Positions 1 through 64,000 of a stretch of 64,000 nucleotides of DNA are shown here, one piece after another. Location: contig NZ_ADVZ01000004.1 of assembly GCF_000178995.1 (NCBI RefSeq), positions 1-64,000 on the forward strand. The letters are read 5' to 3'. Both the position numbers and the translations under genes were made by a program. The stretch is from Afipia sp. 1NLS2 (GTDB lineage Bacteria; Pseudomonadota; Alphaproteobacteria; Rhizobiales; Xanthobacteraceae). The notes under the pieces are model-generated. The model did no database searches, was not told where the DNA came from, and was given only the letters and a program-made list of their open reading frames with translations. Within the stretch, counting starts at the first letter, position 1; each line of letters begins with the position of its first letter.

Positions 1-258
1 TTTCGCAAGGTCGTGCTCGAGAACTTCAACATGTCGCTCGGCGCGGGCCTGACCAAGCTCGCGGGCAAGGTATTCCGCATCGGTCATCTCGGCGAATGCA
101 ACGAGCTGACGCTGCTCGGCGCGCTGTCGGGCGTGGAGCTGGGCCTGTCGATCGCGGGCGTGCCGCATCGCGCCGGTGGCGTCGCTGCCGCCATGAAGCT
201 CCTCGAAGACCGCACCAACGCCAATCTCGCAAACCACCTCAAGATCATCAAAAACTGA
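1..258 (+). CDS. Serine/alanine-glyoxylate aminotransferase, C-terminal part
   Basis: This is the last 85 codons of a gene that begins left of the window. The residues resemble the C-terminal domain of PLP-dependent class V aminotransferases acting on serine or alanine and glyoxylate: a segment with MSLGAGLTKLAGKVFRIGH is followed by GECNELTLLGALSGVE, both typical of that family. The enzyme would transfer an amino group to glyoxylate in the cytoplasm, giving glycine. The PLP lysine and the N-terminal domain lie outside the window, so serine and alanine specificity cannot be separated. The next gene starts 75 bases downstream on the same strand. Confidence 0.8.
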   Translation, partial: FRKVVLENFNMSLGAGLTKLAGKVFRIGHLGECNELTLLGALSGVELGLSIAGVPHRAGGVAAAMKLLEDRTNANLANHLKIIKN

Positions 259-333
259 CGACTGACGACGACCAAGACTGAACTCAATGAATCCGCCCAT
301 CAGATGGCGGAGTTGAACCCTGGGATTAGAGCC

Positions 334-1404
334 ATGCCTCACTATAACATCCTCATCCTCGGAGCCTCCTATGGCTCGCTTCTGGCCTCGAAATTGATGT
401 TCGGCGGCCACGACGTGACACTCGTCTGCCTCCCTGCGGAGGCGGATCTCATCAACAAGGAAGGCTTCCGCGTGCGGATGCCGATCCGTGGCCGCAAGGA
501 CCAGATCGAGATCGATTCCCGCAAGCTGCCCGGCAAGGTGAAGGCCGCCGGACCCGCCGACGTGAACCCGAAAGATTACGATCTGATCGGGCTTGCGATG
601 CAGGAGCCGCAATATGGCTCGCCCGGCGTGCGCGAACTCCTCGATGCCGTGGCGAAGTCGGGCGTACCGTGCATGTCGATCATGAACATGCCGCCGCTGC
701 CCTACATGCAGCGCATTCCCGGTCTCGATGCTGACGCGCTGAAGCCGGCCTACACCGCACCCGAAGTCTGGGCTAATTTCGATCCCGGCAAATTGACGCT
801 GTGCAGCCCCGATCCGCAGGCGGTGCGCCCGCCGGAGGAAAAGGTCAACGTCCTGCAGGTGACGCTGCCGACCAACTTCAAGGTTGCGCGCTTCGACGAC
901 GAGAAAAGCAACGAGATGCTCCGCAACCTCGAGCAAGACATCCAGAACGTTCGCTTCGATGCGCCTGAGGGCAAGATCGAGTTGCCGGTGAAGCTGCGCT
1001 TCCATGACTCGCTGTTTGTACCGCTCGCGAAATGGGCGATGCTGATGGCAGGCAATTATCGCTGCATCACGCCGGACGGCATGCGCACCGCACAGGAGGC
1101 CGTGCATTCCAACCTCGAGGAATCGCGCTCGATCTACAATTTCGTGGTGGATGTCTGCGTGAAGCTCGGCGCTTCGCGCGACGACATGGTGCCGTTCGAG
1201 AAATACGCGGCGGCGGCGGAAAGCCTCTCGCGCCCGGCCTCCGCCGCACGGGCGCTCAACAACGGCGTTCCGAATATCGAACGGGCCGACAAGCTGGTGC
1301 AGCTGACGGCTCGCCAGATCGGCATGAGTCATCCCGTCCTCGACGCCATCGTCGCTCTTGTCGATAAGAGGCTTGCGGATAATCGCAAAAAGCTTGCTGC
1401 TTAA
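334..1404 (+). CDS. Ketopantoate-reductase-like NADP-dependent oxidoreductase
   Basis: A 356-residue protein resembling the ApbA/PanE family (2-dehydropantoate 2-reductase). It opens with a Rossmann strand and a variant dinucleotide loop GASYGS rather than the classical GxGxxG, then has a C-terminal helical domain with a lysine followed by a distant asparagine (KWAMLMAGN). True PanE reduces ketopantoate with NADPH for pantothenate synthesis, and panD lies about 8 kb away. However, the protein is long for PanE (about 300 residues), and a second PanE-like gene sits at 36.8 kb, so the substrate is uncertain. ATG at 334 is chosen because the fold begins there; an in-frame ATG at 304 would add ten residues. 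A perfect hairpin follows the stop. Confidence 0.65.
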   Translation: MPHYNILILGASYGSLLASKLMFGGHDVTLVCLPAEADLINKEGFRVRMPIRGRKDQIEIDSRKLPGKVKAAGPADVNPKDYDLIGLAMQEPQYGSPGVRELLDAVAKSGVPCMSIMNMPPLPYMQRIPGLDADALKPAYTAPEVWANFDPGKLTLCSPDPQAVRPPEEKVNVLQVTLPTNFKVARFDDEKSNEMLRNLEQDIQNVRFDAPEGKIELPVKLRFHDSLFVPLAKWAMLMAGNYRCITPDGMRTAQEAVHSNLEESRSIYNFVVDVCVKLGASRDDMVPFEKYAAAAESLSRPASAARALNNGVPNIERADKLVQLTARQIGMSHPVLDAIVALVDKRLADNRKKLAA

Positions 1405-1412
1405 TCGTATCT

Positions 1413-1447
1413 CACCGGCGCGCTTCGCGAGAGCGAAGCGGCCGGTG
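1413..1447 (+). terminator. Hairpin downstream of the reductase gene
   Basis: CACCGG pairs with CCGGTG at the base, and inside it CGCTTCGC pairs with GCGAAGCG around a GAGA tetraloop. It begins nine bases after the stop at 1404. There is no clear T-run, so intrinsic termination is likely but not certain. Confidence 0.5.
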
Positions 1448-1485
1448 TTAGGCAAACATCAGGCATCGGAAGCGCGAAAAAGCCA

Positions 1486-1674
1486 ATGAAACGCCTTAGC
1501 CTTATCAAGAATCTTGAGCCGCAGCCCGTCAGAAATTTGAGGGTTGTTTCCCCTTCACGCGATGAGAATTTGCGGTTGAGATTGCTGGAGGCCTTTGTTG
1601 CCGTTTGCGATCAAGACCGTGCCGCGATCGTAGAGTTCGCGGAAGGGCTGGTTGATCCCATCTGGGATTATTGA
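1486..1674 (+). CDS. Small hypothetical protein (weak)
   Basis: A 62-codon frame from ATG 1486 to TGA 1674. The product is rich in Leu and charged residues and ends in a compact acidic stretch (EFAEGLVDPIWDY). No family was recognised, there is no signal peptide or membrane segment, and no strong Shine-Dalgarno sequence is visible. It overlaps a reverse-strand frame (1555-1962) that also shows no family. Small orphan proteins of this size are common in this group of bacteria, but the surrounding DNA is AT-richer than the neighbouring genes, and this could be non-coding. Confidence 0.25.
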   Translation: MKRLSLIKNLEPQPVRNLRVVSPSRDENLRLRLLEAFVAVCDQDRAAIVEFAEGLVDPIWDY

Positions 1675-2304
1675 AGCATTCGCCGAGTTCGCTTCGAAGA
1701 AGCAGAGTAAGGCCCTGTGCTCGGTAGAGCGATTCCCGGCTGCCGCATTTTGCCAAGAGTTTACGAGATGAGTGGCAGCTTCTCGAATTGATGGAATGGC
1801 GGTGGAGACGACAGAATCCATTCCAAGGTCGTTGCCCCGGTGAGCAAGAGTTCGATCTGTAAATTTGAAGGCCATTTCCGAAACTCTGCATTGGTGCGAC
1901 GCAATAGCGAAAGAACGCGCCAACGGCTTTACTGCGGCGGAATGTCGTCCGGCTCGTTCCATCCGCTGTTGTTCTTGACCGCGTAAAGCGTGTCCCCTAA
2001 GGTATCATCAGCGATACGTATCGAACCGCAGTGCTCCGTGTGAGCCGCATTCATCGTCAGTCTCTGACGGGGCGTTATTCGATAAAACAATCGCTGTTTT
2101 CCCAAAATGTCACTGATGTGAGTGCGCTTGTCTGAGCGCACGCCGCATCTTGATTCGTAGAATTTGCAATCGGCTCGACGCGCATTGGCGTGAGAGCCGG
2201 GCGGGAGGATTTTGTCTGTTGGTTTGTGTTCAGTTTTTCATATGTCGCGCGGGTTGCATTGCGCGCCGTAGCCGGCGAGAGCATCGCTGTCGGGCTGGTT
2301 CGTT
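1675..2304. other. Gene-poor gap with two hairpins
   Basis: No convincing gene was found on either strand. By eye the base composition drops to about half GC, against about 60 percent or more in the flanking genes. Two perfect inverted repeats are visible: CGTCAG/CTGACG with a 3-base centre (2055-2069), and GTGCGCT/AGCGCAC with a 6-base centre (2122-2141). The right part presumably holds the promoter for the TusA/DsrE operon, but no promoter boxes could be assigned. Confidence 0.4.
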
Positions 2305-2547
2305 ATGAACGAGCCTCTTATCGCCGATGTCGAATGGGATGCGGGCGATCTGGGCTGCGGCCCGCTGCTGCTCGAATTGCGCAATCGGTTGCGCACCATG
2401 CCAGGGCAGGTGTTCAAGCTGATCTCCGTCGATCCAGGCTCGCCGGAGGATCTGCCGGTCTGGTGCCGGCTCAGTCGCAACGAACTGCTGCATCACGATC
2501 CGAAAACAAAGAGCTACTGGATTCGCTCGCGTCTCGACTGGGAGTGA
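2305..2547 (+). CDS. TusA-like sulfur-carrier family protein, variant motif
   Basis: An 80-residue protein with the TusA/SirA/YeeD pattern: a GDLGCG start where TusA has its CPxP motif, then a helix with LRNRL, a strand, DPGSPEDLP and a closing VWCRLSRNELL that matches the second half of TusA. TusA proteins carry a persulfide on the Cys of CPxP. Here that Cys (in GCGPLL) is kept but both prolines are out of place. A second Cys lies in WCR. The first domain of the fusion protein at 7814 is its close relative, so the two probably act in one pathway. A DsrE-like gene follows after 68 bases; TusA and DsrE proteins are known partners in sulfur relays. Its sulfur-carrier role is inferred. Confidence 0.7.
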   Translation: MNEPLIADVEWDAGDLGCGPLLLELRNRLRTMPGQVFKLISVDPGSPEDLPVWCRLSRNELLHHDPKTKSYWIRSRLDWE

Positions 2548-2615
2548 CGCGGCGCCCGAGAGAAACCTGATTCCCGATTCGAAAAGTTCACACGCCGATC
2601 TAAAAGGAGATTCAA

Positions 2616-2978
2616 ATGGCCGGAAATTTCGTCGTCAGCCTGACCCACGCCAAGAACGATACCGACAAGGCGACCGTCGCTTTCGTCATCGCCAATGCGG
2701 CGATCGCGTCCGAGAAGAAGGTCGTGGTGTTCCTATCGATCGAGGGCACGCGGCTGTCACAGAAGGGCTATGCCGACGACATCCACGAAGAGGGCTTCGC
2801 GCCTTTGAAGGATTTGATGAAGAGCTTTGCCGAAGCAGGCGGCCAGATGTTCGTCTGCTCGCCCTGCTTCAAGAAGCGCGGGCTCGACGAGAACAATCTG
2901 GTGCCGGGTGCGGTGATCGTCGGCGGCGCGAAGCTCGTCGAATTCCTCGGCGATGGCTGCCCCAGCGTCAGCTACTGA
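2616..2978 (+). CDS. DsrE family protein
   Basis: A 120-residue cytoplasmic protein resembling DsrE/YchN-like peroxiredoxin-fold proteins. The N-terminal half has the alternating strands of the fold (FVVSLTHAKND; VVVFLSIEGTRL). The second half contains a Cys in VCSPCFKKRGL, followed by VPGAVIVGGAKLVEFL. The Cys-Phe-Lys-Lys-Arg segment is the likely sulfur-carrying site. A good Shine-Dalgarno sequence (AAAGGAG) precedes ATG 2616. The stop overlaps the start of the next gene by 26 bases, which indicates translational coupling if that ATG is used. DsrE proteins transfer sulfur to or from TusA partners in oxidation or thiolation pathways; the acceptor here is unknown. Confidence 0.75.
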   Translation: MAGNFVVSLTHAKNDTDKATVAFVIANAAIASEKKVVVFLSIEGTRLSQKGYADDIHEEGFAPLKDLMKSFAEAGGQMFVCSPCFKKRGLDENNLVPGAVIVGGAKLVEFLGDGCPSVSY

Positions 2979-3582
2979 CAAATTCCGCGAGCGTTTGCGT
3001 GGTGTGAACGCTCGCGCATGGTCCATTCAAGGGATGGCATTGATGTTTCGTTATCGGTGGCTGCTTGCTTTATTTGTGGTGGTGACGCTGGGTTACATGG
3101 CACTGAGCTTTGCCATGTTCCAGATGCCGGACACGATGGCGGACGCCGAGAATTGTGGCTTCCTGCCCGGTGAATTCGTTGCCGCAGGTCAACTCACGTA
3201 CGAGCGTTCACAGGCGTGGTTGATCAGCTTTCAGCGCAAGGACGAAATCTGGATCGCGGTGTCGGTCGGAATGGCGGCAACCTTTATCGGATTTGCCCTG
3301 TCGATCGGGCGACGCGTCGGCGGCGGCGTTGCCACCGGCGCCGCGATGGGCGGCGGCGTGCTGGCGCTGTCGGCCATATGCGTGAGTTGTCTTGCGCCGG
3401 TGCTGTCGGTGGTCGGGCTCGGTCTCGCCGGCTCGCTGTTCGCCGGCCTGCCGAAATGGTTGATCGCACTCAACACCCTGATGTTGACGGGGTGGGGCGC
3501 ACTCTATCTGTCGCGGCGAGGCAGTTCATGCCCGGTGCCGCGCTCCAAAACCTCGATCTCGTCAAATCCGAAAGCCGTCTGA
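2953..3582 (+). CDS. Small multi-spanning membrane protein with paired Cys
   Basis: Up to 209 residues with about four membrane segments: one near residue 40 (WLLALFVVVTLGYMALSF), one near 100 (WIAVSVGMAATFIGFALSI), one near 140 and one near 165. Two cysteines flank VS inside the third segment (ICVSCLAPV), and another lies in an outer loop (ENCGFLPGEF). I do not recognise the family. Membrane-embedded cysteine pairs occur in thiol or sulfur transporters and in DsbD-like carriers, which would fit the TusA/DsrE neighbours, but that is inference. ATG 2953 overlaps the DsrE gene; ATG 3034 or 3043, with AAGGG just upstream, is a plausible alternative start that skips a polar N-terminus. Confidence 0.6.
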   Translation: MAAPASATDKFRERLRGVNARAWSIQGMALMFRYRWLLALFVVVTLGYMALSFAMFQMPDTMADAENCGFLPGEFVAAGQLTYERSQAWLISFQRKDEIWIAVSVGMAATFIGFALSIGRRVGGGVATGAAMGGGVLALSAICVSCLAPVLSVVGLGLAGSLFAGLPKWLIALNTLMLTGWGALYLSRRGSSCPVPRSKTSISSNPKAV

Positions 3583-3593
3583 GGGAGGCCGTG

Positions 3594-5168
3594 ATGCTTG
3601 CCAGAACCTGTAAACTCGGAACGGCTCTTGCTGCCCTGCTGCTGTTGCCGCTGCCTGCCGCAATGGCAACCGACTATGCGACCGTGCTGCAGCCCGCAAA
3701 GCCAGGGTTGCCGCTCGCGCATCCCATCGCCAAGACTGACATCGCGCCGCCGCCATTCTCGGAGATCGCCGACCGGCCGGTGAAGCCCGCTTATGTGCCG
3801 GGCCTGCCGGGGTTGCCGCAAGGCGTCGCGGTGAAGGATGATTTCGGCGTGCCGCGGCCGCCGAAATATGACGGCGTGGTGATCCGCAAGAGCCGCGTCG
3901 AGAACGGTGAAGTGGTGATTCCGCCGGGTGGCTTGTTCTATCTGGAAGATACCTGGGGAGGCGAGGTGGCGTTGCGCGGCGAACCGATGCCGGTGCTCGG
4001 TCGGATGCCGACTTATGTCGATTACGACATGAGCATCGTCGTGAAGGAGAACGTCACGATTCCAGCGGGCAAGAGCGTCGTGGTCGGTGGTACGGTTTAT
4101 CAGTATTACGCAACTGTCGGGCACGAGAAGCTCGCCAACCATGCGCTGCATGTGAAGACCATCGCGGGCACCGATTGGGAATGGGCGTTCGGCTCTCCGG
4201 TGTTGTCGCAGACAGAGCCGTCCTGGTGGGGCACGCGCTTCACCCAACTCTACAATCAGGGGCAGGCCCGCGAAGTCACACCGCAGAAGATGGTGTTTGA
4301 CTGGATTTCCGGCGTTCGGATGGACCGCCTGCTGCTGGCCGATGAGAAGGTGTTCTCCGGTCTTGCCAGCGCGGGCGATCAATGGACATCGGGCGCGCGC
4401 ACCATTCGTCTCGCCGAAGTGAATGCCGAGGCCGGCACGGCACGCATCGAAGTGATCGAGGACGGCAAGGTCGTTCTCAATCGCACGCTCGGTCCGGTGA
4501 AAAACGAATTGCTGATCGAAGATCACGACGCCCGCAAGGCGCTGGTGTTCGAGCACGGTGATGTCGCCGGATTTCTGTCGCCATGGCCGGAGCCGTTCAA
4601 GGACGGCAAGGCCAACCTGAAAATCTACGGCAAGACCTTCAGTCTCAATTACGGGCAGGACTACGCGCCCGACGCGCGCTTCGCCGTTTATCCGGTCGGC
4701 TGCCCGACCGGACACAATTTCGGGTTCATGCTGGTCAACAAGGAAGAGATCCGGCTGAAGCCGGGGGCGGCGTTCAGCGGGCCGGAAGGCTACTTCAAAG
4801 TCGCGGTCGACCGCATCGACGGCGACAAGGTCACCGCCTGGCATGTAGAGGACAAGAAGGGCAACCGCTCGGTCAATCTCGGCGGCGCGGATGTCGCCAA
4901 TGTCGATCTCGTCCTCGGTCAGGGCCGCGTGACAGGACAAGCCATCCTCAAGGATGTCGGTCGTGCCATGCTGGCGCGGACTTATCAGTCGATCGTCGAG
5001 GCGAGCGGACAGACGGTGGCCGCGAATACTGGCGCCAAGCCGGCGACGCATGAAGCTGCACAGTCCGCAGTGGTGGCCGGGCTTTCGCCGGGCATGCTCG
5101 CCGGTTTCGGAATCCTGCTGTTGGGCTGCATCGGCGTCGGTTACGAAATCGGCCGCCGCCGCGCATGA
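3594..5168 (+). CDS. Unknown exported protein with C-terminal membrane anchor
   Basis: A 524-residue protein that I do not recognise. It begins with a clear signal peptide (Leu/Ala-rich core ending AAMA, residues 1-22), then a proline-rich stretch, and a long beta-rich body with repeated strand-turn patterns to about residue 470. One membrane segment near the end (GMLAGFGILLLGCIGVGYEIG) precedes an Arg-rich tail, so the body should face the periplasm. The body contains one notable Cys (PVGCPTGHNFGF). A strong Shine-Dalgarno sequence (GAGGGAGG) sits just before ATG 3594, 11 bases after the preceding gene. Its place between a DsrE/membrane pair and a PhnD-type binding protein suggests a periplasmic part of the same system. 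Confidence 0.6.
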   Translation: MLARTCKLGTALAALLLLPLPAAMATDYATVLQPAKPGLPLAHPIAKTDIAPPPFSEIADRPVKPAYVPGLPGLPQGVAVKDDFGVPRPPKYDGVVIRKSRVENGEVVIPPGGLFYLEDTWGGEVALRGEPMPVLGRMPTYVDYDMSIVVKENVTIPAGKSVVVGGTVYQYYATVGHEKLANHALHVKTIAGTDWEWAFGSPVLSQTEPSWWGTRFTQLYNQGQAREVTPQKMVFDWISGVRMDRLLLADEKVFSGLASAGDQWTSGARTIRLAEVNAEAGTARIEVIEDGKVVLNRTLGPVKNELLIEDHDARKALVFEHGDVAGFLSPWPEPFKDGKANLKIYGKTFSLNYGQDYAPDARFAVYPVGCPTGHNFGFMLVNKEEIRLKPGAAFSGPEGYFKVAVDRIDGDKVTAWHVEDKKGNRSVNLGGADVANVDLVLGQGRVTGQAILKDVGRAMLARTYQSIVEASGQTVAANTGAKPATHEAAQSAVVAGLSPGMLAGFGILLLGCIGVGYEIGRRRA

Positions 5169-5211
5169 TTCAAAGTTCAACGTCAAGCATTCAACATGGG
5201 GAAACGACATT

Positions 5212-6096
5212 ATGGATATGAATAAAGGGCGAAGGAATTTCATCGTCACGACGGCGGGCCTTGCGGCGACGACGCTATTCACGCCGGCGATCGCGCAGGG
5301 CAAGAAGAAGCTGCATTTCGGTGTCGGCCCGCTGCTGCCAAATGCTGACGACACCAGGAAAGCCTACACGCCGGTGTTCGCGCATCTGGCGAAAGAGCTC
5401 GGCGTCGATTTCGATCTCGTCGCGACGACCGATTGGGCAGGCATGGCAGTGGCGATGGGCTCCAACCAACTCGATGTCGCGTGGATGGGACCGTGGGGCT
5501 ACATCATCGCCAATGCCCAGACGGGCTGTCAGGCGGTTGCGACCGTGAAGTACGACGACAAGCCGGTCTATTATGCGATTATCATCGCGCGGCCCGATCT
5601 GCAGGTTTCGAAATTCCCGGACGATACCAAGGGCAAATCGATTTCCTTCGCCGATGTGGGCTCCACCTCGGGCTGGCTGATCCCGAGCTACTACGCCAAG
5701 GAGGTCTGGAAGATCGACCCAAAAACCTACTGGAAATACACCGATGGTGCGACCCATGGCGCGAACGAGATCGCGGTGAGTTCGGGTCAGGTCGATATGG
5801 CGACTGACTTCGACCGCAACCGCAACGCGATGATCGCCAGCGGCAAGATCAAAGAAGGCGCCAACAAGATCATCTGGACCTCCGACCCGCTGCCGAACGA
5901 TGCGATTGCGTTGCCAGCCAATGCGCCGAAGGAGCTTGGTGCTCAGGTACAAAAGATCCTGGCCGCGATCACGGTCGAGCAGGCCAAGACGCTGCTGCCG
6001 CCGCGTTACACCGGGTTCGTCCCTGCCGACCACGCCTCCTACGCGATGATCGAAAAGGCAGGTATCGCGGTCGGCAAGATCAAGCCGAAGGCATGA
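5212..6096 (+). CDS. PhnD-type ABC substrate-binding protein
   Basis: A 294-residue periplasmic binding protein of the phosphate/phosphite/phosphonate (PhnD) family. The N-terminus KGRRNFIVTTAGLAA looks like a Tat-type signal and ends near AIAQ. The mature part starts with a strand and GVGPLLPN, followed by AMGSNQLDVAWMGPWGYIIA, the hallmark of PhnD proteins. Later come GKSISFADVGSTSGWLIPSYY and QVDMATDFDRN. Members of this family bind phosphonates, phosphite or other small anions; the ligand here is not predictable. It is followed by the matching permease and ATPase, and lies inside the TusA/DsrE/MetE-fusion block, which argues for a ligand connected with sulfur or methyl chemistry. ATG 5218 is an alternative start. 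Confidence 0.8.
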   Translation: MDMNKGRRNFIVTTAGLAATTLFTPAIAQGKKKLHFGVGPLLPNADDTRKAYTPVFAHLAKELGVDFDLVATTDWAGMAVAMGSNQLDVAWMGPWGYIIANAQTGCQAVATVKYDDKPVYYAIIIARPDLQVSKFPDDTKGKSISFADVGSTSGWLIPSYYAKEVWKIDPKTYWKYTDGATHGANEIAVSSGQVDMATDFDRNRNAMIASGKIKEGANKIIWTSDPLPNDAIALPANAPKELGAQVQKILAAITVEQAKTLLPPRYTGFVPADHASYAMIEKAGIAVGKIKPKA

Positions 6097-6160
6097 GCAC
6101 GATGCTGATGGCGGGCTGCGGCAGTGCCGCGGCTCGTCACGGTTGCGACCTGAGACGACG

Positions 6161-6976
6161 ATGATGAGTAGAGCCGAGCGCGCACTCGCCGATCTTGAAG
6201 TGATGCAACGCGGCTCGACGGGAACGCGCGTGCGGTTTTGGGTGATGGTCGCGATCGTCGCGGGCTTCTACGCAGTGTCGTGGAATCTCGCTGGGGTCGA
6301 TCTCGCGAAGCTCTCGACCGGACTGCCACGGCTTGGCCATTGGATCATGACGGCGTGGCCGCCGAAATTCGACGAACTGCCGCTGTTCGCGCTGCGCACG
6401 GCAGAAACCGTCGCGATGGCCGCCATCGGCACCACGGTGGCGACCATTCTCGCAATTCCGATGTCGATTCTTGCCAGCCGCAACATCACACCGTGGCCGC
6501 GCCTGTATTATCCGGCACGCTGGTTTCTGAACGCGTTGCGCGGCATCGACTCCTTTGTGTTTGCATTGTTATTCGTCGCAGCGGTGGGGTTGGGTCCATT
6601 TGCAGGCGTACTTGGCATCGCGTTGCACACCTGGGGCAGCGCCGCCAAATTCTTTGCCGACCATATCGAGAATGTGAATCTCGGGCCGTTGGAAGCGGTG
6701 CGCACGACAGGTGCTGGGCGTTTCACGGCCATCGCTTATGCGCTGGTGCCGGATGTGTTGCCGGTGATGCTGTCGACGACATTGTTCTGGTGGGAGTTCA
6801 ACGTCCGCGCTTCGACAGTGCTGGGCGTGGTCGGAGCGGGCGGCATCGGGCAGGAACTGAAGAACAGCATGGACCTGCTCGATTTCCCGCGCCTGTTCAC
6901 GATCATTGCCGTCATCCTCGTTGTCGTCACCGCGCTGGATCAGTTGTCCGGCTGGTTGCGCAAGCGACTGGTGTGA
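6161..6976 (+). CDS. PhnE-type ABC transporter permease
   Basis: A 271-residue inner-membrane permease of the PhnE family with about six membrane segments. The cytoplasmic coupling loop is visible as EAVRTTGAGRFTAIAYALVP, matching the EAA motif region. The end has FPRLFTIIAVILVVVTALDQLSGWLR, typical of PhnE. ATG 6161 is preferred over an in-frame TTG at 6143. The next gene begins two bases after its stop, so translation is coupled. It should pair with the binding protein at 5212 and the ATPase at 6979 to form a complete importer. Confidence 0.85.
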   Translation: MMSRAERALADLEVMQRGSTGTRVRFWVMVAIVAGFYAVSWNLAGVDLAKLSTGLPRLGHWIMTAWPPKFDELPLFALRTAETVAMAAIGTTVATILAIPMSILASRNITPWPRLYYPARWFLNALRGIDSFVFALLFVAAVGLGPFAGVLGIALHTWGSAAKFFADHIENVNLGPLEAVRTTGAGRFTAIAYALVPDVLPVMLSTTLFWWEFNVRASTVLGVVGAGGIGQELKNSMDLLDFPRLFTIIAVILVVVTALDQLSGWLRKRLV

Positions 6977-6978
6977 CT

Positions 6979-7803
6979 ATGGCGGAAACAATGCAAGTCA
7001 TGAACATGCCGATCGCATCGACCATACTGGAACGCCATCATGGTGCTTGCCGGATGCGGGTGGATGGTCTCAGCAAGGCGTTCGACGGGTATGCGGCCAT
7101 CGAGGATGTCAGTTTTGACGTGCATGACGGCGAGTTCGTCGCGGTGCTAGGTCCGAGCGGCGCCGGGAAGACGACGCTGTTTCGTTGCATGGCCGGCCTG
7201 CTTGCGTCTGATGACGGCAGTGTGTGGATCGACAATGACGACATCGCCGCGATGCGCGATCGCTCGCGCCGCCGGCTTGCGGTGGTGTTTCAGCAATTCA
7301 ATCTGGTGAACCGGCTGACCGCACTCGAGAATGTTCTCGCCGGCCGGCTCGGTTACGTTCCGGCCTGGCGCGGCTGGTTGCGGCGCTTCACCCGCGCCGA
7401 CCGGCTATTGGCGATGGAATGTCTCGACCGTGTCGGTCTACTCGCGCAGGCCGGGCAGCGCGCGGACACGTTGTCGGGCGGCCAGCAGCAGCGCGTTGCG
7501 GTCGCGCGGGCACTGGCGCAGCAGCCGAGCCTGATTGTCGCCGACGAGCCGGTCGCGAGCCTTGATCCGAACGCCAGCGCCGGTGTGTTGGAACTGCTGC
7601 GCGGCATCGCGCGCACGGACGGCGTCGGCGTAATATGCAGCCTGCATCAGGTGCATTTCGCGCGCGTCTATGCCGACCGCATCATCGGCCTGTCGCACGG
7701 CCGCATCCTCATCGACGTGCCGAGTGCGAAATTCGATCAGGCGGCGTACGAAACTTTGTATGGTTCCCAGAACCCGGCCTCCGCCGATCCAACATCCGTG
7801 TGA
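6979..7803 (+). CDS. PhnC-type ABC transporter ATPase
   Basis: A 274-residue ATPase. Walker A is GPSGAGKTT (residues 58-66), the Q-loop is VVFQQFNLVNRL, the signature is LSGGQQQRVAVARAL, Walker B is LIVADEPVASLD, and the switch histidine lies in CSLHQVHFAR. Length and spacing match PhnC. The N-terminus has an extra stretch of about 25 residues before the first strand. No phn genes for C-P lyase or phosphonatase lie nearby, so calling the system a phosphonate importer on homology alone would be unsafe. It ends 10 bases before the TusA-MetE fusion gene. Confidence 0.85.
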   Translation: MAETMQVMNMPIASTILERHHGACRMRVDGLSKAFDGYAAIEDVSFDVHDGEFVAVLGPSGAGKTTLFRCMAGLLASDDGSVWIDNDDIAAMRDRSRRRLAVVFQQFNLVNRLTALENVLAGRLGYVPAWRGWLRRFTRADRLLAMECLDRVGLLAQAGQRADTLSGGQQQRVAVARALAQQPSLIVADEPVASLDPNASAGVLELLRGIARTDGVGVICSLHQVHFARVYADRIIGLSHGRILIDVPSAKFDQAAYETLYGSQNPASADPTSV

Positions 7804-7813
7804 GACAATCATC

Positions 7814-9334
7814 ATGACCGACGCCGCGACTCCGCAAGTCCATCCTTTTCCTTCCGACGTCAGCTTCGACGGCGGCGATCTGGATTGCGGCAACGGACTT
7901 TTGCTGCTGATCCGCAAACACATCGATCCGATGGCGAAGGGCCAGCTTCTGGAAATTCTCTCCACCGAGATTTCGGTCGATGAGGATCTGCCCGCATGGT
8001 GCCGGTTGACCTCGAACGATCTGGTGTCGTTCACCAAGACCGGCAAGCAGCGCAGCTTTCTGATCTGCAAGGGCAAGTTCGACGAGCGTGGCAAGGCCGA
8101 TGAAAAGCCGGCGGCGAAGGTGTCCGCGCCATTTGCGCAAGCTGCATCCGCCGCTGCGCCGGTGCGCAGACCTGCACCCGTGATTCCGCCGCTCGCGGTG
8201 ACGGGCATCGGAAGCTGGCCGCGCCCGCGCTGGATGGTCGATGCGATGCACGCCTATGTCGAAGGCCGGCTCGAGGAGGCGGCCTTCCATCAGACCGCCG
8301 ATGACGCTGTGCGTCTTGCGGCGGCGGCGCAGGAACGCGCGGGCGTGGATATCGTCACCGATGGAGAGCAGCGCCGCGACAGCTACGCCAGCTTTGTCGC
8401 CACCCGGCTCGACAATTGCCAGTTGATTCCGCTGACCGATCTCCTGCCGTTGGTCGATGACCCGGAGGAATTCGAGCGCGAACTGCGTGCGCTCGATGTA
8501 CCGGCAGCGGATGTTCGCCATCCGGCCATTTTCGGCCGCATCAGCCGCAGCCGCCCGCTTGCGCTGCATGAATTCGATTTTCTTTCCACCATCACCGATA
8601 AGCCGATCAAGGTGGCGCTGCCGGGACCATATCTCCTGACGCGGACGATGTGGATGGAGTGCCTGCAAGAGCGCGCCTATCAATCGCGCGAGGAGCTTGC
8701 GGAAGATATCGTCACGGCGCTGCGTGCGGAGTTGGCCGATCTCATGGCGGCGGGCGTTGCACTGGTGCAGTTCGATGAGCCTGTTTTGTCGGAGGTAGTG
8801 TTCAGTGGCCCGAAGAGCCGGCCGAGCTTCATGTGCGGTGCGCTGTCGGAGACGCGCAGTCCTGAGCACGAGCTGGGCTTCGCCCGCGATCTGATGAACG
8901 CCGTCGTCGATGGCGTGCCGCGTGCGCGCACGGCGGTTCATGTTTGCCGTGGCAACTGGACGCCGGATGAATCGGTGGCATTGGCCGGAAGCTATGAGCC
9001 GCTTCTCGATACGCTCGGCGCGATGAAGGTCGGCGCATATCTTCTGGAGATGTGTACGCCGCGCGCGGGTGAGATGGAGCTGTTGCGTGCGCTGCCTGCG
9101 GAGGCCCGCATCGGCGTCGGTGTCGTCAATCAGAAATGCGCCCATGTCGAAGGCTGTGAGGATGTGGAGGCGCGGATCAGGCACGCGATCGATCTGTTTG
9201 GCGCGGACCGTGTCTTGTTGCATCCCGATTGCGGCTTCGCGACCTTCGCCGACAATCCGATCTGCGCCGCGGTCCCTGCCGAGACCAAGCTCGCGCGGAT
9301 CGTGGAGGCCGCAAGGCGCGTGCGCGGCGGGTAA
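7814..9334 (+). CDS. TusA-like domain fused to MetE-type methyltransferase domain
   Basis: A 506-residue two-domain protein. Residues 1-90 resemble TusA (GGDLDCGNGLLLL in place of CPxP; then DEDLPAWCRLTSNDLV). An Ala/Pro-rich linker (about 95-130) leads to a MetE C-terminal-type barrel that starts at VTGIGSWPRPRWM. The MetE zinc ligands are present: His376 and Cys378 in VHVCRGNW, Glu412 in LLEMCTP, and Cys473 in LHPDCGF. The folate/substrate region VQFDEPVLSE is also present. The MetE N-terminal domain that helps hold polyglutamyl folate is absent, as in archaeal-type and MetE-like methyltransferases. The expected chemistry is methyl transfer to or from a zinc-bound thiol; the fused carrier suggests the acceptor may be a protein-bound thiol or persulfide. 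The fusion is unusual. Confidence 0.8.
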   Translation: MTDAATPQVHPFPSDVSFDGGDLDCGNGLLLLIRKHIDPMAKGQLLEILSTEISVDEDLPAWCRLTSNDLVSFTKTGKQRSFLICKGKFDERGKADEKPAAKVSAPFAQAASAAAPVRRPAPVIPPLAVTGIGSWPRPRWMVDAMHAYVEGRLEEAAFHQTADDAVRLAAAAQERAGVDIVTDGEQRRDSYASFVATRLDNCQLIPLTDLLPLVDDPEEFERELRALDVPAADVRHPAIFGRISRSRPLALHEFDFLSTITDKPIKVALPGPYLLTRTMWMECLQERAYQSREELAEDIVTALRAELADLMAAGVALVQFDEPVLSEVVFSGPKSRPSFMCGALSETRSPEHELGFARDLMNAVVDGVPRARTAVHVCRGNWTPDESVALAGSYEPLLDTLGAMKVGAYLLEMCTPRAGEMELLRALPAEARIGVGVVNQKCAHVEGCEDVEARIRHAIDLFGADRVLLHPDCGFATFADNPICAAVPAETKLARIVEAARRVRGG

Positions 9335-9602
9335 TGACACGATGAAATTCGTGTCCGGCAGAGCCAGCGGATAGGCGGATTTTTCTGTGCTGGACGCGCA
9401 AAAAGGCTTATGTCAAAGCAGCCGGCGGCAGCCTGCGAATCCTTCCCGATAGCCCCGATGCGGGCGTGGGTCCGTTCGATCCCGCGCCTTTTCCGGAGGG
9501 GTTCATCGCTATATAGCGCATCAGCAGTTTGATGGCTGGTCATGGGTATGCCCCGTTGCATGGGTCTATGACGGGCTGCCCGCGATCTTTAGGAGACGTT
9601 CA

Positions 9603-9950
9603 ATGCAAGTGACTTTGATGAAAGGCAAGATTCACCGCGCGCGGGTCACCGAAGCCGACTTGCATTATGAAGGATCGATTTCGATTGATCGCAATCTTAT
9701 CGATGCCGCGGGTTTTGTCATCAACGAGAAGGTCGATATTTTCAATATCGACACCGGCGCCAGATTTTCGACCTACGTCATTGAGGCTCCGGCCGGCTCG
9801 GGCACCATCGGTCTTAACGGAGCTGCTGCGCGTCTGGCGATGACCGGAGACAAGGTCATCATCGTTGCCTATGCCAGCTTCGATAACGACGAGGCTCGCG
9901 GATTTAAGCCCTCGGTCGTCCTCGTCGACGAACAGAACCGGCGAATTTAA
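9603..9950 (+). CDS. panD: Aspartate 1-decarboxylase
   Basis: A 115-residue pyruvoyl enzyme that converts aspartate to beta-alanine for pantothenate and CoA synthesis. The self-cleavage site Gly24-Ser25 is present in YEGSISID at the expected position; Ser25 becomes the pyruvoyl group. Family motifs [39 protein letters not shown] and [10 protein letters not shown] are all present and the length is normal. A good Shine-Dalgarno sequence (TTAGGAGA) precedes ATG 9603. The 268-base region upstream holds a 12-base palindrome CGCTATATAGCG (9507-9518) but no recognisable regulatory element. It is convergent with the EamA gene. Confidence 0.95.
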
Positions 9951-9997
9951 CTTTGTGCGATGGCCTGCTCCGCAAGGATCGATGAACTTGCAGATGC

Positions 9998-10831
9998 CTA
10001 GGCGAAGCGCAGGATTCCTGCACCCGTGGCGATGATGCACACGGCGATCATGCGTACCTTGCTGACCTGTTCTTTCAATATGAACATCGAAATCGCCGTT
10101 CCGAACAGGATGGATGTCTCGCGCAGGGCTGCGATTACGGCAACAGGTGCAAGTGTCATCGCCCAGAGCGCCAGGCCGTAGGAGATGATGGTTCCTGCGC
10201 CGCCGATCAGCCCAAGATGCCAGTTGGCGGCGATGTAGTTCTTGAAATCCACGCGCCGCGCAACGAACGCCCAGGCGATCAGCGGAATGCCGGTCAGCAG
10301 GAAGATCCACAATGTATAGCTGGCGGGCGTGCCTGACAGACGCACGCCATATCCGTCGATCAGCGTATAGCTTGCGATCACCCCAGCATTCAGGAGGGCG
10401 AGCATCAGCCCGGCCCTGTTGTTCGCGTGCCCGGAGGCTGCCATCGCAAGAATCCCGGCGCAGATGATCGCAATGCCGGCCCAGGCAGATGGGCTGAGAT
10501 GGCTTCCGAGAAAGGCGACGCTCGTGATGGCGACCAATAGCGGCGCGGTGCCCCGCATCAAGGGATAAGTCTGACTCATATCCGCAAGGTGATAGGTCCT
10601 AGCGACCAACACGTAGTAGCCGATCTGAAGCAGCGTGGAAGCGCCGATGAAAGGCCAGCTTTCCCGGCTCGGAACGGGAAGAAACGGCAGGCACACCGCT
10701 GCGATCAGCGTCGCCCATGTCGTGACCAGCACGGTGGTGAGCAGCTTGTCGCTGCCGCCTTTGACGACGGCGTTCCAGATGGCATGAAGTCCGGCGGCGA
10801 AAAGAACGACGCTGAATACGAAAATGGTCAT
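9998..10831 (-). CDS. EamA/DMT-family transporter
   Basis: A 277-residue inner-membrane protein with about ten hydrophobic segments in two repeats, as in the drug/metabolite transporter superfamily. Recognisable parts are HAIWNAVVKGG in the first segment and YPLMRGTAPLLVAI near the end of repeat one. Repeat two has ALRETSILFGTAISMFILKE, the usual EamA pattern. Members export amino acids, nucleosides or small drugs; the substrate is not predictable. It is convergent with panD and about 80 bases from the DUF202 pair, on the same strand as them. Confidence 0.8.
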   Translation of the reverse strand: MTIFVFSVVLFAAGLHAIWNAVVKGGSDKLLTTVLVTTWATLIAAVCLPFLPVPSRESWPFIGASTLLQIGYYVLVARTYHLADMSQTYPLMRGTAPLLVAITSVAFLGSHLSPSAWAGIAIICAGILAMAASGHANNRAGLMLALLNAGVIASYTLIDGYGVRLSGTPASYTLWIFLLTGIPLIAWAFVARRVDFKNYIAANWHLGLIGGAGTIISYGLALWAMTLAPVAVIAALRETSILFGTAISMFILKEQVSKVRMIAVCIIATGAGILRFA

Positions 10832-10912
10832 TCTGACAGTCGTCCGCCTTGTCCGGTCTGTTGCTGCTTGACTGCGAACGGTGGCCGGAGATCCCGGCCG
10901 GATTGTCTTCGT

Positions 10913-11233
10913 TTATTTCATGAGCCGCGTGAGGAGCAGGGCAGCGTGGATCGTGGAGGCTAGAACCACGATGATGGCCACCCCCAGAAGATACTTCCGG
11001 CTTGTGTCGGTGACGACTTGTTCGCCTGCCGTGTAGCGCGACCGTTGATGGCCGCGATGCAGGCTCGCACAACCCAGAGCGGCCAGAAGCAATGCGACGA
11101 GCAGATGGATGGCCGCCGAGGCGGAAAGTCCGATGCGGATCGAGAGGGACGCGGCAATGAGAGCCAGCAAACCGGTGCGCGACCAAGCGAGACCAGTTCT
11201 CTCCGGTTGAAGACCGGGGTCTCTGCTGTCCAT
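10913..11233 (-). CDS. DUF202 family membrane protein
   Basis: A 106-residue protein with three membrane segments. The N-terminal GLQPERTGLAWSRTGLLAL is the conserved amphipathic entry of DUF202/YidG-YidH proteins. Function is unknown for the family. It lies 14 bases downstream of a second DUF202 gene on the same strand, the usual paired arrangement in bacteria (YidH then YidG). A Shine-Dalgarno-like GAGGA lies six bases before ATG 11233; a GTG one codon upstream is an alternative. Confidence 0.75.
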   Translation of the reverse strand: MDSRDPGLQPERTGLAWSRTGLLALIAASLSIRIGLSASAAIHLLVALLLAALGCASLHRGHQRSRYTAGEQVVTDTSRKYLLGVAIIVVLASTIHAALLLTRLMK

Positions 11234-11247
11234 CACATTCCTCTACA

Positions 11248-11652
11248 TCAACCGAAAGCGATGATGAGCCAGGCGAGTCCGACAGACAGGAGTGCCGTAA
11301 ACAAGGCCAGGAAAGGAAGCAGGAAACTGAGCGGCAGATCGGCCTCTTGGCGCATGGCACGTTCCGCGCGCGCCCATCGCGTGTAGGCGACACCTCCGAG
11401 CATCCCGCCGACCAGCAGCAGGATGATGGAGAGAATAAGCCTCAACTGTGCGGAGCCGAGATGGGACGCGAACTGATCGATACCGATCGCGCCGGCGACG
11501 ATGGCGAGGGATGTCCTGATCCAGGCGAGGAAGGTGCGCTCATTGGCGAGCGAAAAACGGTAGTCCGGGCGTGTCCCGGTCTCCCACCATTTCAGGCCTT
11601 TCTTTTTGCTCGACTCGACCGGAGTCTCAAAAGCACGAGAATGCAAATTCAT
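11248..11652 (-). CDS. YidH-like DUF202 membrane protein
   Basis: A 134-residue inner-membrane protein with a polar N-terminus (about 30 residues), the conserved LANERTFLAWIRTSLAIVAG motif that defines DUF202, and three membrane segments. It is the first gene of a two-gene unit with the shorter DUF202 gene at 10913. The family has no established biochemical role. An inverted repeat (11715-11740) lies about 60 bases upstream of the start and may be its operator. Confidence 0.8.
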   Translation of the reverse strand: MNLHSRAFETPVESSKKKGLKWWETGTRPDYRFSLANERTFLAWIRTSLAIVAGAIGIDQFASHLGSAQLRLILSIILLLVGGMLGGVAYTRWARAERAMRQEADLPLSFLLPFLALFTALLSVGLAWLIIAFG

Positions 11653-11714
11653 TTCAGTACCTTACGGGCTGCAATGGATTGCTGCAGCAGCTTGCTTGTC
11701 GCAGTCGTCCATAA

Positions 11715-11740
11715 TTGTTTCATAAAATGGAATGAAACAA
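11715..11740. promoter_or_regulatory. Inverted repeat upstream of the DUF202 pair
   Basis: TTGTTTCAT and ATGAAACAA form perfect 9-base arms around an 8-base centre, in an AT-rich region upstream of the DUF202 genes. The size and symmetry suit a dimeric repressor. It could also fold as a hairpin, but no T-run follows. Confidence 0.4.
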
Positions 11741-11880
11741 GCCAAAGAACGAACCACAGAGGTACATATCACTATGGCCGCATTGTGGGGAGAAATATTC
11801 TCTCAAATATATCTACGGCTTGTTACTGAGCCTCCCGATTGCGAGAGGGCAGCATATTCGGCCTCCGGCCAAATAAGGCC

Positions 11881-12777
11881 TCACAAGCGGTGGCATAGTT
11901 CGGCGAGTGCGTTGCGCAGCCAGCGGTGGCCGAGATCGTCATCGACCGACTGGTGCCACATGAAATAGATCGGGATGTTGGGAAACTCCAAAGGCGTCTT
12001 CATCACCTTGGTGCGGAAGAAGTCGGCATAAACCAGCGCCATGCGCTTCGGCAGTGTGCAGATGAAGTCGGTTTTCTGCACGATTAGCGGCATCGAGAGA
12101 AAGTGCGGCACCTGTAACGCGATGTCGCGCGTCAGCCCGTGCTTTTTAAGAACGACGTCGACGATCGGCTTGTCCTGCTTCAGCACGACATGCGGGATCG
12201 AGAGATAGTCCTCAATACTCAGGTGATCACCGATCGTCGGGTGGTCCTGCCGCACCATCGAGACGAGATGTTCGTCCATGACATGGATGTTGCGGAATTC
12301 ATCACCCTCGATCTTGAAATAGTCGGTGGCGAGATCAATCGAACCGTCACGGAGCTCTTCCTTGATATGGCGTCCAAGTTCTGGCCTGATCTGCACCTGA
12401 ATGTGAGGGGCCACGGTGGCGAGCCAATCGACGAAGCGCGGCATGATGACGGCTTCGCCATAATCGCTGATGGCGATCACGAATTTCCTTGTCGCGGTTT
12501 CGAATTCGAATGCTTCCTGTTTCCGCAGCCCATTCTGGATGAGATCGAGTGCCTGACGGATCGGAGCCGCGAGTTGCTTGGCGCGCGCGGTTGGCATCAT
12601 CCCCTGTGCGGTGCGGATGAACAGTTGATCGTCAAGCGTGGTGCGCAGCCGCGCCAATGCATTGCTCAGCGCGGGCTGGGTCATGTTCAGCTTGGCGGAC
12701 GCGCGGGTGAGGCTGCGTTCACTTAAGATGGCATCGAACACCGTCAGCAGATTGAGATCGATGTTCCTGAGATTCAT
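11881..12777 (-). CDS. LysR-family transcriptional regulator
   Basis: A 298-residue regulator. The N-terminal winged helix covers residues 1-65 (IDLNLLTVFDAILSERSLTRAS; MTQPALSNALARLR), closest in style to the NodD/LeuO branch. The rest is the two-lobed effector domain. It is divergent from the long acyl-CoA catabolic operon starting at 12986 and probably controls it in response to the substrate or a CoA intermediate. The 208-base shared region contains a strong palindrome (12868-12891), a natural binding site. Tetramers of this family usually also repress their own gene. Confidence 0.85.
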   Translation of the reverse strand: MNLRNIDLNLLTVFDAILSERSLTRASAKLNMTQPALSNALARLRTTLDDQLFIRTAQGMMPTARAKQLAAPIRQALDLIQNGLRKQEAFEFETATRKFVIAISDYGEAVIMPRFVDWLATVAPHIQVQIRPELGRHIKEELRDGSIDLATDYFKIEGDEFRNIHVMDEHLVSMVRQDHPTIGDHLSIEDYLSIPHVVLKQDKPIVDVVLKKHGLTRDIALQVPHFLSMPLIVQKTDFICTLPKRMALVYADFFRTKVMKTPLEFPNIPIYFMWHQSVDDDLGHRWLRNALAELCHRL

Positions 12778-12867
12778 CAGTCTGTCCCGGGTGCGCAGCG
12801 TTCTGAATAATGGGCCAACCCAGTATCACGTCTGGCATTCCAACTTATCATTGCCGTGAATGAAGGG

Positions 12868-12891
12868 CATATCAAATATAAATTGGATATG
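12868..12891. promoter_or_regulatory. Probable LysR operator
   Basis: CATATC and GATATG form perfect outer arms 12 bases apart. Allowing one mismatch the symmetry extends to 10-base arms (CATATCAAAT/ATTGGATATG). It sits in an AT-rich patch between the divergent LysR gene and the catabolic operon, about 95 bases before the operon's first start codon. Confidence 0.5.
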
Positions 12892-12985
12892 TGTTCGGCC
12901 GCTTCCTAGTCTCCCTTTCGAAAATGGCGCTCGATCAAACGGGCGAACCAAGAAACCGCCACGCAAGCGGAACAGGGAGATACGG

Positions 12986-14512
12986 GTGGAAAGCATCCTG
13001 CCAAAAGAAAATCTGGTGATCGGTGTCATTGGCGCCGGTGCCATGGGGCGGGGCATTGCCCAGGTTGCGGCAACGGGCGGAATGACCGTGCTGCTGACGG
13101 ATAGCCGGCCTGAAGCTGTCGCGGATGCCGTGAAATCCATCGAAAAGGCGCTCGCCCGCCTGAAAGAGAAGGGCACGATAGATCAGGGCGCGATGGATCG
13201 AGCGCTCGGCCACATCAAGCCGGTCCAGAGCGTAGAACAACTCGCCGAATGCCGCCTCGTAATCGAAGCGGTGATTGAAGATCTCGACATCAAGCAGGCG
13301 CTCCTCGCCCAACTCGAAAATATCGTTTCGGACGATTGCATTATCGCGAGCAACACGTCCTCGCTTTCGATTACGACGATTGCGTCGAAATGCCGCCGTC
13401 CGGAGCGGGTCGCCGGATTCCACTTCTTCAATCCGGTGCCGGTGATGAAGCTCGTCGAGGTCATCGACGGGCTGCAAACTCTACCCGCTGTTGGCGACGC
13501 GCTGATGGATGTCGGTAAGCGCATGGGCCGCGAACCGGTCAGGATCAAGGATGCGCCGGGCTTTCTCGTCAATCAGGTCGGCCGCGCCTACACGCTCGAG
13601 GCCGCGCATCTGGTGTCGGAAGGCATTGCAACCTTCGACGATGTCGATGCCGTGATGCGCGAAGCGGCCGGCTTCCGCATGGGACCGTTCGAGCTGCTCG
13701 ATCTGGTTGGGCTCGATGTGAATCATCCGGCAACGGATGCGATCTATCGACAGTTCTATCATGAACCACGCTATCGGCCCTCGGTTCTCATGCAGAGCCG
13801 TCTCGATGCCGGGATGCTTGGCCGCAAGACCAAGCGCGGCTTCTATGATTACAGCGAGCAGAAGGATGCGGCCCCGGCCGCCGAGATCAAGAGTTCTTCT
13901 TCGTCATCCTATCCGGTCTGGGTCAGCAGGTTTGAGCCAGAACAGGCGGACAAGCTGATCGCGCTGTTGAAGACGCTGAACGTCAAGATTGAGGACGGCG
14001 CGAGGCCGTCGTCTGCGGCGCTCTGTCTGGTGACGCCTCTTGGTGACGATGCGACCCACAGCGCGGTGGAGCAGGGGCTGGATGCCAAGCGCGTTGTCGC
14101 GGTGGATGCGCTGTTCGATCTCGGCAAGCGCCGCACCATCATGTCGACGCCGGTGACTGAATCTTCCTACGTCGATGCGGCGAGGGCCTTGCTTGGCAGT
14201 GACGGCGTTGCCGTCACCGTGACGCGCGACAGCCCCGGGTTCATTGCCCAGCGGATCGTTGCAATGATTGCCAACATCGGCGCATCGATCGCCCAGAACC
14301 GCACGGCATCAGCGAGCGACATCGACAAGGCGGTCAAGCTCGGTCTTGGCTATCCGCATGGCCCGCTCGGCTTTGGCGATGCGCTCGGTACCGGAACATT
14401 GCTCAAAATCTTGAACAACATGCAGCGGCGGTATGGCGACCCGCGCTACCGCTCGAACCTCTGGCTCACGCGCCGCGCCGAGCTCGGGGTTTCGTTGACG
14501 CTGCAGGATTGA
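12986..14512 (+). CDS. 3-hydroxyacyl-CoA dehydrogenase
   Basis: A 508-residue NAD-dependent enzyme oxidising 3-hydroxyacyl-CoA to 3-ketoacyl-CoA. The Rossmann motif GVIGAGAMGRGIAQ lies near residue 13; the catalytic His is in GFHFFNPVPVMKLVEV; SNTSSLSIT and GFLVNQVGRAY are family motifs. After the first C-terminal domain (FRMGPFELLDLVGLD) a linker with a Ser run and a second copy of the domain (SPGFIAQRIVAMI...YPHGPLGFGD) follow, as in PaaH-type proteins. GTG 12986 is chosen because AGGGAGA lies seven bases before it; an ATG at 12860 would add a non-homologous leader. It is first gene of the operon, 26 bases before the thiolase. Confidence 0.88.
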   Translation: MESILPKENLVIGVIGAGAMGRGIAQVAATGGMTVLLTDSRPEAVADAVKSIEKALARLKEKGTIDQGAMDRALGHIKPVQSVEQLAECRLVIEAVIEDLDIKQALLAQLENIVSDDCIIASNTSSLSITTIASKCRRPERVAGFHFFNPVPVMKLVEVIDGLQTLPAVGDALMDVGKRMGREPVRIKDAPGFLVNQVGRAYTLEAAHLVSEGIATFDDVDAVMREAAGFRMGPFELLDLVGLDVNHPATDAIYRQFYHEPRYRPSVLMQSRLDAGMLGRKTKRGFYDYSEQKDAAPAAEIKSSSSSSYPVWVSRFEPEQADKLIALLKTLNVKIEDGARPSSAALCLVTPLGDDATHSAVEQGLDAKRVVAVDALFDLGKRRTIMSTPVTESSYVDAARALLGSDGVAVTVTRDSPGFIAQRIVAMIANIGASIAQNRTASASDIDKAVKLGLGYPHGPLGFGDALGTGTLLKILNNMQRRYGDPRYRSNLWLTRRAELGVSLTLQD

Positions 14513-14538
14513 GGCGCATCGCGCCAAAGGAGAGATGA

Positions 14539-15741
14539 ATGCTGGACGCTTATATCTATGACGGAGTGCGCTCGCCTTTCGGCCGGCAGGCGGGAGGACT
14601 GGCGCGGATCCGTCCTGACGACCTTCTGGCGCAGGTGATGCAGGCGCTGATGGGGCGCAGCAAGTTCAAGGCCGAGCAGTTCGAGGACGTCATCGTCGGC
14701 TGCGCCAATCAGGCTGGCGAAGACAGCCGATGCGTCGCGCGCCATGCGTCGCTGATGGCGGGCTTTCCCGTCGACCTTGGCGGCACTGTGATCCAGCGTA
14801 ATTGCGGCAGCGGCCTCGGCGCGGTGGTGAGTGCAGCGCACGCGGTTACCGCGGGCGAGGGCGATCTGTTTCTCGCTGGCGGCGTCGAGAGCATGAGCCG
14901 CGCACCGTTCGTGATGGGGAAGGCGGAAGCGGCTTTCTCCCGCGACATGAAGATCTTCGATTCCGCTGTCGGCTCGCGCTTTCCAAATCGGGAAATCGAA
15001 AAGAAGTTCGGCGCTGATACCATGCCGCAGACTGCGGATAATCTCGCGCGTGAACATCAATTGAGCCGCGACGAAGTCGATCAGTTCGCGCTGCGTTCGC
15101 AACAGCGCTATGCAGCCGCCAAGACGGCGGGTTTCTTCGATGGCGAGATTGCCGCGATCCAGGTTGCGGGTCCGAAAAAGGGAACCCAGACCACGGTCGC
15201 TGCCGACGAATTTCCGCGCGCGGATTCCTCTCTTGAAGCGCTTTCGGGTCTGCGGGCGATTCATGAAGGTGGCGTGACCACTGCCGGAAACTCGTCGGGT
15301 ATCAATGATGGCGCGGTCGCGCTCACAGTCGGCTCGCGACAGGCAGGCGAACGCGCCGGCAGCGCGCCACTCGTCCGCATCCTTTCGGCGGCGGCCGTGG
15401 GAGTTGAGCCGCGCGTGATGGGCATCGGACCCGTGCCGGCGATTCACAAGGCGCTGAAGCGCGCGAATATGTCGCTCGATCAGATGGATGTGATCGAGAT
15501 CAATGAAGCGTTCTCCGCGCAAGTGCTGGCTTGCCTCAAGCAGCTCGGAGTCGATGCGAAAGATGACCGCGTAAACCCCAATGGCGGCGCGATCGCAGTC
15601 GGACACCCGCTCGGTGCATCCGGTCCGCGTCTTGTGCTGACAGCCGCGCGCGAACTGCAACGACGCAACGCCAAGCGCGCCGTCGTCAGTATGTGCGTCG
15701 GCGTCGGGCAGGGAATTGCAATGGTTCTGGAGAGATCTTGA
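14539..15741 (+). CDS. Acetyl-CoA acyltransferase (thiolase)
   Basis: A 400-residue degradative thiolase cleaving 3-ketoacyl-CoA with CoA. The nucleophilic Cys is in QRNCGSGLGAV, the NEAF motif is in EINEAFSAQVLA, the catalytic His is in GGAIAVGHPLGASG, and the second catalytic Cys is in SMCVGVGQGIA. All four elements are intact. Within this operon it would turn acetoacetyl-CoA (or a related 3-ketoacyl-CoA) into acetyl-CoA units. Translation begins at ATG 14539 after AAAGGAGAG. Confidence 0.92.
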   Translation: MLDAYIYDGVRSPFGRQAGGLARIRPDDLLAQVMQALMGRSKFKAEQFEDVIVGCANQAGEDSRCVARHASLMAGFPVDLGGTVIQRNCGSGLGAVVSAAHAVTAGEGDLFLAGGVESMSRAPFVMGKAEAAFSRDMKIFDSAVGSRFPNREIEKKFGADTMPQTADNLAREHQLSRDEVDQFALRSQQRYAAAKTAGFFDGEIAAIQVAGPKKGTQTTVAADEFPRADSSLEALSGLRAIHEGGVTTAGNSSGINDGAVALTVGSRQAGERAGSAPLVRILSAAAVGVEPRVMGIGPVPAIHKALKRANMSLDQMDVIEINEAFSAQVLACLKQLGVDAKDDRVNPNGGAIAVGHPLGASGPRLVLTAARELQRRNAKRAVVSMCVGVGQGIAMVLERS

Positions 15742-15820
15742 TGACTTGATCGACAGACCGTGACCCCGGTGCAGACAAGCACACAAAAATGGGGCGCGAT
15801 CACCACACAGGGAGGGTACC

Positions 15821-16831
15821 ATGAACGTACGGCGAATTGCGTTGGCGTGCCTATCGTTGACGGCGGTTGCGTTTTCCTTGCAACCGGCGGCAGCGGAAGT
15901 ATCCGAAATCAGACTGGCCAGACAGCCAGGCCTATCCTACCTGCCGCTGGCTGTGATGGAGCGTGAGAAGCTCATCGAAAAGCACGCGGCTGCGGCAGGC
16001 CTTAAAGATATCAAGGTGGAATGGTCGAAGTTTGCCGCCGGCAATGTCATGAATGATGCATTGCTGTCAGGCAGTCTCGATATTGCTTCGGGCGGCGTCG
16101 CGCCGCTGATTACGCTCTGGGCCAAGAGCAATGGGCAGGTTCGCGGTGTTGCCGCCCAGACAACTTCGCAGATCTACATCAACACCCGAAATCCAGACGT
16201 GAAAACGATCAAGGATTTCACCGACAAGGACCGCATCGCGTTGCCTGCGGTGAAGGTGTCGGTCAACGCGATCGTGCTGCAGATGGCTGCCGAGAAGGCG
16301 TTCGGCCCCGGCAATGCCTACAAACTCGAACCACTTACGGTCTCGCGGTCTTATGCCGAAGGCAGTGCAGCTCTGTTGTCCGGCGCGGGCGAAATTAACA
16401 GCGCCGCGTCTGCGCCGCCTTACTATTATAAAGAGATCGCGACGCCCGGCATTCATACCGTGCTGAAATCGTATGACGTTCTTGGCGGCCCCAGCACGAA
16501 TAACCTGCTCTGGACCACGAAGAAATTCCACGACGAAAATCCGAAGCTGTATGCGGCGTTTTTCGCCGCCTACAAGGACGCGATCAATCTGATCAACAAG
16601 GACCCGAAGAAGGGTGCTCAGATTTTCCAGGATGCGGATCGCAACAAGGCCTACTCGATCGACGAACTGGTGATGATGCTGACGGACAAATCGTCGATGG
16701 AGTTTACGATCGTTCCGCACAACGTCACGAAGTACTCGGACTTCATGTATCGCATGGGGTCCATCAAGGAAAAGCCGAAGAGCTGGAAGGATCTGTTCTT
16801 TCCGGAAATTCACTCGCTGCCGGGTAGCTGA
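15821..16831 (+). CDS. ABC substrate-binding protein, NMT1/TauA type (copy 1)
   Basis: A 336-residue periplasmic protein with a Sec signal peptide (cleavage near PAAAE, residues 20-26) and an NMT1/SsuA/TauA-like body: LARQPGLSYLPLAVMER at the start, GSLDIASGGVAPLITLWAK, then TIKDFTDKDRIALP. The final SWKDLFFPEIHSLPGS is nearly repeated in the following gene, which is a sister copy. Transporters of this class take up sulfonates, taurine, nitrate, aromatic acids or dicarboxylates. The operon's enzymes point to a carboxylic acid that can become a CoA thioester. Its ATPase and permease are probably those at 22299 and 23059. Confidence 0.8.
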   Translation: MNVRRIALACLSLTAVAFSLQPAAAEVSEIRLARQPGLSYLPLAVMEREKLIEKHAAAAGLKDIKVEWSKFAAGNVMNDALLSGSLDIASGGVAPLITLWAKSNGQVRGVAAQTTSQIYINTRNPDVKTIKDFTDKDRIALPAVKVSVNAIVLQMAAEKAFGPGNAYKLEPLTVSRSYAEGSAALLSGAGEINSAASAPPYYYKEIATPGIHTVLKSYDVLGGPSTNNLLWTTKKFHDENPKLYAAFFAAYKDAINLINKDPKKGAQIFQDADRNKAYSIDELVMMLTDKSSMEFTIVPHNVTKYSDFMYRMGSIKEKPKSWKDLFFPEIHSLPGS

Positions 16832-16871
16832 AACGCGCGCGCAATGAACGCACATTTATCGGGAGAATAGG

Positions 16872-17906
16872 ATGAAAACGTCTCTTTGGTTGAAGGGTTT
16901 TGTTGCCAAGGCCGCTTTGCTCGCTTCCGTCGGTCTCGCCAGCGTCACGGTCCATCAGACGCCAGCGCGCGCCGAGGTGAGCCAGATTACCATCGCGAAG
17001 CAGTATGGGCTGCTGTTTCTGCCTTTGATTATCATGGAGCAGAACCATCTGATGGAGAAGCATGCCGCCAAGGCCGGCATTCCCAATCTTACCGTCAAAT
17101 GGCAACGCATGACGGGCGGCAACGTCATGAACGAAGCGCTGATCTCGGGCAATCTCGATTTCGCCTCGGGTGGGGTGCCGCCGTTCCTGATCCTGTGGAG
17201 CAAGACTCAGGGCAATCTGGACGTCAAAGGCGTCGCGGCGATGGACTCCTTGCCGATTTATCTCAATACGCGCGATCCTTCGGTAAAGACGATCAAGGAC
17301 ATCACCGACAAGAACCGCATCGCGATGCCTGCGGCCGGCATTTCGATCCAGGCGATCATGCTGCAGATGGCCGCTGCAAAGGAATGGGGACCGGATCAGG
17401 CACGCCGCCTCGACAAGAACGGCGTGACACTGGCGCATCCCGAAGCGATGTCGCAAATGCTGTCCAACATGGGCGCCATCGACAGCCATTTTGCTTCGCC
17501 GCCTTACAATTTCCAGGAGCTGACAAAGCCGGGCATCCACAAAGTGCTGGATTCGTACGACGTGCTTGGCCCTGCGACCTGCGAAGTGGTCTGGACCACC
17601 AGCAAGTTCCACAAAGAGAATCCGAAAATCTACAAGGCGTTTCTCGATGCATTCCAGGAGTCGATTGATTTCATCAATGCCAACAAACAGCAAGCTGCCG
17701 AGATTTACGTCAAGAGCACCGACAACAAGGAATCTCTGAAGGACACGCTGGAGATCATCAATCACCCGCACACCGAATACACCACGACGCCGAAGAACAT
17801 GATGAAGTATGCGGCGTTCCTCAAGCAGGTTGGCCTTATCAACAAGACGCCTGCGGTGTGGAAGGATCTGTTTTTCCCCGAAGTCCATGCGTTGCCGGGA
17901 AGCTGA
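16872..17906 (+). CDS. ABC substrate-binding protein, NMT1/TauA type (copy 2)
   Basis: A 344-residue periplasmic binding protein, a clear sister of the gene just upstream: same signal-peptide style (cleavage near ARAE), the same ISGNLDFASGGVPPFLILWSK block, VKTIKDITDKNRIAMP, and the same C-terminal VWKDLFFPEVHALPGS. The two differ throughout the ligand-contact regions, so they may bind different but related ligands and share one ATPase/permease. The Shine-Dalgarno sequence GGGAGAA precedes ATG 16872. The spacing of 40 bases to the first copy supports one transcript. Confidence 0.8.
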   Translation: MKTSLWLKGFVAKAALLASVGLASVTVHQTPARAEVSQITIAKQYGLLFLPLIIMEQNHLMEKHAAKAGIPNLTVKWQRMTGGNVMNEALISGNLDFASGGVPPFLILWSKTQGNLDVKGVAAMDSLPIYLNTRDPSVKTIKDITDKNRIAMPAAGISIQAIMLQMAAAKEWGPDQARRLDKNGVTLAHPEAMSQMLSNMGAIDSHFASPPYNFQELTKPGIHKVLDSYDVLGPATCEVVWTTSKFHKENPKIYKAFLDAFQESIDFINANKQQAAEIYVKSTDNKESLKDTLEIINHPHTEYTTTPKNMMKYAAFLKQVGLINKTPAVWKDLFFPEVHALPGS

Positions 17907-17954
17907 GCAGCGACGGCCATACGCGCACGTCGTATTGTAAAGAAGGGTGATCCC

Positions 17955-19178
17955 ATGGATTCAGCAGTTGCAAGCAAGCCGGTCGATGCCAGCACCGTGA
18001 CGCTGACGGGCGGAACGTTCCACTGGGACGACCCGCTTCTGCTTGAAGACCTGCTGAACGAGGACGAAAAACTGATCCGCGACACGGCGCGCGACTATGC
18101 GCAGTCGCATCTGATGCCGCGGATTCTCGAAGCCAACCGGGATGAATCGTTCGACAGAACGGTCATGAAAGAAATGGCCGATCTCGGTTTTCTCGGAGCA
18201 ACCATCGACGGCTATGGCTGCGCGGGCATCAGCTATGTGTCGTACGGGCTGATTATGCGCGAGTTCGAGCGTGTGGACACGAGTTTTCGTTCCGCGCTCG
18301 GCGTGCAGACCACGCTGTCGATGGTGCCGATCTACGCCTATGGCTCGGAAGCACAGCGGGACAAATATCTGCCCGCGATGGCGAAGGGCGAGATTCTCGG
18401 TTGCTTCGGGCTGACGGAGCCGGATCACGGTTCTGATCCCGGCAGCATGAAGACGCGCGCCAAGAAAGTGCCCGGTGGTTACCGGCTCACCGGCGGCAAG
18501 ACCTGGATCACGCATGCGCCGATCGCCGATATCATGGTGGTGTGGGCGAAGGACGATCAGGATGTGATCCGTGGCTTCATTCTGGAGCGAGGCATGGCCG
18601 GCCTTTCGACCGCCAAGATCGAGAACAAGTTCTCGGTGCGGGCGTCGCCGACTGGGCAGATTTTCATGGAGGATGTTTTCGTTCCCGAGGAAAATCTGTT
18701 GCCAGGTGTGCAAGGATTGAAGGGGCCGTTCGGCTGCCTCAACAATGCGCGCTTCGGCATTATCTGGGGGGCGATGGGCGCGGCCGAGTTCTGCTGGCAC
18801 GCCGCGCGGCAGTATTCCATGGATCGCAAGCAGTTCGGCCGGCCGCTGGCAGCCAATCAATTGATCCAGAAAAAGCTCGCAGACATGCAGACCGAAATCT
18901 CGATCGGCCTTCTCGCCTGCCTGCATGTCAGCCGCCTCCGCGATGCGGGTAAAGCGACGCCGGAAATGCTCTCGCTCCTGAAACGTAATTGCGCGGGCAA
19001 GGCGCTCGATATCGCGCGCGCGGCACGGGATATCCACGGCGGCAATGGCATTTCGGACGAATATCACGTCATCCGCCACCTGATGAATCTCGAGACCGTC
19101 AATACGCTGGAAGGCACGCATGATATCCATGCGCTGGTACTAGGCCGAGCGCAGACCGGTATCTCGGCGTTCAACTGA
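17955..19178 (+). CDS. Glutaryl-CoA dehydrogenase-like acyl-CoA dehydrogenase
   Basis: A 407-residue FAD enzyme that matches glutaryl-CoA dehydrogenase along its length: [16 protein letters not shown] at the start, [49 protein letters not shown] and [15 protein letters not shown]. The catalytic base is Glu386 in [11 protein letters not shown]; Arg112, expected to hold the distal carboxylate, and Glu105 are kept. In the human enzyme a Tyr precedes the catalytic Glu; here it is Leu385. That Tyr has been linked to the decarboxylation step, so this enzyme might be non-decarboxylating or act on another dicarboxyl-CoA. It acts after the CoA ligase and before the hydratase of this operon. Confidence 0.82.
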
Positions 19179-19213
19179 CAAGAAACATAAAGCGAATCCG
19201 CAGGGAGACTGAT

Positions 19214-21346
19214 GTGACGGCAATGACGCAGACGAGGCCGCTAAAAGGTGAAGCGAAAGATGCGCTGAAGGCGCTGTTGGCTCCACGCTCCATCGCAATC
19301 CTTGGCGCGTCGTCGGATTTTCGCAAGGTTAGCGGTCGTCCGGTCAAGCATCTGCTCGATAAAGGCTACAAAGGGCGCATCTATCCGGTTAATCCGCGCG
19401 CGGAGATGATCGGTCCGCTGAAAGCCTATCCGAATGTTGCGGCAATCGACGACGACATTGATCTGGCGATCATCGTGCTACCCGCGAGCGAGGTCCTGAA
19501 TTGCGTGCGCGAGCTGGGCGCGAAAGGTGTTCCGGTCGCGGTGATCTTCAGCTCCGGTTTTTCCGAGCTCGGCGATGCAGGCCGCAAATATGAGCAGGAT
19601 GTCGTCGCGGCGGCTCGTGAAGGTGGCGTAAGGCTGTGCGGGCCGAATTGCCTTGGCCTTATCAATTCCTTCGAAAGCGTGCTGGCGACGTTCAGCCAGT
19701 ATGCCGACAGCGATACGCCGTCAGGCCCCATCGGTTTTGTCACGCAATCTGGCGCGTTCGGGACTGCCATCGCCGCGCTCGCACGCCGTCGTGGTCTCGG
19801 GCTCGGCTATTTCGTCAACACTGGCAATGAAGCCGACCTGACCTTCTCGGAGATCATGGGCGAGGTCATTCGCGACCCGCGCATCAAAATGGGTGCGGGC
19901 TACATCGAGGGCTTGAAAGGCGGCGAGGATTTTGTCGCGCTGGCGGAACAGGCGATGGTTGCGGGCAAGCCGCTGGTGATGACGAAGGTCGGGCGACTGG
20001 GCGCGGGGGCGCGCGCGGCTGCCTCGCACACGGGATCGCTTGCGGGTGACGATGTGGTGTTCGACGGTGTGGTGCGCCAGCACGGCATCATCCGCGCGCG
20101 CAACGAGGAACACATGCTCGACATCGCCGAGGTGATGTCCTGCTGCAAGCTGCCTGAAGGCAACGGCATTGGCCTGTTGACCCAATCTGGCGGCGCCGGC
20201 GTGCTGATGGCGGATCGCGCCCAGGAGGTCGGGCTGTCGGTGCCGGTGCTGCAGCCTGAAACGCAGGCGGCATTGCAGAAGGTCATTCCGGGTTTCGGCG
20301 CGGTTGGAAATCCGGTCGATGTTACCGGGCAATTCGTCGCCGATCCAAATTTGCTGCTCGAAAGCGTCAAGCTGATGCTGGCCGATCCGAATGTGGATGT
20401 CGGCATCGTCTGGTTCCAGTTGATGGAAGCGCATGTCGACAAGCTCGTGAAGGTTCTTGTCGAAATCCGCGATCAGGTGACGAAACCGTTTGTCGTGTGC
20501 TGGGTCGCCGCCCCGGAAGCGGGCGTTCTCGCGCTTCGCAAGGAAGGAATCGCGGTGCTGCGTGGCGCCGAGCCCGCGGTGGATGCCGTTGCAGCACTTG
20601 TGCAGTATGCGGAGATGCGGCGCAAATGGCTGGCGCGCCGCGAGCACAAGAAAGCGATCAAGCTGCCGAAACTCGATCTCCCCTCCAAGGGAGTTGTCTC
20701 GACGATGGACGGCGTGAAGCTGCTCGATCAATGCGGCATCGTACATATCCCGACGGTGCTGACGACATCCGCCGACGAAGCGGCAAAGGCTGCAAACAAG
20801 CTCGGTTACCCCGTTGTGCTGAAAATCGAGTCGCCGGACATCTTGCACAAGACGGAGGCTGGCGGCGTCATGCTGCGCCTCACGGATGAAGCAAAGGTCA
20901 GGCAGGCTTTTGATGCGATCATGGCGAACGCAAAAAAATACAAGCCGAATGCCAGGCTGCATGGCGTGGTCGTGCAGGCCATGGCGAGTGGTGACACCGA
21001 ATTTGTCATCGGCCTGCAAAATGACCCGGTGTTCGGTCCGGTCATCATGGCCGGTCTGGGCGGCGTTCTGATCGAGGTGCTGCGCGACGTGGTATTCCGC
21101 AAGGTGCCGCTGTGCGAAGGCGAAGCGGCGGATATGCTGGATGCGCTGCATGGCAAGGCGGTGCTCGCTGGCGTCAGAGGCCGCCCTCCAGTCGACCGGA
21201 AGGGTCTCATCGAGATGATCTGTGCGGTGTCGCGCCTCGGTGCGGCGCTTGGTCCTCGGCTTTCGACGCTCGACCTCAATCCCATCATGCTGGGTGAGAC
21301 ATCTGCGACCGCCGTCGACTGGCTGATGATGCTGGATGAGGCATAA
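19214..21346 (+). CDS. NDP-forming acyl-CoA synthetase (fused alpha-beta)
   Basis: A 710-residue acyl-CoA ligase of the ADP/NDP-forming type. The order is CoA-binding domain (IAILGASSDFRKVSGRP), ligase CoA domains with the phosphohistidine His272 in AASHTGSLAGDD, then an ATP-grasp beta part at the C-terminus (LGYPVVLKIESPDILHKTEAGGV; EFVIGLQNDPVFGPVI). It makes an acyl-CoA from a carboxylate, CoA and nucleoside triphosphate without releasing pyrophosphate. In this operon it should activate the imported acid. GTG 19214 is supported by AGGGAG at the right distance; ATG 19223 is an alternative. Confidence 0.85.
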   Translation: MTAMTQTRPLKGEAKDALKALLAPRSIAILGASSDFRKVSGRPVKHLLDKGYKGRIYPVNPRAEMIGPLKAYPNVAAIDDDIDLAIIVLPASEVLNCVRELGAKGVPVAVIFSSGFSELGDAGRKYEQDVVAAAREGGVRLCGPNCLGLINSFESVLATFSQYADSDTPSGPIGFVTQSGAFGTAIAALARRRGLGLGYFVNTGNEADLTFSEIMGEVIRDPRIKMGAGYIEGLKGGEDFVALAEQAMVAGKPLVMTKVGRLGAGARAAASHTGSLAGDDVVFDGVVRQHGIIRARNEEHMLDIAEVMSCCKLPEGNGIGLLTQSGGAGVLMADRAQEVGLSVPVLQPETQAALQKVIPGFGAVGNPVDVTGQFVADPNLLLESVKLMLADPNVDVGIVWFQLMEAHVDKLVKVLVEIRDQVTKPFVVCWVAAPEAGVLALRKEGIAVLRGAEPAVDAVAALVQYAEMRRKWLARREHKKAIKLPKLDLPSKGVVSTMDGVKLLDQCGIVHIPTVLTTSADEAAKAANKLGYPVVLKIESPDILHKTEAGGVMLRLTDEAKVRQAFDAIMANAKKYKPNARLHGVVVQAMASGDTEFVIGLQNDPVFGPVIMAGLGGVLIEVLRDVVFRKVPLCEGEAADMLDALHGKAVLAGVRGRPPVDRKGLIEMICAVSRLGAALGPRLSTLDLNPIMLGETSATAVDWLMMLDEA

Positions 21347-21399
21347 GCTATGCGCGCAGCCACGGTGCAGCGTGTAAGGTAAGTTTAAGGGAGATCGGA

Positions 21400-22170
21400 A
21401 TGTCTTTGACCCTGCTGGAGCAGCCGCATGAGCATGTGGCGTTGCTGAAGCTCAATCGTCCCGAGGCGCGCAATGCGCTCAACGACCCCCTGCGTGCGGA
21501 GCTGGCGAGTCAGTTCGAGAAGCTGGCGGCGGATCGCAACACGCGCTGCATCGTCATCACGGGCAATGACCGCGTGTTCGCGGCCGGTGCGGATTTGAAA
21601 GAAGCCGTCGAGTCCAGCCCGATCGACATGATGGCACGGCGTGTTCTTTATTTCTGGAAAGTGATTGCCGGTTGCCGCAAGCCACTGATCGCAGCGGTCA
21701 ACGGCTTCGCGCTGGGCGGCGGCTGTGAGCTGGCTTTGCAGGCGGACATCATCGTGGCCGGAGAGGGCGCGAAGTTCGGTCAGTCCGAGGTGAGCGTCGG
21801 CATCATGCCGGGCGGCGGAGCGACGCAGCGACTCACGCGCGCCATTGGCAAGTATCGCGCCATGAAGATGCTGCTGACCGGCGAGCATGTGACGGCGGAA
21901 GAAGCCCGCAGGCTCGGCTTCGTCAATGACGTCGTGCCGGATGACAAAGTGGTCGAGACTGCGGTTGGCATTGCGAAGACCATCGCCTCGATGCCGCCGC
22001 TTGCCGTGGAGCAGATCAAGGAAGTCGTTCTGGCGGGAATGGACAGTTCGCTCGATGCCGGCCTGATGCTGGAACGCAAGGCCTTCGAGATACTGTTTGC
22101 GTCCCGCGACCAGGAAGAAGGAATGCGGGCGTTTATCGAGAAACGTAAGCCCAGTTTCGAAGGCCGGTGA
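21400..22170 (+). CDS. Enoyl-CoA hydratase
   Basis: A 256-residue crotonase-fold enzyme adding water to enoyl-CoA. The oxyanion-hole segment VFAAGADLKE and both catalytic glutamates are present: one in NGFALGGGCELAL and one in GQSEVSVGIMPGGGATQRL. Length and C-terminal MRAFIEKRKPSF are standard. With the dehydrogenases, thiolase and CoA ligase of the same operon it completes a beta-oxidation-type sequence such as crotonyl-CoA to acetyl-CoA. The Shine-Dalgarno AGGGAGA lies just upstream of ATG 21400. Confidence 0.9.
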   Translation: MSLTLLEQPHEHVALLKLNRPEARNALNDPLRAELASQFEKLAADRNTRCIVITGNDRVFAAGADLKEAVESSPIDMMARRVLYFWKVIAGCRKPLIAAVNGFALGGGCELALQADIIVAGEGAKFGQSEVSVGIMPGGGATQRLTRAIGKYRAMKMLLTGEHVTAEEARRLGFVNDVVPDDKVVETAVGIAKTIASMPPLAVEQIKEVVLAGMDSSLDAGLMLERKAFEILFASRDQEEGMRAFIEKRKPSFEGR

Positions 22171-22298
22171 GTATCGATCCAAAACGGGCATCGATTCAAC
22201 CAGTCTTTATATTAGACCGTCGCAAGGCGGTTCAGTAGAGTTCAGGCTGCTAAAAACAGATCTGCAATCAGCGGACACAAGGACGGGAGGAGGGACCG

Positions 22299-23066
22299 AT
22301 GACGACAGCACCACTGCTGGAGGTCAAGGGCGTCACGTTGCAGTACAGGACGCCGAGCTATCTCATCACCGCGACCTATCGGGTTGATTTCAATGTCTTT
22401 CAGGGGGACAGGTTTATCCTGCTTGGGCCTTCGGGTTGCGGCAAATCGACCCTTTTGAAAGCGGTCGGCGGCTACATGCCTCCGACCGAAGGGGAGATGA
22501 CCCTCAAAGGCAAGACCATCACGCGTCCCGGACCGGACCGGATGATGGTGTTTCAGGAGTTCGACCAGCTCCTCCCTTGGAAGACGGTGAAGGAGAACGT
22601 GATGTTCCCTTTGCAGTGCACCAACAAGCTCGGCGCCCGCGAAGCCGAAGACAAGGCGATGCACTACATTCGCAAGGTCAATCTGGAGAAGTTCGCCGAC
22701 AGCCACCCGCATATGTTGTCCGGTGGCATGAAACAGCGGGTCGCGATCGCGCGCGGCATGGCGATGGAGCCGGACATCCTGTTGATGGACGAGCCGTTCG
22801 CCGCACTCGACGCGCTGACGCGCCGCAAGATGCAGGACGAACTGCTGATGCTGTGGGACGAGACGCGCTTCACGGTGCTGTTCGTCACGCATTCGATTCC
22901 CGAAGCGATCAAGATCGGCAACCGCATTCTGTTGCTGTCGCCGCATCCGGGTCAGGTGAAGGCCGAGCTGAACGGCGGCGTGCACGGCGAGGAAGCCACC
23001 GAGCTGGAATCGCGCATTCAGACCATGCTGTTCGCTGACACCATCGAGGAGGCGGAAAATGTCTGA
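22299..23066 (+). CDS. ABC transporter ATPase, SsuB/TauB type
   Basis: A 255-residue ATPase with Walker A GPSGCGKST (residues 43-51), Q-loop MMVFQEFDQLLPWKTV, signature LSGGMKQRVAIARGM, Walker B ILLMDEPFAALD and a switch His in FVTHSIPEA. The LPWKTV segment after the Q-loop is typical of the nitrate/sulfonate/taurine class, matching the two NMT1-type binding proteins of this operon. The gene overlaps the permease start by eight bases. Shine-Dalgarno GGGAGGAGG precedes ATG 22299. Confidence 0.88.
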   Translation: MTTAPLLEVKGVTLQYRTPSYLITATYRVDFNVFQGDRFILLGPSGCGKSTLLKAVGGYMPPTEGEMTLKGKTITRPGPDRMMVFQEFDQLLPWKTVKENVMFPLQCTNKLGAREAEDKAMHYIRKVNLEKFADSHPHMLSGGMKQRVAIARGMAMEPDILLMDEPFAALDALTRRKMQDELLMLWDETRFTVLFVTHSIPEAIKIGNRILLLSPHPGQVKAELNGGVHGEEATELESRIQTMLFADTIEEAENV

Positions 23067-23955
23067 CGTATCGCTGACGATGAGAACGCTCACGGCACCG
23101 ATCCGCCCGGAATTCGTGCGTGATGCGGCGGCTGCCGAGCGCGCACCGACGGTGGTGGAAAAGCCGTTGTCGCTGTTTGTGCGGCTCTACAACCAGACGT
23201 GGTTGCGCAAGATTCTGATCCTCATCATCCTCGCGTTGATCTGGGAAGCCTATGGCCGCTACCTGAACAACAATTTGTTGTTCCCGACTTTCAGCGAGAC
23301 CATGAGTGCATTCTTCGCCAATATCGGCAACGGCGTGCTGCCTGCGCGCGCATGGTCATCGGTCAAGGTGCTGCTGATGGGCTACGCCTGCGGCATTACG
23401 CTGGCCGCGATTCTGACGGGGCTGGCGATCACGACACGGATCGGCACGGACTTCCTCGAGACCCTGACGTCGATGTTCAACCCGCTGCCCGCCATCGCGC
23501 TGTTGCCGCTGGCGCTGATCTGGTTCGGCCTCGGCAATGGCTCGCTGGTGTTCGTGCTGGTGCACTCGGTGACCTGGGCGATCGCGCTGAACACCCACTC
23601 CGGGTTCTTGTCCGTCAGCCGCACGCTCAAGATGGTCGGGCGTAATTATGGTCTCGGTGGGCTCGGCTACATCCGGAAAATCCTTATTCCGGCGGCGTTC
23701 CCGAGCATCCTCACCGGTCTGAAGATCGGCTGGGCGTTCGCTTGGCGTACCCTGATCGCGGCCGAACTGGTGTTCGGCGTGTCGTCAGGTTCCGGTGGGC
23801 TTGGTTGGTTCATCTTCGAGAACAAGAACAGTCTCGATATCCCGACGGTGTTCGCCGGTCTGTTGACCGTCATCATCATCGGTCTTGTGGTCGAGAACGT
23901 CATCTTCCGCGCAATCGAGGCCAATACAGTCGATCGCTGGGGCATGCAGTCCTGA
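23059..23955 (+). CDS. ABC transporter permease, SsuC/TauC type
   Basis: A 298-residue inner-membrane permease with about six segments; the first begins near residue 50 after a polar N-terminus. The coupling loop region is LKMVGRNYGLGGLGYIRKILIPAAFPSI. GWAFAWRTLIAAELVFG and LGWFIFENKNSLDIPTVFAGLL are typical of the nitrate/sulfonate/taurine permease class. It is the last gene of the operon that begins at 12986, and a long hairpin follows 29 bases after its stop. Confidence 0.88.
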   Translation: MSDVSLTMRTLTAPIRPEFVRDAAAAERAPTVVEKPLSLFVRLYNQTWLRKILILIILALIWEAYGRYLNNNLLFPTFSETMSAFFANIGNGVLPARAWSSVKVLLMGYACGITLAAILTGLAITTRIGTDFLETLTSMFNPLPAIALLPLALIWFGLGNGSLVFVLVHSVTWAIALNTHSGFLSVSRTLKMVGRNYGLGGLGYIRKILIPAAFPSILTGLKIGWAFAWRTLIAAELVFGVSSGSGGLGWFIFENKNSLDIPTVFAGLLTVIIIGLVVENVIFRAIEANTVDRWGMQS

Positions 23956-24330
23956 GCCAAACGACTACGCTGGATGACAACGTCAGCACGGCATCAGGGA
24001 CTTAACCCGGATGCCGTGCTGGACAGTTGCAGGATTCGTTCTGCAAAGTCTTTGATGTAATGAGCCATCGCCGCAGGTCCGGCTCGGCTCTCTCTCCACA
24101 ACAGCTTCTGCGATACGAACGCGATCGTTCATGCGGCGAGGCTGCATCGAACGCGATGGGCTGTGAGATATCTCCGGGCGCTTAAGACGTAACGCCGCTT
24201 GTCGCAGGAAAGGCCTCTCCTTCGGTTTGAAATTTGAAAACGCATTTCTCGCTGTATCGCGGGGTTGCGGTTGACTCTCCTGCTCATCCAATTCAAAATT
24301 TAGTACGCCGTATCAACATATGGAACAATC
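23956..24330. other. Intergenic region before the first IclR gene
   Basis: No gene seen. The left end carries the hairpin at 23984-24021, and the right end near 24220-24330 is AT-rich and should hold the promoter of the IclR gene at 24331. A direct repeat TTTGAAATTTGAAA (24226-24239) lies in that AT-rich part. Confidence 0.4.
23984..24021 (+). terminator. Long hairpin ending the catabolic operon
   Basis: CAGCACGGCATC and GATGCCGTGCTG form a perfect 12-base stem, with a further GGG/CCC pairing inside the 14-base loop. It starts 29 bases after the permease stop. No T-run follows, so it may act as a 3-prime end stabiliser or with Rho. Confidence 0.55.
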
Positions 24331-25104
24331 ATGGATACGACATTTTTGAAAGGCCTGAGGATGCTTCAGGCATTGTCGCTGTCGGACAGGCCGCGTGGCG
24401 TGACCGAACTCGCGCGCGAACTCGGCCTGACCAAAAGCAACTCGCATCGGCTTCTGAAAACGTTGGTGCATGCCGGCTACGCGCAGAACAATTCCGAGAC
24501 GGCGAAATACAGCGCCACATTGAAAGTGTGGGAGCTCGGCTCTCACGTCCTGTCGAAGGTCGATGTGAAGAGTGCTGCGAGTGCTTACTTGCAGCCGCTG
24601 GCGGACAAGACCGGGGAGTCGGTCCATCTTTCGTTGCTGGTGGAAAATGCCGTCGTCTACATCGACAAGATCGATAGTGCCCAGCCTGTGCGTGCCTATA
24701 GCCAGATCGGAAAGGGCGCGCCGGCCTATTGTGTCGCGACCGGAAAGGCGTTGCTGGCATTTCAAGGCGAGGACGCGATCGCGCGTGTCAGTGAAAAGCT
24801 GGAGGTCCACACCTCGCGAACGATTACCGAGCCTGAAGAATTCAAGCGCGAAATGGGGCGGGTGCGTCAGCTTGGTTACGCGATCAATCGCGGCGAATGG
24901 CGTGAGGGCGTCTGCGGTGTTGGCGCGCCGATCCGTGATGTTTCGGGGCAGGTGGTCGCGGCTGTGGGCATCTCGGGGCCTGAAAGCCGGATGAAATCGA
25001 CGTTCATGCGCGAACAGGCGCCAATCGTCATTCAGACGGCAGACCTAATTTCAAAGGCGCTCGGTTATCCCGGCGGGGCGGTCGCCTATCGCAAGACTGC
25101 CTGA
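24331..25104 (+). CDS. IclR-family transcriptional regulator (copy 1)
   Basis: A 257-residue regulator. The winged helix occupies residues 1-60 (RGVTELARELGLTKSNSHRLLKTLVHAGYAQ) and the effector-binding domain about 75-250 (GAPAYCVATGKALLAFQ; YAINRGEWREGVCGVGAPIRD). It is a sister of the IclR at 27292. It sits directly upstream of, and in line with, a CoA-transferase gene, so it probably controls the 25-35 kb catabolic operon in response to an aromatic or carboxylic acid, as IclR proteins often do. Confidence 0.88.
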   Translation: MDTTFLKGLRMLQALSLSDRPRGVTELARELGLTKSNSHRLLKTLVHAGYAQNNSETAKYSATLKVWELGSHVLSKVDVKSAASAYLQPLADKTGESVHLSLLVENAVVYIDKIDSAQPVRAYSQIGKGAPAYCVATGKALLAFQGEDAIARVSEKLEVHTSRTITEPEEFKREMGRVRQLGYAINRGEWREGVCGVGAPIRDVSGQVVAAVGISGPESRMKSTFMREQAPIVIQTADLISKALGYPGGAVAYRKTA

Positions 25105-25134
25105 TCGCTCATTTTGAAAATACATATGGATGGA

Positions 25135-26310
25135 ATGATGAAGGGCCCTCTTAACGGCATCAAGGTTCTTGAATTCGCACAGATCGCAGCAGGGCCTTTC
25201 GCGGGAAGTTTGTTTGCCGACCTCGGCGCGGATGTCGTGAAGGTCGAACGGCCCGATGGCGGCGATGGCATGCGCACCTGGCCGCCCGCTATTCAGGGCG
25301 CCGACGGGCCCGTGGAGAGCGGCAACTTCGCCTCGGTTAATCGCAACAAGCGCAGCATCACTGTCGATGTCAAAAACCCGGAAGAGATGAGGCGGTTCTT
25401 TGCGCTTGTCGCCGAGGCTGATCTGTTCATCGAGAATTATCGGCCCGGCGTGCCGAAACGACTCGGTCTTGGCTACGACGACTTGCGCAAGCACAATCCT
25501 CGTCTGGTTTATTGTTCAATCTCCGGTTACGGCCAGACCGGCCCTTACTCCGAGAAGGGCGCATTCGACGTTACGGTGCAGGCGATCAGCGGCGTGATGA
25601 GTGTCACGGGCGAGGAATCGGGGCCGCCGGTGAAGTGCGGCGTGCCGGTCGGCGATTTCGGCGCAGGCCTTTATGGCGCGTTCACCTCGCTTGCGGCCAT
25701 CATGAATGCACGCAAGACCGGGCAGGGCGCTTACATCGATTGTTCGATGCTTGGCAGCCTGCTTGGAATGGCTGCGCTGCAAACGAGCGAATTCTTCGGC
25801 ACAAACAAGCCGCCGAAGCGCCTCGGCTCGGAGCATCCGCGAAACGCGCCCTATCAGGGGTTCGATGCCAAGGATCGCCCTTTCACCGTGGCCGCGGGCA
25901 ACGACAAGCTGTGGCGCGATTTCTGCGCCGTCGTTAATCTGCCGGACCTGCCGAACGATCCGCGCTTCACGACGCAGTTCGATCGTGCGCGTAACCAGAA
26001 AGAGCTGGCCGCGATCGTGAAGCCGATTTTCCTGACCAAAAATGCCGCGGAGTGGATCGCGGCACTCGATGCCAAGGGAATTCCCTGCGCCATCGTGCTG
26101 GATTACAGCGAGATCCTGTCAAACGAGCAGGTCGCGCATATGGGGCTCGTGCGCGATATGAAGCTGTCCAATGGCGCGACCACGAAGACGGTTGGTTTTC
26201 CGATCAATGTATCCGGTTTTACGTTCGACATTGAACGGGCCCCGCCGCAACTCGGGGCGCATAATGATGAGGTATTTGCAGAATGGACCAAGGGCACAAG
26301 GAATTCGTGA
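25135..26310 (+). CDS. CaiB/BaiF family CoA-transferase
   Basis: A 391-residue class III CoA-transferase. LEFAQIAAGPFAGSLFADLGADVVKVE is the standard start, FIENYRPGVPKRLGLGYDDL and YCSISGYGQTGPY follow, and the catalytic Asp is in PVGDFGAGLYG. Such enzymes move CoA between acyl groups, often giving an imported acid its CoA. The reading frame is open to a TTG at 25114 and has ATGs at 25126, 25135 and 25138. The last two have GGATGGA at workable distance, so ATG 25135 is used. It overlaps the crotonase gene by 28 bases. Confidence 0.85.
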   Translation: MMKGPLNGIKVLEFAQIAAGPFAGSLFADLGADVVKVERPDGGDGMRTWPPAIQGADGPVESGNFASVNRNKRSITVDVKNPEEMRRFFALVAEADLFIENYRPGVPKRLGLGYDDLRKHNPRLVYCSISGYGQTGPYSEKGAFDVTVQAISGVMSVTGEESGPPVKCGVPVGDFGAGLYGAFTSLAAIMNARKTGQGAYIDCSMLGSLLGMAALQTSEFFGTNKPPKRLGSEHPRNAPYQGFDAKDRPFTVAAGNDKLWRDFCAVVNLPDLPNDPRFTTQFDRARNQKELAAIVKPIFLTKNAAEWIAALDAKGIPCAIVLDYSEILSNEQVAHMGLVRDMKLSNGATTKTVGFPINVSGFTFDIERAPPQLGAHNDEVFAEWTKGTRNS

Positions 26311-27020
26311 GCTTCTCGCCGCTCGCTGACGGCGTTCGGATTCTCACCCTGGATCGTTCCGCCAAGGCGAACGCCTTGAATGCCGCAATCGTCGATGAGC
26401 TTCTCGCCTGCGTCACCCAGGCCGAGGAGGAGGGTTGCCGTGTGCTGATTATATCCGCAAACGGCAAGGCGTTTTGTGGCGGCTTCGATTTCGGCGGCTA
26501 TGAGGACATGACGCCGGGCGACCTGCTTCTGCGCTTCGTCCGTATCGAGGAATTGTTGCAGCGGCTGCGGCGTTCGTCGTTTGTCAGCATCGCGCTGGTT
26601 CATGGCGCTGCGATGGGTGCAGGCGCGGATATTGCCGCGTCATGCACCTACCGCATCGGAACGGAAGCTTCAAAATTCCGCTTTCCGGGATTTCGCTTCG
26701 GCGTGGCACTCGGCACGCGGCATCTGGCGCAACTGGTCGGCATGCAGCGCGCGCGCGATATTCTACTGACAAACGCGACGCTCGATGCGACGGCGGCGTT
26801 CGACATCGGTCTGCTGACGCATCTCACGACGCCTGACGGCCTGCGCCAGAAGGCAGACGAACTGATCGGTCAGATCGGTTCGCTTGGCATCAAGGCGCGT
26901 AACCGGATTTTGCATCTGACAGTGCCGCAGAGCGATGATGGCGACATGGCCGAACTGGTGCGCTCCGTCAGTTCTCCCGGCCTTCACGAGCGGATCGCCC
27001 AATATCGCGCCGGACATTGA
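26283..27020 (+). CDS. Crotonase-fold protein lacking both usual catalytic glutamates
   Basis: A 245-residue enoyl-CoA hydratase/isomerase superfamily protein. The CoA-binding and oxyanion region is present (DRSAKANALNAAIVDE; ANGKAFCGGFDFGG). But where hydratases have GGGCEL it has GAGADI, and where they have a second Glu before the G-x-P segment it has FRFPGFRFGVALGTR. The hydratase reaction is therefore unlikely. Crotonases with altered active sites include hydrolases, isomerases and C-C lyases. Together with an acyl-CoA ligase and a CoA-transferase-fold pair that also lacks its Glu, a hydrolytic or ring-opening role is an attractive inference. The 28-base overlap with the preceding gene suggests coupled translation. 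Confidence 0.8.
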   Translation: MDQGHKEFVSFSPLADGVRILTLDRSAKANALNAAIVDELLACVTQAEEEGCRVLIISANGKAFCGGFDFGGYEDMTPGDLLLRFVRIEELLQRLRRSSFVSIALVHGAAMGAGADIAASCTYRIGTEASKFRFPGFRFGVALGTRHLAQLVGMQRARDILLTNATLDATAAFDIGLLTHLTTPDGLRQKADELIGQIGSLGIKARNRILHLTVPQSDDGDMAELVRSVSSPGLHERIAQYRAGH

Positions 27021-27039
27021 GGCGCGAAAGTGTGCTCCA

Positions 27040-27063
27040 CCATCCGCATGACCATGCGGATGG
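27040..27063 (+). terminator. 24-base palindrome after the crotonase gene
   Basis: CCATCCGCATG and CATGCGGATGG are perfect 11-base arms around a 2-base centre, 20 bases after the crotonase stop. As RNA it would be a 10-pair hairpin with a 4-base loop. No T-run follows; it may be a terminator or a DNA-binding site. Confidence 0.45.
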
Positions 27064-27225
27064 CAATATTGAATGTGCATCTGTGCCTGTGCCGCGTGTG
27101 ACCGCTGCCATGATGCGAGGACAAACGCGTGCTGCTTTGTGAGCTTCGCGTCGCTTCATCATTCCCATTCCAAGTTCAATCTGTCGCAGTAATTGAGACA
27201 TCATTTTCGATGTTTCGAGGGTCTT

Positions 27226-27245
27226 TCATTTGACTCGTAAAATGA
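27226..27245. promoter_or_regulatory. Inverted repeat before the second IclR gene
   Basis: TCATTT and AAATGA are separated by eight bases, about 46 bases before the GTG start at 27292. The position and AT-richness fit an autoregulatory IclR site, but six-base arms are weak evidence. Confidence 0.25.
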
Positions 27246-27291
27246 GGAGGCCTAGCTTCAATTCACGTAACGGAAATGGTATTCACCGCTC

Positions 27292-28116
27292 GTGAATAGT
27301 AATATTGAACCTCTTGGGCCCCGGCGCCACCTGCATTCGCTCAACATGTCGCTCGACGTGGTGGAGTTGCTGGCGTCGTCCCATGTTCCGTTGTCGCTTG
27401 GCGACATCGCGGCGAAACTCGAGTTGAGCAAGGCTGCGGTGCATGGCGTGCTGTCGAACCTCGAGGCGCGACGCTATGTGGAGCGGACGCCGGATCGTCA
27501 GGGCTATCGGCTCGGTCACCGGTTATGGGAACTGGGTCTGGTGGCATCCGAGTCGATCGAGTTGCCGAAAGTCGCCCATCGCTATCTCGAGCGCCTGGTC
27601 GAGTTGAGTTCGGAAAGCTCACAGCTTGCCGAGTATTGCGCACCGGGCGAAGTGGTTTATCTCGATCGCGTCGACAGTCCGAATCCGGTGCGCGCCAACA
27701 TCCATGTCGGCCGTCGTGCGCCTGCTTATTGCGTGGCGACGGGTCGCGCACTCCTTGCGTTTCAGCCCAAGAGCGAAATCGACAGGGTGTGCGATGGGCC
27801 TCTGCAAAGTTTCACCAAGAAGACCATCGTGAAGTCCGCCAAATTGCGCCGTGAACTCGATCTCGTGCGCCAGCGTGGTTATGCGATCAACCATGGCGAA
27901 TATCGCGGCGAAATCGTCGGCATCGCCGCGCCAATTCGCGACCATCAGGGTAATGTGATTGCGGCTCTCAGTGTCTCGGGGCCGGAATATCGCTTCACGG
28001 TGAAGCGTGCGGTTGCGCTTGCGCCTGCAGTCATCGAGGCATCCGAAGCTGTATCGCGCGAGTTCGGTCAGCATTTTCTTCAAAAACGTCGTGTTCGGGA
28101 CAGTCAGGCATGCTGA
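27292..28116 (+). CDS. IclR-family transcriptional regulator (copy 2)
   Basis: A 274-residue regulator with the winged helix around residues 20-75 (LSLGDIAAKLELSKAAVHGVLSNLEARRYVE) and an effector domain (RRAPAYCVATGRALLAFQ; YAINHGEYRGEIVGIAAPIRD). It is a sister of the IclR at 24331. GTG 27292 is taken as the start; the next in-frame ATG lies within the helix-turn-helix region and would truncate it. The stop overlaps the following ligase gene by seven bases, so the regulator is co-transcribed with the enzymes it presumably controls. Confidence 0.82.
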   Translation: MNSNIEPLGPRRHLHSLNMSLDVVELLASSHVPLSLGDIAAKLELSKAAVHGVLSNLEARRYVERTPDRQGYRLGHRLWELGLVASESIELPKVAHRYLERLVELSSESSQLAEYCAPGEVVYLDRVDSPNPVRANIHVGRRAPAYCVATGRALLAFQPKSEIDRVCDGPLQSFTKKTIVKSAKLRRELDLVRQRGYAINHGEYRGEIVGIAAPIRDHQGNVIAALSVSGPEYRFTVKRAVALAPAVIEASEAVSREFGQHFLQKRRVRDSQAC

Positions 28117-29651
28117 TCCATCAACTTCTGCAGGACGCCAGGGATTCAAGGCCTGCGATCATTTTCGAGGGCAAGCCGCTCTCTTATGCGGAGCTCGACG
28201 ACCTTGCGAACCAGTTCGCCCACCTATTCGGTGAACTGCGGCTCGATATGGGGGATCGTGTCAGCTTGCTGATCGGCAACGAGCCGCTGGTGGTGGCTGC
28301 CTATTTCGGCCTGTTCAAGACAGGATTGATCGCGAACCCTATTAACAATCGCCTGACCGCGCATGAGGTGACCTTCGTTCTGGATCATTCACAGGCGCGC
28401 GCGCTGATCACCACGCCGGAGTATCTGTCGTTGGCGCAGGAAGCCATCGCAGGGCTGACGCATAAGCCTTGTCTCATTCTGCTTGGCGCGGATGCGAGCG
28501 TTGCTCTGCCGGTGGATGTATTTTCCGAGCGCGACCTGTACCGGCAAAGGCGCACGCCACGCCCTGTCGACGGCGTGACGGAGCAAACGCCGATCCTGTT
28601 GATCTACACATCCGGTACTACGGGCCGGCCGAAAGGTGTTCTGCTCAGTCATGCGAATGTCTGGGCTGACGGCCTCGCTTTGTCGCAGGGCTTCCGCATG
28701 GGGCCGGATCACATCGCGCTGTGCTTCATGCCGCTGTTCCATTGCAACGCGCTAATCGTGAGCCACATCAGCGCGTTCATCGGTCACGGCACCATCGTGC
28801 TGTGCCGTAAATTTAGCGCCCGCGAGCACTGGCGTCTTGTGGCCGATTATAATGTCTCGAGTTTCAGCGCGCCCCCCACGGTGCTCGCGATTCTTCTGGA
28901 GCGGGAGGCGGAAGCGCGCGATGCGCGCATCAAGCTCGATTTCGTCAAAACCGGCTCCGCGCCGCTGACGGTCGAACTTGCCACGCGTTTCGAAAACAGA
29001 TTCGGCAAGGACATCCTGATTGAGGGATGGGGCCTGACGGAATGCACGGCGACGAGCACGCTCAATCCGCTTTATGCCGGTGGCCGCCGCAAGGTCGGTT
29101 CGGTCGGACAAGCTCTGGCCGGGCAGGAGATTGCCGTGGTCGATGAGCAGGGCAACTTCCTGCCGCCGGAAAGCACGGGCGAACTGGTCATCCGTTCGCC
29201 GACAATGATGCTCGGCTACTTTCGCGACGAGGAAGCGACGCGGAAGACCATCGTTGATGGCTGGCTTCATACCGGCGATCTCGGCCGGATGGACCGGGAA
29301 GGCTATGTTTTCCTGGTCGGCCGGAAGAAAGAAATCATCATTCGCGGTGGTGAGAACGTCTCGCCGCTCGAGATCGAGGAAGTGCTCTGTCGCCACCCGT
29401 CGGTGCGCGATGTCGCGGTCGGCGGGCTTCCCGACAGGATCTGGGGTGAGGTTGTCGTCGCCTGTGTGGTCCCGAACGGATCGGTATCTGAGCAAGAGCT
29501 GATCGCTTACTGCCGCGAGAATCTCGCGGACTTCAAGGTCCCGGTTAAGATCGCAATCGTCGACGAATTGCCGCGCAATGCCACCGGAAAAATTCTCCGG
29601 CGCAATCTTGCGCAATTCTTTCAGCCTGAAGCGAAGGAGATGGCGTCATGA
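28110..29651 (+). CDS. AMP-forming acyl-CoA ligase
   Basis: A 513-residue ANL-superfamily ligase. The ATP-binding loop is LIYTSGTTGRPKGVLLSH (near residue 165). GWGLTECTATS marks the substrate/adenylate region, DGWLHTGDLGRMD and VGRKKEIIIRGGENVSPLEIEE mark the hinge and C-terminal domain, and the catalytic Lys is in RNATGKILRRNL. It converts an acid to its CoA thioester via an acyl-adenylate. Overlaps with the IclR gene before (seven bases) and the CoA-transferase-fold gene after (four bases) tie it tightly to this operon. Confidence 0.88.
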   Translation: MLIHQLLQDARDSRPAIIFEGKPLSYAELDDLANQFAHLFGELRLDMGDRVSLLIGNEPLVVAAYFGLFKTGLIANPINNRLTAHEVTFVLDHSQARALITTPEYLSLAQEAIAGLTHKPCLILLGADASVALPVDVFSERDLYRQRRTPRPVDGVTEQTPILLIYTSGTTGRPKGVLLSHANVWADGLALSQGFRMGPDHIALCFMPLFHCNALIVSHISAFIGHGTIVLCRKFSAREHWRLVADYNVSSFSAPPTVLAILLEREAEARDARIKLDFVKTGSAPLTVELATRFENRFGKDILIEGWGLTECTATSTLNPLYAGGRRKVGSVGQALAGQEIAVVDEQGNFLPPESTGELVIRSPTMMLGYFRDEEATRKTIVDGWLHTGDLGRMDREGYVFLVGRKKEIIIRGGENVSPLEIEEVLCRHPSVRDVAVGGLPDRIWGEVVVACVVPNGSVSEQELIAYCRENLADFKVPVKIAIVDELPRNATGKILRRNLAQFFQPEAKEMAS

Positions 29652-30472
29652 AACAGACCACGCTCGAACAGGCCGCACGACTCGTCGGCAACGATCAGAT
29701 CGTCACCATCGGCGGCACGCTATCCCAGCGGATTCCCGCCGCTATGGTGCGTGAGCTGGCACGGCAGGGCGTCAAGGGCTTGCATCTCGTCAAGGCGTCG
29801 CCCGGCTTCGATGCCGATGTGCTTGCGGCGGGCGGATGTCTCGCCAGCGTCCGTGCGGGCATGGTGACGCTCGAACAACCGTTCGGTATGGCACCGAATT
29901 TTCGCAAGGCGGCCGAGCGCGGCGAACTGGAAGTGATCGAGAACGCCTGCCCGGCGGTGATGGCGAGCCTGCAGGCGGCCGCATTTGGTCTGCCCTTTCA
30001 GGCGGTCGCGGGCTTTGCGGGTAGCGACGTGCCGAGCATCGCGCCGTTCGCGACCGTGAGGGACCCCTTCACGGGGAACGATACGCTGGTGGTGCCGGCG
30101 ATCCGGCCTGACTGGGCCATTCTTCATGTCCATGAGGCGGACGTTCGCGGCAATGCGCGCATCTACGGCACGCCGGTGTGGGATCGCCTGATGAGTCGTG
30201 CGGCCAAGCGTGTGATCCTCACGGCGGAGAAGATCGTCGATACCTCGCATTTCGTGGCGCAGCCGGAAATGACGGTCGTTCCTGAGATTTTCGTCGAAGC
30301 CGTAGTGCATGCGCCGAGCGGAGCATGGCCGACCGCCGTATTCGACCGTTACGACATCGACGAGCCGGCGATGCGCCACTATCTGGAGCTCAGCCGGACG
30401 CCGGAAGGTTTCCGCAAATATCTTGAAGAAACGGCCTCGCATGATCGCCGCGCATTGGGAGTGGCGGCATGA
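29648..30472 (+). CDS. CoA-transferase-fold alpha subunit (GctA/IpdA-like)
   Basis: A 274-residue class I CoA-transferase-type alpha chain: the early glycine loop VTIGGTLSQRIPAAMVRELARQG, then LEVIENACPAVMASLQAAAFGLPFQ and DVPSIAPFATVRDPF. It overlaps the beta-chain gene by four bases, so the two chains are made together. True members move CoA between acyl groups. Because the beta chain lacks the catalytic Glu (see 30469), this pair may be a hydrolase like IpdAB of steroid degradation. The closing residues are those typical of the family. Confidence 0.8.
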   Translation: MKQTTLEQAARLVGNDQIVTIGGTLSQRIPAAMVRELARQGVKGLHLVKASPGFDADVLAAGGCLASVRAGMVTLEQPFGMAPNFRKAAERGELEVIENACPAVMASLQAAAFGLPFQAVAGFAGSDVPSIAPFATVRDPFTGNDTLVVPAIRPDWAILHVHEADVRGNARIYGTPVWDRLMSRAAKRVILTAEKIVDTSHFVAQPEMTVVPEIFVEAVVHAPSGAWPTAVFDRYDIDEPAMRHYLELSRTPEGFRKYLEETASHDRRALGVAA

Positions 30473-31200
30473 GTTTGTCTTACAGTCCGGCCGACATGAT
30501 GGCCGTGTCGATGGCGCGGCTGATTCGGGACGGCGAGGTGGTTTTCGTCGGCGTCAATTCGCCGCTGCCGCTTGCTGCAGCGACGCTGGCACGCCGCCTG
30601 AATGCGCCGAATTGTACGTTCATTAGCGTTGGCGGCGGGATCAATCCCACAGTCGACAAGATCATGGCCGCGACAAGCACGGCCGATCTCGGTCGCGGCT
30701 CTGCTTCGATCTTCGACAATCAGGAAATCTACGGGATGAACGGCCGCGGCGGGTTCGACCTGACGTTCCTCGGCATGGCGCAGGTGGATGCAAGGGGCCG
30801 GGTGAATTCCAGCTTCATCGGTGACCACGAGAAGCCCAAGGTGCGATTTCCCGGCGGAGGCGGCGGACCGGCGATCCTGCCGATGTCGAAGCGCGCGGTG
30901 CTGTGGCGCGCGGGACATTCGCCAAAGATTTTTGTCGAGGAGGTGAAGTTCACGACCTCCGACGGCAATCTTGATCGGATCGTGACGCCGCTGTGCATCT
31001 TCCGCAAGGAAAACGGGCGTCTCGTGCTGGACAGCATTCATCCGGGTGTGACGCGCGGGGAGCTCGCGGAGAAAACCGGTTTCCGGATTCCAAATCTCGA
31101 CGATGCGCCGGTAACGCCGGAGCCGACCGCCGAGGAGCTTGCGATCATTCGCGAGATCGACCCCGATAACGTGAGAAGAGTGGAGTTTGGTTTGCAATAA
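30469..31200 (+). CDS. CoA-transferase-fold beta subunit lacking the catalytic Glu
   Basis: A 243-residue beta chain. Glutaconate CoA-transferase has its catalytic Glu in a VESG context after the APDC segment; here the equivalent stretch is NAPNCTFISVGGGINP, with Val at the Glu position. The rest is well kept (GGFDLTFLGMAQVDARGRVNSS; FPGGGGGPAILPMSKRAV). Loss of this Glu is a known feature of IpdB, whose complex with IpdA hydrolyses a cyclic dione CoA thioester. A hydrolytic ring-cleavage or retro-Claisen role is therefore possible. It precedes the importer genes by about 55 bases. Confidence 0.8.
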   Translation: MSLSYSPADMMAVSMARLIRDGEVVFVGVNSPLPLAAATLARRLNAPNCTFISVGGGINPTVDKIMAATSTADLGRGSASIFDNQEIYGMNGRGGFDLTFLGMAQVDARGRVNSSFIGDHEKPKVRFPGGGGGPAILPMSKRAVLWRAGHSPKIFVEEVKFTTSDGNLDRIVTPLCIFRKENGRLVLDSIHPGVTRGELAEKTGFRIPNLDDAPVTPEPTAEELAIIREIDPDNVRRVEFGLQ

Positions 31201-31255
31201 ACCAATTTGCGAAGCCTGCAAAAAGAACGGGACGCATATTTCAGGGAGGATGACT

Positions 31256-32344
31256 ATGAGACTTACTGCAACATTACGTCACGCTCGGAAGGCATGTGGA
31301 CTCGTTCTTGCCGCCGGTGGATTTCTGGCTGTGCTGTCCGGCATCGGAAGCTCCGCTCAAGCTGCGGATGAGAAAGAGCTGGTCTTCGCCGGTTTCGGCG
31401 GTTCGCTTCAGAAATCGCTGCAGGCCACGGTGATTCCGGCCTTCGAGAAAAAGTACGGCGTCAAGGTCGTCTACGTCACCGGCACGTCGAACCAGATTCT
31501 TGCCAAGGTGAAGGCGCAGAAGAACAGCCCGCAGATCGACGTGATCTGGGCGAACGACACCACGCACTACCAAGGCAAGATGGAGAAGCTGTACGCCAAG
31601 CTCGATCCGGCGAAGGTGCCGAACCTGTCTCAGGTTTATGACTTCGCGAAGGACCGCGATGGCATCGGCATCGTGATGGGCATTCAGGCGCTCGGCATCG
31701 AGTACAATACCCAGGTCTTTAAGGAGAAGGGCTGGGCGCCGCCGAGTTCGTGGATGGACTTCTGGGACCCGAAATATAAGGGTCATGTCGTTTTCTATAA
31801 TATGCCGATCGGCTACGCGAACCTGCTATTCGCCAAGATCGCTGATCTGAACGGCGGTTCCGTCACCAATCTCGAACCGGCCTGGAACAAGATGAAGGAG
31901 CTGAAGCCGAACGTGCTGGCCTTCATCGATCCGCCGGCACAGGTCGATGCGTTGTTCGGAACGGGCAGCGCCTGGATCGGCTACAACGGCAGCGCGCGCG
32001 TTCATGATTTCGCCGGAACGGGTGCGCCGGTGGCGATGGTGCTGCCGAAGGAAGGCGGCATCCTGTATCCGCAGCAGTTCGATATCGTTGCGGGCGCGCC
32101 GCATCCCGATCTTGCGCAGAAGTTCATTGATTTCACCATTAGTGCCGAGGCGCAGAAGATGATCGCGGAGCATCTTCTGCTTGGTCCGGTGAACAAGACT
32201 GTCAAGCTCGACGACAAGGCGGCCGCCAAGGTGCCTTACGGCGAGAAGGAAGTGAACTCGCTGCTCAACCTCGATATCGGTCCGGTCAACCAGAATCTGC
32301 AAGCGCTGACGGCGCGCTGGACCGCGATGGTGGGAGGCCACTAA
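31256..32344 (+). CDS. ABC substrate-binding protein, PotD/family 1 type
   Basis: A 362-residue periplasmic protein with a signal peptide (cleavage near AQAAD) and a spermidine/putrescine/opine-type body: LVFAGFGGSLQKSL, SPQIDVIWANDTTHYQGK, GWAPPSSWMDFWDPKYKGHV, and the late ISAEAQKMIAEH. Family members bind polyamines, amines, opines or phosphonates. AGGGAGG at 31243-31249 abuts the ATG at 31250 but lies at proper distance from ATG 31256, which is taken as the start. Its stop overlaps the ATPase start by one base. Confidence 0.82.
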   Translation: MRLTATLRHARKACGLVLAAGGFLAVLSGIGSSAQAADEKELVFAGFGGSLQKSLQATVIPAFEKKYGVKVVYVTGTSNQILAKVKAQKNSPQIDVIWANDTTHYQGKMEKLYAKLDPAKVPNLSQVYDFAKDRDGIGIVMGIQALGIEYNTQVFKEKGWAPPSSWMDFWDPKYKGHVVFYNMPIGYANLLFAKIADLNGGSVTNLEPAWNKMKELKPNVLAFIDPPAQVDALFGTGSAWIGYNGSARVHDFAGTGAPVAMVLPKEGGILYPQQFDIVAGAPHPDLAQKFIDFTISAEAQKMIAEHLLLGPVNKTVKLDDKAAAKVPYGEKEVNSLLNLDIGPVNQNLQALTARWTAMVGGH

Positions 32345-33447
32345 TGCACGCGCATCTCGACGTCCGCCATTTGCGAAAGTCCTACGGGACTTTCACGGCA
32401 CTTGATGACGTGTCGTTTACGGCGGCACCCGGAGAAATCGTGGCTTTGCTCGGCCCGTCCGGCTGCGGCAAGACGACGCTCCTCAACCTCATCGCGGGGT
32501 TTCTCACCCCCGATGCAGGCTCCGTCATCGTTGGTGGACGTGACATCGTCAACGTGGCCCCGCACAAGCGCGACATGGCGATGGTGTTCCAGAATTACGC
32601 GCTGTTTCCGCACATGAGCGTCGAACGCAACGTCGCGTTCGGCCTCAAGATGCGGAGCGTCGCATCTGGCGAGGTATCCAAGCGCGTGCAGGAGGCGCTC
32701 AATCTCGTGCAGCTCGGCGATCTCGGTAAGCGCTATCCGAAGGAGCTTTCGGGCGGGCAACAGCAACGCGTCGCGCTCGCACGCGCGTTGGTGGTTCGCC
32801 CGTCCGTTCTTCTGCTGGACGAGCCGTTGTCGAATCTCGATGCGCTTCTACGCAAGCGAATGCGCGAGGAGATGCGGCAGATTCTCAAGACGGCGAACAT
32901 CACGACAGTCGTGGTGACGCACGATCAGGAGGAGGCGCTGGTCTCCGCCGACAGCATCGTTCTGCTGGCGTCGGGACGGGTCGAACAGCGCTCGACGCCG
33001 AATGAACTTTACGAGCGGCCCAGCACCATCTTCAGCGCCCGTTTCATGGACGTTACCAATTTCCTCGATGGCACTGTGATTGGCCATGAGCAGGGCCATG
33101 CAGTGATCGATACGGCTTTTGGCAAGCTGCGGGCCGAGGTCGAAAGCTGCACGGTGGGGTCCAAGGTCACGGTAGCGGTACGTCCGGAGAACATCGCCAA
33201 GGGGGAGGAGGCCGGGGAGAACTGTGTCACCGGAGAGGTGATCTCCAGCAGCTATCACGGGCCGGTGCGGCGGGTGGAAATCGAGGCCAATGGCGCCCGG
33301 TTGATTGCCGACATTCCAGTGAAGCGCTGCTTAAGCAAGGTCGGAGACAGACTGTCCGTCTCATGGCCTGCCGATGATACACGGCTGCTGCCGGGTCAGG
33401 GGCATGCCGTGCCCGACGGCAAGAATCTCGAGGATTTGCTGCAATGA
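32344..33447 (+). CDS. ABC transporter ATPase, PotA type
   Basis: A 367-residue ATPase: Walker A GPSGCGKTT (residues 37-45), Q-loop MVFQNYALFPHMSV, signature LSGGQQQRVALARAL, Walker B VLLLDEPLSNLD, switch His in VVVTHDQEEAL. The C-terminal 130 residues form a TOBE/OB regulatory domain (VAVRPENIAKGEE) as in PotA/UgpC-type subunits. The start overlaps the binding-protein stop by one base and the end overlaps the first permease by four, giving a tight cassette. Confidence 0.9.
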   Translation: MHAHLDVRHLRKSYGTFTALDDVSFTAAPGEIVALLGPSGCGKTTLLNLIAGFLTPDAGSVIVGGRDIVNVAPHKRDMAMVFQNYALFPHMSVERNVAFGLKMRSVASGEVSKRVQEALNLVQLGDLGKRYPKELSGGQQQRVALARALVVRPSVLLLDEPLSNLDALLRKRMREEMRQILKTANITTVVVTHDQEEALVSADSIVLLASGRVEQRSTPNELYERPSTIFSARFMDVTNFLDGTVIGHEQGHAVIDTAFGKLRAEVESCTVGSKVTVAVRPENIAKGEEAGENCVTGEVISSSYHGPVRRVEIEANGARLIADIPVKRCLSKVGDRLSVSWPADDTRLLPGQGHAVPDGKNLEDLLQ

Positions 33448-34322
33448 GCACGCTTGTCGAGAAAGGAGGGCTACCGTCGGCAGGACGAACATCGATGAGG
33501 CTGCATGCCGGCCTTCTGCTGGTGCCTGCGATTCTATTCTATGCGGTGCTGTTTGTCTGGCCCCTCATTATCTCGACATGGGGAAGTTTCACGCCCACGG
33601 GAAAACTCTCCCTTCAAACCTATACGCTGTTTTTCGCGGATGAGTTCTATCGTTCGGTGTTGTGGCGTTCGCTCCGCATCAGCGCGATCACCACTCTGAT
33701 GACGCTGATTATCGGCTATCCGATCGCAGTCTATCTGTCGCAAAGCTGGCGCAAGGGCCGTTCGCTAGTGGTGTTTCTTGTCATCGCGCCGATGTTTGTG
33801 AGCGCGGTGGTCCGTTCCTATGGCTGGATTATCATCCTGGGCCCGAACGGACTCCTGAGCTCATTCACAAAAGCCATTGGCCTGCCGATGGGACATCTTC
33901 TGTATAGTGAAGCCGGCGTGATCATTGCCCTGACGCATGTTTTCCTGCCCTTCATGGTGATCGCGCTTGCAGGCTCGTTGCAGCAGATCGATCCCTCGCT
34001 GGCGCGCGCCGCGCAGATTCTCGGCGCCAACGGATTCAGCGTGTTCGTGCGGGTCATTCTGCCATTGACCTTGCCGGGCATCTCTGCGGGGTCGGTCATC
34101 GTGTTTTGCCTTGCGGCGAGCGGTTTCGTGACGCCGGCGCTTGTCGGCGGGGCTGCGGTGCCGGTGATGCCGTATCTCGTCTACAAGGAGGGCCTGCTGG
34201 TGTTGAACTGGCCGTTTGCATCGGCGGTCGCGCTGATCCTGCTGGCGGCAACAGCGCTTGCCACGGCGATCTACACCTTCGCGATTCGTGACGCAGCCAG
34301 CAAAAGGAGCGTCGTGCGATGA
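33444..34322 (+). CDS. ABC transporter permease, PotB type
   Basis: A 292-residue inner-membrane permease with about six segments. Polar N-terminus of about 20 residues, then VPAILFYAVLFVWPLIISTWGSF; the coupling loop is SLARAAQILGANGFSVFVRVILPLTL, which matches the EAA motif. It forms the heteromeric membrane part with the permease at 34319. Overlap of four bases at each end. Confidence 0.88.
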   Translation: MSTLVEKGGLPSAGRTSMRLHAGLLLVPAILFYAVLFVWPLIISTWGSFTPTGKLSLQTYTLFFADEFYRSVLWRSLRISAITTLMTLIIGYPIAVYLSQSWRKGRSLVVFLVIAPMFVSAVVRSYGWIIILGPNGLLSSFTKAIGLPMGHLLYSEAGVIIALTHVFLPFMVIALAGSLQQIDPSLARAAQILGANGFSVFVRVILPLTLPGISAGSVIVFCLAASGFVTPALVGGAAVPVMPYLVYKEGLLVLNWPFASAVALILLAATALATAIYTFAIRDAASKRSVVR

Positions 34323-35116
34323 TGAATCGCATTCTTACCGCCTATGTGGCGTTCATATCGGCTTTGATGATTTTTCCGATCGCGATTGTGATCGCGGCGT
34401 CGATCAACTCAGCCGCCTATCTCTCGTTCCCGCCTGCCGGTTTCAGCATCATCTGGTACAAGGAGGTGCTAACCGACCCCACTTGGAGCGGTTCGCTATG
34501 GCTGACGCTGAAGATCGGCATCGCAGTCTCGTTGCTGTCGACTGCGCTCGGTGTCGCGGCGGCGCTTGGCCTGCGTGTGGTGAACAGTGCGTGGTCCGGC
34601 GCGCTGCAAACTTTCTTCCTGTCGCCATTGATGCTACCGACGGTGCTGATCGGATTGTCGCTGATGCAGCTTTACCAGTCGCTTGGCATCCGGGCTTCGG
34701 TCCTGACCGTTACTCTCGGCCAGCTTCTGATTGCATGCCCCTATGTGATCCGCCTCGTTCTCGCGAGCTTCAACGGCATCGATCCACGGCTGGAGCGGGC
34801 GGCGTCGATCCTGGGCGCTAATCCCATCCGGGTGTTCTGGCATGTGACGTTTCCATTGATTCGTCACGGAGTGCTGGCAGGCCTGCTGTTCAGCTTCATC
34901 GTCTCGTTGGACGACGTGAACATCGCGCTGTTCCTCTCCGATGTTCATACCACGCCGCTGCCGGTGCAATTGTTCAGCTATATCGAGCAGAACGCGGACT
35001 CGCTAGGGGCCGCGGCGGCATCCTTGCTAGTTCTGCTGGCGTGCGGGGCGGTCTTTATCTGCGATCGGCTGGTCGGCATCGAATGGCTGTTCGGCGCGAA
35101 GCAGCGCTCGGCCTAA
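34319..35116 (+). CDS. ABC transporter permease, PotC type
   Basis: A 265-residue inner-membrane permease with about six segments; the EAA-type loop is LERAASILGANPIRVFWHVTFPLI, and FIVSLDDVNIALFLSD is the usual PotC pattern. It is the last gene of the operon starting near 24.3 kb and is convergent with the TAXI gene, only seven bases separating the stops. No hairpin fits in that gap, so transcription may run into the neighbour. Confidence 0.88.
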   Translation: MMNRILTAYVAFISALMIFPIAIVIAASINSAAYLSFPPAGFSIIWYKEVLTDPTWSGSLWLTLKIGIAVSLLSTALGVAAALGLRVVNSAWSGALQTFFLSPLMLPTVLIGLSLMQLYQSLGIRASVLTVTLGQLLIACPYVIRLVLASFNGIDPRLERAASILGANPIRVFWHVTFPLIRHGVLAGLLFSFIVSLDDVNIALFLSDVHTTPLPVQLFSYIEQNADSLGAAAASLLVLLACGAVFICDRLVGIEWLFGAKQRSA

Positions 35117-35123
35117 GCCGCCA

Positions 35124-36440
35124 TCACATCGAGCCGCCCATTACAATGCGGCTGCGCTGGTGATGGATCAGATTATCCAGCCGCTGCGCGGCCGAATGCA
35201 GAAGGAGCATGTTGGAGTCGGATTCGCGACCCGGGCGCGCATGTGTCAAATGCGCGTGAAGCAGAGAATCGATTTCCTCTTCAATCTGTTGCAGCTCTAT
35301 TTCCGAGGTCGCGCTGCGAATCTTCCTGGGTAAATGATAATTCGTGGCCATCAGGGTTTCCTGAAAGCGATCGTTCTCGAATTCGAGAAATTTCCAGGTC
35401 GCGGCAAATGTCGTGGCGCCGATGCCGAAAATAATAGGCAGCAGGAAGATCCAGTTCGCGTATTTATCGAGCCAGTCCCTTTGGGTGTTGTTGTAATATT
35501 CCGCTGCGCCAGGATGGACGGGAATGTAGGCGGCCGAATCCAGTTCGGGGGCGATGATCTGGGCGAGAGCGGGCTGTTCGATGCCGAGATCGCGCTTCGC
35601 GATCATGATTTCGCGAGTGAGGTTGGCGACGAGATCCGGATCGAGGTCGTCCCGTGCAACGAGATAGACATTGGTGGCCAGTGTGATCCGGTTATCGGGA
35701 GGAATTTGCGGCGAACCCTGAAGCGAGCCTTGCGGCACGACGAAGACGTTGTAGGCACGCTCGGTGTTTGCGATGGCCTCGGCTCCATCGATCGAGAGGA
35801 TGTTGGGCGCGAGGTCGGAGTCGTTCTGGAAAATCTTGTCAATGTACGCGATGTAGCGCCGCGCAATCGGGAGCACCATTAGAAGCGCCGCGACTTCATT
35901 CGAGATGATGGCCTGCCGAGCGTCGTTGATCGAAATATTCTTGAATGCGATTTTCAAACGGGCGGTGTCGTATTCGTTCGATAGTGCCGTCACGAGGCCG
36001 CTATTGATCTCAGCGCCCACCACACCGATGGTTTTGCCGGAGAGCTCTCTGAATTTTGTATAATTCGATCCTGCCGGGGTTACGATCACGGCGGCGGCGC
36101 GGGCAACCTGCGCGACTGTTCTGGCCTTCGGGAGGTTTTCGGTGTCGGCCCGGACAACGGCAAGGTCGGCTTTGCCTTCGCGAAACCCATTCGCGGCCGC
36201 GAGAATATCCGGCTCGTTGATAATCTTGAGATGGACCGAGGCTGTACTGCTGGCTGCGATATGGCCCGCGAGGAGCGAGGCGATCTTGTTCGTTTCCCCG
36301 TCCAGAGAGCCGACGGCGACGGTCAGGACGGTTGGGCGCATATAGACTCGGTATGCAGCCAGCACGCCGCCGATCACGACGCAGACGACACTAATGACAA
36401 TGGTGAGCCGCAACCAGAATGGGATGAAATAGGCCTTCAT
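35124..36440 (-). CDS. Membrane-anchored TAXI-family TRAP binding protein
   Basis: A 438-residue protein. A membrane segment lies at residues 10-30, a TAXI-type solute-binding domain at about 38-325 (VLTVAVGSLDGETNKIASLLAGHI; GKADLAVVRADTEN; FRELSGKTIGVVGAEINSG), a second membrane segment near 350 (WIFLLPIIFGIGATTFAATW), and a charged helical tail to the end. Normal TAXI proteins are free in the periplasm and pair with a TRAP permease. This one is tethered at both ends and has no permease gene next to it, so it may be a sensor or scaffold. ATG at 36440 is the best start; a longer polar extension to 36605 is less likely. Confidence 0.72.
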   Translation of the reverse strand: MKAYFIPFWLRLTIVISVVCVVIGGVLAAYRVYMRPTVLTVAVGSLDGETNKIASLLAGHIAASSTASVHLKIINEPDILAAANGFREGKADLAVVRADTENLPKARTVAQVARAAAVIVTPAGSNYTKFRELSGKTIGVVGAEINSGLVTALSNEYDTARLKIAFKNISINDARQAIISNEVAALLMVLPIARRYIAYIDKIFQNDSDLAPNILSIDGAEAIANTERAYNVFVVPQGSLQGSPQIPPDNRITLATNVYLVARDDLDPDLVANLTREIMIAKRDLGIEQPALAQIIAPELDSAAYIPVHPGAAEYYNNTQRDWLDKYANWIFLLPIIFGIGATTFAATWKFLEFENDRFQETLMATNYHLPRKIRSATSEIELQQIEEEIDSLLHAHLTHARPGRESDSNMLLLHSAAQRLDNLIHHQRSRIVMGGSM

Positions 36441-36676
36441 TTCATCGAGCCAAGGTTCTGTATCTAGATTATTGGGACAGGTTGAGACGGCTTGCAATTT
36501 AAAGATAGGAGGCAACTTTTCGCGATTGTGGCGAGGTTTGAGGTTTTTACAAGCCGTTATTTGAGTGATTTGAAGGGGTTGCAAGACTATCTCTCCCGGC
36601 TCCAAAGGGGCCGGTATGGAGTGGGCAAGGCGCGCTCGTTGGATCGTATCCTGCCAGAGTCTCGTTAGTCACAGTT

Positions 36677-36723
36677 CGGGTGTCTTGTTAGTCAATTTGT
36701 AAATTGACTGACTTTGACACCCG
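36677..36723. repeat. 47-base nested palindrome between divergent genes
   Basis: Outer arms CGGGTGTC (36677-36684) and GACACCCG (36716-36723) enclose inner arms AGTCAATTT (36690-36698) and AAATTGACT (36701-36709) around GT. Between them the strands still pair in part (GTT with GAC, one wobble). It lies between the TAXI gene (start at 36440, leftward) and the reductase gene (start at 36814, rightward), and could be an operator or a structured transcript end. Confidence 0.6.
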
Positions 36724-36813
36724 ACACCGCATTCGTGGCGCATCGAATACCAAATCTGTAAATGCCGTTCATGGAGGCGCAAGTCGCGCCGTCCGCAACA
36801 GCAAGGCATTTCC

Positions 36814-37830
36814 ATGAAGGTTTGTATCTACGGCGCGGGAGCGATTGGTGGCTATGTTGGCGTCTTGATGAAGCTCGCCGGCGCGGACGTATCGCTGGTT
36901 GCGCGCGGCGCTCATTTGAAAGCGATCAAGGACAACGGCCTCAAGCTCCACATCGGCGGCGAGGAAAAGCACGCGCGAATGACCGCGACGGCGGACCCTG
37001 CCGAGCTTGGCCATCAGGATTACGTCATCATCGCCTTGAAGGCGCATCAGGCCTGGGAAGTGGCCGAGCAGATGAAACCGCTGCTGGGGCCGAACACCGC
37101 GGTCGTCACCGCGCAGAACGGCCTGCCGTGGTGGTACTTCCATGGTTTCGAGGGTCAGTATGCTGACCGGCGCATTGAGAGCGTCGATCCAGGGTCGCGG
37201 CAATGGAATGCGATCGGGCCGGAGCGGGTTATCGGTTGCACGGTGTATCCTGCGGCGGAAGTCGAGGCGCCGGGCGTGATCCATCACATCTCTGGTGACA
37301 AGTTCGGGCTCGGCGAGCCCAAGCGGAACGTGACTGAGCGCGCGCAGAAACTGTCGCAACTGTTCGAGAGCGCGGGACTGAAGGCGCCGATTCTGCCTGA
37401 GATCCGAAACGACATCTGGCTGAAACTGTGGGGCAACCTGTGTTTCAATCCGATCTCGGCATTGACCCATGCGACGCTTGACGTGGTTGCGACCGATCCC
37501 GGCACGCGCGAACTCTCCCGCAACATGATGGAGGAGGCCGAGCGCATCGCGCGCCGCATCGGGGTGCATTTCCGGGTCGATATCGAACGGCGCATCAATG
37601 GCGCGGCGCGTGTCGGCGCTCACCGCACCTCGATGTTGCAGGATGTCGACAAGAACCGGCCTATCGAACTCGACGCGCTGCTGACCTCGGTTCAGGAACT
37701 GGGCCGTCTCACCGAAGTGCCGACGCCGCACATCAATGCGGTGCTGGCGCTTGCCAAGCAGATGGGGCGGGTAAAGGGCATCTACCCGACATTCCCCGAG
37801 GAGAAGGTTCTAGAAGTCGACACGTACTGA
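36814..37830 (+). CDS. Ketopantoate-reductase-family protein
   Basis: A 338-residue member of the ApbA/PanE family. The NADP loop is YGAGAIGGYVG (residues 6-16). NGLPWWYF, IWLKLWGNLCFNPISALTH with the expected Lys and Asn, and HRTSMLQDVDKNRPIELDAL with the catalytic-site Glu are all canonical. PanE reduces ketopantoate to pantoate with NADPH. Many paralogues in this group serve catabolic oxidation or reduction of other 2-keto or hydroxy acids; the neighbours here are FAD oxidoreductases and importers, not pantothenate genes. It is better kept than the reductase at 334 and is followed by a strong bidirectional terminator. Confidence 0.8.
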   Translation: MKVCIYGAGAIGGYVGVLMKLAGADVSLVARGAHLKAIKDNGLKLHIGGEEKHARMTATADPAELGHQDYVIIALKAHQAWEVAEQMKPLLGPNTAVVTAQNGLPWWYFHGFEGQYADRRIESVDPGSRQWNAIGPERVIGCTVYPAAEVEAPGVIHHISGDKFGLGEPKRNVTERAQKLSQLFESAGLKAPILPEIRNDIWLKLWGNLCFNPISALTHATLDVVATDPGTRELSRNMMEEAERIARRIGVHFRVDIERRINGAARVGAHRTSMLQDVDKNRPIELDALLTSVQELGRLTEVPTPHINAVLALAKQMGRVKGIYPTFPEEKVLEVDTY

Positions 37831-37853
37831 ATATCGCCATCAAGGGCTTTAAA

Positions 37854-37881
37854 AAGGGGCGGCTCGAAAGAGCCGCCCCTT
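37854..37881. terminator. Bidirectional terminator
   Basis: AAGGGGCGGCTC and GAGCCGCCCCTT form a perfect 12-base stem with a GAAA loop. CGTTT follows on the plus strand, and on the minus strand a run of five T (AAAAA at 37851-37855) follows. It separates the convergent reductase and FAD-oxidoreductase genes. Confidence 0.85.
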
Positions 37882-37884
37882 CGT

Positions 37885-39267
37885 TTATTGCGGAAGGTCG
37901 CTGGCGTGCAGCGGCATTCCGGCTTTTCGCAACAGGGCCTGAAGGCCATCCATCGAAACATTGCGTACCGTCGTGTTTGAGCTGACGGCGATGCTTGCGG
38001 CGAAACCCGCGGCCTGACCCGTGGCCATGCAGGCGGGCATATTGCGCGAGCGGCCATGCGCAACGTGATCTGCCGAGATGCAGCGGCCTGCCACGAGCAA
38101 TTGCTCGACTCCCATCGGGACCATGCAGCGATAGGGGATCTCGTAAGGCTTCAGCCCCTGAAAATCGACATCCTCGCCTTTCGGCGCGTGAACGTCGAAG
38201 GCAGAGACATCGACCGCGATGGTATCGTCGAACGGCGTGCCCTTCAGCACGTCGTCGGCGGTCAGGGTGTATTCGCCCTGGATGTGGCGGGTTTCGCGTA
38301 CGCCAAGCACGGGCGATATCTGCGAGATACGCGCCTTCTCGAAGCCGGGCACGCATGCGATCAGAAAGCGCGCATATTCCTCGATCTGCCGGTAGCAATC
38401 GATGATGGCGGCGCTGAACTCGACCGGCGAAAACACATCGACATCCAGAACGCGGGTGGCGTTCACGTACATCAGACCGTTCGCGGTTTTCAGCGTGATG
38501 TTCTCACGTGGCAGGTCGATGCCGGTCCTGTCTTTGTAGGCTTTGACGGTTTTGTTGAAGCCGGTGAGCCAGAGCCCGTAATCGAGTTTGTCGTCGGTCT
38601 CGGGAATGGCCTGCGCGGGAACGTCATCGGTGGTTCGAGCCCATCGGGCCAGCGCGTGAAGATCAACATCCGCCATGGTGAAGTACATGCCGACCGGCTG
38701 CATTTTCAGATCGCGACCGTCCTCGCCCGAACCCATTGTGAAAGGCGCGCCTGCGGCGGCTGCCACGTCGCCGTCGGCGGAGCAATCGACCACGACTTTT
38801 CCGCCGATGAAGGAGCGGCCAGCCTTGTTCTCGACCACGACGCCAATGATGGTGTTACCTTCCATCACAGGCCGGGAGACGAGCGTCTCGAACAGAATTT
38901 GCACACCTGCATCGGCGCAGAGCCGCGTCAGCAACATCTTCATGATTTCGGGATCGCAGGGAGAAGCGATGGTAACGCCGCCGGTTTTGGTCTTGGCGAT
39001 GTAATCGTCGCCGGCCGCGCCCGTCGAGCGGGCGAGATTCCAGATTTCCAGCGGCAAGCCGCCAAGCAGCGAGCCGGATGGCTTTGTGTTCAATCCCAGA
39101 GTCAGATTGCCGCCGAGAGAGCCGAAGCGCTCGATCAGGACAACGCTTTTTCCCTGACGGGCGGCCGCAATGGCGGCGAGCGGGCCGGTCGTGCCGCCGC
39201 CGACCACGACGATATCCGCGTTCATCAGAACTGGAATTTGCCGTGCCGGTTCTTCGATCTGCCGCAT
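37885..39267 (-). CDS. FAD-dependent oxidoreductase (copy 1)
   Basis: A 460-residue flavoprotein of the FAD_oxidored type. The FAD loop is ADIVVVGGGTTGPLAAIAAARQ (residues 21-42), then LGGNLTLGLNTKP, KVVVDCSADGDVAAAAG, the conserved LGVRETRHIQGEYTL, and a closing VEQLLVAGRCISADHVAH segment with MATGQAAGFAAS. It probably oxidises a hydroxy or unsaturated acid. It is a sister of the enzyme at 40084, and both flank a GntR gene. ATG 39267 is chosen because GAGAGGG sits at correct distance; ATG 39288 is an alternative. Confidence 0.8.
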   Translation of the reverse strand: MRQIEEPARQIPVLMNADIVVVGGGTTGPLAAIAAARQGKSVVLIERFGSLGGNLTLGLNTKPSGSLLGGLPLEIWNLARSTGAAGDDYIAKTKTGGVTIASPCDPEIMKMLLTRLCADAGVQILFETLVSRPVMEGNTIIGVVVENKAGRSFIGGKVVVDCSADGDVAAAAGAPFTMGSGEDGRDLKMQPVGMYFTMADVDLHALARWARTTDDVPAQAIPETDDKLDYGLWLTGFNKTVKAYKDRTGIDLPRENITLKTANGLMYVNATRVLDVDVFSPVEFSAAIIDCYRQIEEYARFLIACVPGFEKARISQISPVLGVRETRHIQGEYTLTADDVLKGTPFDDTIAVDVSAFDVHAPKGEDVDFQGLKPYEIPYRCMVPMGVEQLLVAGRCISADHVAHGRSRNMPACMATGQAAGFAASIAVSSNTTVRNVSMDGLQALLRKAGMPLHASDLPQ

Positions 39268-39327
39268 CTCATACCCTCTCTGTTTCATTCCCCGGCACTT
39301 CGCCGCACTTGAGATTCCAACGACCGC

Positions 39328-39367
39328 TTGACATCGGCCGCCGTTGTGTAGACTGTGTGTATACACA
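39328..39367. promoter_or_regulatory. GntR-type operator and promoter region
   Basis: TGTGTATACACA (39356-39367) is a perfect 12-base palindrome, 24 bases before the GntR start at 39391 and about 90 bases from the divergent oxidoreductase start. Its GT-N-TATAC-type core resembles sites of FadR-subfamily regulators. A TTGACA box lies at 39328-39333, with TAGACT 15 bases later; the assignment of the -10 is weak. Confidence 0.55.
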
Positions 39368-39390
39368 AGGTATGCATAAAGTCGGGCGCG

Positions 39391-40035
39391 ATGCAAAAGT
39401 CAAATGGTTTGGCCACGAAAGCCTACCGGAAGATGCGCGAGGCGATCCTGAGCGGCAAACACCCGCCGGGAGAGGCGCTTTATGAGGTGCATCTGGCTGA
39501 ACGGCTCGGCATGAGCCGCACGCCGGTGCGCGAGGCGCTTCAGGTGCTCGCCCGCGAAGGTTTTATCGACTCGATGCCCGGTCGCGGCTTTCTCATTCCG
39601 CGCTGGTCGCTGCAGGACGTGCGCGAACTTTATGAGTTGCGCGAAAGTCTTGAAGGTTTTGCAACAGCCTGTGCGGCGAAGAACGCGACGGCGGCTGAAA
39701 TCGGAGAACTGGAAGGTATCCACGCAGCCTATACGGAAACGTCGGACTGGGAAGAACTGGTCCAGTTGGGTGATCAATTCCATAACCGGATCGTCGAGGT
39801 CGGCCGCAACAAGCGGCTCACGAAAATTCTGGATTCGCTCAAGGCCCAGATCAGCATGACGCGCGTCAGCCAGTTGCGCGACATCAAGGGACGCCGCGAT
39901 GAATCGACGAGCGAGCATCGCGCCATTCTGGACGCGATCGTCGCCCGGGATTCCGATCTCGCCGAGCGCAACGCGCGCCATCACATCCGATCCTCATATG
40001 AAAGCACGCTGCTCGCATTTCGGTTGGGGTCATAG
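39391..40035 (+). CDS. GntR-family regulator, FadR/FCD type
   Basis: A 214-residue regulator. The winged helix spans residues 8-75 (HLAERLGMSRTPVREALQVLAREGFI) and the all-helical FCD effector domain about 85-210, with the metal/ligand pattern of paired acidic and His residues (QLGDQFHNRIVEVG; HRAILDAIVARD). Such regulators are relieved by organic acids. It lies between two sister FAD oxidoreductases with a palindromic operator just upstream, so it probably controls both and the importer at 41.6-44.3 kb. ATG 39391 is preferred; an in-frame GTG at 39355 would fall in the operator. Confidence 0.88.
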   Translation: MQKSNGLATKAYRKMREAILSGKHPPGEALYEVHLAERLGMSRTPVREALQVLAREGFIDSMPGRGFLIPRWSLQDVRELYELRESLEGFATACAAKNATAAEIGELEGIHAAYTETSDWEELVQLGDQFHNRIVEVGRNKRLTKILDSLKAQISMTRVSQLRDIKGRRDESTSEHRAILDAIVARDSDLAERNARHHIRSSYESTLLAFRLGS

Positions 40036-40083
40036 CGTTTCAACAAGCAAGAGGGCATAGGCCCCGTTGTAAGGGAGAGTAAA

Positions 40084-41514
40084 ATGCAAGGAACCATTGC
40101 GATGCGGGCGGGAGCCAATGAGGTGATGGAGCCTGCGCGCGCCACGCCGGTCGTTCGTGAAGTCGATGTTCTGATTTGCGGCGGTGGCGTGTCGGGTGTT
40201 GGCGCGGCGCTTGGCGCTGCGCGCACCGGCGCGAAGACGATGGTTATCGAGCGCAACGCCTTTCTCGGCGGGGCGGCGACCGCGGTCATCATGAATACCT
40301 GGAACGTGCCGTTTGCGAAGATGACCGGTGTCGCCAGGGAAATCGCCGGTGCGCTGACCGATCGCGGAGCCGGCGTCACCAGCGGGCCGACCTTTCCGTT
40401 CGATCCGGAAGCCTTCAAGGAAGTCGCGATGGATCTGCTTCGCGAAGCATCCGTCGAGATCCTCACCTATACTTGGGTCGTCGAACCGATCATGGATGGC
40501 AATCGCATTCGTGGCGTCATCATCCAGAACAAGTCGGGCCGACAGGCCATTCTCGCCAAGACCGTGGTCGATTGCACGGGAGATGCCGATATCGCCGCGG
40601 CGTCCGGCGCCGAATTCGTCAAAGGCCGCGAGAAGGACGAGAAAATGCGGCCGATGAGCGTGCTGTTCCGGCTCGGCGGCGTCGATGTGAAGCGTGCGGT
40701 GGAATTCTGCCGCAAGGACCCGAAGAATTTCACCGCCGATCCAAATTTTCACATCCTCGACCTCGACAAGGGCCTGGTCCGGATGTCCGGCTTCTTCGAC
40801 ATCGTCGATCGTGCGCGCGCTAATGGTGAATTGCCGGATGAAATCCATTACATCCGTTTCGAAGGCGTCAGCGTCGACCGTGGCGTCGTCACCGTCAACA
40901 ATTCCCGCGTCTATAATGTGGACGGAACGAGTGCCTGGGACCTGACGCGCGCCGATATGGAAGCGCGTGCGCAGAACCGTAAGCTGTTCGCGGTCATCAA
41001 GAAGAACATTCCGGGATTCGAGGATTCCTACGTGCTCGATTCGTCGCCGACGGTTGGCGTGCGCGAAACGCGCCGGGTGCGCGGGCCGCATCTGCTCAAG
41101 CAGGAGGACATGATGGCGCTGTCGACCTATCCAGACAGCGTTGCGCGCATCTGGCGACACATGGCGGAAGGCCGCGATTGGCACAAGGCCGATGGCGGCG
41201 AGGGCGCGGCGACCGATGCTGTGTATCGGACCGGCACAACGCATCTCACATGGTTCGAGATTCCGTTTGGGGTGCTGGTGCCGAACGGCGTTGAAGGGAT
41301 GACCATTGGTGGACGTGCGCTGTCCGCGACGCACGACGCCGATATGTGGTCGCGCGCGCAATATTGCTGCCTCGTCACCGGTCAAGTGGCGGGCGCTGCT
41401 GCGGCACTGGCCGCGAAGAACGATGTTTCACCGTCGAAGCTGGATACCAGGCTGCTTCAGCAAACCCTCGCTGAGGCTGGCATCGATGTGGGAGAGACGC
41501 AGTCCGCGGCGTGA
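40084..41514 (+). CDS. FAD-dependent oxidoreductase (copy 2)
   Basis: A 476-residue flavoprotein, sister of the one at 37885. FAD loop VDVLICGGGVSGVGAALGAA (near residue 28), FLGGAATAVIMNTWN, VVDCTGDADIAAASGAEF, and TVGVRETRRVRGPHLL match copy 1 in order. Near the end VEGMTIGGRALSATHDADMW is the second FAD-contact segment. The expected role is oxidation of the acid imported by the following ABC system, though a reductase role cannot be excluded. GGGAGAG precedes ATG 40084. The importer gene begins about 70 bases downstream. Confidence 0.82.
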   Translation: MQGTIAMRAGANEVMEPARATPVVREVDVLICGGGVSGVGAALGAARTGAKTMVIERNAFLGGAATAVIMNTWNVPFAKMTGVAREIAGALTDRGAGVTSGPTFPFDPEAFKEVAMDLLREASVEILTYTWVVEPIMDGNRIRGVIIQNKSGRQAILAKTVVDCTGDADIAAASGAEFVKGREKDEKMRPMSVLFRLGGVDVKRAVEFCRKDPKNFTADPNFHILDLDKGLVRMSGFFDIVDRARANGELPDEIHYIRFEGVSVDRGVVTVNNSRVYNVDGTSAWDLTRADMEARAQNRKLFAVIKKNIPGFEDSYVLDSSPTVGVRETRRVRGPHLLKQEDMMALSTYPDSVARIWRHMAEGRDWHKADGGEGAATDAVYRTGTTHLTWFEIPFGVLVPNGVEGMTIGGRALSATHDADMWSRAQYCCLVTGQVAGAAAALAAKNDVSPSKLDTRLLQQTLAEAGIDVGETQSAA

Positions 41515-41586
41515 CGCGGACAATTCCAAGAGTAAGCGCGTCATAAAAAGAAGAAACCGGGCGTAAACAGGGTGAGGAAACGGACG

Positions 41587-42630
41587 ATGAAAAACTATCT
41601 GAAAATGGGCTTGGCTTGCGCCACGATCATCGCGGGCGGGTTTTCGCTGTCTCAGACGGCGGCTGCGGAGCCCGTGAAGAATCTTGAGACCACGCATGTC
41701 CGCATTGGTGTGGGCAGCAAGAATGGCTTCTTCTTCCTGCCAACGATGGTTGCCGAAGGTCTTGGCTACTACAAGCAGGAAGGTCTCGATGTCGATGTCG
41801 TCGATCTCGGCTCGGGCGGCAAGGCGCTGGAAGCGCTCGTCGGCGGCAGCGTCGATGTCATCAGCGGCGCTTACGATCATGTTGTCCAGCTTCGCGCCAA
41901 GAAAGTGGCGTTGCAGGCCTTCGTGTTGCAGGGCCGTCTGCCGGACTACGCCGTTGGCATCAGCAAATCCAAAGCTGCTTCCTATAAAGGTGCTCAGGAT
42001 CTCAAGGGCATGCGTGTCGGCGTTTCCTCGCCCGGCTCGGGCAGCGACATGTTCCTCAAGCTGTGGCTTGCCAAGGAAGGCGTGAAGGCAAGCGACGTGT
42101 CGACCGTCAGCGTCGGATTGGGTCCGACAGCGGTGGCGGCCGTCCGCGCAGGGCAGTTGGACGTGATTGCCAACAATGATCCAGTGCTGGGAATTCTGGA
42201 GCAGGCCGGCGATATCGTTATCATCGCCGATGCGCGCCACGAGAAAGGCTCCACCGAAGTTTACGGCGGGCCGTACCCCTGCGCCGCGCTGGTGAGCTAT
42301 CAGGAGTTCGTCAAGAAGAACCCGAACACCGTGCAGGCGCTGACCAACGCCATGGTGCGGACACTAAAGTGGATGAGCAAGGCTACCCCGGAACAGATCA
42401 TCGCGGTGATGCCCAAGCAGTTCTCCCAGCCGGACCCGGAAGTCACCAAGAAGATTCTGGCGAATCTGAAGGACACCTATTCCTCCGACGGCGTATTCCC
42501 CGATAACAGCGCGCAGATGGCGTTCTCCGCTCTTGGCCCGTATGTAAAGAACATCGAGGCGGCCAAAGGCGAACTGGATCAGACGTTTACGAATAAGTTC
42601 GTGAAGGCTGCTTCCGCCAAGACAAACTGA
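41587..42630 (+). CDS. ABC substrate-binding protein, NMT1/SsuA type
   Basis: A 347-residue periplasmic protein with a signal peptide (cleavage near TAAAE) and an NMT1/SsuA-like body: GVGSKNGFFFLPTMVAEGLGYYKQEGLDV, then LVGGSVDVISGAYDHVVQL and KGMRVGVSSPGSGSDMFLKLWL. It is not closely similar to the two binding proteins at 15.8-17.9 kb. A GTG at 41572 is in frame, but GTGAGGA there is better read as the Shine-Dalgarno sequence for ATG 41587. With the ATPase and permease that follow it forms a complete importer. Confidence 0.82.
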   Translation: MKNYLKMGLACATIIAGGFSLSQTAAAEPVKNLETTHVRIGVGSKNGFFFLPTMVAEGLGYYKQEGLDVDVVDLGSGGKALEALVGGSVDVISGAYDHVVQLRAKKVALQAFVLQGRLPDYAVGISKSKAASYKGAQDLKGMRVGVSSPGSGSDMFLKLWLAKEGVKASDVSTVSVGLGPTAVAAVRAGQLDVIANNDPVLGILEQAGDIVIIADARHEKGSTEVYGGPYPCAALVSYQEFVKKNPNTVQALTNAMVRTLKWMSKATPEQIIAVMPKQFSQPDPEVTKKILANLKDTYSSDGVFPDNSAQMAFSALGPYVKNIEAAKGELDQTFTNKFVKAASAKTN

Positions 42631-42655
42631 TTGATTCCGTTAGAATCCGAACAGG

Positions 42656-43519
42656 ATGACAATGGGTGTCGTACAGATGAAAACGATGACCAGCGCCAGG
42701 GCGGTGAACGCCGCCCCGGCAGTCACGTTCCGAAACGTGACATGCTGTTTCGCAAGCAACGCCGGCAAGCGTTCGGCCGAGCCGTACACAGCCGTGAAGG
42801 ATGTGTCTCTCGACATCCTCGATGGCGAATTCGTCTCGGTCGTGGGGCCGACAGGGTGCGGGAAATCCACCTTGCTGAACGTCGCTGCAGGCTTGCTCAA
42901 GCCGACGAGCGGCGCGATCGAGATTTTCGGAACCTCGTTGCAGGGCATCAATAGAGACGCCGGATACATGTTTCAGGCCGAGTCTCTGATGGCGTGGCGC
43001 TCGGCGTTGCAGAACGTCATGGTCGGTCTCGAATATCGCGGCGTTCCGAAAAAGGAAGCGCATGAACGCGCCATGGGCTGGCTGAAGACGGTCGGCCTCG
43101 CAGGCTTTGAGGATCGTTATCCGCATCAATTGTCCGGCGGCATGCGCAAGCGTGTTTCGCTGGCCCAGATGCTGGTTCTCGATCCAAAGATCGTGCTGCT
43201 GGATGAACCGTTCTCCGCGCTCGACGCGCAGACGCGCGTGCTGATGGAAAACGAGCTGCTCACATTGTGGGCGGCGAACCGGAAGTCGGTGCTGTTCATC
43301 ACACACGATCTGGAAGAGGCGATCTCGATGTCGGATCGTGTCGTGGTGCTGTCGGCAGGCCCCGGCACGCACCCCATCGCGGAGTTCACCATCGATCTTC
43401 CACGCCCGCGCGATGTGTCCGAGATCCGTCACACCAAGCAGTTCGTCGATCTGCATCGCGAGATATGGGATGTGATGAAAGAAGAGGTTCTTAAAGGCTA
43501 TGCCCAAAGCAAACGCTGA
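42656..43519 (+). CDS. ABC transporter ATPase, SsuB/NrtD type
   Basis: A 287-residue ATPase with an N-terminal extension of about 30 residues. Walker A is GPTGCGKST (near residue 65), Q-loop MFQAESLMAWRSAL, signature LSGGMRKRVSLAQML, Walker B IVLLDEPFSALD, switch His in FITHDLEEAI. ATG 42662 and 42677 are alternative starts. It overlaps the permease gene by 20 bases, implying coupled translation, and partners with the binding protein at 41587. Confidence 0.86.
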   Translation: MTMGVVQMKTMTSARAVNAAPAVTFRNVTCCFASNAGKRSAEPYTAVKDVSLDILDGEFVSVVGPTGCGKSTLLNVAAGLLKPTSGAIEIFGTSLQGINRDAGYMFQAESLMAWRSALQNVMVGLEYRGVPKKEAHERAMGWLKTVGLAGFEDRYPHQLSGGMRKRVSLAQMLVLDPKIVLLDEPFSALDAQTRVLMENELLTLWAANRKSVLFITHDLEEAISMSDRVVVLSAGPGTHPIAEFTIDLPRPRDVSEIRHTKQFVDLHREIWDVMKEEVLKGYAQSKR

Positions 43520-44309
43520 CAACCAGGCCGCGCCATCTGCAAGCTTCGCGGCGCGTTCACCTGGCATGCTTCGGATCTTTCAGGCGCTCCTGTTCGTGGG
43601 CCTGCTGTGTCTTTGGTATGCGCTGACGGAAACCGGCATCATGCCGAAATTTTTCTTCGGCGAGCCGATTGTCGTGTTTAGCACCATGGTGGATTGGGTC
43701 GTCTCGGGCGACATCTTCTATCATCTGGGAATCACGCTGACTGAAACGGTGCTTGGCTTCTTCATCGGCGCGGTTCTCGCGCTGATCTGCGGCCTGTGGT
43801 TTGCGTTGAGCCCGACGGCCTCGGCATTGTCCGATCCCTACATCAAGGCGATGAACGCGATGCCGCGCGTGATCCTCGCGCCGATCTTCGCGCTGTGGTT
43901 CGGCCTCGGTATCTGGTCGAAGGTCGCGCTGGGCGTGACGCTGGTTTTCTTCGTCGTGTTCTTCAACGTCTATCAGGGCATCAAGGAAGTGAGTCCTGTA
44001 GTGCTGGCCAATGCACGGATGCTGGGCGCGACACGCAAGCAGCTTCTGCGAACGGTCTATCTGCCGTCCGCGACAAGCTGGGTGTTTTCCAGCCTGCATA
44101 CCTCGGTCGGCATGGCATTCGTTGGCGCGGTGGTGGGCGAATATCTCGGCTCGTCGGCTGGCGTCGGCTACCTGATCCTTCAGGCGGAGGGCGTGTTCGA
44201 CGTCAACACGGTGTTCGCGGGCATCGCGATCCTGACCATCTCCGCCCTTATTCTGGATGCGGTGGTGACGGCGATCGAGAACCGGCTCCTGAAGTGGCGG
44301 CCCAACTAG
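43500..44309 (+). CDS. ABC transporter permease, SsuC type
   Basis: A 269-residue inner-membrane permease, about six segments. The EAA-type loop is LANARMLGATRKQLLRTVYLPSA, and VGMAFVGAVVGEYLGSSAGVGYLI is the usual pattern of nitrate/sulfonate-class permeases. It starts inside the ATPase gene in another frame. A near-perfect 10-pair hairpin (44367-44396, GCGGTGGAAG with CTTCCGCCGC) lies about 60 bases after the stop and may end the transcript. Confidence 0.87.
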   Translation: MPKANADNQAAPSASFAARSPGMLRIFQALLFVGLLCLWYALTETGIMPKFFFGEPIVVFSTMVDWVVSGDIFYHLGITLTETVLGFFIGAVLALICGLWFALSPTASALSDPYIKAMNAMPRVILAPIFALWFGLGIWSKVALGVTLVFFVVFFNVYQGIKEVSPVVLANARMLGATRKQLLRTVYLPSATSWVFSSLHTSVGMAFVGAVVGEYLGSSAGVGYLILQAEGVFDVNTVFAGIAILTISALILDAVVTAIENRLLKWRPN

Positions 44310-44491
44310 GGCGGATTTGCCGCTCCGATCGACATGAGCTTGATCCGAAACGGCAATTAGGCTCAAGCGGTGGAAGCTCCAAGTTCCTTCCGCCGCTGTG
44401 AATATGACGTTCCGTCGAACATAAAGGTGGATTTGCCACCCGGCTTTTCGCAATATCCGGCCACCATGCTGACAGCGTGCGGGGAGACTCG

Positions 44492-46429
44492 ATGTTTGCG
44501 CAACGCCGGATTGCTATTGTCGCGACTGCGTCCCTGCTGATTGCGGGCGTCTCCTTCTTCTCTGCCTTATCCTCGCCAGTGCAGGCTCAAACAGCCGCTG
44601 CGTGCGCGGAGGGTACAAATCTTGCTGTGCTGGCGGCGCCTGCCATGCCGTGGAAGGGCATGCCGCTGCGGGTGATGTTCGCCGCCGAGAAGCAAACCAG
44701 GGGCGAGTTGTCGCTGATCGCGCCCGACGGAAGCGTCGCGGCTAAATCCGGGCAGCAACAGGGCGGCCCGCCTTATTTCTGGATTGCGGAAGTTGCGACG
44801 CCGGTTGCGGGAACGTGGCACGCGAAGCTTGCCCGCGATCACGCGTCACCCGGCTGCGAAACGATCACGCGCGAGATCACGGTCCGGTCCGAGCGGCCAC
44901 CACGGCCGAGCGCGGCGGCGGGAAGTATATGGCCGATTCATGACACATGGAATCGCGGAACGGAAAACCTGTACTCGGCCTGGATCGAAAAACTGTTCGA
45001 CGCGCCGCTGGATTCGCCGCCGTCATGGAAGGCGCTGCATGAAGTGCTGCGCGATCGCTCGCGCAACGTGCTGTTCAACTATCTCGACCTCGGAGAGGAC
45101 GAGATGGGGATGGTGTTCCATCCCGATTGCGCGGACATGCCATACTTCCTGCGCGCATACTTCGCGTTCAAGCTGGGATTGCCGTTCGGCTATTCGCGCT
45201 GCTCGCGCGGCACCGCGACCAAGGCGCCGACCTGTACGCAATGGTTCAATATCCAGAACCTCGAAGCAGCGAAGCAGCCGAATTCCGGTCAGCAGGCCGC
45301 GGCCGGTGAGCCGGCGGCTGGCGCGCCTGCGGCGGAGTCCCCGAAGCGGCTTGGCCTCGCGGCATCATTCGGCAAGTACATCACGGTGATCGGCGATGCC
45401 GTGCATTCGGGATCAAGCCGGACCGCAGCGACCGACAACAACACCGACTATTATCCCGTGCCGCTGACGCAGGATGCATTGCCTCCGGGTACGATCTACG
45501 CCGATCCTTTCGGGCATATCCTGATGCTGACCAAGCGGGTTGCGCAGACCAACGACGCGGCGGGCGTGCTGCTCGCAGCCGATGCCCAGCCGGACGGGAC
45601 CGTTGCGATCAAGCGGTTCTGGCGCGGCAATTTCCTGTATGCGCAGGATCACACTGCGGGGCCGGGCTTCAAGCGGTTTCGTCCCATTGTGCGCGAGCGC
45701 AACGGCAATCTGCATCGCCTCACAAACAGCGAGATCGCGAGCAACCCGCAATACGGCAATTATTCTTCCGAGCCGTCGAAATTATCGGTCGATGCGTTCT
45801 ACGATCGCATGGATGACGTGATGTCGCCCGCGCCGCTCGATCCCCTGCGCGCGATGAAGGAAGTCGTCACGGCACTCGACGAACAAGCGCAGGCGCGCGT
45901 GACCTCGGTGGAGAACGGCCGCAAGTTCCTGGACAGTGGCAAAGGCGTCGGGGCGATGCCGGATGGCGCGTCGATCTTCGAGACGTCCGGCGCATGGGAA
46001 GACTTCGCCACGCCGTCGCGCGATCTGCGGATGCTGATCGCCATCGACGTGGCGCGCGGATTCCCGGACCACGTCGCGCGGCGGCCCGAGCGATATGCGA
46101 TGCCGAAGGACAAGACTGTCGCTCAGGTGAAGGCCGAGTTGCAGAGCGCGCTGGCGACCGAGCTTGCATCGCGCAAGTTCACCTATACGCGCAGCGATGG
46201 TTCGCCATGGACGCTGACGGTGAAGGAAGTCGTCGATCGCGCTCCCGAACTGGAAATGGCCTACAATCTGAACGATTGCGTCGAATTGCGATGGGGCGCT
46301 CCGGCGAACAGCGAGGAGGCGTCGACCTGCAAGAAGCACGCGCCGGAAGCGCAGCGCGCCAAGATGATGAAATATCGGCCGTGGTTCCATGAACGCCGCA
46401 GGCCCGCACGCGGCGCGAGAGGCGTATAG
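44492..46429 (+). CDS. Large exported protein with Cys/His-containing domain
   Basis: A 645-residue protein with a signal peptide (LLIAGVSFFSALSS, cleavage near VQAQ). Residues 35-135 form a beta-rich domain (MPWKGMPLRVMF; VATPVAGTWHAKLA). The middle carries CADMPYFLRAYFAFKLGLPFGYSRCS and, further on, GTIYADPFGHILMLTKRV, an order of Cys then His-containing strand that recalls NlpC/P60- or transglutaminase-like cysteine enzymes, split by a low-complexity Ala/Gly/Pro stretch. The last 200 residues are helical. The function is not recognised; a cell-envelope hydrolase or amidase is a guess. The GTG at 44477 overlaps GGGGA, the Shine-Dalgarno for ATG 44492. Confidence 0.65.
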   Translation: MFAQRRIAIVATASLLIAGVSFFSALSSPVQAQTAAACAEGTNLAVLAAPAMPWKGMPLRVMFAAEKQTRGELSLIAPDGSVAAKSGQQQGGPPYFWIAEVATPVAGTWHAKLARDHASPGCETITREITVRSERPPRPSAAAGSIWPIHDTWNRGTENLYSAWIEKLFDAPLDSPPSWKALHEVLRDRSRNVLFNYLDLGEDEMGMVFHPDCADMPYFLRAYFAFKLGLPFGYSRCSRGTATKAPTCTQWFNIQNLEAAKQPNSGQQAAAGEPAAGAPAAESPKRLGLAASFGKYITVIGDAVHSGSSRTAATDNNTDYYPVPLTQDALPPGTIYADPFGHILMLTKRVAQTNDAAGVLLAADAQPDGTVAIKRFWRGNFLYAQDHTAGPGFKRFRPIVRERNGNLHRLTNSEIASNPQYGNYSSEPSKLSVDAFYDRMDDVMSPAPLDPLRAMKEVVTALDEQAQARVTSVENGRKFLDSGKGVGAMPDGASIFETSGAWEDFATPSRDLRMLIAIDVARGFPDHVARRPERYAMPKDKTVAQVKAELQSALATELASRKFTYTRSDGSPWTLTVKEVVDRAPELEMAYNLNDCVELRWGAPANSEEASTCKKHAPEAQRAKMMKYRPWFHERRRPARGARGV

Positions 46430-46597
46430 GCTGTAGTGCGGGCGAGCAGACCGCGCTGAAACAGACTGGTTACCATTTTAATGGTCGGATTCAGCTTCCG
46501 TTAGGCCTGCGAGCGGGTGCTGCACTGCATTAAGTGTTCTCTTAATCACGAATCGCCATGACTGTTTCCGGGGACCTTCTCTGGACGCGGAACGGTT

Positions 46598-47794
46598 GTG
46601 CTCGATTACAATTCCCTTCTTGTCGCGCTGATCTTTTGCAGCACCGGGCTTGCTTTCACGTTTTTCGTGAGCTGGGTCGTGTCGCGTGCCGATCGCGAAT
46701 TGATGACGTGGGGCATCGGCGTGTCCTGTCTTGCTGTCAGCCTGTTTTTTTACCGGAATTTCGTACTGGAATTTTCGCCGGTCGTCGGCGTGATCGCCTT
46801 TTCGGCGTTGCTGATCGGATTGGCTCTGTTTCTGGGATCGGCCTATCAATTCCAGACGGGCCAATTGCCGGTACGGCTGGTTGCCGCCACGGCGGGCGTG
46901 TCGATCGGGCTCATGTCTCTTCCGATGCTTGAGGGATATGACGGCATCTCATACATCGTGTTGAACCTCTGCGCGGCCGCGATGATGCTGCTCACGGCAT
47001 GGGAGTACTGGCGCTGGCGGGCAGAGGCGCCGCTGCTGATTCTGCTTCTCTCGGTGTTGTATGCCCTGACGGGCTTGTCCTTCGTGTTGTGCGCGGTGGT
47101 GCTGCTCCATCACGGCGAATGGATCATGCATCGCGCGCCGTCCGGCTGGGCGGAAAACATCAATCTCGTGATGTCGATCACCAGCATCGGCGGGCTGGGC
47201 GCCTTATCGCTGGCGTTGAATCAGGTCCGGATCGCCCGGCATCATCAACGCGAAGCCGAAACCGATGCGCTGACGGGATTGTTCAACCGCCGCGCGCTGT
47301 TTGAACGTTCCTTGCGCCTGCGTGGCTCTGTCGCCGTCGCGGTCTTCGATATCGACCATTTCAAGCAGGTCAACGATCGCCATGGCCATCAGGTCGGCGA
47401 CACGGTGTTGCAGACATTCGCGAGCCTGCTTGCCGCCAATGTCAGGGACGGGGATCTGGCTGCGCGTCTCGGTGGCGAGGAGTTCGTGATCATCTTGTCG
47501 GAGACGACGATGGACCAGGCAACGCAAATCGCCGAGCGGGTGCGTGAAAGCTTTGCCGGCCAGCAGTTCATCTCGTCATCCGGAAGTTTCGTAGTCACGG
47601 TGAGCGCCGGCATCGCCGGTGGCGACAGCGACACCGATATCATTGCTTTGTTGCGGCAGGCCGATACGGCTCTCTACGATGCGAAACGCTCCGGCCGTAA
47701 CCGTGTGCTGCTTTATTTCGAGGATACCAGCCTTGCGCCGTCCGACAGGGTGGTTGCCCCGAAGCCCGAGAGCGTCATCAAGCTGCGCCAATAA
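46598..47794 (+). CDS. Membrane diguanylate cyclase (GGDEF)
   Basis: A 398-residue protein with six or seven membrane segments (residues 1-205) forming an unnamed sensor region and a C-terminal GGDEF domain (about 220-385). The catalytic motif is GGEEF at residues 292-296, an active variant, and the product-inhibition site RxxD is RDGD at 283-286. Other markers are DALTGLFNRRAL and VFDIDHFKQVNDRHGHQVGD. It should make cyclic di-GMP at the membrane and be feedback-limited. GTG 46598 is the start; no linked EAL or output gene is nearby. Confidence 0.88.
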   Translation: MLDYNSLLVALIFCSTGLAFTFFVSWVVSRADRELMTWGIGVSCLAVSLFFYRNFVLEFSPVVGVIAFSALLIGLALFLGSAYQFQTGQLPVRLVAATAGVSIGLMSLPMLEGYDGISYIVLNLCAAAMMLLTAWEYWRWRAEAPLLILLLSVLYALTGLSFVLCAVVLLHHGEWIMHRAPSGWAENINLVMSITSIGGLGALSLALNQVRIARHHQREAETDALTGLFNRRALFERSLRLRGSVAVAVFDIDHFKQVNDRHGHQVGDTVLQTFASLLAANVRDGDLAARLGGEEFVIILSETTMDQATQIAERVRESFAGQQFISSSGSFVVTVSAGIAGGDSDTDIIALLRQADTALYDAKRSGRNRVLLYFEDTSLAPSDRVVAPKPESVIKLRQ

Positions 47795-47812
47795 CGCTTG
47801 GTGCGAAAGGCG

Positions 47813-49069
47813 CTAGCCGGGGTGTGTCCGCGCCAGATGGAGTCCTGCCGCGAGCGCGCCCGCGATCAGCAGCCCTGTAAATGCCGCAACGGCAAGCCAG
47901 CCCTCGACGGCCCAGAACCATCCACCTACCCATCCGGCGATGCTTGAGCCCGTGTAGTACGCAAGAAGATACAGCGATGCGGCGTGTCCCTTGGTGTTGG
48001 CGGCCATGCGCCCGACCCAGCCGCTCGCCACGGAATGGGACACGAAAAATCCGATGGTGACGAGCGCGATGCCTGTAATCACCCAGAACAGGGGATGCAG
48101 GAGCGTGGCGGCGATCCCGGCCAGCATGATGGCGAGGCCCGTGATGAGGACAGGGCCGCGCCCCACGCGATCCACCATCGCGCCGGCGGTCGAGGAGGCG
48201 ACAATGCCGAACAGATACACCGCGAAAATCGCGCCGAGTTGAGTCTGGTTGAGCTCATATGGCGGGCCGACCAGCCGGAAGGCCGCGTAATTGTAGACCG
48301 TGACGAAAGCGCCCATGGAGAGGCCGCCGATCATGAACACGTAGGGCAGGCCGGAGTGTTTCAGATGGCCGGCCCACGCTTGCAGATGATAGCCGGCGTC
48401 GAACTTCAACTGGCGCTCGAAGTTGCGTGACGGCGGCAGCAGGACGATGAACGCGAAGGTCATCAGAAGATCAATGGCGCCGATGATGCCGAGCGACCAG
48501 CGCCAGGATGTGTATTCCGCGATGATGCCGCTGAGTACGCGCCCGGCCATGCCGCCGAAAGCCGTGCCGCCGACATACAGGCCCATCGTGAGTCCAAGTC
48601 CCTTGGGATGGATCTCCTCGGCGAGATAGGCCATCGCCACGGCCGGGACGCCGCCGAGTACGATTCCTTCCAGTGCGCGAATCACGAGCAGGCTCTGCCA
48701 GTCCGGCACGATCGCCTGGGCGATATTCAAGAGGGAAGCGACGCACATCGAGGCGAACATCAGGCCGCGCCGTCCGAACATCTCGGAACCCGCGCCCGCG
48801 CACAGGATCGCGATGGCGAGCGCGGCCGTCGTAACCGATAAGGCCAGCGAGCTTGTGGCGGCGCTGACCTGAAAATCGGTGGCGAATTCCGGCAGCAGCG
48901 GCTGCACATCATAGACGAGCGTGAAGGTAACGAAGCCCGCCAGGAACAGCGCGATCGAGGTTCGGCGATACGTGCTGGTACCGCGCTCGGTCCATGTCAT
49001 CGCAGGGGCCGTCGCAGGTGTCATGGCCGGGTCGGTATCGGTTGTCGAACTGGGCGTCGATTTGTCCAT
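47813..49069 (-). CDS. MFS transporter, YnfM-like
   Basis: A 418-residue major facilitator protein with about 12 membrane segments after a Thr/Pro-rich polar N-terminus of about 35 residues. FTLVYDVQPLLPEFATDFQVS opens the first helix, EMFGRRGLMFASM is the loop 2-3 motif, and YVGGTAFGGMAGRVLSG and DRVGRGPVLITG are further MFS marks. The YnfM branch exports small molecules such as arabinose or drugs; the substrate is unknown here. ATG 49069 follows an in-frame TTG. It is convergent with the cyclase gene. Confidence 0.82.
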   Translation of the reverse strand: MDKSTPSSTTDTDPAMTPATAPAMTWTERGTSTYRRTSIALFLAGFVTFTLVYDVQPLLPEFATDFQVSAATSSLALSVTTAALAIAILCAGAGSEMFGRRGLMFASMCVASLLNIAQAIVPDWQSLLVIRALEGIVLGGVPAVAMAYLAEEIHPKGLGLTMGLYVGGTAFGGMAGRVLSGIIAEYTSWRWSLGIIGAIDLLMTFAFIVLLPPSRNFERQLKFDAGYHLQAWAGHLKHSGLPYVFMIGGLSMGAFVTVYNYAAFRLVGPPYELNQTQLGAIFAVYLFGIVASSTAGAMVDRVGRGPVLITGLAIMLAGIAATLLHPLFWVITGIALVTIGFFVSHSVASGWVGRMAANTKGHAASLYLLAYYTGSSIAGWVGGWFWAVEGWLAVAAFTGLLIAGALAAGLHLARTHPG

Positions 49070-49304
49070 CAAGACATTAGCTCAAGCATATCATGTGGCT
49101 TTCAACAACGCGGACGATGGTTTCCTATGCAGGGACGGAAGGTGCCAACGGTTGATCTGCATAGCTGCGGGAAGGATTACCCGGATGGCAGGCTAAAGTT
49201 CACGAAAGTCTTATGGGGAATGCAGGCGGCTGTGTTGAAAGGCACGGGAAATATGGTCTTATCGCCCGCCGCAGATTGGGTGCGGTGCTGTTGACCGGTC
49301 GAGC

Positions 49305-50240
49305 ATGCTGTCCGCACTTGTCGTCGTCTTTCCTGTCTTTGCGCTGATCTTCACGGGGTGGCTGGTGCGCCGCCTTGGCGTGCTGGGTCCGCAATCGACT
49401 TCGGAGCTTAATCGCTTCGTGGTCTATCTCGCGCTGCCCGCGCTGCTGTTCGATGTGATCGCGCATGCGGGCTGGAGCGATATCTGGAAGCCCGGCTTCA
49501 TCGGCGTATTCGGATTGAGCAGCCTGATCGTGTTCGCGCTGGCGGTGGCGCTGCGCTATCGCAAGCCGCGTCATCTGGCCGATGCCGCCATCGACGGTCT
49601 CAATGCGGGCTATGCCAATACGGGCTTCATGGGATTCCCGCTGGCGCTTCTCGTGCTCGGGCAGGAGGCGATGGCGCCGACCACGATCGCCTGCATTATC
49701 ACCGTCTGCGTGGTGTTTGCCGTCGCCATTGTTCTGATCGAGATCGGGTTGCAGCCGCAAGGCAGGCCGCATCTGGTGGCGCTGAAGGTCGCTCGCTCGC
49801 TGATCTGCAATCCGCTGCTGGTTGCGCCAGCGCTCGGGGCGCTGGTTCCGATGACCGGCGTGACGATCGCGGAGCCGCTCGATCATTTCGTCAAGCTGCT
49901 TGCCGCGACTGCCGCGCCTTGCGCGCTGGTGACGCTCGGTTTGTTTCTGGCGGAAAAGCGTGAGGGCGCGGGGGCCGATGCGCGCACGGCGACATTGTTT
50001 GTCGGTCTCAAATTGCTGGTTCACCCGGTGATCGCTTGGGTGCTGGCGACGCAGGTGTTCAAGCTGTCGCCTTTCCTCACCCATGCAGCGGTGCTGCTGG
50101 CGGCGTTGCCGACCGGAACCGGCCCTTTCATGCTCGCGGAGTTGTACCGGCGGGAAGCCGGTATCACGTCCACCACCATTCTGATCTCGACGATCCTGTC
50201 GATCGTAACGGTGTCGGTTTACATCGCGATCGCGATCTAG
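49305..50240 (+). CDS. AEC-family (auxin efflux carrier-like) transporter
   Basis: A 311-residue inner-membrane protein with about ten segments in two halves. LNRFVVYLALPALLFDVIA in the first half and LNAGYANTGFMGFPLALLVLGQ near residue 100, with the N-x-G-F-x-G/P pattern, identify the AEC family. Family members carry malate, malonate and similar organic acids. Its stop overlaps the convergent hydrolase stop by four bases. Confidence 0.82.
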   Translation: MLSALVVVFPVFALIFTGWLVRRLGVLGPQSTSELNRFVVYLALPALLFDVIAHAGWSDIWKPGFIGVFGLSSLIVFALAVALRYRKPRHLADAAIDGLNAGYANTGFMGFPLALLVLGQEAMAPTTIACIITVCVVFAVAIVLIEIGLQPQGRPHLVALKVARSLICNPLLVAPALGALVPMTGVTIAEPLDHFVKLLAATAAPCALVTLGLFLAEKREGAGADARTATLFVGLKLLVHPVIAWVLATQVFKLSPFLTHAAVLLAALPTGTGPFMLAELYRREAGITSTTILISTILSIVTVSVYIAIAI

Positions 50241-51148
50241 CCCGCGAAGAAGCGGTTGAGTTCGACGAAGGTTTCGTCGGGCAGTTCTTCCTGTAAGGTG
50301 TGACCGCAATCGAGCGCGCGCCCTTCGATATGAATTGCCTTGTCGCGCCATGTCGCAAGCACGTCGTAGAGCGCGCCGACGGTGCCGCGTCCGCCCCAGA
50401 GTGCCAGCAGCGGCACGGTGATGCGTTTGTCGGCATCTGCCGCATCGTGCTGCAGGTCGATGGTCGCGGCCGCGCGATAATCCTCGCAGATGGCGTGGCG
50501 CGACTCCGGATCGCTGTAGCAGCGCAGATATTCGGCAAAGGCTTCAGGCTCGGTTGCACCCGGGAGCTTTGTTTGTCCGTCGAGATGGGTGCGCAGGAAG
50601 TATTCCGGATCGGCAGCGATCAGCCGTTCCGGCAGCGGCTCGGGCTGGATCAGGAAGAACCACCAGAAATATCGTCTGGCGAATTCCATGTCGGTCAGGG
50701 CGTACATCGTGGCGGTCGGCGCGATGTCCATCACGGCAATGCGCGTCACCGCGTCGGGATGGTCGAGCGCCATGCGGTGCGCGACCCGGCCGCCGCGGTC
50801 GTGGCCGGCAACGGAAAACTGCGAATGTCCCAGCGCCCGCATCAGGTCGATCTGGTCCTGAGCCATCACCCGTTTTGAATATTCGATGTGGCTGGCGCTG
50901 CTCGCAGGCTTGCTGCTGTCGCCGTAGCCGCGAAGATCGGCGGCAACCACGCTGAAGCGATGGGCGAGCAGCGGGGCGATCTTCCGCCAGGTGATGTGCG
51001 TATGAGGATGGCCGTGCAGCAACAGGAGAGGAGGGCCATTTCCGGCGATGGCCGCGTGAATAGTGACCCCATCGCCAAGGTCGGCGTCGATGTCGCGAAA
51101 GCCATCGAGAAAGCGGGAGGGGCCGAGTTCCTTGATGATGGTATTCAT
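50237..51148 (-). CDS. Alpha/beta hydrolase, haloacetate dehalogenase-like
   Basis: A 303-residue hydrolase. The nucleophile is Asp117 in GHDRGGRVAHR, with Arg118 and Arg121 in the positions that hold the carboxylate in fluoroacetate dehalogenases; the acid partner is Asp141 (VMDIAP) and the base is His283 (CGHTLQEE). HGHPHTHITWRKIAP and DLRGYGDSSKP are standard. In defluorinating enzymes a His-Trp pair and a Tyr make the halide pocket; here the pair is Trp162-Trp163, and the Tyr region reads CEDYRAAATID. Fluoride cleavage is thus doubtful; another haloacid or an ester may be the substrate. It is divergent from a LysR gene. Confidence 0.8.
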   Translation of the reverse strand: MNTIIKELGPSRFLDGFRDIDADLGDGVTIHAAIAGNGPPLLLLHGHPHTHITWRKIAPLLAHRFSVVAADLRGYGDSSKPASSASHIEYSKRVMAQDQIDLMRALGHSQFSVAGHDRGGRVAHRMALDHPDAVTRIAVMDIAPTATMYALTDMEFARRYFWWFFLIQPEPLPERLIAADPEYFLRTHLDGQTKLPGATEPEAFAEYLRCYSDPESRHAICEDYRAAATIDLQHDAADADKRITVPLLALWGGRGTVGALYDVLATWRDKAIHIEGRALDCGHTLQEELPDETFVELNRFFAG

Positions 51149-51274
51149 GGCTAGGCATTCCGTATTCGGGCTAAAGCTACCGTCTTGTTCTGAAAAACGA
51201 CGCGGTGCCAGGGGAGCGGCCCCGCAGATTGTCAGGAATATTCGTAAATCCTGTGCAGTTTTCAGGAGTTAGGT

Positions 51275-51291
51275 TCAATAATTCATATTGA
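51275..51291. promoter_or_regulatory. Probable LysR site
   Basis: TCAATA and TATTGA are perfect arms around ATTCA in the AT-rich gap between the divergent hydrolase (start 51148) and LysR (start 51420) genes. Dyads of this length are typical LysR sites. Confidence 0.4.
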
Positions 51292-51419
51292 GACTATGCC
51301 AACTCCAATCGCATAATTTGAAAAAGTGATCGTGCGGCGTACTGCCCACCGGTCATCGCAATTTTCTCAAATATATTAGCTATTTCAATGGCTGATGGTG
51401 GAGCGGGGCGGCCGACCGG

Positions 51420-52322
51420 ATGATCGACAAGCTCGAATTCCTGATTGCGCTCGCGAGCGAGCGGCACTTTGGCCGTGCCGCCGAGATCAGCAATGTCAGC
51501 CAGCCGACTCTATCGGCGGCGATCAAGCAACTCGAGGATTCCTTCGGCACGCTGCTCGTCAACCGCGGCTCGCGTTTTCAGGGTTTTACCCCGGAGGGCG
51601 AGCGGGTACTGGCGTGGGCGCGCCGGATCGTCGGCGATGCGCGCGCGATGCGCGAGGACATCGAGACCGTCAAGCATGGCCTGAGCGGTCATGTGCGGCT
51701 GGCCGCGATCCCGACCGCGCTCGCGATGACGGCGGCGCTGACCACGCCATTCCGCGCCCGCCATCCGGGCGTGAAATTCACCATCCTGTCGCGCACCTCG
51801 ATCGACATTCTGCGGATGCTGGAGAATCTGGAGATCGATGCCGGGCTGACCTACCTCGACAACGAGCCGCTCGGAAAGCTCGATCGCGAACCTCTATATC
51901 TGGAGCAATATCGGCTCTTGACCTCGCCGGACAGCGAGCTGGGTGACCGGAAGACGGTCACCTGGGCGGAGGTCGGCAAGATTCCGCTGTGCCTGCTGAC
52001 GCCCGATATGCAGAACCGACGGATCATCGACCAGATGCTGTTCAAGGCCGGCGTGACGGTGTCCACCACCCTGGAATCCAATTCGATGATCGTGCTCTAC
52101 GCCCATGTCCGTTCCGGACGCTGGGCGAGCATTATGCCGGCACTTCTGGCTGAGACACTTGGCCTCACCGATCGGGTTCGCGCGATTCCGATCGTGGAGC
52201 CGGAGAATGTGCATTCGATCGGTCTCGTGACGGTCCACCGGGACCCGATGAGTCCTCTCACCGGGGCCTTGCTCGATATGGCCCGGCATATCGCGGGCAC
52301 TCTGCCGGCCCCGCGCGTTTGA
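51420..52322 (+). CDS. LysR-family transcriptional regulator
   Basis: A 300-residue regulator. Winged helix at residues 1-62 (KLEFLIALASERHFGRAAEISNVSQPTLSAAIKQLE), then the two-lobed effector domain (LSGHVRLAAIPTALAM; SNSMIVLYAHVRSGRWASIMP). It is divergent from the hydrolase at 50237 and upstream of the thioesterase/prp genes, so either could be its target. It does not resemble PrpR, the usual sigma-54-type activator of prp genes. The 296-base gap after it holds two palindromes. Confidence 0.85.
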   Translation: MIDKLEFLIALASERHFGRAAEISNVSQPTLSAAIKQLEDSFGTLLVNRGSRFQGFTPEGERVLAWARRIVGDARAMREDIETVKHGLSGHVRLAAIPTALAMTAALTTPFRARHPGVKFTILSRTSIDILRMLENLEIDAGLTYLDNEPLGKLDREPLYLEQYRLLTSPDSELGDRKTVTWAEVGKIPLCLLTPDMQNRRIIDQMLFKAGVTVSTTLESNSMIVLYAHVRSGRWASIMPALLAETLGLTDRVRAIPIVEPENVHSIGLVTVHRDPMSPLTGALLDMARHIAGTLPAPRV

Positions 52323-52513
52323 ACACGATGGCCTGACGCCGGTATAAATCGACCGCTGATCTGCGCGAGAATCGATGAACAGGAGGAACGATCCTCCGGC
52401 CCTTTGCATGCGTAAATGTCTCGTAGTCTGAAACATCGAGCGGAAGCGGCCGGGATCGGACGGATTCTCGCTCCCCGGCTCGGCATGGGTGTGCTGAAAA
52501 AGTCGGAGACCTC

Positions 52514-52565
52514 GCCTGTTTTATTGAAAATACAGGCAGATTAGGCCCGGCGCGGATCGGGCCTA
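52514..52565. promoter_or_regulatory. Two palindromes before the thioesterase/prp genes
   Basis: GCCTGT/ACAGGC (52514-52537, 12-base AT-rich centre) is followed directly by TAGGCCCG/CGGGCCTA (52542-52549 and 52558-52565, 8-base loop). The first looks like an operator; the second could be an RNA hairpin, perhaps the terminator of the LysR gene. They end about 50 bases before the thioesterase start. Confidence 0.4.
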
Positions 52566-52618
52566 GACTTTCTTCGTCGTTTTCAAATGGCGGCAGGTGT
52601 GGCTAGTGTCCCCGCACA

Positions 52619-53041
52619 ATGAGCAACCGGGGTTCCAGTCACCAGCCGCCAGCCGACGCTTCCGCCTCGGGCGAGACGCGACTGCTTGAAGTGGTCTTTC
52701 CCGAGCATTCCAATCATTACGGCACTTTGTTCGCGGGCAGCGCGCTCAGCCTGATGGCGAAAGCGGCTTTCGTCGCGGGTGCGCGCCGCGCCGGCCGCAA
52801 TGTGGTGATGGCGACGGCCGAAAAAGTCGACTTTCTCCAGCCGGTCAAGGTCGGTGAATTGATCGAGATCGTAGCGCGTATTGCGCGTGCGGGTACAAGT
52901 TCAATGACGGTCTCGGTCGAAATCATCCGTGAGGATCTCGCAACCAAGCAGCACCGGACAGCGGTGCGCGGGCAGTTCGAGATGGTCGCGGTCAACGAGC
53001 AGGGGCGTCCGGTCCGGATCGATCCCGACGAATCAGAATAA
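52619..53041 (+). CDS. Acyl-CoA thioesterase, hotdog fold (YciA-like)
   Basis: A 140-residue hotdog-fold enzyme hydrolysing acyl-CoA. EVVFPEHSNHYGTLFAGSALSLMAKAA is the family start; the usual catalytic Asp position in the helix is near GSALS, and NVVMATAEKVDFLQPVKVGELIEI follows. It stands 21 bases before prpD and is probably co-transcribed, where it could release CoA from excess propionyl- or related acyl-CoA. ATG 52619 has no obvious Shine-Dalgarno sequence. Confidence 0.82.
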   Translation: MSNRGSSHQPPADASASGETRLLEVVFPEHSNHYGTLFAGSALSLMAKAAFVAGARRAGRNVVMATAEKVDFLQPVKVGELIEIVARIARAGTSSMTVSVEIIREDLATKQHRTAVRGQFEMVAVNEQGRPVRIDPDESE

Positions 53042-53062
53042 CGCAACCAAGGATAGCGACAC

Positions 53063-54580
53063 GTGAAGAGCCACTCCGTCCGTACCTACAAGTCCGCCGA
53101 ACATCTCCAGCGTGCCGACCAGTTGGCCTGGAAGATCGCCGAAGTCGCTGCCGATCCAGTTGCTGTTGAGCCCGCCGTCGTCGAGATGATCGGCAACCGC
53201 ATCATCGACAATGCTTCGGTCGCGGCGGCTTCGCTATCGCGCCATCCGGTGGTGAGCGCGCGTGAGCAGGCGCAGGCCCATCCGTTCTCGCCCGGTGCCA
53301 CGATCTTCGGTCTTGCGACCGACAGGCGGGTGTCGCCGGAATGGGCGGCGTGGGCGAACGGCGTCGCGGTGCGGGAGCTCGACTTCCACGATACTTTCCT
53401 TGCCGCCGACTACTCGCATCCCGGCGACAACATTCCGCCGATCCTCGCGGTGGCGCAGCACACCAACCTGTCTGGCGCCGATCTCGTGCGTGGCCTTGCC
53501 ACCGGCTATGAAATTCAGGTCAACCTCGTGAAGGGCATCTGCCTGCACGAGCACAAGATCGACCACATCGCCCATCTCGGTCCATCTGTTGCTGCGGGCA
53601 TCGGCACGCTGTTGAAGCTGCCGACCGAGACGATCTATCAGGCCGTGCAACAGGCGCTGCATGTCACCACCACCACGCGGCAGTCGCGCAAGGGCGAGAT
53701 TTCGAGCTGGAAGGCTTATGCCCCCGCCTTCGCGGGCAAGATGGCGATCGAGGCGGTGGACCGCGTGATGCGCGGCGAAGGCGCGCCGTCGCCCGCATGG
53801 GAGGGCGAGGACGGTTTCATCGCATGGCTGCTGTCCGGTCCGAAAGCGGAGTATGTCGTGCCGCTGCCGGAGAAGGGCGAGCCGAAGCGCGCCATTCTCG
53901 AGACCTACACCAAGGAACACTCGGCGGAATATCAGAGCCAGGCGCTCATCGACCTCGCGCGCCGCATGGGTCCGAAGATCGGCGATCTGTCGAAGGTGAA
54001 GAGCATCGTCATTCATACGAGCCATCACACCCATTATGTGATCGGCACCGGCGCCAACGATCCGCAGAAGATGGACCCGAAGGCGAGCCGCGAAACGCTC
54101 GACCACTCCATTATGTATATCTTCGCCGTGGCGCTCGAGGACGGCGGCTGGCACCATGAGCGCTCCTATGCGCCGGAGCGCGCGCAGCGCAAGGACACCG
54201 TGGCGCTGTGGCACAAGATCTCGACCGTCGAGGACAAGGAGTGGACGCGCCGCTACCACAGCCAGGACCCGAAGGAGAAGGCGTTCGGCGGCAAGGTCGT
54301 GGTCACGCTCAACGACGGCAAGGTGATCGAGGACGAACTCGCCATCGCGGATGCCAATCCACTCGGCGCGCGTCCATTCACGCGGCCTGACTACATCAAG
54401 AAGTTCCGCACGCTGGCGGAAGGCATCGTAGCTGCGAAGGAGCAGGACCGCTTCATCGCCGCTGTCGAGCAGTTGACCTCGCTGAAGGCTGGCGATCTCG
54501 CGCAACTGTCGTTCACGGTCGATGCGGCGCGGCTCGGCAAGCCGTCGCATCACGGCATCTTCGACTGGCGCGCGAAGTAA
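53063..54580 (+). CDS. prpD: 2-methylcitrate dehydratase (MmgE/PrpD family)
   Basis: A 505-residue MmgE/PrpD protein that dehydrates 2-methylcitrate to 2-methylaconitate in propionate breakdown. Recognisable blocks are [19 protein letters not shown] near the start, [37 protein letters not shown]-type loop [18 protein letters not shown] and a late [14 protein letters not shown]. Followed by prpC and prpB, which fixes the pathway. GTG 53063 is the start, after AAGGA. The length agrees with PrpD (about 485-505). Confidence 0.9.
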
Positions 54581-54619
54581 CGCACAGGCGCACGCGCGCC
54601 CGAGACGAATTCAAAATAA

Positions 54620-54659
54620 TGGCGCCCCCGGACCGCATTGCGGCCTGTCGCGGGCGCCA
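54620..54659 (+). promoter_or_regulatory. Intercistronic hairpin between prpD and prpC
   Basis: TGGCGCCC and GGGCGCCA pair at the base and CCGCA pairs with TGCGG at the tip. It sits in the 102-base gap between the two genes, just upstream of the A-rich leader of prpC. It may stabilise or process the transcript and set different enzyme levels. Confidence 0.5.
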
Positions 54660-54682
54660 GAAACAAAAAGGAAGGAAATACG

Positions 54683-55858
54683 ATGGAAACGAATTCCGCC
54701 CCGAAGCCGAAGAAGTCGGTGGCACTGTCCGGCGTGCAGGCCGGCAACACCGCGCTGTGCACCGTCGGCCGCACCGGCAACGATCTGCATTATCGCGGCT
54801 ACGATATTCTTGACGTGGCGGAGACCTGCGAATTCGAGGAAATCGCCTATCTTCTGGTTCATGGCGTGCTTCCGACCGTGGCGGAGCTTGCGTCCTACAA
54901 GGCGAAGCTCAAGGCGATGCGCGGATTGCCTGCGGCGGTGAAGAACACGCTTGAGCAGATCCCGGCGGCGGCGCATCCGATGGACGTGATGCGCTCCGGC
55001 GTCTCGGCGCTCGGCTGCGTGCTGCCGGAGGCGCACGATCACAATCAGCCCGGCGCGAAAGATATCGCCGACCGGCTGATGGCCTCGCTGGGGTCGATGC
55101 TGTTGTACTGGTATCACTTCTCGCACAACGGCAAACGGATCGACGTCGAGACCGACGACGACTCCATCGGTGCGCACTTCCTGCATCTTCTGCATGGCAA
55201 GAAGCCATCGGCGTCGCATGAGCGCGCGATGCACACCTCGCTCATTCTTTATGCCGAACATGAATTCAACGCTTCCACCTTCACTGCGCGTGTCATCGCG
55301 GGCACGGGTTCCGACATGTATTCGGCGATCACCGGTGCGATCGGCGCGCTGCGTGGCCCCAAGCACGGCGGCGCCAACGAAGTCGCGTTTGAGACCCAGC
55401 AGCGTTATGCCGACGCCGATGAAGCGGAGGCGGATATCCGTCGTCGGGTTGAGGCAAAGGAAGTGGTGATCGGTTTCGGTCATCCGGTCTATACGGTCGC
55501 CGATCCGCGCAACAAGGTCATCAAGGACGTCGCGCATAAACTCTCCGCCGAGCGTGGCGACTTGCGGATGTTCGAGATCGCCGACCGCATCGAGGCGGTG
55601 ATGGCCGAGACCAAGAAGATGTTCGCCAACCTCGACTGGTTCAGCGCGGCGTCCTATTACGCGATGGGCGTTCCAACGGCGATGTTCACACCGTTGTTCG
55701 TGATCGCGCGCACCTCGGGCTGGTCGGCGCATATCATCGAGCAGCGCATCGACAACAAGATCATCCGTCCGTCGGCAAATTATGTCGGCCCGGAAAATCT
55801 GAAATTCGTGCCGATCGGCCAGCGCGGCAAGAAAGCCGCCAAGACCAAGGCAGCGTAA
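54683..55858 (+). CDS. prpC: 2-methylcitrate synthase
   Basis: A 391-residue citrate-synthase-fold enzyme joining propionyl-CoA and oxaloacetate. [27 protein letters not shown] is the family start; the catalytic His are in [17 protein letters not shown] and GPKHGGANE, and the catalytic Asp lies in the late region around [15 protein letters not shown]. The type II short form and the prpD/prpB neighbours support methylcitrate rather than citrate synthase. AAGGAAGG gives ATG 54683 a strong Shine-Dalgarno; it ends nine bases before prpB. Confidence 0.92.
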
Positions 55859-55867
55859 GGAGAGACC

Positions 55868-56782
55868 ATGACCTATCTTGTCGGCGCTGAACTGTCTGAT
55901 CGCCCCGCGGGCGAACGTTTCCGCGCGCTGGTCAATCGCCCGCAGATTTTGGGAATTCCGGGTTCTCATAACGGTCAGGCTGCATTGCAGGCGAAAGATG
56001 CCGGTTTCGAGGCGCTTTATCTCTCCGGTGCGGCGATGACGGCCTCGATGGGCTTGCCCGATCTCGGCATGATCACCGTCGATGAGGTGTCGTTCTTCGT
56101 GCGTCAGGTGGCGCGCGCGTCCGGTCTGCCGGTGCTGGTCGATGGCGACACGGGTTATGGCGAAGCGCTCAACGTCATGCACATGGTGCGGACGTTCGAG
56201 GATGCGGGCGCGGGCGCGGTCCACATCGAGGATCAGTTGCTGCCCAAGAAGTGCGGCCACCTCAACGATAAGAAGCTTGCCGACGCGCGCGACATGGCCG
56301 CGAAGGTGGCTTCCGCCGCCAAGGCGCGCCGTCATCTTTACCTGATCGCGCGCACCGATGCGGCGGCGAGCGAGGGCATGGATGGCGCGGTGGCGCGGGC
56401 GAAACTTTATATGGAAGCCGGTGCGGATGCGATCTTCCCGGAGGCGCTGAATTCGCGCGAGATGTTTACGGAATTCGCCAAGCGGATGCCGGGCGTGCCG
56501 CTTCTCGCCAACATGACTGAGTTCGGCCGCACGCCGTTCTTCACGGCTGCCGAGTTCGAGGCGATGGGTTACAAGATGGTGATCTGGCCGGTGTCGTCGC
56601 TGCGGGTGGCCAACAAAGCGCAGGAGAAGCTTTACGCAACCCTGAAACGTGACGGCACGACCAAGGCGATGGTCCCCGATATGCAGACCCGCGCCGAGCT
56701 TTACGCCACGATCCGCCTGCATGACTATGAGGCGCTCGATGCGTCCATCGTCGAAAGCGTGGTGCCGAAGGCGGTCGAGTAG
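55868..56782 (+). CDS. prpB: 2-methylisocitrate lyase
   Basis: A 304-residue enzyme of the PEP mutase/isocitrate lyase superfamily, splitting 2-methylisocitrate to pyruvate and succinate. The catalytic motif KKCGH is at residues 127-131 with Cys129. The metal-site Asp lies in VDGDTGYGEALNVMHMVR, and IEDQLLPKKCGHL is canonical. ALYLSGAAMTASMGLPDLG near the start is also typical. It is the last of the prpD-prpC-prpB set. GGAGAGACC precedes ATG 55868. Confidence 0.93.
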   Translation: MTYLVGAELSDRPAGERFRALVNRPQILGIPGSHNGQAALQAKDAGFEALYLSGAAMTASMGLPDLGMITVDEVSFFVRQVARASGLPVLVDGDTGYGEALNVMHMVRTFEDAGAGAVHIEDQLLPKKCGHLNDKKLADARDMAAKVASAAKARRHLYLIARTDAAASEGMDGAVARAKLYMEAGADAIFPEALNSREMFTEFAKRMPGVPLLANMTEFGRTPFFTAAEFEAMGYKMVIWPVSSLRVANKAQEKLYATLKRDGTTKAMVPDMQTRAELYATIRLHDYEALDASIVESVVPKAVE

Positions 56783-56918
56783 GGGCGTTGCCCCTCTCGC
56801 TGCAACAGTTCGAGCCCGGCTGCAATTAACACAGGATATGATCCGCTAAAATATATCGCCCGACCCGTGATTTACATCGCGCGGGAGGCTGGATTATCGT
56901 CCGCTGGCGGGGACGAAA

Positions 56919-57158
56919 ATGGACAATCGGACATTCTGGCTCGGGTTGCTGGGCGGCATGATGGCTGGCGCGCTGATCATTGCGGCCGGTTATTATGCCA
57001 TCAAGGCTTATCTGCCGCCGCCGGACGACGATCCGCTTTACAGGGCCAAGCAGTCCTTCCTGCCGTTCGGCACGGGCCTGTCGCGCGCGGAAGCGGAGGC
57101 CGAAATTCTGTTCCTCAATCGCTGGCGCGAGCGGGCACCCGCCTCGCTCACGAGCTGA
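56919..57158 (+). CDS. Small single-span membrane protein
   Basis: A 79-residue protein with one membrane segment at residues 6-27 (WLGLLGGMMAGALIIAAGYYAI) and a polar, mostly charged C-terminal part (SRAEAEAEILFLNRWRER). No family recognised. The compact coding pattern and good start region (GGGGACGAAA before ATG) support it, but no role can be given. It is convergent with the next gene, with 13 bases between stops. Confidence 0.5.
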   Translation: MDNRTFWLGLLGGMMAGALIIAAGYYAIKAYLPPPDDDPLYRAKQSFLPFGTGLSRAEAEAEILFLNRWRERAPASLTS

Positions 57159-57171
57159 CGCTTTACGGCTG

Positions 57172-57525
57172 CTAGCTGGTCAGGATCTTCGAGGCGCATA
57201 GCAGGACAATCAGGGTCAGGAACAGCAAGTCTATATAGGACTTGAGCTCGCCCTCGTGGCGCAGGCGCCCGACTTCCCGCGCGGATTGCCGGCGTGTCGA
57301 TCCCTCGGCGCTGCCGGCCTTCGCGTCGTTTTCGAGACGTTCGATTTTCTGAAAGAACATGAATTGCCGGATCGTGGAGACGATCCTCATTGAGGAATAA
57401 ACCAGCACCAGAAAGGCAATGATCGATCGCTCGCTGTATTTGCTCAAAAAATTCAGGGTAAGATAAACCAGCGCCAGGAACGCGAAGTTCGAGGCGAAGC
57501 GATAGATGTAGCCTAGGATAACCAA
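57172..57525 (-). CDS. Small membrane protein, unknown
   Basis: About 117 residues with two membrane segments at the start (YRFASNFAFLALVYLTLNFL; IIAFLVLVYSSMRIVSTI), a charged cytoplasmic middle (KIERLENDAKAGS...REVGRLRHEGEL) and a third segment at the end (DLLFLTLIVLLCASKIL). No family recognised. No ATG lies in the right place; TTG 57525 has AGGGA at the right distance and is used, though the frame is open to a TTG at 57579. Confidence 0.45.
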   Translation of the reverse strand: MVILGYIYRFASNFAFLALVYLTLNFLSKYSERSIIAFLVLVYSSMRIVSTIRQFMFFQKIERLENDAKAGSAEGSTRRQSAREVGRLRHEGELKSYIDLLFLTLIVLLCASKILTS

Positions 57526-57909
57526 GACCGAATCCCTAGAAAGCGCGCCCCCACTTGCATCCCTCAGGATGCTGCGCAACAGAGAAATACAGGCCTGTCT
57601 CGGTGGCCTGTTTTATATCGAACCAGAGATCGTACCCCTTGATAGCCTTGAGAGAATCGGAGGTTCTTTAGTACCTCAACCTGCCGCTTTTCCGCCTGCG
57701 CCGCAAGGCGATTATCAAATCTGCGCGGAATCCCCGCATCCAGGCACGTCAGGATACCGGCAGGGATATCAGGTATTTGGAAAGAGGGCGGTGCATGGCC
57801 CGTCTGCCATTTCGGGAGTGGTTTGTTGCGGAAGCGGCCTTAGTTTATGCGTCTGCATCCTTTCCGTGCTACGGCACGCTCCGTTTCCTTCCGTACAAGG
57901 ACTTTGCCG
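57526..57909. other. Intergenic region before the aldehyde dehydrogenase gene
   Basis: No supportable gene. A plus-strand frame (57569-57913) has a Cys/Pro-rich product of unlikely composition and is rejected. The region should contain the aldehyde dehydrogenase promoter, but no boxes can be assigned with confidence. Confidence 0.4.
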
Positions 57910-59343
57910 ATGACCTCATACTCTGACACCCAGCTTTTCATCGACGGACGCTGGCGCGACGGAAGCAAACCGCGCCTGCCGGTGCTGAACCCGGCCACGG
58001 AGGAGACGATCGGCACGCTTGCGCATGCCGGACAGGCGGATCTCGACGAGGCGCTGGCCGCGGCGCAGCGCGGGTTCGAGGTATGGCGCAAGGTCGGAGC
58101 ACTTGATCGCTCGAAGCTGATCCGCCGCGCTGCGGAGCTGCTGCGCGAGCGGGCCGACACCATCGCCACCCTGATGACTCTGGAGCAGGGCAAGCCGGTG
58201 GTGGAATCCCGGGCCGAGACGGCGGGTGCCGCCGACACCATCGAATGGTTCGCGGAGGAAGCGCGCCGCACCTATGGACGCCTCGTTCCGGCGCGGGCGA
58301 CGAACGTGACCCAGATGGTGGTGAAGGAGCCGGTCGGCGTTGCAGCCGCGTTCACGCCCTGGAATTTTCCGCTCAATCAGGCCGTCCGCAAGGTCTCGGC
58401 GGCATTGGCGGCGGGTTGTTCGGTCATCCTGAAGGGGCCGGAGGAAACCCCGGCAAGCTGCGCCGCCTTGATCGGCGTGTTTGCCGATGCCGGTATTCCG
58501 GCGGGCGTCGTCAATATCGTGTTCGGCATTCCGGCTGAAATCTCCTCCTATTTGATCCCGCATCCGGTCATCAAGAAAATCTCGTTCACGGGCTCCACCG
58601 CCGTCGGCAAGCAACTGGCGGCCATGGCTGGCAGCCACATGAAGCGCGTGACGATGGAATTGGGCGGACATGCGCCCGCGCTGGTGTTCAACGATGCCGA
58701 CGTGGCGCAGGCGGTGAAGATTTTGTCCGCCAACAAGTTCCGCAATGCCGGTCAGGTCTGCGTCGCGCCGACGCGCTTCCTGGTGCAGGAAAAGGTCTAT
58801 CAGCAATTCCTCGACGGCTTCGTGGAGGCCGCCGAGGACCTCAAGGTCGGCAACGGCATGGAGAAGGGCGTGCGGATGGGGCCGCTCGCCAACAATCGCC
58901 GGATCGAGGCGATGGAAACGCTGGTTGCGGATGCCACTTCGCGTGGCGCCAAGGTGGCGACCGGCGGCGAGCGGATCGGCAATCGCGGCTATTTCTTCAA
59001 GCCGACGGTGCTGACGGACGTACCGCTTTCGGCGCGCATGATGACCGAGGAGCCGTTCGGCCCCGTCGCCATGATCAACCGCTTCTCCGATTATGATGAG
59101 GTGGTCACCGAGGCCAACCGCCTGCCGTACGGTCTGGCGGCCTATGCCTACACGACCTCGGCGAAAACCATGGCAGGTCTCGGCCGCGACATCGAAAGCG
59201 GCATGGTCAGCATCAACCATCATGGCATCGCACTGCCGGAACTGCCGTTCGGCGGCATCAAGGATTCCGGCTATGGTTCCGAAGGCGGCATCGAGGCCGT
59301 CGAGGCCTATCTGAACACCAAGCTGGTGACGCAGGCGATATAA
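57910..59343 (+). CDS. NAD(P)-dependent aldehyde dehydrogenase
   Basis: A 477-residue [27 protein letters not shown] is the cofactor segment, [13 protein letters not shown] the dinucleotide loop, [12 protein letters not shown] holds the general-base Glu, and [14 protein letters not shown] the nucleophilic Cys. [13 protein letters not shown] is the late Glu-Pro-Phe motif. It is closest in style to succinate-semialdehyde or other semialdehyde dehydrogenases. ATG 57910 gives a normal length; an upstream GTG/ATG extension to 57847 adds a poorly matching leader. It may be independent of the sor genes, which begin 141 bases later. Confidence 0.88.
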
Positions 59344-59371
59344 GTTCCTGCAAAATCCGTCGGGGTTCTTG

Positions 59372-59387
59372 TACGACAAATGTCGTA
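59372..59387. promoter_or_regulatory. Palindrome upstream of sorA
   Basis: TACGACA-AA-TGTCGTA is perfect on both arms. It lies about 100 bases before the sorA start, in the presumed promoter region. Its compact, 16-base symmetry suits a dimeric repressor of the BlaI/CopY or similar winged-helix type. Confidence 0.5.
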
Positions 59388-59449
59388 AGGCGAGAATTCC
59401 GGTTTGCGGAATTAATGTCTGGAACACTTTGAAATCTCGTGGCTCAATT

Positions 59450-59476
59450 CTCCCAAGGGAATATGTCCCTTGGGAG
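59450..59476 (+). promoter_or_regulatory. Hairpin covering the sorA Shine-Dalgarno
   Basis: CTCCCAAGGGA (59450-59460) and TCCCTTGGGAG (59466-59476) form a perfect 11-base stem with an ATATG loop. The right arm supplies GGGAG of the Shine-Dalgarno GGGAGGAAG that serves ATG 59484. Each arm is itself a TCCC-NN-GGGA near-palindrome, so a protein operator is an alternative reading. Confidence 0.7.
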
Positions 59477-59483
59477 GAAGACA

Positions 59484-60689
59484 ATGATCGACCGACGCTC
59501 TGTGCTCCAGGGCGGCGTCGCATTGCTGGCAGGCACGAGCCTGCTGGGTAAGTCGACGCTCGCTTTCGCCGAGGAAACCGTCACGCTGCCATTCGGAAAT
59601 GGCACCAGACCGCTCGGCAAGTTCCCTCAAAAACGAACCATGATCGTGCAGACGAGCCGGCCTCCGCAACTGGAGACGCCGTTCTCGGTGTTCAATGAAA
59701 GCGTGATCACGCCGAACGATGCTTTCTTCGTCCGGTATCATCTCGCCGGAATTCCGCTGGAGATCGATCCCGCCAAGTTCACGGTGGACGTCAAAGGCAA
59801 GGTCGACAAGCCGCTGAAGCTGTCGCTGGCCGACCTCAAGAAGATGCCTTCGAAAACCATCGTCGCCGTGACGCAATGCTCCGGCAACAGCCGTGCCTTC
59901 TCCGATCCGCGGGTTGCGGGCGGCCAGTCCGGCAATGGCGCGATGGGCAACGCGCGCTGGAAGGGCGTGCCGCTCAAGGCGGTGCTGGAAAAGGCCGGCG
60001 TGCAGGCCGGCGCCAAGCAGGTGGTGTTTGGCGGCCTCGACGGCCCGGTGATGGACACCACGCCGGACTTCGCCAAGGCGCTGGATCTGGACGTCGCGAC
60101 CAATGGCGAGGTAATGCTGGCCTATTCGATGAACGGCGAAGATCTGCCGATGCTCAACGGCTTTCCGTTACGCCTCGTGGTGCCGGGCTATTACGGCACC
60201 TACTGGGTCAAGCATCTCAACGAGATCACCGTCATCGACAAGGTCTACGATAATTTCTGGATGAAGACGGCGTACCGCATTCCCGACAACGAGTGCGCCT
60301 GCGTCGAGCCCGGCACCGCGCCGAAGGCGACCGTGCCGATCAATCGCTTCACCGTCCGCTCGTTCATCACCAGCGTGCAGAGCGGCGCGAAGCTGAAATC
60401 CGGCAATATCACCCTCAGAGGCATTGCTTTCGACGGCGGCACCGGCATCAAGCAGGTCGATGTGTCCACCGATGGCGGCAAGAGCTGGAAGGCGGCGAAG
60501 CTCGGCAAGGATCTCGGCAACTATTCCTTCCGGGAGTGGACCTTGCCGGTGAAGCTGTCGGCGGGCGTGCACGAGTTGAAAGTGCGGGCCACCAGCAATG
60601 GCGGCAAGGTGCAGCCCGAGAAGGCGGTGTTCAATCCGGCGGGCTACATGCGCAACGTCATCGAAACCACGTCCGTGACAGTGGCTTGA
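59484..60689 (+). CDS. sorA: Sulfite dehydrogenase, molybdopterin subunit
   Basis: A 401-residue molybdenum enzyme of the sulfite oxidase family. A Tat-type signal (DRRSVLQGGVALLAG, cleavage near AFAE) sends it folded to the periplasm. The Mo-ligand Cys132 is in TQCSGNSRAF. FFVRYHLAGIPLEI, GNARWKGVPLKAVLE and LVVPGYYGTYWVKHLNEI are SorA/SOX motifs, and the C-terminal 120 residues form the dimerisation domain (FDGGTGIKQVDVSTDGGKSW). It oxidises sulfite to sulfate and passes electrons to SorB. ATG 59484 is set by the strong Shine-Dalgarno; ATG 59463 lies inside the leader hairpin. Confidence 0.9.
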   Translation: MIDRRSVLQGGVALLAGTSLLGKSTLAFAEETVTLPFGNGTRPLGKFPQKRTMIVQTSRPPQLETPFSVFNESVITPNDAFFVRYHLAGIPLEIDPAKFTVDVKGKVDKPLKLSLADLKKMPSKTIVAVTQCSGNSRAFSDPRVAGGQSGNGAMGNARWKGVPLKAVLEKAGVQAGAKQVVFGGLDGPVMDTTPDFAKALDLDVATNGEVMLAYSMNGEDLPMLNGFPLRLVVPGYYGTYWVKHLNEITVIDKVYDNFWMKTAYRIPDNECACVEPGTAPKATVPINRFTVRSFITSVQSGAKLKSGNITLRGIAFDGGTGIKQVDVSTDGGKSWKAAKLGKDLGNYSFREWTLPVKLSAGVHELKVRATSNGGKVQPEKAVFNPAGYMRNVIETTSVTVA

Positions 60690-60700
60690 GGGAGGGCATC

Positions 60701-61033
60701 ATGAGCATGTTCAGGATTGTCACCCGTCTCGCCGCGCTGGGTGCGGCTGCGGGATTTGTGATGGCTGTGAGCGGCCTGCAAGCCAAACCGGTCAGCATCA
60801 AGCTCCCCCAGGAAACCGCGCAGTTCAAGCCGGGACCGAATCTCGACGTGGTCCAGGCCAATTGCACCGGCTGCCACTCGGCCGACTACGTCCAGACTCA
60901 GCCGCGTGGCCCGAAGTTCGGCAAGGACTTCTGGACCGCCGAGGTCAACAAGATGATCAAGGTCTACGGCGCGCCGATCGAGGCGAACGATATTCCGAAG
61001 ATCGTGGACTATCTGGCGACAGCCTATCAGTGA
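60701..61033 (+). CDS. sorB: Sulfite dehydrogenase, cytochrome c subunit
   Basis: A 110-residue exported c-type cytochrome. Signal peptide to about residue 28 (cleavage near LQAK), then one haem site CTGCH at residues 55-59 and a late DIPKIVDYLATAY with no obvious Met in the first part; the sixth ligand may be the Met in NKMIKVYG. The position directly behind sorA (11 bases) and the small size match the SorAB heterodimer, in which SorB receives electrons from the Mo/haem path. A strong terminator follows. Confidence 0.9.
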   Translation: MSMFRIVTRLAALGAAAGFVMAVSGLQAKPVSIKLPQETAQFKPGPNLDVVQANCTGCHSADYVQTQPRGPKFGKDFWTAEVNKMIKVYGAPIEANDIPKIVDYLATAYQ

Positions 61034-61047
61034 TTGGGTGAAAGGCG

Positions 61048-61080
61048 AAAAGCCGGCTGCGCGTGCAGCCGGCTTTTTTT
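61048..61080 (+). terminator. Terminator of sorAB
   Basis: AAAAGCCGGCTGC and GCAGCCGGCTTTT form a 13-base stem with a GCGT loop and a following run of T. It is a classical intrinsic terminator 14 bases after sorB; on the other strand A-rich flanks make it partly bidirectional for the gene at 61088. Confidence 0.93.
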
Positions 61081-61087
61081 GTTCGCT

Positions 61088-61399
61088 TTATTTCTTCTCC
61101 AGCATCAGGCGGCCCTTATCGCCGATCACGGCCTGCGCGCGCTCGGCGAGTTTCGCCAGCAGCCAGGGCAGCATCACCTCAAGCCGCACGTGATCGTCCG
61201 CGACATCGATGTTGCCGCTGACGGCCTGCGCCAGCGCGGTGACGCGGAAGGTCAACTGGTTGTCGTTCCAGGTTTCCTCGTTCACGGTGAGCAAATGGCC
61301 GTATTGCGTGCGGGCACCGGCGAGGCCGCTTTTCATGCGGCGGACGGCTTCCTCGCGGCCGAGGTTGTGGGGAATTGAAACGACAAGCGGCTTCGACAC
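61088..61399 (-). CDS. Polyhydroxyalkanoate system family protein
   Basis: A 103-residue protein of the PHA-granule-region type (polyhydroxyalkanoic acid system protein): KPLVVSIPHNLGREEAVRRMKSGL at the start, then a beta-rich middle (NQLTFRVTALAQAVSGNIDV) and WLLAKLAERAQAVIG at the end. The family is found near PHA genes or alone; its role is unclear. GTG 61399 is chosen because AGGAGA lies seven bases before it. It reads toward the sorB terminator. Confidence 0.75.
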   Translation of the reverse strand: MSKPLVVSIPHNLGREEAVRRMKSGLAGARTQYGHLLTVNEETWNDNQLTFRVTALAQAVSGNIDVADDHVRLEVMLPWLLAKLAERAQAVIGDKGRLMLEKK

Positions 61400-61605
61400 T
61401 CTGCGATCTCCTGATTCTCTCCTGAGATATTCCCGATATTTGAAACCGCAAGCGGATGCGTTTGTGCGAAGCAATGCTTTGCCGCCGGAAAGCTGTGAAG
61501 AGGGCGCGATATTGGCCTTTGGAGTGATTGAATTCCGCAAGGGTCAGCAAATAATCGCGATCCGCGGGGGAAGGGAACCAGACCTTTGAGTCGGCACAAC
61601 GTCCG

Positions 61606-64000
61606 CTAGGCCGCCCGGCCATGATCCCGGGCGGCCTTTTTATGTGTGCGTTTGACCGTGGCTTCGCGCGCCGCGACCGGAAGGGTAGCGAACAGCTCGC
61701 TGAGGGGCAATTCGGCGCGGGTTGCGCCGTTCACATGAAATCCGTCGATTTTGACAACGCCTTCGATGGCTCCGTTCGGCCATGTGCGGCCCCCGTCAGT
61801 GAATGGCGCAAACCATCGCCTCGCCGCGACGATCACTGCTTCCTTGCGGTGAACACGCGCGAACGCGATGACGTAATCGCGATGTGGGCCGGTGACCTCC
61901 AGCGGCAGATAACTGCCGTTCCCGAACACATCGGGATGAGCGTTGCGCAATGCCAATAGATGCCGGGTCCATGCGAGTTTGATGCGGCCATCGGTGACAT
62001 GGGCAATCAGTTCGCTCCAGCGCGGCTCCGTTGCGACGTCCGCAAGCGCCGTTTCGCGCGCCTTGAAATCGACGGGGCGGCGGTTGTCGGGATCGACGAG
62101 AGAGTAATCCCAGAATTCCGTGCCCTGATAGAAGTCCGGCACGCCCGGCATCATCGCCTTGAGCGTGAGTTGCGACAGCGAGTTGAGAATGCCGATCAGC
62201 GATACGCGCCGGGCAAAGGAATCGATCGACGGCAGGAATTCGGGTGATTGGCCCGCATCGAGAATCCGCTCCAGAAAAATCTCCACGCCACGTTCGTAGG
62301 CGGGTTGCGGATTGAGCCAGCTTGTTTCGGCCTTCGCCTCGCGCGCCGCTTTGATCGCGTAGGCTTTCATGCGGGCGAGAAAGTCGGCATCGATGGTTTG
62401 CGGCCATGCGCCGATCAGAGCCTGATAAAGCATGTATTCGAAGGCGGGCGAGGGCGCGCGCATGTTGCCCTCAGTAACAATGTGGCGGGCGTTGAACGAT
62501 TTCCAGCGCCCGACAAGGCTTGCCCATTCTCCAGCCAGCTCCGACAGCACAAGGAGGCGAGCACGGGCATCCTCGCCGCGCTTGGTGTCGTGCGTGGCCG
62601 TTGCCGTCATGCCGTGAGGTGAATCCTTGGCACGCGCCTGCATGGCGTCGTGAAACGTTTTCACGGGAAGCGAGGTCGCGGCGGCATCGCCGCCGACCTC
62701 GTTCAGCGCGAGCAACCGGTGGTAGCGGTAGAAGGCGGTGTCCTCCAGCGACTTCGCCATCATCGGCCCGGTGAACTGCTGCACCTTCAACGCAAAGCGC
62801 CGGACGCGGTTTCGGCCATGGGTGGCTCGACGGGTCGCGCGCTCCGGCGCGACAAGGTCGAGCGTAAGGACATCTTGCAGGAAATCGAAAATGCCCTCAT
62901 TGGCCCCGAACCAGTCGGCTCTCGCCTTCTCAATGGTGTCCGCGATCACCGCGCGGTCGTTCGGTGCAGGGCCGCCCGCCGTGATGTAGGTGCGATAGAC
63001 CGGAAAATGCAGCACATACAATTCCAGCGCCTGCCGCAGGCTGTCTGCGGAAAAATCGCGGGTCGCGTAGTGGCCGCCGGCGATGCGCGCCAGAAGCCGC
63101 GCCAGCACGGTGAATTCGCTCGCGAGTAGCGTTTCCATCACGCGCTGCTTGGCGGCCCGCAGCACGGGATCAAAACTCGGCGCGATGTTGCTCGCCTGCC
63201 GCCATGTCTCGTCGAGTGTGTCGAGGCCGTTATTGTCCAGCAGGACACGGGAGATCAGGTTGAGCCATTCATAGCCGGTGGTGCCCTGCATGCCCGCGAA
63301 TTTCGGCAGGCTTTCGCCTTCGCCGAGAATCTTTTCCATCACCAGATAGAACGGCTCGCGGGTTTCTCCCTGCGCTTCCCGGATCAACCGCAGCAGGCGC
63401 TGGCAATATTGCGCGGGGTCGCGAAGCCCATCGATGTGATCGAGGCGAATGCCTTGCAATTTGCCTTCGGCCACCAGCCGCCGGACAAGAGCGTGAATAG
63501 CCTTGAATGTCTGGAGATTTTCAACCCGCAATCCGGCGAGCGTATTGATGTCGAAGAAGCGGCGATAGTTGATCTCGCTGGTCGCAAGCCGCCAGTGGCC
63601 GAGCCTGTAGTGCTGCCGTTCGAGGAGATAGTGCAATGCTTTTGTTTGCGCTTCGCGCCCTTTGCCCGCACGGTAGGCGCCGAGGCCGCGCGTGATGATC
63701 GCGTCCGCGCCATCGATGGCGCGCAACGCAGCCTTGAAGGCGGGCGCTTCCAGGCGATTGGGGCGGCGCAAACCGGTATAGCGCGTGGCCAGATCGAGAA
63801 TGGCGCGTCCGGCAACATCGTGTTCGGCTTGCGCTTCGCCGACGATGACGCGCAGGATCTCGCTGTAACGTTCAGGTGCGATGGGAAGCCGGTGTTCGTA
63901 GTACCAGGCGGAGAAGCTGCCTTCCTTAGCGTCGTAGCGCAGTTCGATCTCGCCGCCATCCAGCGCCTTGCCGTAAGAGGTGCCGAGGATCGGCAGCAGC
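61606..64000 (-). CDS. treY: Maltooligosyl trehalose synthase, 5-prime end outside window
   Basis: 797 residues of a TreY-type glycoside hydrolase family 13 enzyme; the frame is still open at the window edge and the missing N-terminus would be the first 100 or so residues. It rearranges the end of a maltodextrin to a trehalose linkage in the cytoplasm, the first step of the TreY/TreZ trehalose route. Motifs are GIRLDHIDGLRDP (nucleophile Asp region), VMEKILGEGE (acid/base Glu), TATHDTKRGEDARARL and MPGVPDFYQGTEFWDYSLVDPDNRRPVD. The treZ and glgX partners are probably to the right. The last codons coincide with a GC-rich inverted repeat (61609-61636). Confidence 0.92.
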   Translation of the reverse strand, partial: LLPILGTSYGKALDGGEIELRYDAKEGSFSAWYYEHRLPIAPERYSEILRVIVGEAQAEHDVAGRAILDLATRYTGLRRPNRLEAPAFKAALRAIDGADAIITRGLGAYRAGKGREAQTKALHYLLERQHYRLGHWRLATSEINYRRFFDINTLAGLRVENLQTFKAIHALVRRLVAEGKLQGIRLDHIDGLRDPAQYCQRLLRLIREAQGETREPFYLVMEKILGEGESLPKFAGMQGTTGYEWLNLISRVLLDNNGLDTLDETWRQASNIAPSFDPVLRAAKQRVMETLLASEFTVLARLLARIAGGHYATRDFSADSLRQALELYVLHFPVYRTYITAGGPAPNDRAVIADTIEKARADWFGANEGIFDFLQDVLTLDLVAPERATRRATHGRNRVRRFALKVQQFTGPMMAKSLEDTAFYRYHRLLALNEVGGDAAATSLPVKTFHDAMQARAKDSPHGMTATATHDTKRGEDARARLLVLSELAGEWASLVGRWKSFNARHIVTEGNMRAPSPAFEYMLYQALIGAWPQTIDADFLARMKAYAIKAAREAKAETSWLNPQPAYERGVEIFLERILDAGQSPEFLPSIDSFARRVSLIGILNSLSQLTLKAMMPGVPDFYQGTEFWDYSLVDPDNRRPVDFKARETALADVATEPRWSELIAHVTDGRIKLAWTRHLLALRNAHPDVFGNGSYLPLEVTGPHRDYVIAFARVHRKEAVIVAARRWFAPFTDGGRTWPNGAIEGVVKIDGFHVNGATRAELPLSELFATLPVAAREATVKRTHKKAARDHGRAA

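Follow-up and report, generated by a model that had tools for sequence, protein, structure and literature searches.

Organisation of the cluster

What is the function of a gene block that joins TusA- and DsrE-type carriers, a membrane and an exported protein, a complete importer and a fusion of TusA with a methionine synthase (MetE) domain? Such a block lies at positions 2305-9334 (+ strand) of the window, the 64,000-nucleotide stretch of Afipia sp. 1NLS2 DNA analysed here. All the genes named in the original prediction were found on one strand, with Pfam or NCBIfam matches for TusA, DsrE, the importer and the TusA-MetE fusion, although eight genes and not seven were counted: tusA, dsrE, memC, EXP, phnD, phnE, phnC and tusA::metE. 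The predicted spacings of 11 (memC/EXP), 2 (phnE/phnC) and 10 bases (phnC/tusA::metE) were correct. The 26-base overlap between dsrE and memC, in contrast, depends on a memC ATG at 2953; a 64-base gap with the ATG at 3043 is likelier, because aligned memC homologues start at or near MFRYRW (the residues encoded from 3043) and the frame of locus L006 has a stop just upstream of this motif. The remaining gaps measure 68 (tusA/dsrE), 43 (EXP/phnD) and 64 bases (phnD/phnE, if phnE starts at 6161), and transcription of the eight genes as a single unit is plausible. Rfam gave no match at gathering scores in the window. In the loci examined, no alignment of dsrE, tusA::metE, memC, EXP or tusA crossed a stop that could represent a Sec codon replacing a conserved Cys, a weak negative, since a stop may itself terminate a local alignment; the sole stop seen in this comparison was upstream of the memC start.

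Carrier proteins and the TusA-MetE fusion

The free TusA-like carrier (2305-2547, 80 aa) scored 30.2 bits against Pfam TusA (cut-off 28.6, E 4e-7), and in a 27-row alignment a CG motif replaced the CPxP of TusA. The DsrE-family carrier (2616-2978, 120 aa; Pfam DsrE, E 2.8e-17) has a CSPC motif whose two cysteines were conserved without exception in all 40 aligned rows. In the 506-aa product of tusA::metE (7814-9334), an N-terminal TusA-like domain (8.3e-7) and a C-terminal core MetE domain (Meth_synt_2, 4.2e-32) are found within one chain. Its zinc ligands H376, C378, E412 and C473 were invariant in 45 of 45 aligned rows, as were E185 and D321, while S134 was kept in at least 90%. With residue roles assigned in part after the available text of PMC7857596, the fusion has both the zinc ligands and the homocysteine residues of a core MetE and lacks the folate-related N-terminal half.

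Source annotations often name this protein "methionine synthase", and a folate-independent synthase using TusA as methyl or sulfur carrier would account for the retained residues, the missing half, the neighbours of the Binatota-type loci (see below) and the three of 43 carriers (G061, G063 and G064) in which neither MetH nor a full MetE was found. We nevertheless consider this unlikely. Of the other 40 carriers, 37 already hold MetH and the rest give a strong match to full-length MetE, so the fusion is not an ordinary methionine synthase; genes of the sizes of MetE and MetH occur in the window genome itself, and the link to selenium described below would be left unexplained. Replacement of the housekeeping methionine synthase was rejected for most carriers on the same count.

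MemC and EXP

The memC gene (3043-3582) encodes a helical membrane protein whose cysteines comprise a CxxC, set in a hydrophobic stretch, and two others; all four (C38, C113, C116 and C163) were invariant in 52 aligned rows; residues 111-128 fell below pLDDT 50 in the structure model. Its best Pfam match, TMEM208 (E 0.13), was below cut-off, NCBIfam gave none at 0.01 and a fold search gave none either, while one relative is annotated by its source, and by annotation only, as a vitamin K epoxide reductase. EXP (3594-5168, 524 aa) is beta-rich and predicted from its sequence to be exported and anchored at the C-terminus, and in some relatives it is fused to MemC. It had no Pfam match and no NCBIfam match at 0.01, and comparison with the S-layer DUF1608 fold gave no more than a weak S-layer-type resemblance; its assignment to a known enzyme was rejected.

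The importer

The binding protein PhnD (5212-6096), the permease PhnE (6161-6976, with an alternative TTG start at 6143) and the ATPase PhnC (6979-7803) matched Phosphonate-bd (2.6e-48), BPD_transp_1 (3.9e-13) and ABC_tran (5.8e-34), respectively. PhnE (268.8 bits against TIGR01097, cut-off 216.7) and PhnC (287.3 bits against TIGR02315, cut-off 266.1) exceeded the phosphonate equivalog cut-offs, and NCBI models would label these importer parts a phosphonate transporter. PhnD, however, remained below the corresponding TIGR03431 equivalog (168.4 vs 261.1 bits). It was also below cut-off (81.5 vs 250 bits) for TIGR04553, the putative selenate binding protein, which like the present PhnD family is a PhnD-type binding protein and is named for a selenium anion. 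The nearest solved relative is HtxB, and HtxB and PtxB, which bind phosphorus anions, share the fold family and most pocket residues with PhnD, as far as the accessible text of PMC5700983 describes them; their partner genes differ from those of the present cluster. From the HtxB set (W52, N128, F158, R178, D206), W52, R178 and D206 are kept, whereas positions 128 and 158 are Ser and His, as in PtxB, with no variation at these positions across the 17 rows compared (the window and 16 loci). This mixed pocket resembles, in residues only and with no membership implied, the structurally unstudied "hybrid" group mentioned in the part of PMC5700983 consulted.

The kinship with HtxB and the PhnE and PhnC scores would be expected if the cluster took up phosphite, hypophosphite or phosphonate as a phosphorus source, yet PhnD falls short of its phosphonate equivalog, and no C-P cleavage or phosphite oxidation gene was recognised among the neighbours inspected, a survey in which Pfam was run on ten proteins, not all of which were importer neighbours. 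Moreover, the importer and memC-EXP repeatedly replace each other and the core exists without an importer. Phosphorus uptake is therefore very improbable.

Spread and variable make-up of the cluster

The most constant unit was the pair dsrE and tusA::metE, in most cases accompanied by a separate tusA. This core was present in Alpha- and Betaproteobacteria, Binatota, Chloroflexota, Corynebacterium, Planctomycetota and others; its recurrence at loci of several phyla means that gene order is kept far beyond close strains, and this conservation far exceeds chance. The proposal of a coherent conserved system that pairs a small-anion importer, carriers and a zinc methyltransferase was thus borne out, and the literature searched, which mostly left out subscription journals, held no description of a pathway with this exact set, as had been supposed. 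The complete importer, present in the window, proved not to be obligate: among 44 loci, 18 had it, 7 had EXP with or without memC and 19 had neither. The core can be extended by phnDEC or by memC-EXP, alternatives that were repeatedly swapped, and the window carries both. On the tree, the memC-EXP label clustered no better than shuffled labels (142 of 500 as low). The cluster is patchy within the window's genus and plasmid-borne in Paracoccus.

Seven Binatota-type loci adjoin methionine-biosynthesis-like genes, which we ourselves read as MetY, MetX, MetW and MTA phosphorylase; at locus L032 the neighbours were, by Pfam, a Cys/Met PLP enzyme and an alpha/beta hydrolase. Around core-only loci, reading of the flanks showed ribosomal genes in Corynebacterium and unrelated genes elsewhere, the Binatota-type methionine genes being the only notable ones.

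Association with selenium-use genes

A SelD match above the cut-off was present in 43 of the 44 carrier genomes and in both further carriers of the class, that is in 45 of 46 carriers, which are not independent (7 Binatota-type, 5 Duganella and 4 Corynebacterium among them), against a background of 83 of 385 genomes in the class sample (21.6%; its three carriers included). Completeness was not stated for the 43 locus genomes. In G038, the one carrier in which no SelD exceeded the cut-off, SelA and SelU are both present, and at least one of SelD, SelA and SelU was thus found in 46 of 46 carriers. SelA was over cut-off in 38 of the 46 and SelU in 17, and because five carriers without SelA (G043-G046 and G049) have SelU, the link is with selenium and not with Sec alone. 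Within the window's genus, SelA was over cut-off in five of six carriers (the sixth had a short SelA fragment) vs 4 of 23 non-carriers (Fisher 0.0055, or 0.0004 counting the fragment), a test that shares genomes with the 46-carrier set. A rough group-level test (15/15) used ad hoc groups and was given no weight. The cluster is absent from most SelD-positive genomes; in the class sample, 80 of the 83 lack it. The C. glutamicum control had no SelD over cut-off; the Corynebacterium riegelii carrier has selD, selA, selB and tRNA-SeC together, and the window genome two selD/selB/selA/tRNA-SeC sets.

A physical link was seen only in Paracoccus, where two of the three plasmids found were examined: on both, pFER4 and pBEN, the genes tusA-dsrE-memC-EXP-tusA::metE-selA-trxB are consecutive, and selB and tRNA-SeC lie within the same 37-kb stretch. 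The retrieved flanks of the 44 loci contained no sel genes. We conclude that the cluster goes with selenium use and is very probably a selenium module.

Assimilation of organosulfur or methyl-sulfur compounds, with import of a sulfur anion and transfer of its sulfur or methyl group via TusA, DsrE and MetE, would agree with the sulfur chemistry of these three families and with the methionine-biosynthesis-like neighbours of the seven Binatota-type loci. Neither the occurrence of SelD in 45 of 46 carriers nor a selA gene adjoining the cluster would follow from it, and we hold it to be improbable.

A proposed role in selenium supply

Because the cluster was found, wherever checked, in bacteria with selenium-use genes, its function is probably to import selenium, salvage it and pass it on. 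The explanation that we favour as a whole, with a probability of about 0.7, is that the cluster forms a module supplying selenium to selenophosphate synthetase (SelD). The element in the originally predicted import of a methylated or sulfur-containing anion is most likely selenium rather than sulfur or phosphorus, as SelD, SelA, SelU and the Paracoccus linkage indicate; the methyl transfer may stand, with the methyl group putatively on selenium.

Selenium would enter through the HtxB-like PhnDEC, with selenite or methylseleninate as candidate ligand (sulfite, phosphite and thiosulfate are not told apart from these), and in other strains through a MemC-EXP thiol membrane system. DsrE and the CG-type TusA would hold it on cysteine (S-Se), so that it is neither lost nor mixed with sulfur. 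The MetE domain, with its zinc and homocysteine-type site, could demethylate methyl-selenium, either imported or produced intracellularly from SAM and selenide, on the fusion's own TusA domain, giving methionine and a perselenide that would pass to SelD. We give even odds to a selenium oxyanion as the importer's cargo and slightly less to methyl-selenium as the substrate of the MetE domain, while the TusA-S-Se-CH3 form is more doubtful. A role in selenoprotein synthesis is a candidate; the ligand and the chemistry of the module, being deduced, have at best even chances.

The same carriers and the membrane CxxC protein might, we infer, serve to remove excess selenium by detoxification or export. 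A binding protein marks an ABC system as an importer, however, and the SelD/SelA link indicates use, which makes removal decidedly less likely than supply and hardly probable in itself.

Comparison with known systems

The supply step of selenium metabolism is still poorly understood, and it is, in our view, an open question by what means cells separate selenium from sulfur en route to SelD; in the accessible text of reviews from 2022 and 2026 (PMC9312934, PMC13188914), prokaryotes are said to have no identified transport system that is specific for selenium and of high affinity. A SelD-tied cluster in several phyla with its own importer, carriers and methyltransferase provides named genes and proteins for study. 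Should the selenium-supply role be true, the annotations "methionine synthase" for the fusion and "phosphonate transporter" for the importer are to be corrected. That it represents a dedicated selenium acquisition system of aerobic bacteria, in which an HtxB-like importer or MemC-EXP (selenite/methylseleninate) is coupled to a cobalamin-free zinc-homocysteine demethylase and a TusA/DsrE relay to SelD, is a tentative suggestion.

The selenium-linked YedF, which goes with SelD according to the portion of PMC5322559 available, joins TusA-like and DsrE-like domains (YedE/YedF; TIGR04112, TIGR03527), whereas the present cluster has both as separate genes, with CG instead of CPxP in TusA; no cluster protein matched TIGR03527 at E<=0.01, and the words MetE and phosphonate are absent from the text of that paper. 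The core methionine synthases MesA-MesD, as partly described in PMC7857596, resemble the fusion in having the MetE catalytic domain without the folate half and with the zinc and homocysteine residues kept; they differ from it by its N-terminal TusA domain and by the presence of MetH or full MetE in 40 of 43 present carriers, and the word TusA is absent from the main text of PMC7857596. Gene clusters for methyl-selenide have been linked to selenium (PMC10418091, a preprint, accessible part), and in M. maripaludis transcripts of tusAD and of a methyl-selenide methyltransferase were both raised on Se depletion, as reported in the available text of PMC11097638. The SdmABC and type 1 mlp clusters, which these two sources propose, in the parts consulted, to release selenium from methyl-selenide, likewise tie a zinc methyltransferase to selenocysteine users. 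They employ a UroD-family methyltransferase and a corrinoid protein, domains that Pfam did not find in any of the eight proteins, whereas in the present cluster the methyltransferase domain belongs to the MetE family and is joined to a sulfur carrier.

A conserved gene block around a TusA::MetE fusion

The window, bases 1-64000 of contig 7 within a 3.97-Mb genome, carries between 2305 and 9334 a block of eight genes, all on the + strand, where the original prediction had counted seven: tusA (2305-2547), dsrE (2616-2978), memC (3043-3582), EXP (3594-5168), phnD (5212-6096), phnE (6161-6976), phnC (6979-7803) and tusA::metE (7814-9334). The predicted 26-base overlap between dsrE and memC is not retained, as memC most likely starts at 3043. 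Six of the eight proteins exceeded their Pfam family cut-offs, the others being the membrane protein MemC, whose best match (TMEM208, E 0.13) fell below cut-off, and the exported, anchored protein EXP, with no Pfam match; neither gave an NCBIfam match at 0.01. The block is flanked by the gene for a protein with no Pfam match at 0.0001 (304-1404) and by an aspartate decarboxylase gene (9603-9950).

Among 45 aligned rows of the fusion, the zinc ligands H376, C378, E412 and C473 were invariant, as were E185 and D321, and S134 was kept in at least 90%; residue roles were assigned by alignment to solved MetE and from Price et al. (PMC7857596). The TusA domain of the fusion has C25-G26 (at least 90%) where a CPxP motif would start, and a second cysteine, C63, within a WCR motif. 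The CG is shared by free TusA (at least 90% of 27 rows). DsrE C81 and C84 were kept in 40 of 40 rows, and the conserved position fits the sulfur-carrying cysteine of TusD.

MetH (PF02965) was found in 37 of 43 genomes with the cluster (carriers) and a strong full-length MetE match in three further ones, while neither was found in G061, G063 and G064; the window genome has one MetE-sized and one MetH-sized gene. The presence of MetH or full MetE elsewhere in 40 of the 43 carriers indicates that the fusion is not the general methionine synthase, at least in most carriers.

PhnD aligned to HtxB at 2.9e-76. It fell below the cut-offs of both the phosphonate equivalog model and the TIGR04553 selenate model. 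W52, T129, S130, R178 and D206 of HtxB are kept, whereas N128 is replaced by Ser and F158 by His, and these pocket residues were uniform across all 17 sequences aligned, the window's and those of 16 loci. In PtxB, according to Bisson et al. (PMC5700983), a Ser and a His touch the third ligand oxygen. Because Ser and His are present as in PtxB, the PhnD pocket may, by analogy, accept a small anion with three oxygens, although the Trp matches HtxB. Selenite resembles phosphite in shape and would be a candidate ligand, with methylseleninate as the alternative.

MemC is helical, with its CxxC in a hydrophobic stretch and invariant C38 and C163; its model is poor near the CxxC (residues 111-128, pLDDT <50). 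These features would fit a thiol-based passage of electrons or selenium. EXP, whose signal peptide and C-terminal anchor were read from the sequence, is beta-rich, gave a weak S-layer-type fold match and holds invariant H177, H183, H186, C370 and H374 (33 rows).

Distribution and exchange of modules

Searching proteins with the fusion (7998 candidates scored) gave 6323 relatives at E≤0.001, ordinary MetE-type proteins no doubt among them; the best 120 of them showed at least 71% identity. A genome scan with one representative per species, built on six peptide patterns and thus covering close relatives of the fusion only, yielded 44 loci from Alpha- and Betaproteobacteria, Binatota, Chloroflexota, Corynebacterium, Planctomycetota and a few others. 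By tblastn, dsrE shared the locus with the fusion in 39 of the 44 and was not found next to it in L005, L027, L038, L044 and L048, the last three being truncated by a contig end that falls within the cluster or near it. No separate tusA was detected in seven Binatota-type loci (L029-L034 and L037), among which L030 bears a different title but groups with the rest in the fusion tree.

Importer genes (phnDEC) lay upstream of the fusion in 18 of the 44 loci, EXP in seven (memC was seen in six, L048 being cut) and neither in 19, an assignment uncertain for L038 and L044, which start inside the fusion. Importer and EXP occurred together in none of the 44, whereas the window has both; in two genomes of the same genus, G002 and G003, tusA and the fusion lie as far apart as in the window (5.5 kb), which suggests that both sets are present there too. 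When mapped on a maximum-likelihood tree of the 45 fusions, the memC-EXP label has to change at least 6 times; for the importer label the figure is 8, of which well-supported branches force at least 6. These repeated changes indicate that importer and memC-EXP replace each other around the fixed core of dsrE and tusA::metE, as would two ways to one job. In some relatives memC and EXP form a single protein (P0009, 708 aa, from [Pseudomonas] carboxydohydrogena; P0010, 705 aa), which supports their joint action.

Among the neighbour families common to the loci, some of them unnamed, no phosphite or C-P cleaving gene was recognised. A second DsrE-like gene, mostly downstream, is common to 13 betaproteobacterial loci (for example L016 11499-11858, the one locus on which Pfam was run), and families read as TctC-like and acetyltransferase-like lie beside the cluster in 8 and 6 loci, respectively. 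In the Binatota-type loci a divergent gene set adjoins dsrE-tusA::metE; it reads like OAH sulfhydrylase, homoserine acetyltransferase, MetW and MTA phosphorylase, with Pfam run on two genes of L032. The Corynebacterium clusters (L041, L042, L045, L046) seem, from ORF sizes, to adjoin ribosomal protein genes.

Association with selenium use

On Paracoccus ferrooxidans pFER4 the gene order is tusA, dsrE, memC, EXP, tusA::metE, selA, trxB; a cysteine desulfurase gene lies divergently just upstream of the cluster, and tusA is preceded by selB at a distance of ~8 kb. A tblastn search showed this layout on P. versutus pBEN as well (these are the two plasmids read, of three plasmid matches), and both stretches contain a tRNA-SeC gene. 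On these megaplasmids the cluster, selA, selB, tRNA-SeC and trxB lie inside ~18 to 22 kb (L062 5318-27680; L061 4119-21919), possibly as a transferable selenium island. Weighing against the link, no sel genes were found in the available flanks of the 44 loci.

Given the plasmid linkage, a co-occurrence test with SelD (selenophosphate synthetase) was set up. Of 44 carrier genomes (that of the window and 43 locus genomes, L018's being left out), 43 had SelD (TIGR00476) over cut-off, compared with 83 of 385 genomes in a class sample. This sample itself holds three carriers at E≤1e-60 (own genome, G348 and G351), all SelD-positive (Fisher, 0.0097). Pooled, SelD was present in 45 of 46 carriers against the 83/385 background; 45/46 versus 21.6% corresponds to 4e-29 if carriers were independent, which in fact they are not. 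G038, the one carrier without SelD over cut-off, does have SelA and SelU, so an incomplete assembly may explain the missing SelD. SelA was over cut-off in 38 and SelU present in 17 of the 46 carriers. Five of the eight carriers with SelA below cut-off had SelU (G043-G046, G049), G035 had SelD and a short SelA fragment, and G037 and G061 had SelD alone; at least one of the three proteins was thus found in 46/46. As a counterpoint, the cluster is missing from 80 of the 83 SelD genomes of the class sample.

Within the genus, the fusion occurred in 6 of 29 genomes, and SelA was over cut-off in five of these six, the sixth having a fragment, versus 4 of 23 non-carriers (Fisher, 0.0055 strict; 0.0004 counting the fragment). 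Judging by identical SelA coordinates, genus carriers G010, G014 and G016 look like locus genomes G030, G029 and G035, so this is a sister comparison and adds no new carriers. The occurrence of carriers across unrelated phyla, including Corynebacterium, argues against a single lineage effect; in the C. glutamicum control, SelD was not over cut-off.

The window genome contains two sets of selD, selB, selA and tRNA-SeC (L073, G000:C10:284000-301000; L074, G000:C10:1280000-1296000), with 68% (selD) and 58% (selA) identity between them. In Corynebacterium riegelii, selD, tRNA-SeC, selA and selB lie together (L075, G065:C1:1575000-1592000).

Proposed role and known relatives

Gene order, conservation, motifs and selenium co-occurrence were all observed, and the cluster is a real, widespread selenium-linked system hidden behind ordinary family names and apparently undescribed so far; no paper on this gene set was found in the literature searched, which is not proof of absence. 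We infer every chemical step of the following model. Selenium would enter the cell and be held by DsrE/TusA as S-Se; methylated forms would lose their methyl group to homocysteine at the zinc site, and perselenide would pass to SelD. On a bolder reading, the cluster would combine an importer devoted to selenium with a demethylase.

Systems for selenium trafficking and for the salvage of methyl-selenium are already known. YedF, a TusA+DsrE protein, is linked to SelD (PMC5322559); the words MetE and phosphonate are absent from the text of that paper. PMC11097638 reports that, in M. maripaludis, selenium depletion raised transcripts of tusAD and of a methyl-selenide methyltransferase operon, and that five transporter mutants revealed no dedicated importer. 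According to reviews (PMC9312934, PMC13188914), a system for high-affinity selenium transport has yet to be identified. Type 1 mlp clusters, which are corrinoid methyltransferase clusters, are accompanied by Sec genes in 87% of species, and a preprint (PMC10418091) proposes that they salvage methyl-selenide, SAM-derived methyl-selenide included; the tusA::metE cluster would be their cobalamin-free counterpart.
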